Assembly: GCF_016919725.2 (NCBI RefSeq)
Contig: NZ_JAJERH010000028.1
Span: 1-48,161, forward strand
Direction: 5' to 3'
DNA from: Virgibacillus sp. AGTR
Lineage (GTDB): Bacteria; Bacillota; Bacilli; Bacillales; Amphibacillaceae
DNA: 48,161 nucleotides
Below the pieces are notes generated by a model that saw only the letters and a list, made by a program, of their open reading frames with translations, was not told the DNA's origin and ran no database searches. A program made the position numbers and the translations under genes. Positions 1 to 48,161 of this stretch are shown here, one piece after another. Numbering within the stretch: the first letter of the stretch is position 1; each line of letters starts with the position of its first letter.

Positions 1-72
1 CGTTCGTCTTTTATTGTTTCTTCATTCTTTTGTCTCTGTCTCTACCAATTTACTAAGACATGCTTTTTGTAA

Positions 73-1041
73 TTATTTTTCTAAGCTTGCTTGAATTTCA
101 TCAACCATACCCTGAACAGATACAAGTCCGCCACCAGATAAGTACCAGAATTCAGGATCAAGGTACACGATATTATCATTTTCATAAGCTTTCGTGCCTT
201 GAACTAGTTCGTTCTCCACAATTTGCTTTGCAGAAGATTCTTCTCCAATTGCTGCACTACGATCAATAACATAAAGTAAATCAGGATTCTTTTCAACTAC
301 ATATTCAAATGAAACATTTTGACCATGAGTAGATGCTTCGATATCTTTATCTACTGCAGGCACATTAAACACATCGTGAATAATACCAAAACGTGAACTA
401 GGACCATATGCGCTAATCTTATCATCATTTGCTAGAATGATTAATGCATTCTCATCAGCTTGTTTTGCTTTTTCTTGTATTCCTGCAATCGATTCATCGA
501 TTGTTGCTAGTTCTTCTTCTACTTCAGACTGTTTATCAAAAATCTTACCAAGTGTACTCATGTTTTCTTTAAATGATTCCATGTAACGAGTAGTATCAAC
601 ACCTAAGTAAACAGTAGGAGCTAATTCTGATAGCTGATCATATACAGATGACTGACGCCCTGAGATAAAGATGACATCCGGATCAATTTCAGCAATTTTC
701 TCAAAATCTGGTTCCTTTAAGCTTCCGATATTTTCATATTCTTCCCCTTCATATTTTTCTAAATACGATGGGATATTACCTTTGGCAACACCCGCTACTT
801 CTACTCCTAATTTATCTAATGAATCAAGTACACCATAATCAAAAACAACTACTTTTTCAGGATTCTGCGGTACTTCTGTATCGCCAAGTTCTTGCGTTAT
901 CTTTATATTTTCTGTTTCAGCAGTTTCCTTTTCCTTACTTCCGCTATTCCCTTCATCACTACTTTTTTCTTCATCTGAACCACAAGCAGCCAATGCGAAG
1001 ACCATTATGCTCATGAATAGTAACAATAGTAATTTCTTCAT
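73..1041 (-). CDS. yclQ: Siderophore-binding lipoprotein of ABC importer (YclQ-like)
   Basis: Extracytoplasmic substrate-binding lipoprotein of an iron-siderophore ABC importer. The N-terminus has a lysine pair, a hydrophobic stretch and a lipobox ending LAAC, followed by an acidic, serine-rich linker. The rest fits the periplasmic-binding fold of the FhuD/FepB class, with KVVVFDYGVLDSLDKLG near the N-terminus and PDVIFISGRQ in the first lobe. Two ATGs are adjacent; the second (1041) is chosen because GGGGAG lies 6 bases before it. It follows two permease genes and an ATPase gene on the same strand, the order of B. subtilis yclNOPQ, which imports petrobactin. The substrate is inferred from that gene order only. 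A gap of about 290 bases separates it from the ATPase gene. Confidence 0.9.
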   Translation of the reverse strand: MKKLLLLLFMSIMVFALAACGSDEEKSSDEGNSGSKEKETAETENIKITQELGDTEVPQNPEKVVVFDYGVLDSLDKLGVEVAGVAKGNIPSYLEKYEGEEYENIGSLKEPDFEKIAEIDPDVIFISGRQSSVYDQLSELAPTVYLGVDTTRYMESFKENMSTLGKIFDKQSEVEEELATIDESIAGIQEKAKQADENALIILANDDKISAYGPSSRFGIIHDVFNVPAVDKDIEASTHGQNVSFEYVVEKNPDLLYVIDRSAAIGEESSAKQIVENELVQGTKAYENDNIVYLDPEFWYLSGGGLVSVQGMVDEIQASLEK

Positions 1042-1044
1042 CAT

Positions 1045-1332
1045 AAACTCCCCAATCTTTTTAATTTAATATTTTTTATATTAACCATACCGCTTCTTAC
1101 CATTCAAAGTAGATTTCCAGTGTCATTTTTGCCCAATCTCTTTTGTACCGGGCTCGTTATATGAAAGCATTCCAAGAGCTTTTTTTCTTAAACCTATTTA
1201 CCTGTGCCAAAACATACGATAAAATTAAAATTGTCAGCATTCCTTCATCATGACCTTAGTTTTCTCTAACATCATGATGGGGGGATTTTTTATATTGGAA
1301 TCACTTCAAATGGTATTAAGCCATGTAGATGA
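1045..1332. other. Intergenic gap between yclP and yclQ with a stem-loop
   Basis: A 288-base space inside the iron-uptake gene set. It contains an imperfect stem-loop at about 1246-1279 (CATCATGA paired with TCATGATG, plus an inner TTAG/CTAA pairing). The hairpin has no U-run directly after it on the minus strand, so I do not call it a terminator. It may act in RNA processing or give differential expression of the binding protein. No convincing promoter for yclQ was found. Confidence 0.35.
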
Positions 1333-2088
1333 TTAAAAATAAACACATATACGTTTATCATCAATGTCTTGAATATCAATGTCCATATCATAAATATCTT
1401 TTAGGACACATTTATCAATGACATCACAAGCCTTACCTTGTTTTACTACCTTTCCATCCTTCAAAGCCACAATATTATCTGAGTAGCATGACGCAAAATT
1501 AATATCATGAATAACAATTAATATTGTTTTCCCAAGCTCATCTACTAAATTTCTTAGTGTCTTCATGATTTGAACGGAATGGCGCATATCCAGATTATTT
1601 AATGGCTCATCCAAAAGAATGTACTCTGTATCCTGTGCAATTACCATGGCAATATGTGCACGTTGACGTTGACCACCACTTAGTTCATCTAAAAACTTAT
1701 CCTGCATCTCACGAAGCTCCATATAATCAATGGCTTCATCCACTTTTTCCCAATCATAGCTATTGAGCTTACCTTGAGAGTAAGGAAATCGTCCAAATGA
1801 TACGAGCTCCCGAACTGTTAGTTTTAAGTTGATCGAATTAGATTGTTTTAGTATCGATATCTTCTTAGCCAGCTCATTGTTTTTAGTTTCCATAATGTCT
1901 TTGCCATCAATGGATATATTTCCATTATCTTTTGCGATAAGACGACTAACCATAGAGATCAACGTACTTTTCCCAGCACCATTCGGTCCGATGAAAGAAG
2001 TAATGGTCCCTTTTTCAATGTTTAAAGAAACATCTTCAATCACTTTCTTCTGGTTATACGACTTAAATACATTTTTTATGTCTACCAT
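1333..2088 (-). CDS. yclP: Iron-siderophore ABC transporter ATP-binding protein (YclP-like)
   Basis: Cytoplasmic ATPase that powers siderophore import through the YclN/YclO permease pair. It has a Walker A motif GPNGAGKS, the ABC signature LSGGQRQRA and a Walker B region YILLDEPLNNLD, followed by an H-loop histidine in VIHDINFA. At 251 residues it is normal for the FecE/FhuC group. The start overlaps the end of the upstream permease gene by 7 bases, and AAAGGAGAA precedes the ATG. The overlap implies translational coupling within a yclNOPQ-type operon under the Fur-controlled promoter near 4.1 kb. Confidence 0.93.
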   Translation of the reverse strand: MVDIKNVFKSYNQKKVIEDVSLNIEKGTITSFIGPNGAGKSTLISMVSRLIAKDNGNISIDGKDIMETKNNELAKKISILKQSNSINLKLTVRELVSFGRFPYSQGKLNSYDWEKVDEAIDYMELREMQDKFLDELSGGQRQRAHIAMVIAQDTEYILLDEPLNNLDMRHSVQIMKTLRNLVDELGKTILIVIHDINFASCYSDNIVALKDGKVVKQGKACDVIDKCVLKDIYDMDIDIQDIDDKRICVYF

Positions 2089-3032
2089 GATTTATTCTCC
2101 TTTAACAAAAGATATATAAAGTAAATACCACCAATAAAGTTAATGATGACACTAATAGTTGTTTGGAAAGTAAATACTTTCTCCACAATAAATTGACCAC
2201 CTAGTAATGCGATAATGCTAATTAGCATCGAACCAATAAGAATGTAAAAATGACGGAACGTTTTTAAAAACTCATAAGCTAAGTTTACGACGAGCAACCC
2301 AAGAAACGTCATGGGTCCAACTAGTGCTGTTGCCATGGAAATAAATATGGCAACAATGATTAGTAAATGTTTAACAACACGATTATAGGGCACACCTAAA
2401 TTAATTGCATTATCCTTCCCTAACCCCAATACATCTAAATATTTATAATACCGCATTAAATAAATAATAAGCAGTACAAATATCACAATGGAGATATAAA
2501 CAAGATTGGTATTTACATTGTTAATACTTGCAAACATACGATCCTGTGCTACCATAAATTCATTTGGATCGATCAGAACTTGCATAAAGGAAGTGATACT
2601 GCTAAAGAACGTTCCCAATATCATACCAACGAGCAAGAGAAAATAGATATTGTTGCTTTCTCCTTTAAAAAGTACTTGGTAGAGTAATAAAGAGAAAACA
2701 ACCATTCCTCCAATTGACACGAGGTAGTTAACATTACTATTCATCATTATTAATGAATTGGAACCTATGGTAAAAATAATTAACGTTTGGATAAGTAAGT
2801 ACAGTGAATCCAGTCCTAATACACTTGGTGTCAAGATGCGATTATTTGTTATGGTCATAAAGATGGTTGTTGCAAAAGCAATTGCACCACCTGTAAGTAA
2901 TATAGCAACTACTTTCATAATTCGCCTTGGTAGGATATAGCCAATATTTCCACTTAGATCATAAAAGATATAGAGCATTGTTAATAAAACAGCAATTATG
3001 GCTAGTACGAGTGTTTTCTTTTTATATCCCAT
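2082..3032 (-). CDS. yclO: Iron-siderophore ABC transporter permease (YclO-like)
   Basis: Integral membrane permease of the FecCD family; it should form a heterodimer with YclN. Hydrophobic segments occur throughout, and the cytoplasmic coupling region includes GLGKDNAINLGVPYNRV, typical of BtuC/FecD permeases. The reading frame is open to 3071, but the start at 3032 (MGYKKKTLV) is preferred because AGGAG stands about 8 bases upstream, while the earlier ATG has no such site. With this start the gene overlaps the end of yclN by 11 bases and continues into yclP with a short overlap, as expected for a tightly coupled operon. Confidence 0.92.
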   Translation of the reverse strand: MGYKKKTLVLAIIAVLLTMLYIFYDLSGNIGYILPRRIMKVVAILLTGGAIAFATTIFMTITNNRILTPSVLGLDSLYLLIQTLIIFTIGSNSLIMMNSNVNYLVSIGGMVVFSLLLYQVLFKGESNNIYFLLLVGMILGTFFSSITSFMQVLIDPNEFMVAQDRMFASINNVNTNLVYISIVIFVLLIIYLMRYYKYLDVLGLGKDNAINLGVPYNRVVKHLLIIVAIFISMATALVGPMTFLGLLVVNLAYEFLKTFRHFYILIGSMLISIIALLGGQFIVEKVFTFQTTISVIINFIGGIYFIYLLLKENKSW

Positions 3033-3975
3033 ATTTTTTTCTCCTAAACAGCAGATAGATAAATAACCCACTACCTATCACGCCAACGGTTAAGCTAATT
3101 GGTATTTCATATGGATATATAATTACTCTGCCAATAATATCACATATAAGAACGAATAAAGCCCCTAATAATGCTGTATGTACCAAGCTCTTCTTTAAAT
3201 GATCACCTTGATAGATGGTTACGATATTCGGAATAATCAAACCAAGGAATGGAATCACACCTACCGCCAAGACTACGGATGCAGTAACTAATGCTACTAT
3301 AATTAGACCTAAATTAACTACTTGTCGATAATTTAAACCCAAGTTTTTGGAGAAGTCCTCACCCATTCCAGCAATGGTAAATTTATTGGCATAAAAAAAA
3401 GCCAATAGCAGGATCGGAATGCTAACATACATTAACTCGTAGTTTCCACTCATAATCATAGAAAAATCGCCCTGCATCCATGACGATATATTTTGAATTA
3501 AATCATACTTGTATGCGATGAAAGTGGACATGGAGCTAATGATATTTCCAAACATCAGTCCAATAAGCGGAATGAATATGGCATCTTTAAATTTTATCTT
3601 TTCCAGTATCTTCATAAATGCAAATGTACCTAAAAGCGCAAATGCGAATGATACAAGCATTTTTTGAAATGGATTGGCAGCTGTAAATACAACCATGGAA
3701 ACGAGGATACCAAGCCTTGCTGCATCTAATGTACCAGCAGTTGTAGGTGAAACAAATTTGTTTCTACTTAACTGTTGCATAATTAGTCCACATATGCTCA
3801 TGCTCATTCCAGCTATTAATATACTAATAAGTCTTGGAACTCTTGATACCATTAATACTTTTGCCTGATCCTCTGATAATCCAAATATATCTAATGGAGA
3901 TATATCAGAAACACCAATAAATAAAGATACAAAGGAAAGTAGTATAAGTGCTAGTACTAAGTAACGTATTTTCAT
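3022..3975 (-). CDS. yclN: Iron-siderophore ABC transporter permease (YclN-like)
   Basis: First gene of the siderophore-uptake operon and the partner of YclO. It is a FecCD-type permease of 317 residues with about nine hydrophobic helices. Family features are the segment SRVPRLISILIAGMSMSICG near the N-terminus and the coupling region GMGEDFSKNLGLNYRQV, which contacts the ATPase. GAAGG lies upstream of the ATG. The promoter at 4077-4104 and the Fur box at 4041-4060 lie just upstream, so the whole set should be induced by iron limitation. Confidence 0.93.
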   Translation of the reverse strand: MKIRYLVLALILLSFVSLFIGVSDISPLDIFGLSEDQAKVLMVSRVPRLISILIAGMSMSICGLIMQQLSRNKFVSPTTAGTLDAARLGILVSMVVFTAANPFQKMLVSFAFALLGTFAFMKILEKIKFKDAIFIPLIGLMFGNIISSMSTFIAYKYDLIQNISSWMQGDFSMIMSGNYELMYVSIPILLLAFFYANKFTIAGMGEDFSKNLGLNYRQVVNLGLIIVALVTASVVLAVGVIPFLGLIIPNIVTIYQGDHLKKSLVHTALLGALFVLICDIIGRVIIYPYEIPISLTVGVIGSGLFIYLLFRRKKYGI

Positions 3976-4040
3976 AGACTGACCTTCTCTTCCAACTTTC
4001 CTATATTAATAATTATTCTTACTTTTGAATCGTTCTAATT

Positions 4041-4060
4041 AATAATGATATTCATTATCA
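4041..4060 (-). promoter_or_regulatory. Fur box upstream of yclN
   Basis: On the minus strand the sequence reads TGATAATGAATATCATTATT, a close match to the Fur inverted-repeat consensus (GATAATGATAATCATTATC type). It lies just downstream of the -10 element of the promoter at 4077-4104, so bound Fur-Fe(II) would block the polymerase near the start site. This fits the siderophore-uptake genes that follow. Confidence 0.85.
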
Positions 4061-4076
4061 ATTAGATTCTTCTATA

Positions 4077-4104
4077 AGTATAACAGATTTCCCCTTCACG
4101 TCAA
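4077..4104 (-). promoter_or_regulatory. Sigma-A promoter of the yclNOPQ operon
   Basis: On the minus strand a -35 TTGACG (4099-4104) is separated by 16 bases from an extended -10 TGTTATACT (hexamer 4077-4082). The start site would fall near 4070, immediately before the Fur box. Confidence 0.75.
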
Positions 4105-4232
4105 TAAAAAAAGGCTTTCGTTTATATTTTATTCACAAATAAGCCAAAAGAATGAAGCGCTTTCTTATATATGTGGGAAAGTACATTTTTTATTTAAAAA
4201 TCTTCGCGTGCTATAGTATGGAGAATGTGATA

Positions 4233-4269
4233 AAAGGATTATTAAGAAGGAACTTCTCAATAATCCTTT
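4233..4269 (-). terminator. Stem-loop after the DsbA-family gene
   Basis: Long hairpin: AAAGGATTATT pairs with AATAATCCTTT, and inside it AGAAG pairs with CTTCT. It lies 10 bases after the stop of the gene at 4279-4995. On the minus strand only a short TTTTAT follows, so termination strength is uncertain. Confidence 0.6.
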
Positions 4270-4278
4270 GAGAACGGC

Positions 4279-4995
4279 TTATTCTGTCTCGCAGCCTTCG
4301 TCTGTGCAATAGGTCGTTTTTGAGGATTTAGGGTTTAGTGATTTTAATTTGCTTTCTTGTTGCTCTTCTTCCCATACTTGTTCAAGTACTTCCGCAAATA
4401 CTTCCTGTGGCTGTGCTCCTGAAAGGGCGTACTTTTCATTAAACACAAAAAAGGGTACACCCTGCACACCAATTTGTCGGGCTTGTTCCTCATCTGCGCG
4501 CACATGAATCGCGTAATCATCTACTTTAAGCAACGTTGTAACCGCATTTTCATCCAAGCCCACGTCAATCGCAAGCGCAATTAATGTTTCATAATCACTA
4601 ATTAACTTTGACTCTGTAAAGTAAGCATGCATCAAGCGTTCTGCCATTTCTATACCTTTTCCTTGTTGTTCCGCATATTTTGCAATACGATGAGCGTCAA
4701 AAGTATTGGTATGTTGCATCGTATCAAAATGATAGGTTAAACCAACTTCAGCCGCTTGCTTTCCAACACTCTCATTCATTTGCTTCGCTTGTTCTATCGA
4801 CATTCCTTTTTTTTCTGATAGATATTCATGAATTGATTTATTAGGAGTTGCTTCGGTATTTGGATCCAGTTCATAGCTTTTAAACTCAAGTATTATTTGA
4901 TTTTCATGTGGAAAAGTTTTCATTGCATTTTCTAGTCTTCTTTTTCCAATATAACAAAAAGGGCATACAAAATCCGACCAAACTTCGATTTTCAT
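4279..4995 (-). CDS. DsbA family thiol oxidoreductase (FrnE-like)
   Basis: Thioredoxin-fold protein of the DsbA/FrnE group, 238 residues. The redox motif CPFC is at residues 11-14 in VWSDFVCPFCYIGKRR, and the cis-proline loop is seen as GVQGVPFFVFN. The insert between these is helical, as in the family. There is no signal peptide, so it probably acts in the cytoplasm as a disulfide isomerase or oxidoreductase, possibly during thiol stress. An extra Cys pair near the C-terminus (YCTDEGC) could form a second redox or metal site. GAGGTG precedes the ATG. It appears to be transcribed alone and is followed by a stem-loop. Confidence 0.88.
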   Translation of the reverse strand: MKIEVWSDFVCPFCYIGKRRLENAMKTFPHENQIILEFKSYELDPNTEATPNKSIHEYLSEKKGMSIEQAKQMNESVGKQAAEVGLTYHFDTMQHTNTFDAHRIAKYAEQQGKGIEMAERLMHAYFTESKLISDYETLIALAIDVGLDENAVTTLLKVDDYAIHVRADEEQARQIGVQGVPFFVFNEKYALSGAQPQEVFAEVLEQVWEEEQQESKLKSLNPKSSKTTYCTDEGCETE

Positions 4996-5078
4996 AACTA
5001 CACCTCATTTCTCCTTACATTGTAGCATAGCTATTCTAAAGGAATGAAGAATTGTGCTTGTTTCGTAGCAGCTATGTC

Positions 5079-5948
5079 TTAATGTTTAGGTGAAGAGCGA
5101 TCTGTATCTACATATCTTCCCTGATTTGGAACAGCGATGTCTTCAAAATAATCAACAAGCTTTTGTAATCCTTTTGTTAGTTTTTCACCTTCCATAGCGA
5201 CACCATGTCCAGGTATAACAACTTGTGGATCAAGCGCTGCTAGTTTCTCAACAGATGCTTGTGCAGCTTTCCAATCCGTCGTAAAGTACTTAGGTGGACC
5301 ACTCACCTCTGCTGTTTGCATAAATACACGAGAGAAAGATTCCTGACGAACTGTAATGAATGCATCACCAGAAAATAAAAGGGAATCACTTTCACGAAAA
5401 TAGGATACATGCCCAGGCGAATGTCCTGGCGTGTGAATCCATCTCCAACCATCTAAATAGGGAACTTGATGATTATCAGGTAAGGGCTGAACTACATCTC
5501 CTAAGTCAATTGGCTCATTTGGATATAACGAAGATATCTTGGCTAATATTCCACTATCAACTGTTGTGTCTGGTTCCGGATAACTTTTTTCGCCACGTAA
5601 AAAAGGTAATTCGTTTGCATGTGTATAAATAGGTACCTCCCACTCTTCTGCTAAATCTGCTAGCCCTCCTACATGATCAAAATGCCCATGTGTTAAAAGG
5701 ATTGCTTTTGGTTTACTTCCCTTACCAAAGCGATCAACTACAACGGATTTTATCTCAGGAGCTGCATTGGGTAATCCTGCATCTATAAGCACCCATTCTC
5801 CCTTATCGGGATATCCGATAAAACCAATATTAACTATTTGATCTGTATAGTAATAAACATCACTTTTTACTTGAATACCACCACCACTTGTAATAGATGT
5901 CATCGGAATGAATTTATGATGTTCCTTTTGATGAAAATCTTGATCCAT
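5079..5948 (-). CDS. Metallo-beta-lactamase-fold hydrolase
   Basis: MBL-fold metallohydrolase of 289 residues. The metal-binding motif is THGHFDHVGG (His87, His89, Asp91, His92); HTPGHSPGHVSYF supplies the next His, LLFSGDAF the bridging Asp, and IPGHG the last His. All ligands for a binuclear site are present. It has no secretion signal. The substrate cannot be told from sequence; the family includes glyoxalase II-like thioesterases, lactonases and others. AAAGGAGT stands before the ATG. It appears to be a single-gene transcript. Confidence 0.85.
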   Translation of the reverse strand: MDQDFHQKEHHKFIPMTSITSGGGIQVKSDVYYYTDQIVNIGFIGYPDKGEWVLIDAGLPNAAPEIKSVVVDRFGKGSKPKAILLTHGHFDHVGGLADLAEEWEVPIYTHANELPFLRGEKSYPEPDTTVDSGILAKISSLYPNEPIDLGDVVQPLPDNHQVPYLDGWRWIHTPGHSPGHVSYFRESDSLLFSGDAFITVRQESFSRVFMQTAEVSGPPKYFTTDWKAAQASVEKLAALDPQVVIPGHGVAMEGEKLTKGLQKLVDYFEDIAVPNQGRYVDTDRSSPKH

Positions 5949-6041
5949 CTAAACACGACTCCTTTGCTAATTAATAAGAATAGTATTTAACATATCTAGA
6001 AACTTCATGCAGGAGTTACATGTTTTTTGACTAAGCAATAA

Positions 6042-6068
6042 GAAAAACCGGGCAAAAACCAGCCCGGT
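6042..6068 (-). terminator. Intrinsic terminator of the truncated zinc-ribbon gene
   Basis: ACCGGGC (6047-6053) pairs with GCCCGGT (6062-6068), and on the minus strand TTTTTC follows. It lies just after the stop codon at 6088. A dedicated terminator argues that the small minus-strand frame is, or once was, a real gene. Confidence 0.7.
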
Positions 6069-6087
6069 CCTTTCCTGTTTGCCATAG

Positions 6088-6294
6088 CTAGAGCACATCC
6101 GATAGTTTGTATTCGTGTCCTTGTACTCCTTTATAATACTCCGGATACATTTCTCCTCCACATTGTTCACAGCTGAATCTTGGTGGCGTAGTTGGGTCTC
6201 CGCCATCCATCAAATCAAACTCTTCTACTACGTTATACTCGACCAGCGATTGGGAACAATCGTATCGAGGAATATGATGGTCAACATGTGACAT
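6088..6294 (-). pseudogene. Small zinc-ribbon-like protein, 5' end replaced by IS91-like DNA
   Basis: I do not recognise the family. The C-terminal 45 or so residues look genuine: an acidic stretch DLMDGGDP, one CxxC pair (SCEQCGGEM) that could be half a zinc ribbon, and a charged tail. A good intrinsic terminator follows. The N-terminal part, upstream of about 6225, is antisense to DNA that encodes a conserved IS91-type transposase segment on the plus strand, so the original start has probably been lost. The ATG at 6294 lies inside the transposase remnant and has no convincing ribosome binding site. It may be a broken gene or a fusion with a new start. Confidence 0.45.
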
Positions 6295-6797
6295 TCAAAT
6301 ATATGGATAAAGTAGACGGTAAAGAAAAACATGAGACCGTAACGGTAGAAGAATTTATTATTCGATTAATACGTCATATTCCTAATGAACAGTTCAAGAC
6401 AATTCGTCACTATGGGGTGTATTCTAGAAGGAGTAAGAGCTTAAGCAAAAAGCTATTAGCTACATGGCAACAAGGTACAAGGAAATGGATAGTAAAAGTG
6501 AAGAAGACATTACGCCGCCAAACCTGGAGAGAGCGTATTATTTCTAGTGGTCAAAAAGATCCCCTTGTGTGCTCGCATTGCGACAATTACTATGAATACA
6601 AGGGAGAAGTGTGTCTAGAGAATGGGAAATTAGAAATAAAGATTGCATTAACAAAAGAAGCAAGGAATTATTTAGAAAGGTTGATTCACTATCGCACAGA
6701 CCAACAAACGACGCAAAAAAGGGAAGAAGAAAAAAGGAACCGACCACTTACGTCCAAAGAAGACCTACGTCAACTATCATTGTTTCATGTGTCATGA
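6222..6797 (+). pseudogene. IS91-family transposase, C-terminal remnant
   Basis: The frame encodes RYTRPAIGNNRIEEYDG, then a VTFKYMDK segment, EEFIIRLIRHIPNEQFKTIR and HYGVYSRRSK, then a Cys pair LVCSHC. This order is typical of the C-terminal half of IS91/IS801-type (Y2, rolling-circle) transposases. The N-terminal zinc finger and catalytic Tyr region are absent; similarity begins abruptly near 6225 inside the opposing zinc-ribbon gene. The end beyond about 6660 is lysine-rich and probably out of the original frame. No start codon with a ribosome binding site is evident. It is best read as the dead tail of a transposon. Confidence 0.7.
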
Positions 6798-6814
6798 AGA
6801 AGAAAAGATACCAA

Positions 6815-7046
6815 CACTCTGGTATAGCCAAATTTTTATACTTTCTTATCTTTGAACAAAAGCGCAAGCGCCCGATTAGGACTGGAGCGAGTCAACGGAG
6901 ATAAAAGAATCATGGTATGCTTGCGAGCCGATAATGACTTATCGTAAGATGATTCGTGAAATCGACCAGTTTGTGGGCGCTGGAGCTGGACGCGGCTCAA
7001 CTCGCCCATTTTTATCCACATGGGCTAATTTTATAATTCCTAGACT
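6815..7046 (-). repeat. Interspersed repeat family A, copy 1
   Basis: About 230 bases, matching copies at 21080-21261, 24495-24584 and 39689-39870. Read on the minus strand it begins AGTCTAGGAATTATAAAATT directly after the U-run of the idi terminator. It continues through GTTGAGCCGCGTCCAGCTCC and the palindromic core GGGCGCTTGCGC, and ends AAGAAAGTATAAAAATTTGG. The two ends carry an imperfect direct repeat (GGAA[A/T]nTATAAAATT). Confidence 0.8.
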
Positions 7047-7081
7047 AAAATAAAAACAGCTAAAACCTAATGGCTTAGCTG
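7047..7081 (-). terminator. Intrinsic terminator of idi
   Basis: CAGCTAA (7057-7063) pairs with TTAGCTG (7075-7081), followed on the minus strand by TTTTTATTTT. The stem overlaps the idi stop codon. Repeat A copy 1 starts at the end of the U-run. Confidence 0.8.
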
Positions 7082-8130
7082 CTTTCATCAAGCAAGGATT
7101 TCCCCATAATCGTTAGACGTTTTGTATTTTTTAACTCGTTTAAAGAAGTAACACCAATTCCAAACATCACCATTTTCAATTCCAATTCGATTTGTTCCAT
7201 TGTTTGCATTACAGATTCCACTGATTCTGTTGCAGCTTGCAATAATTGCCTAGCAAATCCAATCACATCGGCTCCAATCGTAATTGCTTTTGCTGCGTCT
7301 ACGCCTGTTTTCATACCACCACTTGCTACGAGTGGTATGTTCGGTAGCTTACTTTTTACGGACACAATACAATCCTTTGTAGGTATTCCCCAGTTATTAA
7401 ATGCTTCTGCTGCAGCCTTCTTAAGTGAATCTTGAGATCTTAGCTTTTCGACTTGACTCCATGATGTGCCACCAGCTCCAGCTACATCAATGTACGAAAT
7501 CCCTGCATCGTATAGTCGCTTAGCTACCGTACCATCTATCCCAAATCCTACTTCTTTCGCTCCAACTGGAACATCTAGACGCTCACATATCTTCTCGATT
7601 TTCGGCAATAGTTCATTGAAATTCAGATCCCCTTCATCTTGTACTGCTTCCTGTAAGCTATTTAAATGCAGAACGAGAGAATCCGCCTCCGTCAAATCTA
7701 CAATTCGTTGTGCTTCTTCGACACCATACCCATAATTTAATTGAACAGCACCTAAATTAGCAATTAATGGAACAGTTGGTGCTTGCTTACGTATTAAAAA
7801 AGAATCCTTATGCGAGTCACTTTCCAATAGCGCCCTTGTAGATCCAAGTGCCACCGCCCATCTTTTTTCTTCCGCTGCTAATGATAAGTTTTGATTAATT
7901 TGTGCTGCTAGCTCAGACCCTCCAGTCATTGAACTTACTAAGAATGGGGCCTGCAGTGATTTATGTAAAAACGTAGTAGTTGTCTCGATAGAATCAAAAT
8001 TAATTTCTGGAAGTGCATTATGTATAAATGAAATTCCCTCTAACCCTGTTGATTTATTGATGCCTTCTACATTTTCGGTTAAACAAAGTCGAATATGCTC
8101 TGTCTTTCTACGGTTAATTCCTTCTTCCAT
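7075..8130 (-). CDS. fni: Type 2 isopentenyl-diphosphate delta-isomerase
   Basis: FMN-dependent enzyme that interconverts isopentenyl and dimethylallyl diphosphate, balancing precursors for isoprenoids such as undecaprenyl phosphate and quinones. The N-terminus INRRKTEHIRLCL is diagnostic of the family. Further conserved segments are SSMTGGSE, the FMN-contact region KEVGFGID, DVAGAGGTSW and ASGGMKTGVDAAKAI, which together describe a TIM barrel. The frame is open to 8184, but the ATG at 8130 (MEEGINRR) is chosen because GGAGG precedes it at good spacing. That gives 351 residues, normal for the family. It is monocistronic, with its own terminator. Confidence 0.95.
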   Translation of the reverse strand: MEEGINRRKTEHIRLCLTENVEGINKSTGLEGISFIHNALPEINFDSIETTTTFLHKSLQAPFLVSSMTGGSELAAQINQNLSLAAEEKRWAVALGSTRALLESDSHKDSFLIRKQAPTVPLIANLGAVQLNYGYGVEEAQRIVDLTEADSLVLHLNSLQEAVQDEGDLNFNELLPKIEKICERLDVPVGAKEVGFGIDGTVAKRLYDAGISYIDVAGAGGTSWSQVEKLRSQDSLKKAAAEAFNNWGIPTKDCIVSVKSKLPNIPLVASGGMKTGVDAAKAITIGADVIGFARQLLQAATESVESVMQTMEQIELELKMVMFGIGVTSLNELKNTKRLTIMGKSLLDESS

Positions 8131-8301
8131 TTTATAGACCTCCAATTTTAGAACTCCATCCATATCATAACATACCTTGACCAATTGTTCGTATTGTAAT
8201 GATCTTTCTTTAATAATTTTGCAGACTCAGCTAATCGCTTATTTTGAGTGGTTAATTCCAAATACGAGGCTAATGAAAAAATGCTTTCTTCCAAAAATAT
8301 A

Positions 8302-8330
8302 TTGACAGCGATTGCATTACAGTTTACATT
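8302..8330 (+). promoter_or_regulatory. glpT promoter overlapping a cre-like site
   Basis: The -35 TTGACA (8302-8307) is 17 bases from the -10 TACATT (8325-8330). TGACAGCGATTGCA (8303-8316) matches the CcpA operator consensus TGWNANCGNTNWCA at all but one position and overlaps the -35, so catabolite repression of glpT is likely. Confidence 0.7.
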
Positions 8331-8369
8331 AAATTAATAAGTTAATATATGGGTCGGAGATAATGGAGA

Positions 8370-8427
8370 GACAGCTTTATTCCTCTTTTCTTTTATAGAA
8401 GAGGCGTTTAAGCATGTCTTTTTTTTT
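8370..8427 (+). terminator. Attenuator in the glpT leader
   Basis: About 40 bases after the promoter, GACAGCTT pairs with AAGCATGTC (one bulged A), and inside it CCTCTT pairs with AAGAGG. Nine Ts follow (8419-8427). It lies about 355 bases before glpT, so readthrough is needed for expression. B. subtilis glpTQ and glpD are controlled by GlpP-dependent antitermination in their leaders; the same is inferred here. Confidence 0.7.
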
Positions 8428-8527
8428 CGTAATTTACACCCATGCCTATTGGAATCAATTTCATAAGTGCTTATCCGAACAATCTATAAAAAGGGAAGCT
8501 TCAACCAGGGGAGGAATATTAGCGATT

Positions 8528-8749
8528 TTATTCGGGTAAATTTAAAATAACTCGTGATTGAAAGATGCTGATTTCATCGATTGTAACATATGGTGGTGAC
8601 TCTACAGGAAGAGTGCTCAGATGAGACTTAATTGGCATGAATCGATGAGATGACTCACGGTAAGCGTGTGCCTGTAGATGAAATTTACTGTATTCACTAT
8701 TCACATTCAAGATCACTCGGATTAGGCTACCATTATAAACTTGACTCAT
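8528..8749 (-). CDS. Short frame antisense to the glpT leader, doubtful
   Basis: A 73-codon open frame on the minus strand inside the long leader between the attenuator and glpT. I do not recognise it. The composition is not obviously non-coding, but there is no ribosome binding site before the ATG, no hydrophobic segment and no motif. It may be a decayed gene fragment that explains why the glpT leader is so long. Treat it as unproven. Confidence 0.2.
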   Translation of the reverse strand: MSQVYNGSLIRVILNVNSEYSKFHLQAHAYRESSHRFMPIKSHLSTLPVESPPYVTIDEISIFQSRVILNLPE

Positions 8750-8782
8750 TTAACTTAAATATAGGGAAAGAAGGGAGAACAA

Positions 8783-10144
8783 ATGTTCAAATTTTTAAAG
8801 CCTGCACCTCATAAAGAAAGGATGCCAGAAGAAAAAATCGACTCTTCCTATAAAAAGCTTCGGTTGCAAGTATTTTTAGGAATATTTATTGGCTATGCAG
8901 GATATTATTTAATTCGTAAAAACTTTTCGCTTGCGATACCTTATTTAACAGAGGAAGGCTTTACCAAAGGGGAATTAGGGATTGCTTTAGCAGCAATTTC
9001 CATTGCTTATGGTGTAAGTAAGTTTGTGATGGGGACTGTATCAGATCGCAGTAATGCTAGATATTTCCTCACCATTGGACTCATATTATCAGCTATTATC
9101 AACTTACTAATTGGCTTCGTGCCATTCTTTACTTCAACAGTGACTATCATGTTTATAATGCTATTTTTAAATGGATGGGCACAAGGTATGGGGTGGCCAC
9201 CTTCCGGAAGAATATTAGTACACTGGTTTAGCGTTAGTGAAAGAGGCACGAAAACCTCGATTTGGAATGTAGCACACAACGTTGGTGGCGGGTTAATGGC
9301 ACCACTAGCGATAGCAGGTGTATCCATTTGCACTACTTATTTTGGTGCTGTGTTTGTCGGCTACGAAGGAATATTTATTCTACCAGCTCTTGTTGCAATC
9401 GTGGTTGCTATCATTGCGTTCTTGTTAATGAGAGATACGCCACAATCCGTCGGTTTACCACCGATCGAGGAGTACCGTAATGATTATCAAAGCAAGGATA
9501 AAAAAACATACGAAACAGAACTAACTACAAAAGAAATATTGTTTAAATATGTTTTAAATAATAAATGGGTATGGACAATTGCATTAGCAAATGTGTTTGT
9601 ATACTTTGTGCGCTATGGTGTACTTGACTGGGCACCGACGTATTTAAGTGAAGAAAAATCCTTTAATATGGAAGAATCTAGTTTAGCCTATTTCTTATAC
9701 GAGTGGGCTGGAATCCCTGGGACATTATTATGTGGATATATTTCCGATAAGGTATTTAAAGGGCGTCGTGGTCCTGCAGGTGTCATCTTCATGGTAGGAG
9801 TTCTACTCTCTGTTGTTGTTTATTGGCTTAATCCAGCAGGAAACCCTTTAATTGACAACTTAGCACTTATAGCAATAGGTTTCCTTATATATGGACCGGT
9901 TATGCTTATCGGCTTACAAGCATTAGACTTTGTACCAAAGAAAGCTGCCGGAACCGCTGCTGGCCTAACAGGTTTGTTTGGCTATCTTGGTGGTGCTGTA
10001 ATGGCAAATGCACTTATGGGATTTATTGTACAACATGCAGGCTGGAATGCAGGTTTCCTTTTATTAACTGGTTCTTGCATATTAGCCATTCTATTATTTA
10101 CGTTAACTTGGAATGTTCGCGGACAAGAAGTAGTTAAGCATTAA
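8783..10144 (+). CDS. glpT: Glycerol-3-phosphate transporter
   Basis: Major-facilitator antiporter that takes up glycerol-3-phosphate in exchange for phosphate. It has 453 residues and about 12 transmembrane helices. Organophosphate:phosphate antiporter features are [21 protein letters not shown] in helix 1 (with the substrate-binding Arg), the loop [26 protein letters not shown] in helix 4, and [11 protein letters not shown], close to the family signature. A second conserved Arg is in [26 protein letters not shown] precedes the ATG. glpQ does not follow; the next plus-strand gene is a regulator 800 bases on. A cre-like site and an attenuator suggest control by CcpA and GlpP. Confidence 0.95.
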
Positions 10145-10155
10145 TAATAAATTAT

Positions 10156-10203
10156 AGGGAGTTCCAAAAGCTATGGAAAATGGCTAAAGGGCTCCCCTTT
10201 TTA
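10156..10203 (+). terminator. Intrinsic terminator of glpT
   Basis: GGGAG (10157-10161) pairs with CTCCC (10192-10196), then TTTTT follows. It begins 12 bases after the glpT stop. Confidence 0.6.
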
Positions 10204-10346
10204 TATATCTAAAGTTCAAATGAAACAATCCTTTGTCAAACGCTAGAACAGGACACCTATAGCTGATTTATTTTACCTAATGTGACCATCCTTGTATCGT
10301 GTAAATATAGTGGAACAACAGGAACCTAAAAAAATATAATATCGTG

Positions 10347-10889
10347 CTAAACGTGAGAACTAGACTTCTTTGGAAATAATGTATAACTAAAGCTAATAAC
10401 AAAATCAATCAGCAATATTAGTGACCAGAGACGAAAGGTTTCAAATAACGCATTTGTCTGTTCCGGATTATTTATATATAAAATGATACCTCCTAAAAAT
10501 ACACTCCCTATGCACCAAGCTAACAAATGACGATACCAACCAACTCGTTCGCTTTTAGCGAATTCCTTTCCATACTTTTTCTTTTTAGACGGCTTCTCAC
10601 CATCAGCAAACCGATAGGCAAATTGTTGATCCGCCCATTTGATCATACTATGACCATAGCCTATGCTTACACCAATATAAATAGCAGCAATACCGTGAAC
10701 TGTTGTGGCAATTGCCCCGTTTTTCAAATCAATTACTGTTGCCATTAACAAGATAAAGTCAACAACTGGAGTAAGGATAAGTAATATAGCCCCAAGCCGT
10801 CTCTTTTTAAATACATATCTTGCGATTAAACCAGCTAAAACAAATATCCAAAAACCGATCTCACAAGCAATAATTAACCAACCAATCAA
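10347..10889 (-). CDS. Small integral membrane protein (YmcC-like)
   Basis: Membrane protein of about 180 residues with roughly five hydrophobic helices and a basic cytoplasmic loop containing KPSKKKKYGKEF. It resembles B. subtilis YmcC in size and pattern, a protein of unknown role; this comparison is from memory. The frame opens at a GTG (10898), but AGAGGTGG overlaps that codon, so the TTG at 10889 (IGWLIIACE) is the better start. It is divergent from the TetR gene at 10974, with only 84 bases between them, so it is a candidate target of that regulator. Confidence 0.6.
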   Translation of the reverse strand: MIGWLIIACEIGFWIFVLAGLIARYVFKKRRLGAILLILTPVVDFILLMATVIDLKNGAIATTVHGIAAIYIGVSIGYGHSMIKWADQQFAYRFADGEKPSKKKKYGKEFAKSERVGWYRHLLAWCIGSVFLGGIILYINNPEQTNALFETFRLWSLILLIDFVISFSYTLFPKKSSSHV

Positions 10890-10958
10890 AGAATCCACCT
10901 CTTTTTAGTACAATCGTATTAATTAAATTATACGTTACTTATTTAAATAATACAACTG

Positions 10959-10967
10959 TGTTATAAT
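10959..10967 (+). promoter_or_regulatory. Extended -10 promoter giving a probably leaderless tetR mRNA
   Basis: TGTTATAAT is a perfect extended -10, and its last base is only 6 bases before the ATG at 10974. No ribosome binding site is present, so transcription should start at or next to the start codon. AT-rich partial palindromes fill 10906-10958 and could bind the regulator. Confidence 0.6.
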
Positions 10968-10973
10968 AATGAC

Positions 10974-11582
10974 ATGCCAAAAAAAGTAGATCATGAAAAA
11001 AGAAAAATTATAATAGCAGAAGCAACATGGAAAATAATTGTAGAAGAAGGAATAGAGCAAGCAACCGTTCGTAATATCGCTCATGCTGCTGATTTATCAG
11101 TAGGCGCTTTAAGGCACTATTTCACAACCCAATCGGAGTTGTTGCTTTATTCCATGCAACTAGTCTCCGATAGAGCTCGAGAAAGAATGGCCAGTCAACA
11201 GTACGATGGTCCACCACTACAAGTCATGGAGGAAGTTCTTTTTGAATTTATACCTTTAGATAAAGACAGAAAAATAGAGATGGAGGTATGGTTAAGTTTT
11301 TCAGCAAGAAGTCTTGTTGACCCAGATTTAATGCAGTTGAATCAAAAGGTATATCATGACTTACGACGTGTTATTATTGCTGTTATTGATCATCTTATCT
11401 CCCTGCAATTCGTACCTGATCAGTTTGCTACTGAGATTGAAACTGAACGGTTATATGCACTCATTGATGGACTTGCTATTCATCATTTGCTACAACCAGA
11501 TAGCCTGTCTAAAGAAATGATGACCTCTGTGATCCAACATCATCTAAAGAGTTTATGTAAACAGGAGGTTTTGGATAAATGA
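10974..11582 (+). CDS. TetR family transcriptional regulator
   Basis: DNA-binding repressor of 202 residues. The N-terminal helix-turn-helix is typical of TetR: EGIEQATVRNIAHAADLSVG followed by ALRHYFTTQSELL. The C-terminal ligand domain resembles the BetI/PksA-type group, with EVWLSFSARSLVDPDL and a DGLAIHHLL segment near the end. The ATG lies immediately after an extended -10 and lacks a ribosome binding site. Its stop overlaps the start of the HD-domain gene by 4 bases (ATGA), so the two are coupled. Likely targets are itself, the HD gene and the divergent membrane protein gene. The ligand is unknown. Confidence 0.88.
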   Translation: MPKKVDHEKRKIIIAEATWKIIVEEGIEQATVRNIAHAADLSVGALRHYFTTQSELLLYSMQLVSDRARERMASQQYDGPPLQVMEEVLFEFIPLDKDRKIEMEVWLSFSARSLVDPDLMQLNQKVYHDLRRVIIAVIDHLISLQFVPDQFATEIETERLYALIDGLAIHHLLQPDSLSKEMMTSVIQHHLKSLCKQEVLDK

Positions 11583-12124
11583 GACAAAAAGCTAAAGCGT
11601 TCGCAACAAAGGCACATGATGGACAACGAAGAAAGAGTTCCAATGATCCTTATATCACTCATCCCATCCGTGTAGCAGCAAGGTTAGCAGCAGCTGGTTT
11701 TCGTGATGAATTAATTAGTGCTGGATATTTACACGATGTGGCGGAAGACACTTCTTATACTATTAAGGATATTAAGGAACAATTTGGTGATTCAATAGCT
11801 CACTTGGTTGCAGCCAATACAGAAAATAAATCTCTAAGTTGGCAGGAAAGAAAACAGCATACAATTGACAACTTGAAATCTGCGGAAAAGGAGATAAAAT
11901 ATTTAATTATTGCTGATAAACTAGATAATTTACTAAGCTTAGAACAGGACTTGAGAGGTCAAGGTGCAATTGTTTGGGACCATTTTAACGCTCCTTTCGA
12001 AAAGCAAAAATGGTACAATCAGTCATTAGTTGAAGTAATGTACTATGGTTTACGTTCTGAAGAAATCCCCAATTACTTTAGATTATATGAAGAAACTGTT
12101 GCTAGAGTGTTTGAAGGAAAATAA
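11579..12124 (+). CDS. HD-domain hydrolase (RelA/SpoT hydrolase-like)
   Basis: Metal-dependent phosphohydrolase of 181 residues. Conserved features are the first His in YITHPIRVAARL, the HD pair in AGYLHDVAEDT, the EDT that follows it as in SpoT/MESH1-like alarmone hydrolases, and the Asp in IADKLDNLLSL. The gene has only the hydrolase half of a Rel protein, so it may be a small alarmone hydrolase, although other nucleotide substrates are possible. AGGAGG lies 10 bases before the ATG, within the end of the TetR gene, and the overlap implies joint regulation. Confidence 0.75.
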   Translation: MRQKAKAFATKAHDGQRRKSSNDPYITHPIRVAARLAAAGFRDELISAGYLHDVAEDTSYTIKDIKEQFGDSIAHLVAANTENKSLSWQERKQHTIDNLKSAEKEIKYLIIADKLDNLLSLEQDLRGQGAIVWDHFNAPFEKQKWYNQSLVEVMYYGLRSEEIPNYFRLYEETVARVFEGK

Positions 12125-12323
12125 TAAAGTAGTATTCCATTGTGTTTTTTCCACAGAATTCTTGAGGAAAACATTGCTTTAGTAAGGCTCTTTCTGTCTG
12201 TTACATCTGGGATATATTATAATCTTCCGGAAAGAGTGGCAATCAACTATATGCCTTGACTCGCATACAGTACTGTTCTTGATGATTACTCGACTTCCAC
12301 TTCATTTTTTATAGATAATAAAG

Positions 12324-12364
12324 CAGCCTCCGATTTCCAATGAGGAATGGAGGCTGTCTTTCTT
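12324..12364. terminator. Bidirectional terminator between the HD gene and rsgA
   Basis: CAGCCTCC (12324-12331) pairs with GGAGGCTG (12349-12356). TCTTTCTTTT follows on the plus strand, and CTTTATT follows on the minus strand. It serves the convergent tetR-HD and rsgA transcripts. Confidence 0.75.
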
Positions 12365-13432
12365 TTATTTATATCTACGATTTTTATATCTTGTCTTCAT
12401 ATTTTTGGTAAGCTGCTTCCACTTATTTTTTTCTTCGAGTTGTGCTTTTTGATCCTGCTTTCTCTTTTCATAAGCTAACTCACGCTGTAATTTTAGATAG
12501 CTCTGGAAACGTGCTTCAGACAATTCACCTGAATTAAGGGCATCCTTCACTCTACAGCCAGGCTCCGTATCATGCTTGCAGTCGGTAAAATAACATGCGG
12601 TAACGAAGGCTTCAATATCCTCAAATGCCGTATCAATAGCATGTTCACCTTCCCAAAGCTGCAGCTCACGCATACCAGGTGTATCAATAAGTAATCCACC
12701 ATTTTTCAATAAAAACATTTCACGATGTGTTGTTGTATGACGACCTTTACTATCATTCTCCCGTATAGCATTTGTAAGTTGAACCTGTTCTTCCAGTAGC
12801 ACATTTACCAATGTTGATTTTCCTACGCCAGATGAACCTAAAAGCGCTGCAGTTTTACGTGGAGGCAAATAAGACATAAATTCCGTTATACCTTCTCCCG
12901 TTATACTGCTCAATGTAACAATCGGAATCCCAATTGCAACCTCTTCAAGCTCAGACATGATCGTAGCTATTTCATCAGCTTTACACATATCTTTTTTCGT
13001 AAGCACTATAACTGGTGAAGCTCCACTCTCATAGGCTGAGATAATATATCTTTCCATCCTTCGTACATTAAGATCATCATTTAACGAACCTACGATAAAA
13101 ATAGTATCCAAATTTGCAGCAACTAACTGCGCTTCTGTCTTATCACCAGCCGCTTGGCGAACAAATTGAGTTTTACGTGGTAATAGTTCCTTTATTACTG
13201 CTTTTTTCTCATCAATTAGTTTCTCCACAACCACCCAATCACCAACAGCAGGAAAATCCATTGATGAATTAACCTCATTAAAGAATTTCCCACTAACATG
13301 CGCTATATACTCATATCGACCATCAGATATGCGATAGCTATTCCGTTGCACCGTAATAACACGTGCAATTGTATTCAAATTGACAGATGGTGAAGATGAT
13401 TCCTCCCATCCTAACTTTACCAAATCGTTCAC
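12365..13432 (-). CDS. rsgA: Ribosome small-subunit-dependent GTPase (RsgA family)
   Basis: Circularly permuted GTPase that acts in late maturation of the 30S subunit. The G motifs come in the permuted order: G4 TKKD (145-148), then G1 GSSGVGKST (199-207), then G3 DTPG (250-253). The zinc site is Cys280, Cys285, His287, Cys293, followed by a lysine-rich C-terminal helix. An N-terminal OB-like domain covers about residues 20-85. At 355 residues it is longer than B. subtilis YloQ/RsgA (about 300), so it may be the second, longer paralogue that many bacilli carry. The start is GTG, with GGAGG 10 bases upstream. Confidence 0.9.
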   Translation of the reverse strand: MNDLVKLGWEESSSPSVNLNTIARVITVQRNSYRISDGRYEYIAHVSGKFFNEVNSSMDFPAVGDWVVVEKLIDEKKAVIKELLPRKTQFVRQAAGDKTEAQLVAANLDTIFIVGSLNDDLNVRRMERYIISAYESGASPVIVLTKKDMCKADEIATIMSELEEVAIGIPIVTLSSITGEGITEFMSYLPPRKTAALLGSSGVGKSTLVNVLLEEQVQLTNAIRENDSKGRHTTTHREMFLLKNGGLLIDTPGMRELQLWEGEHAIDTAFEDIEAFVTACYFTDCKHDTEPGCRVKDALNSGELSEARFQSYLKLQRELAYEKRKQDQKAQLEEKNKWKQLTKNMKTRYKNRRYK

Positions 13433-13633
13433 TATGAAAATTCCTCCTATAATGGAGAAAGCACCCTCATTATACCGACCGTTCCTCCATTTTGTTTGAT
13501 GTGTACGTACATAAATTTCGTTTTACAGTTGCACTCATAAAACATCACTCCTTTCAAAATGGACCTATCGGTGTTAACCTACAATAGTTATACCCTATAT
13601 TACTTACTTAGTAAAGTTCTTCTGTACAATTCA

Positions 13634-13666
13634 GCAAAAAGCCAGACGTAAAAAACACGTCTGGCT
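13634..13666 (-). terminator. Intrinsic terminator of the aldo/keto reductase gene
   Basis: GCCAGACGT (13641-13649) pairs with ACGTCTGGC (13657-13665), and TTTTTG follows on the minus strand. It lies 8 bases after the stop at 13674. Confidence 0.85.
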
Positions 13667-13673
13667 TCTCTGC

Positions 13674-14498
13674 CTATCTAATATTCATTTCGCTCGGCTC
13701 CGGGCCTTTACGCTCATTTCGATCCAATCCTTCGATCCTTTTCATATCATCAGTCGTTAGTTCAAAATCAAACACGTTAAAATTCTCTTCCATTCTAGAT
13801 GGTGTAACTGATTTAGGTATTACAATATTATTATATTGCAGATGCCAGCGAAGAATTACCTGAGCAGGTGTTTTACTATAACTACCAGCAATACTAGTAA
13901 TTACATCATTTTTTAATACTTCGCCACCTTGCATTAATGGACTCCAAGCTTCAAGATATATATTGTGTTTTTCACAGAATTCCTTTACTTCTTTTTGCTG
14001 CAAGTATGGGTGACACTCTACTTGATTAACCGCAGGAACAACATCACATTCATCTATTAATCGTTGCAAGTGCTCCACATTAAAGTTACAAACACCAATC
14101 GCTTTCACACGACCATCCTTATATAGCTTTTCCAAAGCTTTATATGTTTCCACATAGTCATCATACTCAGGCGTCGGCCAGTGAATAAGGTAAAGATCAA
14201 CATAATCTAAGCCTAATCGTTCTAAGCTTTTGTCAAATGCCTGTAGCGTATTCTCATAGCCTTGATCCGAATTCCAAACTTTAGTAGTGATAAAAAGGTC
14301 TTCACGTGCAACATTACTGTTTGCTAGTGCCTTACCAACACCATTTTCGTTTTCATAAACTTTTGCCGTATCAATAGAGCGGTAACCAATTTCTAGTGCC
14401 TTTTCCACTGCAGGGGTCGCTTCTTCATCCGGTACTTGCCAAACACCAAATCCTAATTGTGGCATTTTCAAACCGTTGTTAAGTGTTATATACTGCAT
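13674..14498 (-). CDS. Aldo/keto reductase (YvgN/YtbE-like)
   Basis: NADPH-dependent reductase of the AKR superfamily, 274 residues, predicted to reduce aldehydes such as glyoxal and methylglyoxal. The catalytic tetrad is complete: Asp43 (SIDTAKVY), Tyr48, Lys73 (TTKVWN) and His106 (YLIHWPTP). The cofactor-binding end has IPKSVTPSRMEENF, usual for NADPH-specific AKR5 enzymes. AAGGGAG precedes the ATG. It is transcribed alone, with a strong terminator, on the same strand as rsgA and the ABC-F gene. Confidence 0.92.
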   Translation of the reverse strand: MQYITLNNGLKMPQLGFGVWQVPDEEATPAVEKALEIGYRSIDTAKVYENENGVGKALANSNVAREDLFITTKVWNSDQGYENTLQAFDKSLERLGLDYVDLYLIHWPTPEYDDYVETYKALEKLYKDGRVKAIGVCNFNVEHLQRLIDECDVVPAVNQVECHPYLQQKEVKEFCEKHNIYLEAWSPLMQGGEVLKNDVITSIAGSYSKTPAQVILRWHLQYNNIVIPKSVTPSRMEENFNVFDFELTTDDMKRIEGLDRNERKGPEPSEMNIR

Positions 14499-14588
14499 CT
14501 TTTAACTCCCTTTCATTTTGGAATATTATTCTTATATTATCACAGCTGCTTATTGGATTTAATCAATATGCATTCGTAATGACCATCC

Positions 14589-16214
14589 TTAATCTCTCCA
14601 TTTTCTCCGAGCGAACGTGTAATTTCCTTCATATCTCGATAAGCGTTCCTGATCAATTAAATAGGTTACAGGAAAGAGTCTATCTAAAAAGTATCGATCA
14701 TGTGATACTGCAATAATTGTTCCATCAAATTGTTCTAATGCTTCTTCTAGAACCTCTTTGGATTCAATATCAAGATGATTCGTTGGCTCATCTAAAATAA
14801 GCAAATTATGATTCTGGTACACAAGTTCCGCCAAACGTAGACGCATTTTTTCTCCACCACTTAATTGCTTAACCTTACGGAAAACACTCGGACCAAAGAA
14901 AAGAAACCTTGCTAAAATCCCCCTCGCTTCTCCCTCTGTAACAGGTACTTGATCACGAAATTCTTCCAGAACAGATCGAGATCCATCCATTTCTAACATA
15001 TGCTGTGATAAGAAACCAATAGATAAATTGCTTCCTAGTTGGATCGCACCCTGATCTGGTTCATCTTTCCCTAATAACATTCTTAACAGAGTTGATTTCC
15101 CAGTTCCGTTTTCACCTATAATAGCAACACGATCTTGAAAGCGAATATGCATATTGGCTGCCGAAAATAATGGTTTACTCGGAAAACGCTTATACACATT
15201 ATCCAGCAGAATAACATCCTTCCCACTACGTTTTTCCATTTGAAAATCCAAATTAATACGCTTTTTCTCCAAAATCGGACGTTTCAAGACAGTCATTTTC
15301 TCTAAAGCTTTTTCCATACTTTTGGCTCGACGATGCAAGCCATCATTTGGTGGATTTGCTTGATTTGCCCACTCTTTTAAACGTTTAATCGTTTCCTTCA
15401 TCTTCTTTATTTTTTTCTGTTGATCCTGGTATTGCTGGAATTCTTGCAGTAAACGCGTTTCTCTTTCTTTTACATAATCCGTATAATTCGTATGATATTT
15501 CAACAGTTCTCCTTGGTCCATCTCTAATATAGTAGTTACTGTTTCATCTAGAAAATAACGGTCATGAGAAACAATGACAACTGTTCCATGGTATTGATTT
15601 ATAAAATTTGTTAGCCATTCAATCGCAAGGAAATCCAAATGATTCGTCGGCTCATCCAACAGCAGAAGATCTGGCGCTGTTAATAATAGCTGCGCTAAAC
15701 CAACCTTTGTTCTTTCTCCACCACTTAGGTTCTTCCACTTCTTATTGGCTAAATGCTCCATTTGTAAGCCATTCATTACACGCCTTACTTGAGCATCCAT
15801 TTCGTAACCACCTTGATCCTGGAATTGCTCTTGAAGCTTTCCGTACTTTTCAATAAGAAGCATTAATTGATCAGCTTCCGTTTCCGAAGACATACTAGCT
15901 TCCAATTCAAGCATTTGTGATTTTAGTCGATTAAGCTTTGTAAAAACTTGAAATAACAGTGATTCAACCTCAGCTTCAGCTTCTAAAGATGGGGCTTGCT
16001 GTAATAAACCAACGGATAAATTCTTTTTCCATGTAATCGTACCTTCTGCTGGCTCCGACTTCTTTGCCAATAAATCTAGTAAGGTTGTCTTTCCTTCTCC
16101 ATTCCTTCCAATTAACCCAATTCGTTCTCCTTCTTTAATTTCAACTGTAATATCCTTAAATATAATATTTGCACCTAATATTTGCGTCACTTGCTGTAAA
16201 CTGCTAATAATCAT
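14589..16214 (-). CDS. ABC-F family ATPase (translation factor or ribosome protection type)
   Basis: Soluble twin-ATPase protein of the ABC-F family, 541 residues. It binds the ribosomal E site and in many members dislodges antibiotics. First cassette: Walker A GRNGEGKT (36-43), signature LSGGERTK, Walker B LLLLDEPTNHLD. A charged helical linker (about 245-320) precedes the second cassette, with GENGTGKST, LSGGEKMR and LLILDEPTNHLD. There are no membrane helices. The frame is open to a GTG at 16244, but GGAGG lies within that extension 8 bases before the ATG at 16214, which is therefore preferred. A 370-base leader with its own promoter, a 26-codon frame and a terminator precedes the gene, as in antibiotic-inducible ABC-F genes. 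The exact subfamily was not determined. Confidence 0.88.
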   Translation of the reverse strand: MIISSLQQVTQILGANIIFKDITVEIKEGERIGLIGRNGEGKTTLLDLLAKKSEPAEGTITWKKNLSVGLLQQAPSLEAEAEVESLLFQVFTKLNRLKSQMLELEASMSSETEADQLMLLIEKYGKLQEQFQDQGGYEMDAQVRRVMNGLQMEHLANKKWKNLSGGERTKVGLAQLLLTAPDLLLLDEPTNHLDFLAIEWLTNFINQYHGTVVIVSHDRYFLDETVTTILEMDQGELLKYHTNYTDYVKERETRLLQEFQQYQDQQKKIKKMKETIKRLKEWANQANPPNDGLHRRAKSMEKALEKMTVLKRPILEKKRINLDFQMEKRSGKDVILLDNVYKRFPSKPLFSAANMHIRFQDRVAIIGENGTGKSTLLRMLLGKDEPDQGAIQLGSNLSIGFLSQHMLEMDGSRSVLEEFRDQVPVTEGEARGILARFLFFGPSVFRKVKQLSGGEKMRLRLAELVYQNHNLLILDEPTNHLDIESKEVLEEALEQFDGTIIAVSHDRYFLDRLFPVTYLIDQERLSRYEGNYTFARRKWRD

Positions 16215-16324
16215 CTTCTCTTCCTCCGTTTGCCGAAGAGACACTTACTACACATAGAAAGAAGTATTTTTATTAGATTGCTATTCAATTTTTACATCAT
16301 AAAGAACAATCTTTTAAAAACACC

Positions 16325-16362
16325 AAAAAAAGACGCAAAGAGTTCTCCCCTTACACGCCTTT
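16325..16362 (-). terminator. Attenuator in the ABC-F leader
   Basis: On the minus strand AAAGGCG pairs with CGTCTTT (one G-U pair) and seven Ts follow (16325-16331). It stands about 110 bases before the ABC-F start and downstream of the leader promoter, so it would end most transcripts unless an alternative fold forms. A second long hairpin just upstream (16374-16424, TATGGAA/TTCCATA with inner CGTT/AACG) may be part of the switch. Confidence 0.65.
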
Positions 16363-16499
16363 TTCACTAGATATATGGAAGCGTTAGTCTATTCCACTTC
16401 AGAGGAAGCCAACGATTTTCCATACGAATCCGCTTGTAGGTAGATGTCTCTTACTGGTATTTTTCCTAATGTTGTAGTAAAAAAGGGCATACTTATCCC

Positions 16500-16580
16500 T
16501 CAAGCAACATTTCCGGAAAAAATCGCATAACGAAACCAAAGATATTCTTTAATCTTCGTTACACTACCAGTATGATTCAT
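16500..16580 (-). CDS. Possible 26-residue leader peptide of the ABC-F gene
   Basis: A short frame with a strong ribosome binding site (AAAGGAGGTGG, 8 bases before the ATG), just downstream of a good sigma-A promoter. The peptide starts MNHTGSVTKIKEYLW and ends SGNVA. Codons 3-5 lie in TACTGGTA (16565-16572), which can pair over 8 bases with TACCAGTA (16452-16459) downstream of the stop. A drug-stalled ribosome would mask that segment and could alter folding of the downstream attenuator. This is the arrangement known for several antibiotic-resistance ABC-F genes. The mechanism here is inferred. Confidence 0.55.
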   Translation of the reverse strand: MNHTGSVTKIKEYLWFRYAIFSGNVA

Positions 16581-16608
16581 CTAACCCACCTCCTTTTTAA
16601 TTATGTCT

Positions 16609-16638
16609 AGTATACTTAAAAATTCAGAAAGGTGTCAA
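16609..16638 (-). promoter_or_regulatory. Sigma-A promoter of the ABC-F leader transcript
   Basis: On the minus strand TTGACA (16633-16638) is 18 bases from TATACT (16609-16614). The start site would be near 16602, just before the leader-peptide ribosome binding site. The -35 lies in the 3' flank of the LysM gene, inside a GGTG/CACC hairpin that may serve as that gene's terminator. Confidence 0.75.
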
Positions 16639-16640
16639 TG

Positions 16641-18059
16641 CTAAACGTCACCTTTTTTTACGATAAAGTTATTTTGCAAAACAGGCCAATTTTGGGGAAA
16701 TGGAATACCTAATACCCAGTAACTAGCCCCTCTTATATCATAATCTCTTAGTATATCGTATTTTGCTTGGATACTTCTTGCATCCTCAAACCATACTTCA
16801 TGCTGCTGACCATCTCCATCCGTATAACGGAAGTATGGTGATTGATAGGTATCATTATATTGGATCTCCGCTCCATAAGTTGCAGCTAGTTGGATGGCTT
16901 CTTGTGAACTAACTGTTCGAGCTACAGTACCTTCTTGCCACGGAATTCTCCAGTCTCTTCCATACAACGGTATTCCCATCATAATTTTATCACGAGGTAT
17001 GACTGTAATTGCATAATCTAGTACCTTACGTACCTCATTAATTGGCGCTATCGCTAATGGTCTTCCTCCTGCCCATCCCCATTCATAAGTCATGAGCACA
17101 ATAAAATCAACAATTTCTCCCTGTGTTTTATAATCATGAGCCTCATAGAGCAATCCTTCTTGATCACTTCTAATTTTGGGAGCAAGAGCCGTAGTAACCA
17201 GATATCCATTAGGATGAAGGCGAGCTACAACACGCCGTAAAAAGTTGTTATAGTTCTCTCGATCCTCAGGATAAACATATTCAAAATCAAAATTTACTCC
17301 TTGATATCCTTTTTCTTGCATTTCTTCTAATAGAATCGTTATTAACTTCTCTTGTAACTCAGGGCTCCGTAATAATGTTGCTGCTAAATCAGAGTCAAAG
17401 TCCCCTTCAACGAAATTTGTTAATACTAAAAGTGGCAGCACATTTGTTGCCTCTGCCGCTTCAAGAATAGGTAAATCGTTTAGCTCGGTAATCGTACCAT
17501 CTGATCGAATACTATACGTAAATGGTGTTACGTACGTTAGTAGCCTTCCATAGGCCAATATTTCCTGAGCACCTTGTGCTCCCGTTTTTGTAGCATATGC
17601 ATTTATTTCTTTAACCGGCCTGGATGGTTGAGGAATTTTTAATACTTGACCTGGATAAATAAGCGATGGATTGGTAATTGCATTCATCCTCATTAATTCA
17701 TTAACTGTAACACCAGTCTGTTGGGCTATTTCCCATAACGAATCTCCAAGCTGTACGATATATGGATAATAAGGTATTTCTAACATCTGTCCTACAAATA
17801 ACAAATTAGGGTCTGTTATTTGATTGACTGCCGCAATCTCCTGTACAGGTATTTGATATCGTTGGGCTATCATCCACAATGTATCTCCAGACTGCACAAC
17901 ATATTCTCTACGTGGATCTGGAATGACAAGTGCTTGCCCAATCACTAATATATTTGGATTATTCAATTGATTTAATACAGCTATTTGTCGATAATCAGAA
18001 CCATAACGCTCCGCAATGTTCCATAATGTATCATTTCGTTTAATCACATGAATTTGCAT
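16641..18059 (-). CDS. LysM-GH18 spore cortex glycosidase (YaaH/SleL-like)
   Basis: Predicted N-acetylglucosaminidase acting on spore cortex fragments during germination. Three LysM peptidoglycan-binding repeats are seen at about residues 2-47, 53-96 and 99-143, each with (D/N)TLW or SLW and an NP-x-L-(I/L) segment. A glycosyl hydrolase 18 barrel follows, with the catalytic motif GVNFDFEYV (Glu260) and LMTYEWGWAGG. This domain order is that of YaaH/SleL, which reach the spore without a classical signal peptide. The frame opens at TTG (18077), but the ATG at 18059 (MQIHVIKRNDTLW) matches the usual family start, with GGGAG upstream. It marks the organism as a spore-former. Confidence 0.9.
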   Translation of the reverse strand: MQIHVIKRNDTLWNIAERYGSDYRQIAVLNQLNNPNILVIGQALVIPDPRREYVVQSGDTLWMIAQRYQIPVQEIAAVNQITDPNLLFVGQMLEIPYYPYIVQLGDSLWEIAQQTGVTVNELMRMNAITNPSLIYPGQVLKIPQPSRPVKEINAYATKTGAQGAQEILAYGRLLTYVTPFTYSIRSDGTITELNDLPILEAAEATNVLPLLVLTNFVEGDFDSDLAATLLRSPELQEKLITILLEEMQEKGYQGVNFDFEYVYPEDRENYNNFLRRVVARLHPNGYLVTTALAPKIRSDQEGLLYEAHDYKTQGEIVDFIVLMTYEWGWAGGRPLAIAPINEVRKVLDYAITVIPRDKIMMGIPLYGRDWRIPWQEGTVARTVSSQEAIQLAATYGAEIQYNDTYQSPYFRYTDGDGQQHEVWFEDARSIQAKYDILRDYDIRGASYWVLGIPFPQNWPVLQNNFIVKKGDV

Positions 18060-18194
18060 TTGTATATACGCTCCCAATTCAAGTAACTACTATTCATAGA
18101 AATTAGCAAGACCCCATGAATATAGTCTCATTGTTTCTATTGACTATCTTATTCATTAGGTGTTTGTCCTGTTATTACAAACTGTGTTTATTTC

Positions 18195-18223
18195 AAAAAA
18201 ACTGCTCCGTTTTTACGGAACAG
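18195..18223 (-). terminator. Intrinsic terminator of the GNAT-like gene
   Basis: CTGCTCCGT (18202-18210) pairs with ACGGAACAG (18215-18223), and seven Ts follow on the minus strand. It begins 3 bases after the stop. Confidence 0.85.
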
Positions 18224-18225
18224 CA

Positions 18226-18738
18226 TCAATTATTAATCCAAAGTATTTCACCATATTGTTCTTGATAATCTATTTTCACATCAAAATAATGTTTACTATA
18301 AAAATGCTTCAGCCGATTTACATGATCAAAATCCCGCTGAACAATGTCACCAGTGATGTACTGCTTATTCTCATCTCTAGCTATTTCCTTTAAATGCCTC
18401 ATTAATACAGAGCCAAATCCCTTGTTCTGTTCCCCTTTTATATCTGAAATATGAAGGGTACTTGTATTTTTATATTCTGCTTGAATAGCTGAATCCCAAT
18501 TACCTCGAAAAGGCTTGGTACATTCATGGAGCATAATTTGGAAAGAATTTGATTGTTTATCTGCATAAATGATAACCCAATTGTCATCTTGTGTTTGGTC
18601 AATACTAATAACGTCAGACTTTTTAGCTATTTCTTTTATACTATTTTGCATGCGAAATAATTGGACTTCTAATGAGTCTAGCTCTTGCTTTAATTCATTT
18701 TTATCCTTCTCCACGGTTAAAAAAGCTGAATAGTTCAT
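18226..18738 (-). CDS. GNAT-like acetyltransferase with coiled-coil N-terminus
   Basis: Protein of about 170 residues. Residues 10-45 form a charged helix likely to be a coiled coil. The C-terminal half resembles a GNAT fold: a TLHISDIKGEQNKGFGSVLM stretch supplies the (Q/R)xxGxG/A acetyl-CoA loop, followed by a helix and a late FYSKHYF segment like the usual family FYxkxGF. The substrate is unknown. An earlier GTG (18747) lies within the ribosome binding site AGGTGA, so the ATG at 18738 is used. It is transcribed alone on the minus strand and divergent from the chemoreceptor. Confidence 0.65.
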   Translation of the reverse strand: MNYSAFLTVEKDKNELKQELDSLEVQLFRMQNSIKEIAKKSDVISIDQTQDDNWVIIYADKQSNSFQIMLHECTKPFRGNWDSAIQAEYKNTSTLHISDIKGEQNKGFGSVLMRHLKEIARDENKQYITGDIVQRDFDHVNRLKHFYSKHYFDVKIDYQEQYGEILWINN

Positions 18739-18908
18739 ATATATCACCTGTATTTATAGTTATTTCAATTCAAACCACAATTTCACATTTTACATGATAC
18801 GCATTAAATGAAGCAAATGTTAAAAAATTTTAAATAGTACTTCATACTCAGTTCTTTTATGTCGATAATGAAAGAAAATGCTTTTCTTAATATAACTGGG
18901 GGATATAT

Positions 18909-20690
18909 ATGAAGAAAAATAAGGTCAAAAAAATAAAACCTAAAGTAAAACAAAAGAAAGAAAAGACAATTAAACAAAAGAACAAAAGCCCTATTAATTG
19001 GAAAAATGTAAAAATAGGTCAAAAGTATGTAGCTATTTTTCTTATAACAGCGGCTCTGTTTATCGCTGCAACCACGATCGTTTATGTACAATTAACGAAA
19101 GGACAAAAGAATATGGATCAAATCAGCGAGCAAAGTATACGTGTGAACGAGATGACTCAGCTATCTTCTCTGATCCAAGGAAAAGATGTACAAATTGCGG
19201 ACTATTTACTTTCCGAGGATTATAAATATGTAAACATGTTCAAAGAATACCAAGCGGAATTTGATGCACTTGTTAAGAAAATTAAACCCACGATGAAAAC
19301 AAACAAGCAAAAAGAAATATTTAAAAAGATTGTAGAAAATGATGCTAGTATAAATGATACGTTTTTTAATGAGATGGTTGCTTCCGTACAAAGTGGAGAA
19401 GATACGATGGCAAATTCATTACGCTCTTATTCAACAAGACTACGAACAGAAACAATCCAGCTCGTTAATGATTTAAGCAAGATCGTTCGCCAAGAACAAG
19501 AAACATCTGTGAATCAAGCTTCAGAAACAATGAATTATAGTACAATAGTATTAATGATAGCCAATTTAACAGCTATTATCGTTGGAATTTTACTTATGAT
19601 TCTAATTAGTAAGAAGACATCCCTCCATTTGAGCAACGTTGTAAAAATTACTTCAGAAGTAGCAAATGGAAACCTCCAAGCCACATCGATGAATTATCAA
19701 GGAAAAGACGAGATCGGGCAACTTGCACAGTCAGTTAATCAAATGAAGGACAATATTAAAGGGATCCTTTTCAAAGTTCAAAACGCTTCCAATTCTGTCT
19801 CATCTCGCAGTGAGGAATTGACTCAATCAGCTAACGAGGTAAGAGAAGGAAGTAATCAAATTGCATCCACAATGGAAGAACTGTCCTCAGGTGCGGAGAC
19901 ACAGGCAACAAGTGCAGGCGATTTATCGGAAAATATGAATGATTTTGTACGAAAAGTTCAATCATCAGAAGCAAATGGTCAAGAAGTGATGCAAAGCTCT
20001 CAGAAAGTTCAACAGTTAACTTCTGAAGGTACAGAACTGATGAAACAATCCGTATCACAAATGAAGCAAATAGACTCGATTGTTGCGGAAGCAGTAGAAA
20101 AAGTCCAAGGGCTCGATCATCAGTCAAACGAGATTTCCAAGCTAGTTCTTGTTATTAAAGATATTGCAGATCAAACGAACTTGCTATCCTTAAACGCTGC
20201 CATAGAAGCAGCTAGAGCTGGTGAACACGGAAAAGGATTCGCAGTTGTAGCTGATGAGGTACGTAGGCTATCCGAGCAAGTTGCATCATCAGTTGGAGAA
20301 ATAACTACGATTGTTCAAAATATCCAATCAGAAACCACCCAAGTGGTTGGGTCATTAAATAGTGGCTATCATGAAGTAAAAGAAGGAACTGCACAAATTG
20401 AAACTACTGGTAAGAACTTTACTACCATCAATCATGCAGTGAGAGATATGACAAATAAGATAAATACAATTTCTGAAAATTTAAAGGAAATTGCAGCAAA
20501 TAGCGTAGATATGAATCAGCTAATTGAAGAGATTGCCTCTGTCTCCGAAGAATCTGCTGCTGGCGTGGAACAGGCTGCCGCATCTGCCCAACAAACATCT
20601 AGTTCTATGGAAGAAGTATCTTCTAATGCAAATGAGCTAGCAGAACTAGCTGAAAAATTAAATGAAGAAATAAATACGTTTAAACTATAA
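18909..20690 (+). CDS. Methyl-accepting chemotaxis protein
   Basis: Transmembrane chemoreceptor of 593 residues that signals through CheW/CheA. An unusually long and basic cytoplasmic N-terminus (about 40 residues, mostly Lys) precedes TM1 (41-60). A helical extracellular sensor of about 150 residues follows, then TM2 (211-234), a HAMP domain (about 235-287) and a long coiled-coil signalling domain. The conserved hairpin tip [20 protein letters not shown] is at 433-452. The sensor is the short four-helix-bundle type, not Cache. The ligand is unknown. A GTCGATAA sequence at 18861-18868 resembles a sigma-D -10, but no matching -35 (TAAA) is at the right distance. Confidence 0.93.
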
Positions 20691-20701
20691 AGTTTGACTA
20701 G

Positions 20702-21079
20702 CAATCAGTGGGATTTTACTGCCAATTATATGCGGGATAGACAAGGATAAGCTAAGAAACACTCTGGTATAGCCAAATTTTTATACTTTCTTATCTTTTA
20801 AGAAAAACTGAGCAAAATTCGCTCATTCCTTATCACTAAATGCTCAGATTTACGCTTCCTCTAGTAGCTATTATGGAATAATAGCTACTGCTTGACCACC
20901 ACTCCGGCTGCCCACTTCCCTTTCCGTGGGGTTTGTCCTTCAGCTAACTTTGCAACGTGTTCTTCTTTGCAAAGTTAGTTGAGGCCGTGCCCGCGGAAAG
21001 CGAAGTAATTAGTCGGAGCATTGCCAATATACATCAACCATTTCAAAATAACTACTTGGCTTAACGCAGTCATTGCACT
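20702..21079. repeat. Mosaic of repeat fragments (families D, A, C and a Bacillaceae palindrome)
   Basis: A gene-free block made of joined repeat pieces. The 3' end of family D is at 20702-20742. The distal end of family A (ACTCTGGTATAGCCAAATTT...) is at 20757-20799. Family C lies at 20800-20907 and includes the perfect stem AGTAGCTATTAT/ATAATAGCTACT. From about 20908 to 21005 there is a GC-richer palindrome with AACTTTGCAA/TTGCAAAGTT, framed by TTTCCGTGGGG and CCCGCGGAAA. This last unit resembles a palindrome common in Bacillaceae genomes (from memory). No open frame of note. Confidence 0.75.
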
Positions 21080-21261
21080 GATTTTATACTTTCTTAACTT
21101 AGAACAAAGCGCAAGCGCCCGATTAGAAACATAGCGACTAGAGCGAGAGAAAGGAATCACGGTGAGCTTGCGAGCCGATGATGACTTAGCTTAGGGCGAT
21201 TCGTGAAGTCGCCTAGTTTCTGGGTGCTGGAACTGGACACGGCTCAACACGCTAAAACTAT
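21080..21261 (-). repeat. Interspersed repeat family A, copy 2
   Basis: Read on the minus strand it starts right after the U-run of the tag terminator (TTTTTTATAG), then GTGTTGAGCCGTGTCCAGTTCC, a GGCGAC...ATCGCC mini-hairpin, CTCACCGTGATTCCTTT and GGGCGCTTGCGCTTTG, and ends in AAGAAAGTATAAAAT. It lacks the TCTAGGAAA segment seen at the proximal end of the other copies. Confidence 0.8.
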
Positions 21262-21297
21262 AAAAAATCGCTTCAGTAAAGGTTGAAGCGATTTTTT
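21262..21297. terminator. Terminator of tag
   Basis: AAAAATCGCTTCA pairs with TGAAGCGATTTTT around an 8-base loop. U-runs are present on both strands; for the minus-strand tag gene it lies about 12 bases after the stop. Confidence 0.85.
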
Positions 21298-21309
21298 GTT
21301 GCATTTTAT

Positions 21310-21873
21310 TTACTTCCCTTGATAAAGAAAGCAATCCTTCGTATGATCATTTACCATCCCAGTTGCTTGCATGAAGGCATAACAAATAGTTGGACCTACA
21401 AAGCTGAAGCCACGACGTTTTAAGTCTTTACTCATTTGTTCCGATTCCCTCGTAGTAGCAGGAACATCTTTATGTTCTTTCCAGTTATTTATTAAAGGCT
21501 CACCTTGAACAAATGACCAAATATAGTTACTAAAACTTCCAAACTCTTTTTGCACTTCAAGAAAAGCTTGGGCATTTGTTACAACCGAATTAACTTTTCG
21601 CTTATTCCTAATAATGCCTTCATTCTCTATTAAATCATTTATTTTCGATTCATTATACGCACTTACTTTGACAGGATCAAACTCATCGAATGCTGCCAAG
21701 TAATTTTCACGCCTTTTTAATATAGTTATCCAACTTAAGCCAGCCTGTGCCCCCTCTAAACTAAGCATCTCAAATAATTTTTTATCATCATATACTGGCT
21801 TGCCCCATTCATTATCATGATAGTGGATATATATATCATCATCGGTTACCCATTCACAACGACATTTGTTCAT
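21310..21873 (-). CDS. tag: DNA-3-methyladenine glycosylase I
   Basis: Base-excision repair enzyme that removes 3-methyladenine from DNA. It has 187 residues, the normal length. Family hallmarks are CEWVTDDDIYIHYHDNEWG at the N-terminus (zinc-ligand Cys and the YHDNEWG block), LSLEGAQAGLSWITILKRR with the catalytic-site Glu and Trp, and the RRGFSFVGPTICYAFMQATG block. A C-terminal zinc ligand is in HTKDCFLY. It overlaps the upstream rhodanese gene by 4 bases (ATGA), so they form an operon. Confidence 0.95.
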   Translation of the reverse strand: MNKCRCEWVTDDDIYIHYHDNEWGKPVYDDKKLFEMLSLEGAQAGLSWITILKRRENYLAAFDEFDPVKVSAYNESKINDLIENEGIIRNKRKVNSVVTNAQAFLEVQKEFGSFSNYIWSFVQGEPLINNWKEHKDVPATTRESEQMSKDLKRRGFSFVGPTICYAFMQATGMVNDHTKDCFLYQGK

Positions 21874-22715
21874 GATTCTTCTCCTATCGCAACTTCATTT
21901 TTTTCATATGATATCCAATCACTGAAGCTTCCTGGATACAATTTTACATTTTTATAACCAAGCGATTTCAAGGCAAGTATGTTTGGACAAGCGGATACTC
22001 CCGACCCACAAGAAACTATTACTTCTTCGTCCTTTGCTATATTGGCAAATTGCTTTTCTAAGCTTTCTTTATTTTTCCATTTTCCATCTGCCGAAAGCAC
22101 ATCCTTCCAAAAATAGTTCTCTGCTCCAGGAATATGCCCTGCTCTTGCATAGAGAGGTTCACTATCACCTAAATAACGATCTTTAGAACGTGAGTCGATA
22201 AGCACGGCTGATTTACTCATCACTTTTTCTTTCACCGTTTCCATATCAACTGTTTGGTCAGATCGAATGTTAGGGATAAACTGTTTTTCCGTTAACTGAG
22301 GGATAACATCTGTCGTCTCATTTCCTTCTTCCTTCCATCGCTCATAACCACCATCTAACACATACACTTTTTCATGTCCCAAATAATGAAATAACCACCA
22401 TGCTCTAGCAGCAAACATATCATTTTTCTGATCATAAATAATAACTGTCGTCGTATGATCGATACCAATTTTCCCAATTTTAGCTGACAACATCTCAACA
22501 TCTGGCAGCGGATGATTTCCACCATGCTTTTGTTTTTTTCCAGATAGATCCTTCTCCAAATCCATATACACTGCTTCAGGAATATGATCAGTTAAGTAAG
22601 CTTTTCTACCTGCATCCGAATTCATTAGATCAAAACGTGTGTCAATAATTACGGTATTATCCTGACTATTATTCAAACGATGTTTCAAACGCTGGATACT
22701 GATTACATAAGACAA
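21870..22715 (-). CDS. Sulfurtransferase with two rhodanese domains
   Basis: Thiosulfate or 3-mercaptopyruvate sulfurtransferase. An inactive N-terminal rhodanese domain (IIDTRFDLMNSDAGRKAY, DHIPEAVYMDLEKDLSG) is followed by a catalytic one (LIDSRSKDRYLGDSEPLYARAG), with active-site Cys236 in CGSGVSAC. The loop CGSGVSAC is nearer to the mercaptopyruvate type than to the thiosulfate type. An ATG exists at 22730 without a ribosome binding site. GGAGGG at 22723-22728 lies 7 bases before a TTG at 22715, which is chosen as the start (281 residues). It is coupled to tag downstream. A family D repeat ends about 50 bases before the start. Confidence 0.85.
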   Translation of the reverse strand: MSYVISIQRLKHRLNNSQDNTVIIDTRFDLMNSDAGRKAYLTDHIPEAVYMDLEKDLSGKKQKHGGNHPLPDVEMLSAKIGKIGIDHTTTVIIYDQKNDMFAARAWWLFHYLGHEKVYVLDGGYERWKEEGNETTDVIPQLTEKQFIPNIRSDQTVDMETVKEKVMSKSAVLIDSRSKDRYLGDSEPLYARAGHIPGAENYFWKDVLSADGKWKNKESLEKQFANIAKDEEVIVSCGSGVSACPNILALKSLGYKNVKLYPGSFSDWISYEKNEVAIGEES

Positions 22716-22761
22716 CTCTAGACCCTCCATTCTGAAATAAGATGTATTTTAATTGTAAGCA

Positions 22762-22977
22762 TAGAATAAAGTGAAACTTCCATCCGTTTTTACTAAAACA
22801 AATGCGTACAAAGGCTTCATTCGCCACGTCCTGTGGCAACGCCTTTGTGACCTACTTCCATGTAGGCCCGAACCAATCGGACATTTACTGGCAGTTGAGC
22901 CCCACTTATCCTATATTAGCTTCACCTTATTACTTAAAGTGGGAGCTTACTGCCAGTTATATGCGGGATAAATTACC
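22762..22977. repeat. Interspersed repeat family D, full copy with long insert
   Basis: Starts AAAGTGAAACTTCCATCCG and ends TACTGCCAGTTATATGCGGG-ATAAA. The core includes CCAATCGGACATTTACTGGCAG; ACTGGCAG and CTGCCAGT form an inverted pair. The segment 22805-22897 is identical to 29517-29609. It occupies much of the space between the rhodanese gene and pepT. The remainder (22978-23215) has a TATAAT at 23131 with no clear -35. Confidence 0.8.
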
Positions 22978-23215
22978 ACGTATTATTTTTATTTTAAACG
23001 ATCTTACTTTGTATTCCTACCCATTATTTCCGTAAAGCAACTATCGTCCATATCCCTTTCTAACGGTGATATACTCTCCTTTAGCACATAATCAAAAAAG
23101 TTTTTATTTAGAAAAAATTAATGAATAAGCTATAATAATAAGAACACTAATTAGAAACAACCATATTTCGACATTAGCTTTGGTTATCTTGTTAAATAGG
23201 AGATGAAAATTCGAG

Positions 23216-24445
23216 ATGAAGGAAGAGTTAATACAACGTTTTACAACCTATGTAAAAATGGATACACAATCTAAAGCGGGGACGGGTCAAACACCTTCTA
23301 CTCCAGGACAGTTGGTACTTGCAAAACAATTAGTCGAAGAGCTTAGACAGATCGGAATGGTTGACGTAATGGTTGATGATTTCGGATATGTAATGGCTAC
23401 ATTACCAGCAAACACTGATAAAGATATTCCTACGATTGGCTTCCTAGCACATATAGATACTGCTACTGACTTCACTGGAAAAAATGTGAACCCACAAGTA
23501 ATTGAATCCTTTGATGGTAAAGACATTTTATTAAATCCAGAACTAGATATTGTATTATCTGCAAAAGATTTCCCTGAGCTTCCTAACTACAAGGGACATA
23601 CTATCATTACGACAGACGGTACTACGTTATTAGGTGCTGATAATAAAGCAGGAATTGCAGAAATTATGACTGCGATGGATTATCTGATTCAACATCCTGA
23701 AATCAAACACGGTAGAATCCGTGTAGGGTTTACTCCTGATGAAGAGATTGGCAAGGGACCAGAAAAATTCGATGTTGAACGATTTGACGCAACCTATGCC
23801 TATACGATAGATGGTGGTCCTTTAGGCGAATTACAATATGAAAGCTTTCATGCTGCTGAAGCACGAATTACCTTCAAAGGCAATAGTGTTCATCCAGGAA
23901 CAGCTAAAGATAAAATGAAAAACGCCGGAAAAATGGCCGCTGAATTTATAAGTAAGTTCCCAGAGGCAGAGGCACCTGAACACACCGAAAACTATGAAGG
24001 CTTCTTTCATCTCATTGCAGTCAATGGTGATGTTGAAGCAGCAGAAGTAACTTATATTATACGAGATTTTGATAAAGAAAAATTTCAACAAAGAAAAGAT
24101 ATGGTCAGAACGTTCACGAAGGAAATGAAGAAAAAATATGGTCAAGCATGCATTACTATAGAGATGGAAGACCAATATTATAATATGCGAGAAAAAATTG
24201 AACCTGTCAAAGAGATTGTTGATATTGCCTACCAGGCAATGGAAAACCTTAACATTAAACCAATTGTGGAACCAATCCGTGGAGGTACCGATGGATCTCA
24301 GCTATCCTACATGGGTTTACCTACACCAAATATCTTTACTGGAGGAGAGAATTTCCATGGGAAATTTGAATATGTTTCAGTGGATAATATGGTTCAATCA
24401 ACAAAAACGATTATTGAAATCTGTAAACTTTTCGAACAACGTTAA
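23216..24445 (+). CDS. pepT: Peptidase T (tripeptidase)
   Basis: Zinc aminotripeptidase of family M20B, 409 residues, cytoplasmic; it releases the N-terminal residue from tripeptides. Metal and catalytic residues are seen: His79 and Asp81 in [10 protein letters not shown], Asp142 in [11 protein letters not shown], the Glu pair at 176-177 in TPDEEIGKG, Asp199 in YTIDGGP, and a late His in [11 protein letters not shown]. The dimerisation (lid) domain sits between about 210 and 310. AGGAGATG lies upstream of the ATG. It is followed by a strong terminator. Confidence 0.96.
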
Positions 24446-24460
24446 ACGATAGCGATAATT

Positions 24461-24494
24461 AGCCAGGTCCATTACATGGTAACTGGCTTTTTTT
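24461..24494 (+). terminator. Intrinsic terminator of pepT
   Basis: AGCCAG (24461-24466) pairs with CTGGCT (24483-24488), with an inner CAT/ATG pair, and seven Ts follow. Repeat A copy 3 begins at the next base. Confidence 0.85.
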
Positions 24495-24584
24495 ATAGTC
24501 TAGGAAATTATAAAATTAGCCCATGCTTCCTTTATCTCCGTTGACAGTCGCTACGTTTCTAATCGGGTGCTTACGCTTTTGGTC
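24495..24584 (+). repeat. Interspersed repeat family A, copy 3 (internally deleted)
   Basis: Starts ATAGTCTAGGAAATTATAAA directly after the pepT U-run. It jumps from AGCCCATG to CTTCCTTTATCTCCGTTGAC, losing about 90 bases present in other copies, and ends CGCTTACGCTTTTGG. Its last part overlaps the 3' end of the MFS gene on the other strand and supplies that gene's stop codon. Confidence 0.75.
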
Positions 24585-25761
24585 TTGATATTTTCAATAA
24601 AAATCCCGCACCTAATGCAATAAGTAAGCAGCACGACAGTATAAGGAATGTAAGTATATATCCGCCTATCTCTAATAACTTTAGTGAAATGATGGGACCT
24701 AGCGAAGCACCTACAAATAGGATAAAAGCATACATCGAAGAAGCGGCTGCACGTTCCTTCCCACCAAGGTTCCCGATAATCATCATAATTATAGGGAAGG
24801 TAAAAGATATTCCAGCAACATACCAGATACTTGTTAATATAGTTACTATCAAATGGTTACTAAGAGACAACAACAGTAATCCCGAGCTGGCCATTGCTAA
24901 GCTACAGCGTAACATAGCTAGTTCCCCAATAATTTTTACAGCCTTAACAGCAAATGGAGAGCATAGCATACCAATCACACCAAGTACCCGCACATAAAAT
25001 ACCTCCTGAGTAGTGAGATGATAAGGAGAGGACCGTAAATAGTCTCCTAATACGGTATACATACCCAGAAATGTTAGTAGCAGCATAATTGTTATCAAGT
25101 AACAATATAATAATTGCTTCCGCCTAAAAATACGTGATAGCTGCTTGATATATTTCTTCATCATACCGTCTTTTTTGGATGGAGACGTTGCAGGCAGTAA
25201 CCAAGCTACCAGTATTGCACTTAGACCATAAATACAAGCAAAAAAATAGAATACAGCATGCCAATCAAGCGTTTGATTAATAACATCAGATAACGATTGT
25301 CCAATAATTCCAGCTAGTACATATCCAAAACTAATATAACCAATAACCATTATCCGTTTGCTTGGTGGAAAAACTTCAAATACATAAGAAAGTGCTGTTG
25401 GCGCAAACGTAGCTGCAAAGAATCCCTGTAAAGCTCTAAGAACTAAGAGTGTTTGAAAATTATCGCTATAACCAATCGATACTGTACATATTGTAAGCAT
25501 AACTAAACCAAAGACAATCATTTGTTTTTCACCAATTCGATTCGTAAAAGGTGTAAAAAACAAGAAGCCGATTGCATAAAACATAGAAAAACTACTACTT
25601 ATCCACGCTGCCTCACTTAATAAAATATGAAAATACATGGAAAATGTATGCGATAGTGGGGTACTGACATACACACTAGAAACGACGATCAGTGCACACC
25701 AAAATAAGATCATGGTATATAAATAATATCTTGTTGCTGCTGAAACAAGTAGATCTTTCAT
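24571..25761 (-). CDS. MFS transporter
   Basis: Twelve-helix major-facilitator permease of 396 residues. Features include FFTPFTNRIGEKQMIVFG (the loop 2-3 motif, a variant of the MFS A motif), VLRALQGFFAATFAPTALSYV (helix 4, motif B type) and a central basic loop after residue 200. It resembles the YnfM/YgaY group of putative effluxers, but the substrate is unknown. The last codons (SRPKA then stop) are read from repeat A copy 3, so the C-terminus has been changed or at least ended by the element. It is convergent with pepT. Confidence 0.8.
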   Translation of the reverse strand: MKDLLVSAATRYYLYTMILFWCALIVVSSVYVSTPLSHTFSMYFHILLSEAAWISSSFSMFYAIGFLFFTPFTNRIGEKQMIVFGLVMLTICTVSIGYSDNFQTLLVLRALQGFFAATFAPTALSYVFEVFPPSKRIMVIGYISFGYVLAGIIGQSLSDVINQTLDWHAVFYFFACIYGLSAILVAWLLPATSPSKKDGMMKKYIKQLSRIFRRKQLLYCYLITIMLLLTFLGMYTVLGDYLRSSPYHLTTQEVFYVRVLGVIGMLCSPFAVKAVKIIGELAMLRCSLAMASSGLLLLSLSNHLIVTILTSIWYVAGISFTFPIIMMIIGNLGGKERAAASSMYAFILFVGASLGPIISLKLLEIGGYILTFLILSCCLLIALGAGFLLKISRPKA

Positions 25762-26065
25762 GATAGTACACTCGCTTTCCTCTTCACCTCATGTATTTAT
25801 ATGAAAGTCTGTTGTAAATTGTGCCTATCTGCATTCTATGAATATATTATCATTTGTATTGGCGAATTCTTATCATTTATGAGAAAATATAGGTTAGTTA
25901 AATTGCAAAGTTGTACAATATGAAAATGGAATAATTCCTTTCGTACCATCGGTATAAAAAGCGTTATTGTAATTAATCTATAGACCATCCTTATGAGACA
26001 ACCTCAAGGCTATTGCCTTGTTTTAGAACAAGCAGTAAACTATCATGCAGGGAGAGAAAAGCATC
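25762..26065. other. Intergenic region between divergent MFS and VanY-like genes
   Basis: AT-rich, with no coding signal. A short hairpin CAAGGC/GCCTTG followed by TTTT sits at 26005-26024, about 40 bases before the start of the carboxypeptidase gene, and could act as a weak attenuator. No clear promoter was assigned. Confidence 0.4.
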
Positions 26066-27088
26066 ATGAAACGAAAGACATTTATAATTATTAGTGCACT
26101 GCTAATTATATCGTTAGTAATTACAGCATGTACTAATGATGACAAAGAGAAATCAAATGAAGAAGATACAGCGACACAGGCTAAGGAGCAACCGAAGAAA
26201 TCCGATAGTGGAACTTTACAGGTTCCAAAAACTGAAATGCAAAAGAAAGACAGCGGTGAGTCTGTTAAAGCTTTACAAAAAGTCTTAAGTGCCATCGGCT
26301 ATGATATTAAAAATACTGGAAAATTTGATGAATCTACGATATGGGCAATTACAGATATCCAATTACAGCATGAATCATTACCTATAACTGGTATTTATTC
26401 AGAGGATACAGCTGAAGTTGTTCATTCGCTTCTGCAAGATTCGAAGGAATATGTTCCGGGAGAAGGGTTGCCATTTAAAGCAGAGCCTGCAGCAACAAAG
26501 CATGGTTCAGAAATATTAGCTAATCCTTATGAACAACTGGCATTAGTAAATAAAGAACATGCCCTCCCCGAAGATTATATACCTGAAGATCTCGTGATTC
26601 CGGATGTTCGATTCCCATTTACAGAAGACCTACCCAAGAAGCAGATGCGTGAAATTGCTGCATCTTCTTTAGAGAAGCTATTCCACGCTGCTGATAAAGC
26701 AGGACTTGATTTATTTGCCCAATCAGGATATCGTTCCTATGATAGACAAGTGTCGATTTTTACAGCAAATGTGAATGAACATGGTGAAGAAGCTGCTAAT
26801 AATTTCAGTGCTCGTCCTGGGGAAAGTGAACATCAAACTGGTTTAACAATGGATGTAACAAGTCCTGATGTAAACTATCAATTGATCATCGAATTCGGAG
26901 AAACAGATGAAGGCAAGTGGCTAAAAGAACATGCTGCTGACTTTGGGTTTATTATTCGTTATCCAGAAGGTAAAGAAGCAATAACCCACTACCAATACGA
27001 GCCATGGCACATTCGTTATGTAGGCAAAAAAGCAGCCGAAGACATAATGAATAATGACTTAACTTTAGAGGAATATTTATCGAATTAA
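26066..27088 (+). CDS. Lipoprotein D,D-carboxypeptidase (VanY/DacB-like) with peptidoglycan-binding domain
   Basis: Membrane-anchored M15B peptidase trimming the terminal D-Ala of peptidoglycan stem peptides. A lipobox ends at Cys22 (LVITAC), followed by an acidic linker. A peptidoglycan_binding_1 repeat covers about 61-122 (GESVKALQKVLSAIGYD). The VanY domain follows, with SGYRSYDRQ, the zinc ligands His256 and Asp263 in SEHQTGLTMDV, and His315 in EPWHIRYVG. An upstream ATG at 26045 is open, but GGGAGAG lies between it and the ATG at 26066, which also begins a proper lipoprotein signal (MKRKTF), so 26066 is used. No van resistance genes are adjacent; housekeeping cell-wall maturation is more likely. 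Confidence 0.92.
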   Translation: MKRKTFIIISALLIISLVITACTNDDKEKSNEEDTATQAKEQPKKSDSGTLQVPKTEMQKKDSGESVKALQKVLSAIGYDIKNTGKFDESTIWAITDIQLQHESLPITGIYSEDTAEVVHSLLQDSKEYVPGEGLPFKAEPAATKHGSEILANPYEQLALVNKEHALPEDYIPEDLVIPDVRFPFTEDLPKKQMREIAASSLEKLFHAADKAGLDLFAQSGYRSYDRQVSIFTANVNEHGEEAANNFSARPGESEHQTGLTMDVTSPDVNYQLIIEFGETDEGKWLKEHAADFGFIIRYPEGKEAITHYQYEPWHIRYVGKKAAEDIMNNDLTLEEYLSN

Positions 27089-27162
27089 TCAAGGTTGCAG
27101 GGGAAAGAAGGACTCCCAAGGAAGGATTGCACGAAGATTATAATGAGGAATTAAAGAGAAAA

Positions 27163-27699
27163 TCAGACAATTTCTTTTGTCTGGTTTTTATTTATATATT
27201 CATCTATTTGCATATCTAAAACACGGATACGTTCTAATGCAACGTGGTCCTCTATCACCTTATAGTGATGATTACCACCAATTTCTTCATCTGCTTCATC
27301 AGCCATGTTCACTACTTGCTGTAGTGGTTTTAATTGCAATTCCCCTTTAGGAAGATACGAATCCGTATGAAGTAATATAGCTACAGCAATCTCTTTTGCT
27401 GCTTGGCGATCTTCTCCAATTCGAATTAAAAGCTTATGCGCACGACTTGCACCTTTGATAGCATGAATATCATTTTCCTTATAAAGCTCATAATCCCATT
27501 TCCCCTCACGATACCACGTGTAATGACCAATATCATGTAGTAATGCCGCTTTTGTTGCGTGATCAGGATTTACATCATGTTTTTTAGCAAGCATAAATGC
27601 ATATTCCGCTACGGAAATAGCATGAGCGATACCTGATCGTTTTAAATATCTTTGTGTTACGGGGTGTGTAAATACATCTTCTAATGTGACATTTCTCAT
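27163..27699 (-). CDS. HD-domain phosphohydrolase
   Basis: HD-superfamily hydrolase of about 178 residues. The metal ligands appear as His in SGIAHAISVAEYA, the HD pair in AALLHDIGHYTWY, and the later His in ILLHTDSYL, with NMADEADE contributing the last Asp. It resembles YfbR/YqeK-like nucleotide hydrolases, but the substrate is not determinable. The frame is open from 27741; the ATG at 27699 (MRNVTLEDV) is chosen because AAAGGAG lies just upstream. Its 3' end lies inside the bidirectional terminator shared with the convergent carboxypeptidase gene. Confidence 0.8.
   Translation of the reverse strand: MRNVTLEDVFTHPVTQRYLKRSGIAHAISVAEYAFMLAKKHDVNPDHATKAALLHDIGHYTWYREGKWDYELYKENDIHAIKGASRAHKLLIRIGEDRQAAKEIAVAILLHTDSYLPKGELQLKPLQQVVNMADEADEEIGGNHHYKVIEDHVALERIRVLDMQIDEYINKNQTKEIV
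27164..27190. terminator. Terminator between convergent carboxypeptidase and HD genes
   Basis: CAGACAA (27164-27170) pairs with TTGTCTG (27177-27183), followed by GTTTTTATTT on the plus strand. The stem overlaps the last codons of the HD gene. Confidence 0.8.
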
Positions 27700-27922
27700 T
27701 AGATCATTCTCCTTTCTAAATTTATTTGAATCTATCCCCACCTTTTATAAATAAGCATGCAGGATAAATTTTATTGAATATAGCATAAATTACCTACACT
27801 TTGCAATAGATATTTCCCTTTTTTTCAATTCTTAAACATATCTTAACACCTGCTTCACCCGGTCTTTACGATTTTCAGCCTTTTTCATTATTTTCCTATC
27901 AAAGCTTGTTAAGCCACCTATA

Positions 27923-27974
27923 CATTGAAACTTCAATCAGTGGGGGTCTTGCTTCCTGTTATATGTGGGATAAA
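27923..27974. repeat. Interspersed repeat family D, short (end-joined) copy
   Basis: TTGAAACTTCAATCAGTGGGGG is joined directly to CTTCCTGTTATATGTGGGATAAA, so the two ends of family D are present without the 150-base middle. The rest of the gap 27700-28135 contains no recognisable gene. Confidence 0.65.
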
Positions 27975-28135
27975 ATGAACTGTCGACTTAAACCAGTTAC
28001 AGCAACAGCGTTAGCTCGCACAACGAGCAGGTTTTACTCCTGAGGAAGCTGAAATGTTGCCATAGAAAGCAAATATCCTTTTCTTCTAGAAGAAAGATTC
28101 GTTTCTCTCTCCGAGCTGATGTTGCCATGTTCGAT

Positions 28136-28515
28136 TTAGAATGGTTTTACAATCATCAGGACAATGATTAGTAGAAAAAGATATTTTCGATTCTTTCAAA
28201 GAAAAATAACTTTCTCGATAGCTCTAGATACACAGGCGGTATAGCTACACCCACATATGTATCCAGCAATGCTTTAATTGGTTTAGAGCGAGGAGATAAT
28301 ACAAGCGATCCAAATGCTAATCCAACTATAAAAAGAACAAGGCTCAACACGTACCAGCCTTGCGAAAATAAATATGGCCTAATTACTCCCATTACGAGGC
28401 CTGTTATTAACAAAAGCGTACCGCCTATCATCACGAACCGATGCAACATACTTCTAATTTCATAGGCATGGCGTAGCTCTTCCATGGTCTTTGCCCTTGA
28501 AACAACCGATATCAT
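28136..28515 (-). pseudogene. DUF2269-like membrane protein, truncated and frameshifted
   Basis: The open frame (28168-28515) encodes a membrane protein resembling DUF2269 proteins, with the SPRSKPIKALLD and LSRKLFFFERIEN segments. Two defects are visible. First, the ATG at 28515 is the last codon before repeat C, there is no ribosome binding site, and the first helix expected of the family is missing, so the 5' end was lost at the repeat. Second, the frame stops after ENIFFY, but a one-base shift at an A5 run (28175-28179) restores a hydrophobic end LLIIVLMIVKPF and a stop at 28136, as expected for the intact protein. The frameshift could be real or a sequencing error. Confidence 0.7.
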
Positions 28516-28627
28516 AAGAAAAACTGAGTAAAATTCGCTCAGTCCTTATCACTAAATGCTCAGATTTACGCTTCCTCTAGTAGCTATTATGGAATAATAG
28601 CTACTGCTTGCTTGACCACCACTCCGG
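28516..28627. repeat. Interspersed repeat family C, copy 2
   Basis: AAGAAAAACTGAG(T)AAAATTCGCTCAG, then TAGTAGCTATTAT-GG-AATAATAGCTACT, then TTGACCACCACTCCGG. It matches 20800-20907, with a 4-base GCTT duplication. One edge touches the start of the broken DUF2269-like gene, and the other lies inside the 3' end of the fructosamine kinase gene. Confidence 0.8.
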
Positions 28628-29416
28628 TAAATAATAAAGTTGATAAATGGCTTTACAATCCTCATAATAACTACTCACTGGGAATCTTTCCTCGTAAGCT
28701 TGGTAAAATGAATTCGAAAACCCGCCGAATAGCTCAGTAAATGCTAATTCAAAATGCCTGTCCCCAAATAAGAACGAAGGGTCAATTAAGAATGGAGATC
28801 CATTACTTCCTACAATCCAATTCCCTCCCCATAAATCACCGTGTAAATAAGATGGAGTAACATGATCGGGAACAAACAAATCTAATTTATCTATTAATTT
28901 ATTCAACTGTCTTCTTCGTTTACCGGTAATTTGATTTCGCTGTATCCCCAGTTCTAGTTGGCTATATAAACGGCATTCTCGATAATACGCTTGCCAACTT
29001 GTATAAAGGCCATTTACTTGCGAGAGTGTTCCCACATAAGTATTACTAGAGAACCCATGCTTGTCTCCTTTATGACAATGCATGCTTGCTAATCGTTCAC
29101 CCAATAGTCTTTCCGTATCCTTATGTTCTTGCCCACTAACCCACTCCAATACTAAGTATGCTCTCTCTTGTTGATCGGAATAAGCAATTACTTTTGGTAC
29201 ATCAATGGTATTTGTATCCTTTATCAATTGAAGACCCTTGGCTTCCAGCTCAAAAAAACGGTTTGGGGCATTTGGATGATATTTAATAAAATAGTTGTTT
29301 CGATCTGTTTTTACAAAATAGCTCTCATTGATAGACCCACCTGCTACGCGCTTAATCTTATAGATAGAACTTTCATCTCCTGCTTGTTTCACTGCCTCTT
29401 TCAATAATGGATTCAT
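28601..29416 (-). CDS. Fructosamine kinase family protein, C-terminus replaced by repeat C
   Basis: Kinase of the fructosamine/ketosamine-3-kinase family (APH-like fold), which phosphorylates glycated amines. Family marks: GGSINESYFVKTDRNNYFIKY (ATP loop and Lys), FFELEAKGLQLI, catalytic HGDLWGGNWI and metal-binding Asp in FLIDPSFLFGDRHFELAF. The end reads YYLPEWWSSKQ-stop; the codons after about YYL come from repeat C, where family members normally continue some 15-25 residues with a conserved HLN helix. The protein is about 271 residues and may be impaired. The start is ATG 29416, with AAAGGGGG upstream. Confidence 0.85.
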   Translation of the reverse strand: MNPLLKEAVKQAGDESSIYKIKRVAGGSINESYFVKTDRNNYFIKYHPNAPNRFFELEAKGLQLIKDTNTIDVPKVIAYSDQQERAYLVLEWVSGQEHKDTERLLGERLASMHCHKGDKHGFSSNTYVGTLSQVNGLYTSWQAYYRECRLYSQLELGIQRNQITGKRRRQLNKLIDKLDLFVPDHVTPSYLHGDLWGGNWIVGSNGSPFLIDPSFLFGDRHFELAFTELFGGFSNSFYQAYEERFPVSSYYEDCKAIYQLYYLPEWWSSKQ

Positions 29417-29478
29417 TGTAATCCCCCTTTGCAAAAACGTTGTGTAAAACTAAACATGTGATTTATCAAATCTCATGT

Positions 29479-29688
29479 TTAGTGAAGCTTCCATCCGGTT
29501 TTTACTGAAACAAATACGTACAAAGGCTTCATTCGCCACGTCCTGTGGCAACGCCTTTGTGACCTACTTCCATGTAGGCCCGAACCAATCGGACATTTAC
29601 TGGCAGTTGTTCCACACTTCCCATTTCGGTTTCTCTTTATTGCTTGACCGGGGGCTTACTGCCAGTCATATGTGGCGATAAATTTAAT
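29479..29688. repeat. Interspersed repeat family D, full copy with long insert
   Basis: GTGAAGCTTCCATCCGG at one end and CTGCCAGTCATATGTGGCGATAAA at the other. Residues 29517-29609 are identical to 22805-22897, including the hairpin AAGGC...GCCTT and CCTAC...GTAGG. It starts about 60 bases upstream of the fructosamine kinase gene and fills most of the gap to the PTS gene. Confidence 0.8.
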
Positions 29689-29746
29689 AGCCAAAACAAG
29701 CTTGAATTACAATAACTAGCCTCTAAAACCTATTTATTCTTTGAAT

Positions 29747-30784
29747 CTATTCATACGTAATCTTCATATCACCAGGTTTAATCAAACCCTTCTTTCTTAG
29801 GTATTCAGCACTCAGTAGACTGATAAAAGCTGGGGCTATAATATGTAAAACAATGACACTCCAAACCACATGCATGGAGAAGCCCATGGATTCAAAAGTC
29901 ATAATCTGACCTACAAAGCCGCTTGTACCCATCCCTGCTCCAGAAGGATTATTCGTTAATTCTAACCATACCGTAGCAAATGGTGCGAGTATTGCCCCAG
30001 CAATTGTTGGTGGCAACAGGATAATTGGTTTTTTTAAAATATTAGCAACTTGCAGCATCGATGTTCCAATTCCTTGAGCTATAACTCCGCCAAAACCGTT
30101 ATCCCGATAACTAGCAATTGCAAAACCGACCATCTGGGCAGAGCAACCAATCGTTGCCGCTCCAGCCGCTACACCATCCAAAGATAGCATAATTGCAATC
30201 GCCGCTGATGATATGGGCGCCGTTAAGGCAAGTCCCATTAGCACAGCTACTAAGATTCCCATAATGAACGGCTGCTGTTCTGTGGACCAGTTTATCATCT
30301 CGCCAAATCCTACCATAAATTTATTGATAGCAGGACCAATAAATGTACCAACTGCAAAGCCAGATATAATTGTTACCAAAGGTGTTATTATAATATCTAC
30401 ACGCGTTTCTTGATATACCATTTTACCAAACTCTGTAGCTATTAGCGCAGTAACATAACTCCCAGCTGGTCCTCCTAATTCGGCACCAAAGGCACCTGCG
30501 AATAATGCTGAGAACAAAACAAGCGGTGGCGCTTTCAATCCATAGGCGATCGCTACCCCTATAGCACCTCCCATTACTTTCGTATCCATTGCAAAATTAC
30601 CCATCTCAATTAGTGCATTTGCCAAATCAGGAGAAGCCAAAATAATAATCTTTTCTCCTGCTGTTTTTATAATGAGCCCAATAATTAGAGACGAAAACAA
30701 ACCTAATGCCATATAACTTAACGCTGTTATAAAATACGTTTTTCCAGATAGCGAAACCCCTTTACGCGTCAGAAAATTTTTCAT
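29747..30784 (-). CDS. PTS IIC-like membrane transporter (PTS_EIIC_2 family)
   Basis: Integral membrane protein of 345 residues with about ten helices. The Gly/Ala-rich segments GGAIGVAIAYGLKAPPLVLF and GAFGAELGGPAGSYVTALI, followed by MGLALTAPISSAAIAIML, resemble the EIIC_2 type of sugar permease seen in Firmicutes and Listeria. No EIIA or EIIB domain is fused or adjacent, so it may not be a classical PTS. The sugar is unknown. GGGAGGTC precedes the ATG. It is monocistronic on the minus strand. Confidence 0.72.
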   Translation of the reverse strand: MKNFLTRKGVSLSGKTYFITALSYMALGLFSSLIIGLIIKTAGEKIIILASPDLANALIEMGNFAMDTKVMGGAIGVAIAYGLKAPPLVLFSALFAGAFGAELGGPAGSYVTALIATEFGKMVYQETRVDIIITPLVTIISGFAVGTFIGPAINKFMVGFGEMINWSTEQQPFIMGILVAVLMGLALTAPISSAAIAIMLSLDGVAAGAATIGCSAQMVGFAIASYRDNGFGGVIAQGIGTSMLQVANILKKPIILLPPTIAGAILAPFATVWLELTNNPSGAGMGTSGFVGQIMTFESMGFSMHVVWSVIVLHIIAPAFISLLSAEYLRKKGLIKPGDMKITYE

Positions 30785-31136
30785 GCTGACCTCCCATTTT
30801 TGTGAATTAATTCACATATTTTCCAATGAACGACAGCTTTGCTGTTTAATTCACTATCTATTATTGCGTTAAACGTTTCTCGTATCAAGTAGAAATATTC
30901 TAGCAACGAAACAACAGATTAGAAAACAAAGCTAATAGGACTGAGCAAAAATATTTATTCAAAGAAAAACCAATAGAAATGATAATGATTGTTCATGCCT
31001 TATTTCGCATTGAAGTATAAAAGATGGCTTCATAAAGTGGAACTTCATTGGTTTCACTTTTGCTTGGAGTGGAGGTCTCCAGTTATATGCGGGATAAACT
31101 GATTACTGAACAAAATACTGCAATTTTTGAGCTAAT
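30785..31136. other. Intergenic region with a short family D copy
   Basis: AT-rich spacer between divergent genes. 31033-31097 carries a shortened family D element (AAAGTGGAACTTC ... TCCAGTTATATGCGGGATAAA). A GATAATGATTGTTCA sequence near 30980 resembles half of a Fur box but its second half is poor. Nothing else was recognised. Confidence 0.5.
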
Positions 31137-31165
31137 TTGCTTTTCTTCTTTTAATCGGCTACAAT
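31137..31165 (+). promoter_or_regulatory. Sigma-A promoter of the nitroreductase gene
   Basis: TTGCTT (31137-31142) and TACAAT (31160-31165) are separated by 17 bases. The start site falls near 31172, inside the Fur box. Confidence 0.6.
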
Positions 31166-31170
31166 TTAAC

Positions 31171-31185
31171 TGAAAATAATTATCA
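31171..31185 (+). promoter_or_regulatory. Fur box of the nitroreductase gene
   Basis: TGAAAATAATTATCA matches the 7-1-7 Fur consensus TGATAATnATTATCA at all but one specified position and overlaps the predicted transcription start. A PerR reading of the same site is poorer because of the outer G and C. Confidence 0.7.
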
Positions 31186-31229
31186 ATTAACTGAGAATAA
31201 TGCAACACAAATATAAGGAGATGTAAACC

Positions 31230-31784
31230 ATGGAATTTACTGCAACTAAATCGCAGCTTGCCAAAGTTATTCGGGAGCGTCGCGCAGTTAAAAAAGGCTA
31301 TAACCATGAAGAAGTAAAAGAAGAAACGGTATTTGCTTTGCTCCAAGATGCTATCTGGGCTCCAAACCACGGCATGCGGCAGCCATGGCGCTTTATCTTT
31401 GTTGGACAAGATAGGCGGCCTGACTTCGCAAAAAAAGTTGCTTCCACTTATCCTGAAGAAAAACAACAAAATCGGGAAGATTATTTGAATGAACCAAATG
31501 CAATTTTGGTGGTTGTCATGGAAGAAGCAGAAATACAGAAGCAATGGGAAGAGAATTATGGTGCCGTTGCTTGTATGATCCAGAACTTTTGGTTATTAGC
31601 TTGGGAAAAACAGCTCGGCGTCGTTTGGAAAACCAACCCACATATCTATGATCCAGCTGTTAAGGATATATTAAAACTGAAAGAAAATGAAAAGATCATC
31701 GGATTCCTTCATTTAGGTTATTTTGATGAAAAACCAGCTATCAAAGAACGAACACCGATAGCAGAAAAATTCACCACATACTAA
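31230..31784 (+). CDS. Nitroreductase family protein (YfhC-like)
   Basis: FMN-dependent NAD(P)H oxidoreductase of 184 residues. The FMN-binding RERRAVKKGY near the N-terminus and LLQDAIWAPNHGMRQPWRFIFVG are family hallmarks, and the C-terminal KIIGFLHLGYFDEKPA is the usual end. It resembles B. subtilis YfhC, which I recall as a Fur-regulated gene; the Fur box here agrees. A ferric-siderophore or ferric-reduction role is a reasonable guess, not shown. AAGGAG lies upstream of the ATG. It is monocistronic, with a clear terminator. Confidence 0.85.
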   Translation: MEFTATKSQLAKVIRERRAVKKGYNHEEVKEETVFALLQDAIWAPNHGMRQPWRFIFVGQDRRPDFAKKVASTYPEEKQQNREDYLNEPNAILVVVMEEAEIQKQWEENYGAVACMIQNFWLLAWEKQLGVVWKTNPHIYDPAVKDILKLKENEKIIGFLHLGYFDEKPAIKERTPIAEKFTTY

Positions 31785-31787
31785 CAT

Positions 31788-31820
31788 AAAAAGGGCAGTC
31801 GCAAAAGACAGCCCTTTTTT
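31788..31820 (+). terminator. Intrinsic terminator of the nitroreductase gene
   Basis: AAAAAGGGC pairs with GCCCTTTTT around a 14-base loop, with a U-run at the end. It lies 3 bases after the stop. Confidence 0.85.
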
Positions 31821-31964
31821 CTATACAGCTTGTTTCACCGACAATGGTTCAGCCTCCCCTTGTCGTGAGCAATATCCTGCTATTCCAGTGTCTTCATACA
31901 TTGCTCTCCACAAGAAGTGCCTATATTAAGATATCTTTTTTTGATATCCCCATCTACCATCCTA

Positions 31965-33065
31965 TTAATCCCATTTCGTACTCTTTAATTGGTTATCCTG
32001 CTCATGCCGTTCAATGGCAAGCTCAATTAATGTATGAATTAACTCCTTATATGGAAGCCCACTTACTTCCCAAAGCTTTGGATACATACTTATTTTCGTG
32101 AAACCTGGTAATGTATTCACCTCATTCACATAAATTTCTTCATCCTCGGTTATGAAGAAATCAACTCTAGCCAACCCTTCACAAGCCAGTGCCTCAAATG
32201 CCCTTATCGCCACTTCCTGCACACGTTCTGTCGTTTCCTTAGGTACATCAGCAGGAATGGCTAATTCTGCCCCTTTTTCATCGATATATTTTGATTCATA
32301 GGAATAGAATTCGGATTGCGGTAAGATTTCTCCTAGCAATGAAGCCTTTGGTTCTGCATTTCCTAAGACAGAGCATTCAATTTCCCTGCCAATAATATTT
32401 TCTTCCAAGATCACTTTATGATCATACTGGAAGGCTTCTTCGATCCCTTTATAAAACTCTTCCTCTGTTGTTACTTTACTTACCCCAACAGACGAACCTT
32501 GATTAGCCGGTTTGATGAAAATTGGCGTACTCAATTGTTCTACTGCATATGAATAAGAGATTTGCTGTTTCTTAGCTTTGGAATAAACAAGCCCTTTAGC
32601 TACATTTATTCCTACAGCCTTTAAAAGGCGCTTTGCTATATCCTTGTCCATACAAACGGAAGAACCTAATACACTGGAACCAACAAAAGGAATATTAGCT
32701 AATCTCAGCATTCCTTGTAGACTACCATCTTCACCTAAAGTACCGTGAACGATTGGAAAAACTGCATCGAGTTGATCAATTTGGATTGCATTTGATGCGT
32801 GAATCAATTGGTTATCTCGTTCACCAGGAACTATAGCCACGGTATCGTTCGATTTATTTAATTGAATAAGCTTTGGATTTTCTTCGTGAAGTAAATAGGA
32901 TGACTGATCATTTAAATGCCATTTCCCTTCTTTATCAATCCCAATTAGCACTACGTCATACTTATCTTTATCAATTGCCTCAACAATATTTTTAGCTGAT
33001 TGAAGGGATACTTCATGTTCAGCAGACTTTCCGCCAAATATGATACCTACCTTTTTCTTTACCAT
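31965..33065 (-). CDS. ddl: D-alanine--D-alanine ligase
   Basis: ATP-grasp ligase that makes the D-Ala-D-Ala dipeptide for peptidoglycan. It has 366 residues. Key segments: GIIFGGKSAEHEVSLQSAKN (N-terminal substrate site), FPIVHGTLGEDGSLQGML, PIFIKPANQGSSVGVSKV (ATP-binding Lys and the loop), EIECSVLGN, and the C-terminal metal-binding EIYVNEVNTLPGFTKISMYPKLW. Tyr in the KYIDEKGAELAIPA loop suggests a D-Ala, not D-Lac, ligase, so no vancomycin resistance is implied. GGAGGAGA precedes the ATG. A family D repeat begins about 33 bases before the start and may affect its promoter. Confidence 0.95.
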   Translation of the reverse strand: MVKKKVGIIFGGKSAEHEVSLQSAKNIVEAIDKDKYDVVLIGIDKEGKWHLNDQSSYLLHEENPKLIQLNKSNDTVAIVPGERDNQLIHASNAIQIDQLDAVFPIVHGTLGEDGSLQGMLRLANIPFVGSSVLGSSVCMDKDIAKRLLKAVGINVAKGLVYSKAKKQQISYSYAVEQLSTPIFIKPANQGSSVGVSKVTTEEEFYKGIEEAFQYDHKVILEENIIGREIECSVLGNAEPKASLLGEILPQSEFYSYESKYIDEKGAELAIPADVPKETTERVQEVAIRAFEALACEGLARVDFFITEDEEIYVNEVNTLPGFTKISMYPKLWEVSGLPYKELIHTLIELAIERHEQDNQLKSTKWD

Positions 33066-33097
33066 TCTCCTCCGTCCTTTCCTGCATACAAAACTTT

Positions 33098-33286
33098 AAA
33101 TAAAGTGAAACTTCAATCTGTGGGGTTTTGTTTATTCCCCACTGATTGTTAGTACCACAAGGGTATGAGCTAAAGGCCCTAGAACCAATCGGACATTTAC
33201 TGGCAGTCGACCCTACATCTACTCATATTGGTTTCACTTTTTGCTTGGAGTGTGGTGTCTTACTGCCAGTTATATGCGGGATAAAA
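33098..33286. repeat. Interspersed repeat family D, full copy (hairpin variant)
   Basis: AAAGTGAAACTTCAATCTG, then the hairpin variant TGGGGTTTTGTTTATTCCCCA, CCAATCGGACATTTACTGGCAG, and the end TTACTGCCAGTTATATGCGG-GATAAA. A degenerate piece of the alternative insert (GGTGGCAACGCCTTTATAACC) follows at 33291-33340. Confidence 0.8.
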
Positions 33287-33340
33287 ACTTCACCACATCG
33301 GTGGCAACGCCTTTATAACCTAAATCCATGTAGACTTGAA

Positions 33341-33858
33341 TAAACTAAATTAATTACTGACAGCTATCCCTTCAATTTCAAAATGTTGCTTTGGAGGTAA
33401 GGGATATGGTCAATAATTCTATCATATACTAGGATTATAGCGATATAATAAAAATAGCACAAATTAGCTTGGATAAGAAGTTTTACTACTAAAATTGTAT
33501 TAAATCGCAATACGGATTTATTGTTTATGCCTTTACTAATCGTATTCATTAAACAAGTACGTTTCCTTAAGTGTTGCAGAATTGGATTGCTTAAAATTCA
33601 TCTTTAGCTGTTCACCATTGCTATTACTTCTCTATAGATCTGGATTCCATAGCATTTTGTATTTCAATTGAAAATAGTATTGGCTTTGCTTTATTTGAAG
33701 TATGTAGTTACCTACACGGGGTAGAATGGAAGATGAATAAAGTGAAACTTCAATCTGTGGGGGTTTTACTGCTAGTTATATAATAAATGAATGATCGTTT
33801 ACGGAGAAAAGTTAGGTATTCATCGTAAAATCTACCATTACACAAAACTCTCTCATTC
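33341..33858. other. Gene-free stretch with a short family D copy
   Basis: No credible coding frame on either strand and no clear promoter. A short, end-joined family D copy lies at 33736-33786 (GTGAAACTTCAATCTGTGGGGG then TTTTACTGCTAGTTATAT). The rest is AT-rich and unexplained. Confidence 0.5.
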
Positions 33859-34170
33859 TCATGAGCTCCCTTCCCTTAAAACGCGAATAACTTCTTCAAA
33901 CCCCTCTCTACTTTCCGCCAATCCTACATCAAGCTCGGAAATGATCTCATCGATCTTGGCTGATTCAACTTTCTCATTCCTATCGCCCCTATACAGGCCA
34001 CTATCTAGTTTCATGAACATATACGTTATGATCAATTGAAGTGTACGATCTTCTAAAAAAATAAAGCTATTATTCTGATCCTCCCTGTTTACACTTAACT
34101 CTTCCATGTTCTCTTTTATATACTGTTGAAGAAATCGTTTAAAATGTGTATGCATTTCTTGATTATTCAC
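33859..34170 (-). CDS. Hypothetical protein, last gene of the sigma-K-type operon
   Basis: I do not recognise this protein of about 103 residues. It is mostly charged helix, without membrane segment or Cys. The frame opens at ATG 34179, but that codon overlaps AAGGGG. A GTG at 34170 (VNNQEMHTHF) stands 9 bases after AAGGGG and is the likelier start. It overlaps the end of the upstream gene by 8 bases, so it is translated in the same operon as the next two genes on the minus strand, which begins at the sigma-K-like promoter at 35.5 kb. Confidence 0.6.
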   Translation of the reverse strand: MNNQEMHTHFKRFLQQYIKENMEELSVNREDQNNSFIFLEDRTLQLIITYMFMKLDSGLYRGDRNEKVESAKIDEIISELDVGLAESREGFEEVIRVLREGSS

Positions 34171-34732
34171 TTTCATCATCCCCTTCTACCTTACCACTAA
34201 TATTTATATGGTTAAGAGCCTCCATCCCACCTTCGATTTCATCACCATAAGTGAATCCCATCATACTTCCTGTGTAGGAGGATTGCGGATTCCACTTCAC
34301 TTGAAAATTTGCGAATGACAGCGTCTCTGTTGGATTTAATGCTTGTGATTGAATCGGCTTAAGCCAAAATTCTTGTTTATCGGTAGGGTCATTTATTCGC
34401 TCCCATGCATTGGCTAATTTCATTTTCTGCTTTGAGTCCTTATATACATATTTTCCTGAAAAGTCAAACACATTATTAGGAGATACCTTTAGACAAATAT
34501 AGAGATTAGTTAACGGTTTCTCTCCCACATTTTGAATATGATACGACCCAAGTGCAAAATTATCGAATCCCATTTCATGTTGAACATTTAAGGAATAGGT
34601 AAAATAACTAATAACGCGCAAGTCTACATTTTTCTTTGCCTCGGAAGCCAACCATTTTATTTCCTTCATGTATGAATGATTCATTTCTTTCCATTCCGTA
34701 ATCAGCTGCCTTACTTCTTCTATGCTCCCCAA
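34163..34732 (-). CDS. Hypothetical protein of the sigma-K-type operon
   Basis: Unrecognised protein of about 189 residues. The N-terminal part is a charged helix, and the rest is predicted beta-rich (YHIQNVGEKPLTNLYICLKV..., FSGKYVYKD, LSFANFQVKWNPQ). The frame is open from a TTG at 34747, but GGAGGTG (34740-34746) follows that codon and lies 6 bases before a second TTG at 34732, which is chosen as the start. It lies between the Cys-rich gene and the small gene at 33859. A role in the spore surface is inferred only from the operon promoter. Confidence 0.6.
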   Translation of the reverse strand: MGSIEEVRQLITEWKEMNHSYMKEIKWLASEAKKNVDLRVISYFTYSLNVQHEMGFDNFALGSYHIQNVGEKPLTNLYICLKVSPNNVFDFSGKYVYKDSKQKMKLANAWERINDPTDKQEFWLKPIQSQALNPTETLSFANFQVKWNPQSSYTGSMMGFTYGDEIEGGMEALNHINISGKVEGDDESE

Positions 34733-34754
34733 TCCGATCACCTCCAAAAAAGTT

Positions 34755-34779
34755 AAAGAGAGGAGCTGCTCCTCTCTTT
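34755..34779 (-). terminator. Perfect hairpin between operon genes
   Basis: AAAGAGAGGAG pairs perfectly with CTCCTCTCTTT around CTG. On the minus strand AACTTTTTT follows. It sits just after the Cys-rich gene and before the ribosome binding site of the next, so it may be a partial terminator that sets relative expression, or an RNA-stabilising hairpin. Confidence 0.65.
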
Positions 34780-34796
34780 ATAACTATGCTGGAAAC

Positions 34797-35471
34797 TTAA
34801 TCGTTATCACCATCATCATTGTTTGGAAACACTACTGGACACTGCGGCGGAATTGTTGGTGCAGGGCATGGAGGAATTGGAAGCATATCTCTCGGTTCAC
34901 AGAATTCAGCAACAATTTCAAGTGTCACATCAAATGTTGATTGAATGCTTTGACATAAACGAACAGTAAGCGTGACATCAAGCTCATTAGGATGCATTGT
35001 ATCGTCACAACAAGCTGTACATACAAAGCAATCTAAATCTGTGTAACTTACATCAATATCTGTTCCTTCTGGTGCACAAAGAATCACTTGTTCACAACGA
35101 GTGAATTCTGCCTCCGTTACCTCTACTGTCCCTCCTCCAAGTTCTGGTATTAGATCAACAAAAACAGTTACTTCAAAGTTTTTACGAATGTTTACCAGTT
35201 GTAAGGTTACCTCCGTGCCATCAATGACTAACTCCTGATCTACTCGATCCAAAATGACAATTGGCTCCATAGCAGCAGGCGTAACTGTACATGTTACTGT
35301 ATCGATATCGATATCCTCACATGTTAATTGCTCCCCAGTATTTGGATTATGCGGCAATTCCAAATCCATTAGGTTTAAATCAAATGTTGCTTCATTAAGA
35401 ATCCAGTCATATACCTTCTCTGTATTAATACATAGGAGTTCCTGACCTCCAGATAAATTATTTGCTTGCAT
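34797..35471 (-). CDS. Cys-rich beta-structured protein, probable spore-surface component
   Basis: I do not recognise the family with certainty. The protein has about 224 residues and roughly a dozen Cys (CINTEKVYDWIL near the N-terminus, FVCTACCDD in the middle, a Pro/Cys tail with PPCPAPTIPPQCP). It is acidic and predicted beta-rich, and ends in an Asp/Asn run. The LCINTEKVYDWI opening resembles proteins with SPOCS/DUF3794-type modules. There is no signal peptide. The frame is open from GTG 35483, but GGAGGTG overlaps it, so ATG 35471 is used. A sigma-K-type promoter lies about 42 bases upstream, which points to late mother-cell expression and a coat or exosporium role. Confidence 0.6.
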   Translation of the reverse strand: MQANNLSGGQELLCINTEKVYDWILNEATFDLNLMDLELPHNPNTGEQLTCEDIDIDTVTCTVTPAAMEPIVILDRVDQELVIDGTEVTLQLVNIRKNFEVTVFVDLIPELGGGTVEVTEAEFTRCEQVILCAPEGTDIDVSYTDLDCFVCTACCDDTMHPNELDVTLTVRLCQSIQSTFDVTLEIVAEFCEPRDMLPIPPCPAPTIPPQCPVVFPNNDDGDND

Positions 35472-35512
35472 TATTGCAAACACCTCCGAATAAGATTAAT
35501 TTCTTTCACTGG

Positions 35513-35541
35513 TAGCCTATGAATAAAGCCCCCAAACGGTA
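35513..35541 (-). promoter_or_regulatory. Sigma-K-type promoter
   Basis: On the minus strand the -35 TACC (35538-35541) is 16 bases from the -10 CATAGGCTA (35513-35521). This agrees fully with the sigma-K consensus mACm-N16-CATAnnnTA. It faces the three-gene operon at 35471-33859. Confidence 0.7.
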
Positions 35542-35775
35542 TAGTGATATAGCGGAATTGTCATGATAATCGTGGATTTAGGTAAATGTCATAATCATAA
35601 CGGCATCCGTACAATTTAAACATCAAATGTGACTGTATTTAGCTTAAATCGTGAAAGTTGTGCATAAAATGAGTATGTCAAAACAATTATGTTCTGCTAT
35701 TTCAAAAATGCACATTTGTCACATATTGATGTTTCATAAATAGTATATTAATGTGCTGTAAAAGGGTGAATGAAA

Positions 35776-36801
35776 ATGTATCGATATGAACTGTATAATG
35801 TTGATGATATTGATCAATTAAAAAAGGAGCTCGATGCCTACAAACAAACAGTTAGAGCCATGACAGAGGGAAAATTATTTGAAGATTATTTTAAAACGAA
35901 AGATGACTTTTACGATTTAAAGATGAAAATTTTTGAATTAGAAGGAGACATGAAGGCTATGGAAAATAATTATCAAGAAGAAATTTCCAATCATCAAATG
36001 GAAGAGCAGCATCTCACTAACCAGCTTACATCTATTACTGATTTCTTACAGCAATTAAGGCAAGACGCACGACTGATTAAACAGCAATTTGAACAACTGC
36101 CATTTGTCGAGCTTTCGGAAAAGATAAATCAATTAATAAGTAACCAAAACACAAATGCCATGGAACAGAAAATAGAACTGGAACGTTTGAAAGAAGAAAT
36201 CTCGCAAATCAAAGAATTATTGAAGCCTAAGGAGGATAATACTGCTAAAAATAATCGTTCAGCTAAGAGGTCAGACTACAAACAATTACAGGGCATACTA
36301 CAATTCCCCAACAATGTCGAGCAACCCTTAAACAAAAAAAAAAATAACCAAGTAAATAGACAGCACTATAGTCGTACAAAACCAAACAACGAAAAATCTT
36401 ATTATACACATGCTAACTCACAGGAATCTGAAACAATATCCATGAGTAAGGCAAAGAAGACGTACCGAAATGCTCAATACGAATTAAATAAAAATATTAT
36501 TACTCGCACAGTAACTCCCAAAAATAAATCACAAGAGCAAAAAGAAGAAAGCCTCGATACAGACAGCACCTTACCTACTACTGAAGACACTACTCCTGTT
36601 GAAAATAATCTATCCATTGAAAATAACGTAACAGAAGAAAATATACCAAGTACGGAAATAGAAAAAGAGCCACTAGAAAGTATTACAGAATCCAGTGAAG
36701 AAATGCCAATAGAGGCAACGAAAAGTAACTCAGAGCAATCAGACGAATCAACTAAAAAATCAGACTTCACTTCACTTCTTTCCATTTTCAAAAGAGGGTG
36801 A
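35776..36801 (+). CDS. Coiled-coil protein with disordered C-terminal half
   Basis: Unrecognised protein of about 341 residues. Residues 10-155 are strongly helical with heptad-like spacing (several long E/K/Q/L stretches), predicted coiled coil. After about 160 it turns basic and Asn/Lys/Gln-rich, then from about 255 very acidic and Thr/Ser/Glu-rich, and ends in a short hydrophobic-basic motif LLSIFKRG. There is no signal or membrane segment. The ATG at 35770 is too close to AAGGG; the ATG at 35776 (MYRYELYNV) has better spacing. It is one base from the JAMM protease gene, so they are coupled. Its shape suggests a scaffold or morphogenetic protein; function unknown. Confidence 0.65.
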   Translation: MYRYELYNVDDIDQLKKELDAYKQTVRAMTEGKLFEDYFKTKDDFYDLKMKIFELEGDMKAMENNYQEEISNHQMEEQHLTNQLTSITDFLQQLRQDARLIKQQFEQLPFVELSEKINQLISNQNTNAMEQKIELERLKEEISQIKELLKPKEDNTAKNNRSAKRSDYKQLQGILQFPNNVEQPLNKKKNNQVNRQHYSRTKPNNEKSYYTHANSQESETISMSKAKKTYRNAQYELNKNIITRTVTPKNKSQEQKEESLDTDSTLPTTEDTTPVENNLSIENNVTEENIPSTEIEKEPLESITESSEEMPIEATKSNSEQSDESTKKSDFTSLLSIFKRG

Positions 36802-36802
36802 G

Positions 36803-37219
36803 ATGAACTGTAAGCAGATCATTATCCCACTATCCATACACAATCAAATGGTTGAACACGGCGTCTCAACCTTACCCTATGAGGCATGTGGCTTGTTAGC
36901 AGGAAATCAGACGAACGTTCAATCTATTTGGCAATTAAAAAATGAATGTAAGTCTGATAGACGTTTTTTTGTAAGTAAGCATAATGTTGAACGTACGTTG
37001 AACAGAATTAATGAAGAAAAGCAAGATGTTTTAGCTATCTATCATTCTCACCCTTTTACAGCACCAATACCTTCCACATTAGATATGATTAACCACCCCG
37101 ATACCGATATAAAAATGATCATTATATCCTTTAAAAGAGGTTCTCCCACTGTGAGATGGTATCGAATACGTGATACGAACTATGAAGAATGCCTTTTTCG
37201 CATAGAATCCTCACGATAG
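36803..37219 (+). CDS. JAMM/Prok-JAB (M67-type) metalloprotease
   Basis: Zinc isopeptidase-fold protein of 138 residues with a complete JAMM site: Glu27 (LPYEACGLLAG), His81 and His83 (YHSHP), then Ser91 and Asp94 (STLDM), which fits E-xn-HSHP-x7-SxxD. Prokaryotic relatives cleave after Gly-Gly in ThiS/MoaD-like or ubiquitin-like partners, or process sulfur-carrier and secreted precursors. No E1-like or beta-grasp gene is adjacent. The start (ATG 36803, AGAGGGTG upstream) is 1 base after the coiled-coil gene. A 47-codon gene for a peptide with a GGCCG tail follows 58 bases later, and is a possible substrate. Confidence 0.85.
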   Translation: MNCKQIIIPLSIHNQMVEHGVSTLPYEACGLLAGNQTNVQSIWQLKNECKSDRRFFVSKHNVERTLNRINEEKQDVLAIYHSHPFTAPIPSTLDMINHPDTDIKMIIISFKRGSPTVRWYRIRDTNYEECLFRIESSR

Positions 37220-37277
37220 CCCGACCATTCCCACAAAATAATACTATAATACATTATAAAACCTAAGGAGTTGAGAT

Positions 37278-37421
37278 ATGTTGAAGGCAAAAGAAATAAA
37301 GAAAGCAAAAAGCAGCTATAAAAAATTAAAGACGCCAACGAAGCCAATTGTATTAAATTCATCTTCATCAATTAAAAGAGGAATGTTTCGAAGAGGCGGC
37401 TGTTGCGGTAAAATAAAATAA
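37278..37421 (+). CDS. 47-residue basic mini-protein with Gly-Gly-Cys-Cys-Gly tail
   Basis: A small gene with a good ribosome binding site (AAGGAG, 7 bases before the ATG). The peptide begins MLKAKEIKKAKSSYKK, has a TPTKPIVLNSSSSIKR middle, and ends RRGGCCGKIK. It is very basic, with no predicted fold large enough to be a beta-grasp ubiquitin-like domain. The Gly-Gly followed by Cys-Cys is close to the C-terminus, 58 bases downstream of a JAMM protease gene on the same strand. It could be a protease substrate, or a small spore-coat protein cross-linked through its Cys pair. I know of no named family for it. Confidence 0.65.
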   Translation: MLKAKEIKKAKSSYKKLKTPTKPIVLNSSSSIKRGMFRRGGCCGKIK

Positions 37422-37882
37422 ATTTACGAGAAAACCTATTACATCCTCCGAATAGGTTATAAGAACGGTCTAGAATAAAGATTTTACACTCATTTAAATA
37501 ACACTTATTTCTAGAGGCTACCTTATTGGAAACTAGGGTTATAGTACATTGAAATGTATATAGTACCTACTTATTATTTATCTATATACACGATTAGACG
37601 ATAACCCTATTTCTCTAAGGAGCCTCCTTCTTTATATTTTCATAACCCAAATCACTCTTTTGAAACAGCAAAGACAGATTTATCAAATGCCTATTATATA
37701 TACCTCTCCGAAAACATGAGCTTAAAAAAGTGGAGCTGGTCTAAAAGTCCGCTCCTTATCTACATAACTAAAACATCCGTGGTTATTATTAACAAGACTC
37801 CAAAGAATTCTCCAGTTAGACCATATGTTGATTACAGGAAATCATAACTTTGGACAGCCCTTTAACATAACCGCTAATGTGA
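37422..37882. other. Gene-free stretch holding a large inverted repeat
   Basis: Holds the 113-base inverted repeat at 37514-37626, listed separately. After it come a small hairpin near 37731-37760 (GTGGAGC/GCTCC) and no credible coding frame. An ATG at 37825 opens a long frame that reads through the family D repeat into the next gene; that extension is rejected. Confidence 0.5.
37514..37626. repeat. 113-base imperfect inverted repeat
   Basis: The left arm GAGGCT-a-CCTTA-(8)-TAGGGTTAT (37514-37542) matches the right arm ATAACCCTA-(6)-TAAGG-AGCCTC (37601-37626). The 58-base centre has its own small hairpin (GTACAT/ATGTAtAT). There is no U-run directly after it, so it is not a simple terminator. 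It could be a small non-autonomous transposable element or a structured RNA. Confidence 0.6.
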
Positions 37883-38073
37883 TAAATAAAGTGAACCCTC
37901 CATCCGTGGGGGTTTTATTTATCCCCCACGGATTGTTCGTACCAAAAGGGTATGACCTAAAGGCCTTTGAACCAATCGGACATGTACTGGCAGTCGACCC
38001 TCCACTTACCAATAGTGGTTTTCCTTTATTGCCTGAAGCGGGGGTCTTACTGCCAGTTATAGGTGGGATAAAT
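37883..38073. repeat. Interspersed repeat family D, full copy (hairpin variant)
   Basis: AAATAAAGTGAACCCTCC, then the perfect hairpin CCGTGGGGG-TTTTATTTAT-CCCCCACGG, the core CCAATCGGACATGTACTGGCAG, and the end TTACTGCCAGTTATAGGTGG-GATAAA. It is the best-preserved hairpin variant in the window. It is read through in frame by the open frame from 37825, which is therefore artefactual in this part. Confidence 0.8.
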
Positions 38074-38256
38074 AGACCAAAAGATCTGCAGTACATCATA
38101 CAACCACCTATGTTCCAAGTCCTCGAATTATATGTATGCTGGGGAGATGACTTAATAATTAAAAAGTCCAATCACAAAGCACCTTTAGCTAATAGTATAA
38201 TCTTGAAAATAATATTTTATTTTCGAAACAGAATTCGTGAAAGGAGGGGGGATGTA

Positions 38257-38961
38257 ATGTCCTCTAAATGTTTCAAAAACGTTGTAGTGGTTGACAAAAA
38301 GAAAAAGCACAAACCACAAAAACATCATTCATGCTGTAAACGTGAAACTTGTAAATGTAATTTCAAGAAACCAGAACCTAAAGTAACTAAACTAAACAGT
38401 GATTGTTTCGTAGTGAATTCCTTGGTAGGTTCAAAAACCGTTCAGAAGGTAGCAGAGACAACACTTCCGATCACATTATTCCCTAACTTACCTGTTATAG
38501 GTGATATTGTGTCAATTACTGTTGTACCAGATTTAGATAATATTACGCAAAACGCTAGAATAATCAAGGATAAAGTAGTAAATATTGGCGTTGTACCAGC
38601 AACTATTTCTGTCTCGATTGCCGGTGTAGCTTTACCTGACGTTCTTACTACAACTATCCCATTCCAAGCGCATACGGACTTCCCAGGAGCTTGTCCACAG
38701 GATATGCTACAGGAAACGCCACTTGAAGTCGAAGGCATCTTCACGCAACCAGGAGTTGAAGTTGTCGATGCCACTGGTACAGGACTTATCGAAGGTATAT
38801 TAGTAAAGATTGTATTACGTACAACGATTACCGTTACACGCCAGGTCATCAAAGATCCGGAGGGGAACTTCTGTGATGTAGATCCTAATCGCTGCGAGAA
38901 AACAGCTACTCCTCCATCATTTATGCTACCAACACCACCAAATGGTAATGGAGGAGGCTAA
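38257..38961 (+). CDS. SPOCS (DUF3794)-like protein with Cys/His/Lys-rich N-terminus
   Basis: Protein of 234 residues. The N-terminus is rich in Lys, His and Cys (KKKKHKPQKHHSCCKRETCKC), suited to cross-linking or metal binding. The body has the pattern of the SPOCS/DUF3794 domain of spore coat and assembly proteins: ARIIKDKVVNIGVVPATISV, then IPFQAHTDFPGACPQDM, then a late run of beta strands (ILVKIVLRTTITVTRQV). It ends in a Pro/Gly/Asn tail. An upstream in-frame ATG at 37825 is rejected because the intervening frame is a family D repeat; ATG 38257 has AAAGGAGG upstream. Probably a spore-surface protein; the assignment to DUF3794 rests on pattern only. Confidence 0.7.
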   Translation: MSSKCFKNVVVVDKKKKHKPQKHHSCCKRETCKCNFKKPEPKVTKLNSDCFVVNSLVGSKTVQKVAETTLPITLFPNLPVIGDIVSITVVPDLDNITQNARIIKDKVVNIGVVPATISVSIAGVALPDVLTTTIPFQAHTDFPGACPQDMLQETPLEVEGIFTQPGVEVVDATGTGLIEGILVKIVLRTTITVTRQVIKDPEGNFCDVDPNRCEKTATPPSFMLPTPPNGNGGG

Positions 38962-38981
38962 TAAAAACTAGTCATCCAACA

Positions 38982-39011
38982 GAATCGGTGACAAAATAGT
39001 GTCACCGATTC
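38982..39011 (+). terminator. Stem-loop after the SPOCS-like gene
   Basis: GAATCGGTGACA pairs perfectly with TGTCACCGATTC around AAAATAG. It begins 20 bases after the stop. No U-run follows, so termination is less certain, but the position fits. Confidence 0.65.
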
Positions 39012-39032
39012 ATCTATTGTATAAAATAAGGG

Positions 39033-39061
39033 TTGACTTCCAACCTAATTTCTCTTAATAT
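39033..39061 (+). promoter_or_regulatory. Sigma-A promoter of the trp operon
   Basis: TTGACT (39033-39038) and TAATAT (39056-39061) with 17 bases between. It lies just upstream of the first T-box leader and about 880 bases before trpE. Confidence 0.75.
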
Positions 39062-39069
39062 TAATTCCA

Positions 39070-39346
39070 ATAACCATGAATACTAGCAATGATGAAGAGT
39101 AGTAATCTAATCGAACACAGAAGAGAGCTGATGGCTGGTGAGAATCAGTGTGCTTCATTAGATGAATGGACTTCTGAGCTTCCAAACCGAACCATACGTG
39201 CAGTAGGCTTTGGCGAATTAATCTCATCGTTATCTGAGATACATATATGAAGCTACGTAAAGCTTGATATTGCTAAAGTGAGCTGTATTTCAGCTAATAA
39301 AGGTGGTACCACGGTCCCTCGTCCTTTGTCGGATGAGGGACTTTTT
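39070..39346 (+). promoter_or_regulatory. T-box riboswitch 1 of the trp operon (Trp specifier)
   Basis: tRNA-sensing leader element. Stem I features are AGAGAGCTGATGG, the GGTGAGAATCAG distal region, and GAATGGACTT with the specifier TGG at 39167-39169 (Trp). The antiterminator bulge sequence is AATAAAGGTGGTACCACGG (39296-39314). The terminator is GTCCCTCgTCC paired with GGAtGAGGGAC (39314-39341), then TTTTT. Uncharged tRNA-Trp should permit readthrough. The 5' boundary is approximate. Confidence 0.92.
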
Positions 39347-39379
39347 GCATTTAAAATGGAAAACTGCTGTTGAAAAGTA

Positions 39380-39688
39380 AATAGAATGGAAATCGTTGCG
39401 TAAGAGAAGTAAGCATTGTAAAAGCATTAAAGAGAGCTAGCGGTGGTGGGATGCTAGTATGTGGAACTGTGCTGAATGGACTTACAAGAGGCCTCCTGAA
39501 CAGAAGTAGGGATGCACGGAGCTCCGCCGTTATACGGATAGAATATCGGATCAAGCATTTCAATTTTTCGAAAGCATTTTCCCGTATTCGAATAAAGATA
39601 AAAAGTCTACACTTTTTAACAGAGGTGGCACCGCGGTCCCCTATCGTCCTCTATAAACACAAATCATGTGTTTATAGAGGATTTTTTT
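39380..39688 (+). promoter_or_regulatory. T-box riboswitch 2 of the trp operon (Trp specifier)
   Basis: A second, complete T-box directly after the first. Stem I: AGAGAGCTAGCGGTGGTGGG and GAATGGACTT with the specifier TGG at 39477-39479. The T-box motif is AACAGAGGTGGCACCGCGG (39618-39636). The terminator is a perfect 15-base stem, TCCTCTATAAACACA paired with TGTGTTTATAGAGGA (39647-39681), then seven Ts. It differs from box 1 outside the conserved parts, so it is not a recent duplicate. Confidence 0.93.
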
Positions 39689-39870
39689 ATAGTCTAGGAA
39701 AGTATAAAATTTGTCCATGTGGTGTTGAGCCATGTCCAGCTCCAGTACCCAGAAACTAGGCGACTCGCCCTAAGCTAAGTCATCATCAGCTCGTAAGCTC
39801 ACCGTGATTCCTTTATCTCGGTTGACTCACTCCAGTCGCTACGTTTCTAATTGAGCGCTTACGCTTTTGT
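39689..39870 (+). repeat. Interspersed repeat family A, copy 4, in the trp leader
   Basis: Begins ATAGTCTAGGAAAGTATAAA at the base after the U-run of T-box 2. It continues GGTGTTGAGCCATGTCCAGC, GGCGACTCGCCC, CTCACCGTGATTCCTTTATC and GAGCGCTTACGCTTTTG. It lies between the regulatory terminator and trpE, so readthrough mRNA must carry it. Confidence 0.85.
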
Positions 39871-39941
39871 GCTTACTTCATCATCTAGGGATGCATGATC
39901 TAATCACAACAAAACGAATGATTAATCTAAGAAAGGATGAA

Positions 39942-41348
39942 ATGGCTTTGAAAAAAGAAGCAACGTATAAGCTTATGAAACTAAATGCAGATACATTAAC
40001 CCCTATTGAATTATTCCAACGATTAACAGGTGAGAAAAAATTCCTACTGGAAAGTACCTTTCAACATGAAACGAAAGGAAAGTATTCCTTTATTGGCTGT
40101 CATCCATACGGAGAGATTATTGGCTATGATGATACAACAGAACATATTGATTATATCAACCATACAGATAAGACAATCGATCAAAACGCTTTAACCTACT
40201 TGGAGGAACATTTACCTCACATTTCCATTGATTTACCGCTTCCCTTTTACGGCGGAGCAATTGGCTATGTTGGCTATGATGCGATTCGATCGATAGAAGA
40301 TATTGGTGAAACGTTAACGAATGATTTAGCCATGCCGGACATTCATTTTATGCTATATAAAAATATCCTTGTATTCGATCATGCTAGTGAAATTCTTTAT
40401 GTGATCGCAATCCGGGTCGATGCAGATCAAGCAAATGATTTGGATTATCAATTGGAGCATTTACGAAAACAGATTCAGCAAACGAACCCTACTAGTAATC
40501 AGCAAGAAACACCATTTACCTTTTATCCTGAAATATCAAAAGAAGCTTTTCAGCAACAAGTTGTAGCAGCAAAAAAGCATATTCAGCAGGGTGATATTTT
40601 CCAGGTTGTGTTATCTCAACGCATGAAGGCAACATTCGAGGGTGATACCTTTTCCTTTTATCGTCAGCTCCGGAAAGTAAATCCATCTCCGTATATGTTT
40701 TATATCGATTTTGGTGAGTATTTAATTCTTGGAGCATCGCCAGAAAGCTTAATAGAAACGCGCGGTAGGAATGTAATGACGAATCCAATTGCAGGAACAA
40801 GACCTCGTGGGAAAACACCGGTTGAAGATGAGCGGCTTATGAAGGAACTATTAAAGGATGATAAAGAAATTGCCGAACATCGTATGCTCGTCGATTTGAG
40901 TAGAAATGATCTTGGTCGTATATGTGAGATTGGAAGTATTCACATTCCAACCTACATGACCATTGAAAAATATCAGCATGTCATGCACATCGTCTCAGAG
41001 GTGCACGGAAAGCTTCGAAAAGGTTGTAGCTCCTTTACTGCATTAATATCCTGTCTGCCCGCAGGAACGGTATCTGGAGCACCTAAAATTAGGGCGATGC
41101 AGATCATTAATGAATTAGAAGGAACAAAAAGAGGTGTCTATGGTGGAGGCATAGGCTTTATTAATTATAATCATGACGTAACGATGGCGCTGGCAATTCG
41201 CTCACTTGTAGTCAAGGAGAAGCATGCTTACCTACAGACTGGGGCTGGAATTGTACATGATTCCGAACCTGATAAAGAATATTTGGAAACACTGTTTAAG
41301 GCTAAATCACTTATGGAGGTGTCTACTAATGATTTTACTACTGGATAA
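39942..41348 (+). CDS. trpE: Anthranilate synthase component I
   Basis: Catalytic subunit that converts chorismate and glutamine-derived ammonia to anthranilate, the first step of tryptophan synthesis. It has 468 residues. The chorismate-binding half is well conserved: FQVVLSQRM, LILGASPESLIETRG, NPIAGTRPRGKT, EHRMLVDLSRNDLGR, SCLPAGTVSGAPKIRAMQII and a C-terminal LQTGAGIVHDSEPDKEY. The N-terminal feedback site LLEST (here in KKFLLESTFQ) is present. The ATG at 39942 has AAAGGA upstream; open-frame extensions upstream lie in the leader repeat. It overlaps trpG by 20 bases. Confidence 0.97.
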   Translation: MALKKEATYKLMKLNADTLTPIELFQRLTGEKKFLLESTFQHETKGKYSFIGCHPYGEIIGYDDTTEHIDYINHTDKTIDQNALTYLEEHLPHISIDLPLPFYGGAIGYVGYDAIRSIEDIGETLTNDLAMPDIHFMLYKNILVFDHASEILYVIAIRVDADQANDLDYQLEHLRKQIQQTNPTSNQQETPFTFYPEISKEAFQQQVVAAKKHIQQGDIFQVVLSQRMKATFEGDTFSFYRQLRKVNPSPYMFYIDFGEYLILGASPESLIETRGRNVMTNPIAGTRPRGKTPVEDERLMKELLKDDKEIAEHRMLVDLSRNDLGRICEIGSIHIPTYMTIEKYQHVMHIVSEVHGKLRKGCSSFTALISCLPAGTVSGAPKIRAMQIINELEGTKRGVYGGGIGFINYNHDVTMALAIRSLVVKEKHAYLQTGAGIVHDSEPDKEYLETLFKAKSLMEVSTNDFTTG

Positions 41349-41928
41349 TTATGATTCCTTCACGTATAACATCTACCAATATGTATCTGAAGAAGGTTTC
41401 CAGGTAAAAGTTGTCCGAAATAATTGCGTTACCGTTGATGAAGTAAAAGCCCTCAAACCACAGGCAATCATTATTTCTCCAGGTCCTGGCCTGCCAGATC
41501 AAGCTGGTGTCTGCCTGAAAATAGTCAACGCATTCTATCAGCAAATTCCCATTTTAGGCATTTGTTTGGGGCATCAAATTATCGGTGAGGCATTGGGTGC
41601 TTCACTTCGGCAGTCCAACCAAATTATGCATGGAAAGACATCACTAGTTACACATAATGGAGCTGGTATCTTTCAATATTTATCACAGCCGCTTGAAGTC
41701 ATGCGCTATCATTCGTACGTCCTTGCTGAAGAATCACTTCCTCCGCAGCTTGAACTAGTGGCAACATCATTGGAGGACAAAGAGGTGATGGCTATACAGC
41801 ATCCCTTTTACCAAGTATACGGGGTGCAATTTCATCCAGAGTCCATCGGTACAGCCGTCGGTAAGAAAATGATCCATAACTTTATTCAAGGAATAAGAAA
41901 GGAGAATCCCTATGAGAACTTATCTTGA
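41329..41928 (+). CDS. trpG: Anthranilate synthase component II (glutamine amidotransferase)
   Basis: Class I glutamine amidotransferase of 199 residues that feeds ammonia to TrpE. The catalytic triad is visible: Cys in ILGICLGHQIIGEALG, and His and Glu in VQFHPESIGT; the N-terminal LLLDNYDSFTYNIYQY is typical. GGAGGTG lies 8 bases before the ATG. It overlaps both trpE and trpD. Its place inside the trp operon differs from B. subtilis, where the shared pabA/trpG lies in the folate operon, and suggests a Trp-dedicated subunit. Confidence 0.95.
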   Translation: MILLLDNYDSFTYNIYQYVSEEGFQVKVVRNNCVTVDEVKALKPQAIIISPGPGLPDQAGVCLKIVNAFYQQIPILGICLGHQIIGEALGASLRQSNQIMHGKTSLVTHNGAGIFQYLSQPLEVMRYHSYVLAEESLPPQLELVATSLEDKEVMAIQHPFYQVYGVQFHPESIGTAVGKKMIHNFIQGIRKENPYENLS

Positions 41929-42937
41929 AAAATTATTTCATGGACACCATTTAACCGTTGATGAAATGAAAAAGGTGGCGCTTTCCTGCCTGAGTAATTC
42001 GATAACAGAATCTGAAATCGCCGCGTTATTAACCGCATTACAGGTGAAAGGAGAAACTCCTGATGAAATAACTGGCTTGGTAGAAGTCATCCGCTCTCAA
42101 TCATCATATCATACAACAACGATTGAAAATGTCATGGATAACTGTGGAACTGGAGGTGACATGTCGGGAAGTTTTAATATTAGTACCACTTCTGCATTTG
42201 TGATTGCTGGTGCAGGAGTTCCAGTTGCTAAACATGGAAATCGTAGTGTTTCTAGTAAAACTGGGAGTGCAGATGTTTTAGAATCTCTTGGTGTTTCTTT
42301 ATTTTTAACACGCGCACAAGTAGAAGAATCATTGTATAAAAATAACATCGCCTTTTTATTCGCCCCACATGTGCATAACGCACTAAAGCCATTTACAAAG
42401 GTTCGCAAAGACTTAGGATTACCGACCATTTTCAATGTCATTGGCCCATTGACTAACCCAGTTACGTTGAACTCGCAATTTATCGGCGTTTACCGTAAAG
42501 ACAAACTGGAGATTGTAGCTCAAGCATTACGTAACTTAGGTAGAGAACGAGCAATTGTTGTCAACGGTGCTGGGGGTATGGATGAAGCATCACTTTCAGG
42601 CGAAAACCATCTTATCTTGCTTGAAGGTGGAAAACTAAAATCCTTTAGCTTACACCCAGAAGAAGTAGGGTTACCTGTTTACTCTTATGAAGAAATTCAA
42701 GGTGGGGATGCGAAGAAAAACGCTGCGATTACGAAAGACGTGCTAAAAGGTCATTCAAGCGCTTATTTAGATACAGTCATTTTAAATGCAGGGCTTGGAC
42801 TCTATGCACATGGGACAGCATCCTCTATTCAGCAAGGAGTAGAGTTAGCGAAAGAGAGTATTCGCTCTGGCAAAGCGTTAGCATGTTTAACAAGCTTAAT
42901 TGACTTTAGTAAGAAATACGCAAGTGAGGTGGTATGA
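41912..42937 (+). CDS. trpD: Anthranilate phosphoribosyltransferase
   Basis: Transfers phosphoribose from PRPP to anthranilate. It has 341 residues. The PRPP and metal sites are seen as DNCGTGGDMSGSFNIST and KHGNRSVSSKTGSADVLE; the anthranilate channel as FNVIGPLTNP, with the late acidic pair in GMDEASLSG. The start overlaps the end of trpG by 17 bases, with GAAAGGAG upstream, and the stop abuts trpC, consistent with strong translational coupling. Confidence 0.97.
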   Translation: MRTYLEKLFHGHHLTVDEMKKVALSCLSNSITESEIAALLTALQVKGETPDEITGLVEVIRSQSSYHTTTIENVMDNCGTGGDMSGSFNISTTSAFVIAGAGVPVAKHGNRSVSSKTGSADVLESLGVSLFLTRAQVEESLYKNNIAFLFAPHVHNALKPFTKVRKDLGLPTIFNVIGPLTNPVTLNSQFIGVYRKDKLEIVAQALRNLGRERAIVVNGAGGMDEASLSGENHLILLEGGKLKSFSLHPEEVGLPVYSYEEIQGGDAKKNAAITKDVLKGHSSAYLDTVILNAGLGLYAHGTASSIQQGVELAKESIRSGKALACLTSLIDFSKKYASEVV

Positions 42938-43729
42938 ATGACTGTTTTAGAGAATATTATAGCAAGCAAACAAATCGAGGTAGAGCGGCTATTGCAAGTA
43001 TCTATCCCCTTCCATGCTGCCAAACAACCGATCCCTTTTAAGGACACAATAGCTACTTCCTCCGAGGTACAGATTATTTCGGAAATAAAACGTGCCTCCC
43101 CTTCCAAAGGAGATATAAGAACAGAGATTAATCCAGTTGCACAAGCAAAACAATATGAAGCATGTGGTGCAGCAGCCATATCTGTCTTAACAGATACAAC
43201 CTTTTTTAAGGGTTCGATGGAAGATTTGCAAGCAGTTTCTGAAGCGGTTCGAATACCCGTATTATGTAAGGATTTTATTATTCATCCCATCCAAATTGAT
43301 CGCGCTAAAGCCGCTGGTGCTTCCATCGTCCTGTTAATTGTTGCCGCATTATCTAAGCAACAATTACACGATCTATATCATTATGCTATAAACAAAGGGC
43401 TTGAGGTTATTTGCGAAGTACATCAAGTCACAGAATTGGAAGTTTTACTAGAGTTAAACCCTGAAATAATTGGGATTAATAACCGAAATTTAAAAACCTT
43501 TGAGGTCGATTTACAAACAACAGCAAAACTAGCAGCTCTTATTCCACATAGAGATACATTGATTATTAGTGAAAGTGGATTTCGTACCCGTTCTGATGCG
43601 CTTTTGGCACGCGATGCTGGTGCAGAGGTGTTACTTATTGGTGAAACATTAATGCGCGCTACTAACTTATCAAAAGCCTTTAATGAATTAAAAGTTGCAA
43701 AGGAAAGGAGTACAAAGCATGCACGTTAA
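42938..43729 (+). CDS. trpC: Indole-3-glycerol phosphate synthase
   Basis: TIM-barrel enzyme that closes the indole ring from carboxyphenylamino-deoxyribulose phosphate. It has 263 residues. Conserved: ISEIKRASPSKGDI (catalytic Glu and Lys), SVLTDTTFFKGS, VLCKDFIIHPIQI (catalytic Lys), EVICEVHQVTEL, IGINNRNLKTFEVDL and ISESGFRTRSDA. It starts at the base after the trpD stop, with AAGTGAGGTGG providing the ribosome binding site inside trpD. It overlaps trpF by 11 bases. Confidence 0.97.
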   Translation: MTVLENIIASKQIEVERLLQVSIPFHAAKQPIPFKDTIATSSEVQIISEIKRASPSKGDIRTEINPVAQAKQYEACGAAAISVLTDTTFFKGSMEDLQAVSEAVRIPVLCKDFIIHPIQIDRAKAAGASIVLLIVAALSKQQLHDLYHYAINKGLEVICEVHQVTELEVLLELNPEIIGINNRNLKTFEVDLQTTAKLAALIPHRDTLIISESGFRTRSDALLARDAGAEVLLIGETLMRATNLSKAFNELKVAKERSTKHAR

Positions 43730-44351
43730 AATATGCGGCATTCAGTCTGTTGTGGCTGCACTAGCAGCTGTTGATGCTGGGGCTGACTTCATTGGCTTCG
43801 TGTTCGCCAAAAGCAAGCGGTCCATCACTCCAGAAGCTGCTGCTGACATTGTAAATATCCTTCCTCGTTCAGTTAAAACGGTTGGTGTCTTTGTAAATGA
43901 AAGGCTTGAAACAATGAATACGATAGCTTCACAAGTGCCACTTGATTATATCCAGCTCCACGGTGAAGAATCCGCTGCTGCTGCTAACAAATTAAATAGC
44001 AAAATCATTAAAGCATATCCAGTGGATGCTCAACACGTATCTCGTATCGAAGCCTATCCATGCGATTTCTTCTTATTAGATGGACCCGTACAGAAAAGCC
44101 CAGGTGGTAATGGCATTCCATTTGATTGGAATTTATTTAATCATTTACCAATACCAAAAGACAGAATCATGATCGCAGGTGGTCTTACACCGGAAAATGT
44201 TGGAGACGCCATTCGAACACTTCATCCATATGCTGTTGATGTATCAAGTGGAGTCGAAACGAACGGTAACAAAGATCCAGAAAAGATAAAACAATTTATA
44301 GCTAATGCAAAACGAAAGGATGAGTTTCATGATAACCTACACAATGCCTGA
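43719..44351 (+). CDS. trpF: Phosphoribosylanthranilate isomerase
   Basis: Amadori-type isomerase acting between TrpD and TrpC. It has 210 residues and a TIM barrel. Marks: VKICGIQS at the N-terminus (catalytic Cys), [38 protein letters not shown] (catalytic Asp), [12 protein letters not shown] and [18 protein letters not shown]. The open frame begins at 43695, but AAAGGAG stands before the ATG at 43719, which is the natural family start. It overlaps the beginning of trpB. Confidence 0.96.
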
Positions 44352-45525
44352 TTCACATGGGAGATTCGGAAATTTCGGTGGAAGATATGTTCCGGAAACA
44401 TTGATGCCTGCTTTGCTCGAGTTAGAAGAGGCGTATGAAGAGGCAATAAATGATCCAACATTTTGTAAGGAATTAAACGACTATCTAACCCACTATATAG
44501 GTAGAGAAACCCCTTTATATTATGCAGAGAACCTTACAAAGAAGTTAGCGGGGCCACAGATTTATTTAAAACGTGAAGATTTAAACCATACAGGGGCACA
44601 TAAAATCAATAATACGATCGGGCAGGCTCTGTTAACACTTCGAATGGGAAAGAAAAAGGTTGTTGCAGAAACAGGTGCTGGACAACATGGAGTAGCTACT
44701 GCAACGGTTTGCTCTTTGCTTGGTCTCGAATGTGTTGTATTTATGGGTGAAGAGGATATGCGGAGACAGAAGCTGAATGTATTTCGGATGGAACTTTTAG
44801 GTGCAGAGGTACGTAGCGTCAAAAATGGAAGTGGCACCTTAAAAGATGCAGTCAATGATGCACTTAGATATTGGGTAGCAAATGTTGAGGATACACATTA
44901 CATTCTTGGTTCTGTTGTTGGCCCTCATCCATTCCCGAAAATTGTTCGTGATTTTCAGTCGATTATTGGCAAGGAAACAAAACAGCAAATCCTCAAGCAA
45001 GATGGTTCATTACCAGATGCTATTATTGCATGTGTAGGTGGAGGCAGTAATGCGATGGGAATGTTTTATCCTTTTATTGAGGATGAGCAAGTAAAGCTGT
45101 ATGGTGTCGAAGCCGGAGGAGCTGGATTAGATACAAACCAGCATGCATCTGTATTAGTACATCCAAGCCCTGGGATATTACATGGAACGATGACGAATTT
45201 ACTACAGGATACACACGGTCAAATTCAAGAGGCCTTTTCGATATCCGCTGGACTTGATTATCCTGGCGTCGGCCCGGAACATAGTCATTTAAATGATACG
45301 AGGCGTGTAGCATATGTATCTATTACTGACGATGAAGCGGTAACTGCATTTCAAACATTATGCCAAGCCGAAGGCATTATTCCGGCATTAGAAAGTGCAC
45401 ATGCGATTGCTTTTGCTGAAAAACTCGCCATGCAAATGGATTCGGAACAAACCCTAGTAATTTGCCTCTCTGGCCGCGGAGATAAAGATGTTGAGCAAAT
45501 AAAACACGTATTGGAGGATAAATAG
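44329..45525 (+). CDS. trpB: Tryptophan synthase beta chain
   Basis: PLP enzyme that condenses indole with serine. It has 398 residues. Conserved: [35 protein letters not shown] (PLP lysine in the HK pair), [15 protein letters not shown], the phosphate loop [12 protein letters not shown], and LSGRGDKD near the end. The ATG at 44329 is chosen because AAAGGATG precedes it; a more upstream ATG overlaps that site. One base separates its stop from trpA. It should form the alpha2-beta2 complex with TrpA. Confidence 0.97.
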
Positions 45526-45526
45526 G

Positions 45527-46300
45527 ATGGGAAAAGAGAGACTGGTTAATTACCTCAATCAATTACAAAATGAAAATAAAAATCTTTTTGTACCCTATAT
45601 CATGGCTGGTGACGGTGGACTGAATAAGCTAAAGGAGCGTACGTTGTTTTTGCAAAATTGCGGTGTAGCTGCGATAGAAGTTGGGATTCCCTTTTCTGAC
45701 CCTGTCGCAGATGGACCAACGATACAGAACGCTGGAAAACGATCACTTGATAATGATACGACGTTAACAGCAGTGCTAGAAGAACTCGAATCCTTTAAGG
45801 ATGAGCGTACCGTAACAATAATTATTATGGCATATAGTAATCCTATATATCGGTATGGTATTGAACGCTTTACTGCATCCTGTGTTCATGCTGGGATAGA
45901 TGGACTAATTATACCAGATCTCCCACTAGAGGAAGAAAAAATGGTAACAGATGCGCTCCAACAAAGTTCTGTTGCATTCATTCGGCTGGCAGCGTTAACT
46001 AGCTCTAGGGAGCGAATTAAAACGTTGGCTCATCGGTCAGAAGGGTTTCTTTATGCCGTCACCGTTACAGGTACAACAGGCGTAAGAACATCTTATGAAA
46101 CTAAAGTAAAGACATATCTACACCAACTAAAACAACAAAGCCCTGTTCCTGTTTTAGCGGGGTTTGGCGTGTCCACTAGCAAACAAGCAAAAGAGCTTAG
46201 TTCTTATTGCGATGGCGTTGTTGTTGGAAGTAAGATTGTCGACCTTTTTCACGAAGGAAAAACAGAAGAAATTAAACAACTGATCCAAGCAAGTATTTAA
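45527..46300 (+). CDS. trpA: Tryptophan synthase alpha chain
   Basis: TIM-barrel subunit that cleaves indole-3-glycerol phosphate and passes indole to TrpB through a tunnel. It has 257 residues. Conserved: FVPYIMAGDG, AAIEVGIPFSDPVADGPTIQNA (catalytic Glu and Asp), IMAYSNPIYRYGIERF, GLIIPDLPLEEE, YAVTVTGTTGVR and AGFGVSTSKQA. TTGGAGG lies upstream of the ATG, inside the end of trpB. It is the last gene of the operon and is followed by a strong terminator. Confidence 0.97.
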   Translation: MGKERLVNYLNQLQNENKNLFVPYIMAGDGGLNKLKERTLFLQNCGVAAIEVGIPFSDPVADGPTIQNAGKRSLDNDTTLTAVLEELESFKDERTVTIIIMAYSNPIYRYGIERFTASCVHAGIDGLIIPDLPLEEEKMVTDALQQSSVAFIRLAALTSSRERIKTLAHRSEGFLYAVTVTGTTGVRTSYETKVKTYLHQLKQQSPVPVLAGFGVSTSKQAKELSSYCDGVVVGSKIVDLFHEGKTEEIKQLIQASI

Positions 46301-46325
46301 GTAGATCGGTCTTCACGATTTCTTA

Positions 46326-46365
46326 GCTTGTAGAAAAACCCCAGTGTTTTCTACAAGCATTTTTT
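46326..46365 (+). terminator. Intrinsic terminator of the trp operon
   Basis: GCTTGTAGAAAA (46326-46337) pairs with TTTTCTACAAGC (46347-46358), then ATTTTTT. It lies 25 bases after the trpA stop. Confidence 0.9.
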
Positions 46366-46474
46366 GTGCGTGGTGTGAGTGAACGCCCGCGTCTTCCCCG
46401 TAAAAACCACACTGTGTGATCTCGGATCGCCCGCTTTCTACAGGATAAGGGAAGGCTTCTGTAGCCTTCTGTAG

Positions 46475-46564
46475 CTATACATCGCAAGCAGAAAAAGCAC
46501 TCTTCTTTTTCAAGGAATCTCCTAGTATTCGCAGCTCTTCACTGAAAGGACATTCCTTTAGCAT
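46475..46564 (-). CDS. Possible 29-residue peptide after the SHOCT gene, doubtful
   Basis: A short frame starting 1 base after the SHOCT gene stop region, with AGAGGAAAA upstream. It encodes a peptide beginning MLKECPFSEELRILG and ending SACDV. I recognise no family. The DNA just beyond (46370-46475) is richer in G+C than its surroundings and contains GAAGGCTTCTGTAGCCTTC. It may be part of a repeated or acquired element, not a gene. Confidence 0.25.
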   Translation of the reverse strand: MLKECPFSEELRILGDSLKKKSAFSACDV

Positions 46565-46565
46565 T

Positions 46566-46766
46566 TTATTTTCCTCTACGCTTACGAGCCCTTTCGTAGA
46601 CCTCTTGGCTTATTTCTCCACGCTGATAGCGCCTCTCTAAAAGCTCGAGGGAATCACTCTTCAGATTGTTTTTGGCACGAAAGCGAATAATAATTACGAT
46701 AATGATAAGTACTAAGCCAATCGACAACCAAAAACGAATGGTTGGATCAATAAAAATTGTATACAT
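46566..46766 (-). CDS. Small membrane protein with SHOCT domain
   Basis: Protein of 66 residues: one transmembrane helix (about residues 11-29, FWLSIGLVLIIIVIIIRF) followed by a short C-terminal SHOCT module (SLELLERRYQRGEISQEVYERARKR reads as the usual LxxRYxxGEIxxEEYxxxK pattern). The domain often mediates oligomerisation. Function unknown. GAGGTGG lies upstream of the ATG. It is convergent with the trp operon. Confidence 0.8.
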   Translation of the reverse strand: MYTIFIDPTIRFWLSIGLVLIIIVIIIRFRAKNNLKSDSLELLERRYQRGEISQEVYERARKRRGK

Positions 46767-46931
46767 TTAACCACCTCTACCCTATTTGCTTTATTTTAAA
46801 TATCATTCCAAGAGAACATTCATTTCATTCTCTAATGTAGCTACTAATATTTTGAAAATACCATGTGAATACTTATATATTTTTTATATTTATCCATACT
46901 ACGTAACCAGAAGATTATGAGGAGGCCTTTT

Positions 46932-47627
46932 ATGGTGGTATATATTGGGAAAATCATTATGTTATATCTCCTTACCATTATCATCATTCGACTAATGGGT
47001 AAATCAGCCTTTGCTCAATTAACTGCACATGATTTAGCCGGTGTTTTTTTCGTTGTGTCACTAGCTGCTGGTCCTCTAGTTACAAATAGCTTCACTAATG
47101 CAATAACAGGCCTTCTTGTTATTGGTACAATTCATATTATCCTTTCAAAGCTTACACTTGTTAATTGGTTAAATAAATTTTTTATCGGTCAGCCAACAAT
47201 TGTCATCAAACATGGAAAACTAATTAAAGCTAATCTAAAGCGCTCTCATTTCACCTTAACTGGTTTATTGTCAAGTATTCGAGAAAAGGGGTATTCCGAT
47301 ATATCCAATATAGACTATGCCATTATTGAACCTAGTGGAGAAATCAGCATCCTTCTAAAACAAGAATTTTCACCTGTCACTCCAATGCACTTAAACATGG
47401 AAACGAAATACCAAGGTCTACCAATAGCTGTCATTATCGAAGGAACCGTACAATATCATAATTTGCAGCTTATGAACAAAAGTGAACAATGGTTAAAAAA
47501 TAGGCTAGAAGCTGTTGGTTATCCAGACCAAAAAACAATTTTTTATGCTGCTGTTCGTGATACAGATCATTTATTAACCATTGATAATGGTAGTGGCATC
47601 CTTGAAGTGCATCAACAAGGAAAATAG
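46932..47627 (+). CDS. DUF421 membrane protein (YetF/YrbG-like)
   Basis: Protein of about 231 residues with three N-terminal helices (the first about residues 6-24), then GKSAFAQLTAHDLAGVFFVV, the conserved entry to the DUF421 domain. The cytoplasmic part has GQPTIVIKHGKLIKANLKRS, the diagnostic block with Arg/Lys-rich follow-on, and an LRE-type LLSSIREKGYSDI segment. B. subtilis homologues are membrane proteins of uncertain role; some are made in spores. The frame opens at 46917, but GAGGAGG lies between that codon and ATG 46932, which is used. Confidence 0.85.
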   Translation: MVVYIGKIIMLYLLTIIIIRLMGKSAFAQLTAHDLAGVFFVVSLAAGPLVTNSFTNAITGLLVIGTIHIILSKLTLVNWLNKFFIGQPTIVIKHGKLIKANLKRSHFTLTGLLSSIREKGYSDISNIDYAIIEPSGEISILLKQEFSPVTPMHLNMETKYQGLPIAVIIEGTVQYHNLQLMNKSEQWLKNRLEAVGYPDQKTIFYAAVRDTDHLLTIDNGSGILEVHQQGK

Positions 47628-47709
47628 CCTCCATAATACAGCAGGTATTTGCTTCCTATTATTTTTTTAGAGCTTATTGTCAATGCTAAGAGAGAGGGAG
47701 GTGTGTGAA

Positions 47710-47865
47710 ATGGCAAAAGATGTGCTTTGCGAAGTAAACAATTGCACGTATTGGGGCGAAGGAAATGTTTGTAATGCTGATCGAATCTACGTGGTTACGC
47801 ACAAACAAACGAAAGCAAAAACAACGGAAGAAACGGATTGTAAGACATTTGTCGCCAAAAGCTAA
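47710..47865 (+). CDS. DUF1540 small Cys-containing protein
   Basis: Protein of 51 residues with the DUF1540 pattern: VLCEVNNCTYWGEGNVCNAD followed by a later DCKTF, giving four Cys likely to bind a metal ion. Family members are common in spore-formers and have unknown function. The frame opens at 47677, but GGGAGGTG lies 9 bases before the ATG at 47710, which also begins the conserved block. Confidence 0.85.
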   Translation: MAKDVLCEVNNCTYWGEGNVCNADRIYVVTHKQTKAKTTEETDCKTFVAKS

Positions 47866-47983
47866 GCATCTTCACCTCTAGAGAAGAACAAGTATGACCG
47901 GGGATGTCTCATATAATTCGTTTAGATACAGCAACTGGATTAATGAGACTCCCTGTTATTTATTTTTGTCATAAACAGTTTGG

Positions 47984-48140
47984 TTTCTATCTCACTGATT
48001 GTTCGTACCACAAGGGTATGACCTAGGCCTTTGAACCAATCGGACATTACATTAACTGGCAATAGACCCCCTATTTATCCATAATGGCTTCCCTTTATTG
48101 CTGGAAGCGGGGGCTTACTGCCAATTATTTGTGGGATAAA
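47984..48140. repeat. Interspersed repeat family D, full copy at the window end
   Basis: Contains CACTGATTGTTCGTACCACA, GGGTATGACCTAGGCC, CCAATCGGACATTACATTAAC-TGGCA and the end GGGGGCTTACTGCCAATTAT-TTGTGGGATAAA. The usual GTGAAACTTC start is missing or diverged. Confidence 0.75.
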
Positions 48141-48161
48141 CTTGCTTTTTCATTTGTCTCT

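Follow-up and report, generated by a model that had tools for sequence, protein, structure and literature searches.

Mec+ of Mycobacterium is a JAMM enzyme that cuts between Gly-Gly and the cysteine of CysO-Cys. In the sections of PMC6043591 that were available, JAMM enzymes are presented as mainly known for the removal of ubiquitin-like proteins, with many prokaryotic members lacking a known role, and CsRpn11 is described as trimming the CsUb precursor of Caldiarchaeum after Gly-Gly with removal of nine residues (PMC6043591). For Bacillus megaterium, the available part of a further study assigns BMQ_0737 to the outermost spore layers by microscopy (PMC4656864). Here we describe a JAMM gene that lies between genes for a coiled-coil (CC) protein and a short basic mini-protein, close to a BMQ_0737-family gene. 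The window, i.e., the whole stretch of Virgibacillus DNA that was analysed, comprises 48,161 nucleotides.

The locus and its predicted JAMM protease

The features considered are as follows (strand in parentheses).

33859..34179 (-): neighbour S106, a 106-aa protein, function unknown
34163..34747 (-): neighbour S194, a 194-aa protein, function unknown, conserved in cluster
34797..35483 (-): neighbour, BMQ_0737-family morphogenetic spore coat protein (NCBIfam NF052457)
35703..35769 (+): promoter block of the CC gene, limits approximate, GCACATTTGTCAC...TTCATAAATAGTATATTAATGTGC, with nested dyads
35776..36801 (+): CC (coiled-coil) protein gene, first of three, an ORF whose start may be 35770
36803..37219 (+): JAMM/MPN+ metalloprotease gene, 138 aa, with E27, H81, H83, S91 and D94
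37220..37277 (+): JAMM-to-mini-protein spacer, promoter-like block AATACTATAATA, then AAGGAG
37278..37421 (+): mini-protein gene, 47 aa, basic, with a C-terminal GGCC pair

The initial annotation had placed the CC, JAMM and mini-protein ORFs in a row and given the last of them 47 residues and the tail RRGGCCGKIK; the three ORFs exist, and coordinates, length and tail were confirmed. Two candidate ATGs, at 35770 and 35776, share the CC stop at 36801, and since the second is better placed behind AAAGGGTGA, the start at 35776 assigned previously is probably right. The JAMM ORF starts one base past the CC stop codon, and AAGGAG precedes the ATG of the mini-protein. Neither the CC protein nor S106 has a Pfam or NCBIfam match above cut-off, and searches of the same collections returned no match for the mini-protein and no family match for S194.

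The JAMM protein matches Pfam PF14464 (Prok-JAB; 51.8 bits, 9e-14, cut-off 25). Its complete residue set stands at the positions claimed for it earlier, and of 125 aligned relatives free of internal stops, 124 retain all five residues. The sole exception, L061 (genome G121), in which E27 is replaced by D and H81 by L, is possibly inactive; two mini-proteins adjoin it. The AlphaFold2 model has a mean pLDDT of 92.8 and is similar to the structures of 2kks, BRCC36 and Pyrococcus JAMM1, with 2kks as the top Foldseek hit (E 3.8e-10), followed by 5cw3 and the JAMM1 entries 5ld9/5lda (5lda E 1.4e-9). The nearest curated model, desampylase NF041370 (6.5e-13), is matched with 48.7 bits, below its cut-off of 130. 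Profile, motif and modelled fold thus identify the protein as a predicted JAMM, and by score it is no desampylase. In the record of Cytobacillus spongiae (L300), the JAMM carries the name M67 family metallopeptidase; for the mini-protein ORF (4859-4993) the gene table, itself known to be incomplete, has no entry.

The divergent neighbour of the CC gene scores 216.7 bits against NCBIfam NF052457 (3.4e-64, cut-off 71). Across the 84 fetched loci, single-linkage clustering finds a BMQ_0737-like gene in 75, an S194-like one in 69, CC-like proteins (cluster 3) in 39 and S106 homologs in 30. A same-strand upstream ORF of at least 150 aa is present in 70 of 82 loci; 61 of these 70 are very polar, compared with 10% of 389 background ORFs. 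The CC gene was rejected as a constant third partner, some genera having a BMQ_0737-type gene upstream instead. The coupling of the CC protein to the JAMM, as originally proposed, hence holds as a frequent association and fails as a constant one.

Further features of the window were seen in passing. A Cys-rich protein of 230-odd residues, perhaps another coat protein, is encoded 3' of the mini-protein at 38257-38961 and has homologs in 5 of the 84 loci. A dispersed direct repeat joins 33097-33285 and 37883-38072; the two copies share 119 nt at 86% identity as well as flanking pieces, and around 33734-33791 there is part of a third. Two tandem T-box leaders (39080-39654; 131.5 and 118.5 bits, cut-off 93) precede an operon beginning at 39867.

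Breadth of the JAMM and mini-protein pairing

Within the window's family, JAMM matches occur in 39 of 159 genomes, decayed copies counted, and a mini-protein profile built from 25 sequences matches in 27 of the 159. JAMM-positive as well are 24 of these 27, the rest being G024 (with a stop in the mini-protein frame), G038 and G068. At the level of the order, the JAMM profile finds 53 of 397 genomes, which belong to 25 of 136 genera, and at that of the class it finds 123 of 398, a count that includes another JAMM subfamily. A scan of named genomes with the single protein gave no matches; with the alignment it gave 261, and the 80 best of these relatives were retained.

Pairing was scored with a fixed filter that accepts ORFs of 24-75 aa with a ribosome site, at least 15% K+R and C-x(0-1)-C in the last 25 residues, on the same strand and at most 450 bases from the JAMM; the class-level filter differed in allowing up to 95 aa, 13% K+R and 600 bases. 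The 127 JAMM loci are those that remained after de-duplication at a JAMM identity of 95%; in some of them the JAMM is partial or a remnant (L064, L067, L068, L169), while L167 and L168, which have no JAMM, were excluded. A basic Cys-pair mini-protein lies beside the JAMM in 95 of the 127 distinct loci, as against 22 of 448 control ORFs (other ORFs of at least 100 aa at the same loci), by a filter that was written after the first examples and on loci that are related by descent. Three of the 95 (L067, L068, L169) have a JAMM remnant only. Four additional loci have a mini-protein by eye (L060, L064, L140, L232), in nine it lies at another place of the fetched stretch (L036, L046-L052, L054), and none was seen in 19, i.e., 12 loci of Bacilli (L042, L053, L059, L062, L063, L129, L132, L139, L143, L160, L218, L219) and seven of other or unassigned taxa (L236, L238, L243, L246, L248, L249, L252). 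In the class-level set, a mini-protein stands by 24 of 27 close JAMMs. For JAMMs of the other subfamily, some of them second copies in the same genomes, the filter marks one of 20, which is spurious by eye, the marked sequence being without a Cys-pair tail. Four members of that subfamily (L280, L285, L287, L297), without a mini-protein, are divergent from a gene whose product starts QVGVCGWGD, which we take to be DUF72-like, and in three of the four the gene that then follows presumably encodes a TauE-like transporter.

On a JAMM tree of 159 rows, made by a quick method from only 135 columns, the paired JAMMs form a clade of 136 rows with an SH-aLRT of 96. The mini-protein, whose side differs between families, is downstream in 59 rows, upstream in 52 and farther off in 8, and in 17 none was seen. 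Its side switches once on the tree, which suggests perhaps two arrangements, both of long standing, as opposed to many independent gains. Loci of the Gracilibacillus type, eight or more in number, have the mini-protein kilobases away from the JAMM; at L046-L054, L167 and L168 a second BMQ_0737/CC-like set is nearby, and the mini-protein lies near that end.

Judged from sequence, the pairing is real and extends across many spore-forming bacteria, and the adjacency, conserved over many families, bears out the earlier view that JAMM and mini-protein belong together. Such adjacency is evidence for a shared process and not for an enzyme-substrate relation. The initial annotation had named absence of the mini-protein, or of its GG tail, in relatives that keep the JAMM as evidence against its proposal; this is found in part, in the 17 rows given above and in the many mini-proteins without GG.

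The peptide, its promoter-like sites and the spore setting

The 110 distinct mini-proteins have a median length of 47 aa, with 29% K+R and 3% D+E, and exactly two cysteines in 108 cases. The pair is CC in 67, CGC in 39, CNC in 2, CPC in 1 and CAC in 1, and is followed by a median of four residues. Since the Cys pair was a search criterion, its presence was selected for; the absence of extra cysteines was not. The cysteines are preceded by GG in 57 mini-proteins, by a single Gly in 36 and by another residue in 17, so that at least one Gly is present in 93. By arrangement, GG in this set occurs in 46 of 63 downstream, 10 of 10 far and 1 of 37 upstream mini-proteins; in the class-level listing, read by eye, it occurs in 15 of 22 different sequences, two of which are already within the 110. 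Gly-Gly, initially taken as the signature to look for, is therefore rejected as a general rule, and it is the Cys pair, also a search criterion, that is constant. In the 25-sequence family alignment Gly-Cys-Cys is best conserved, and a KPIVI.SS core is frequent.

In an AlphaFold2 model of a JAMM-mini-protein fusion, the mini-protein part has a pLDDT of about 43-54 and is undocked. The fusion model thus gives no support for the tail docking in the JAMM; its low confidence suggests that the mini-protein is disordered and says nothing against binding.

For the window's species and two that are close to it, all with an intact JAMM, the mini-protein dN/dS is 0.16-0.27 (46-47 codons, few changes); between two JAMM-decayed species it is 0.74, and mixed pairs give 0.22-0.78. 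With 46 codons and few changes, this shift is only a hint that the mini-protein depends on the JAMM. The occurrence in 27 of 159 family genomes together with the low ratios of the first comparison indicates that the ORF is more than a chance reading frame. The mini-protein frame is open beside a JAMM remnant in three genomes, G139 (L068), G140 (L067) and G068 (L169), as well as in G110 (L064), whose JAMM has one stop, and in G038, where the search found no JAMM of this family; G139 has another Prok-JAB match of 43 bits. These five genomes, which keep the mini-protein without an intact JAMM, suggest that it can function, or be retained, independently of this JAMM.

The sigma-K promoter consensus is AC-N14-17-CATAnnnTA. 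Upstream of the BMQ_0737 gene this form occurs in 32 of 35 loci (shuffle mean 1.1, max 5; the shuffles were made on the other-strand reading of the same regions). The sigma-K-type operon that the initial annotation saw adjoining the locus stands in this form, as a divergent BMQ_0737-family coat gene with a sigma-K-like promoter. At the CC gene the strict sigma-K form is present in only 1 of 35 loci. Its promoter block reads AC-N16-AATAGTATA in the window and is strikingly constant across loci: a relaxed form, AC-N15-17-nATAnTATA, is found in 32 of 35 BMQ_0737-CC intergenic regions (shuffle mean 0.7, max 5), and the core AATA[GT]TATATTAAT in 27 of 35 (shuffle 0). The block, with its nested dyads (GCACATT...AATGTGC around TTGATG-TTT-CATAAA), is near letter-perfect across genera. 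Its own genome has one exact site, that of the block itself, and a wider regulon was rejected, as six sites with three mismatches are about equal to the three of the reversed control; one such site was inspected and lies inside an ORF.

The spacers between JAMM and mini-protein contain ATAnnnTA in 46 of 53 distinct cases (shuffle mean 14.0, max 23), AC-N14-17-nATAnnnTA in 22 of 53 (shuffle mean 2.6, max 8) and the strict CATAnnnTA form in 9 of 53 (shuffle mean 0.55, max 3). A SpoIVA match is present in 39 of 39 genomes, all picked for bearing the JAMM. Together with the BMQ_0737 neighbour and the sigma-K-like promoters, this agrees with the spore-assembly setting proposed initially, and a spore-envelope setting of the JAMM-mini-protein locus is well supported by these sequence features.

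Possible roles of the peptide and comparison with known systems

We infer a sigma-K spore-envelope cassette from what the sequences show: a widely kept pair, an active site that is intact, the neighbouring genes and sites that resemble promoters. The core of the cassette would be a dedicated pair, namely a JAMM metalloprotease of small size and a short basic peptide, predicted to be disordered, with no cysteines besides a C-terminal CC or CxC. The cassette would be expressed late, in the mother cell, from the sigma-K-like promoters, and the peptide would enter the outer coat or exosporium beside BMQ_0737-type proteins and become cross-linked via its Cys pair. The JAMM would cleave it at or near the Gly-Cys tail, with the effect of either maturation or a limit on cross-linking. 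That the peptide is such a coat component and at the same time the JAMM substrate is the account we favour, with a confidence somewhat under even. A more specific version, a ubiquitin-free endospore JAMM system in which a Gly-Cys cut frees a Gly carboxylate or an N-terminal Cys pair for covalent outer-coat assembly, is unlikely as it stands.

Nearly as likely as the substrate model is that the peptide cross-links the coat independently and that the JAMM cleaves a different coat protein or an isopeptide bond, the two genes being adjacent because both products are made for the same layer; we regard this as a real, if doubtful, possibility. It would account for the survival of the mini-protein through JAMM decay in five genomes, for its own promoter-like site, for the Gracilibacillus-type mini-proteins that lie apart from the JAMM and for JAMMs that occur without a mini-protein. 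It fits less well with an adjacency that is held, in two arrangements, for these two genes in particular, the CC gene not always being kept, and, weakly, with the apparent relaxation of dN/dS after JAMM loss.

Considerably less probable is a cysteine switch in trans, by which the Cys pair would sit on the JAMM zinc and keep the enzyme inactive until oxidation or mother-cell lysis. A Cys pair more constant than Gly-Gly, in a peptide closely paired with a JAMM whose zinc site is intact, would suit such a role, whereas JAMM-decayed genomes retain the peptide and the fusion model shows no docking.

We give still less credence to the JAMM being a desampylase or Mec+-like enzyme whose SAMP, CysO or ThiS protein is replaced by the peptide. 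CysO-Cys is the substrate of Mec+, and GG before Cys resembles it; the nearest curated model is, moreover, the desampylase, and the near folds include Pyrococcus JAMM1. However, the desampylase score is far from its cut-off, and the peptide is modelled as disordered, with no beta-grasp. No ThiF or ThiS match, these being the two families searched, was obtained on the window's contig (C137); the strong matches of the genome, two for ThiF and two for ThiS, are on other contigs (C138 and C112). On the basis of these two families, an E1/beta-grasp system at the locus was thus rejected, in line with the initial annotation. Mere synteny, with an unrelated small ORF beside the JAMM by chance, can be set aside: the filter was devised after the first examples and the loci share descent, but only 22 of 448 controls and one spurious case among 20 other-subfamily JAMMs pass, and the mini-protein appears to be under purifying selection.

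With these results a large JAMM clade gains a tiny, constant partner not filed before, and the spore envelope as a likely site. If the favoured account is true, this would be a JAMM with a partner that is neither ubiquitin-like nor folded, and it raises the question whether JAMM processing of a peptide without a ubiquitin-like fold is a route to coat cross-linking. Bacillus subtilis has no Prok-JAB match in the control list, which may explain why work on that species missed the pair; among open-licence PMC papers, none on a spore JAMM was found.

Mec+ and CysO differ from the present pair in that CysO is a folded carrier and its Cys comes from biosynthesis, whereas the mini-protein gene itself encodes the Cys pair, and its setting would be the spore coat. 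The divergent neighbour is a member of the BMQ_0737 family (NF052457), the JAMM and the peptide are not, and neither is described in the available part of the BMQ_0737 study (PMC4656864). CsRpn11, as presented in the accessible sections, provides a precedent for a JAMM that cuts a short C-terminal tail past Gly-Gly (PMC6043591); its system, however, comprises a folded ubiquitin and E1/E2/E3 genes, and the search for ThiF and ThiS found no such gene at the window locus. The archaeal JAMM-1 desampylases (PfJAMM1, HvJAMM1; NF041370) are the closest fold class, with 2kks and 5lda, and are likewise small single-domain JAMMs with the full E/HxH/S/D set, but the window JAMM scores far under the desampylase cut-off, and its partner is a short, predicted disordered Cys-pair peptide in place of a beta-grasp SAMP.
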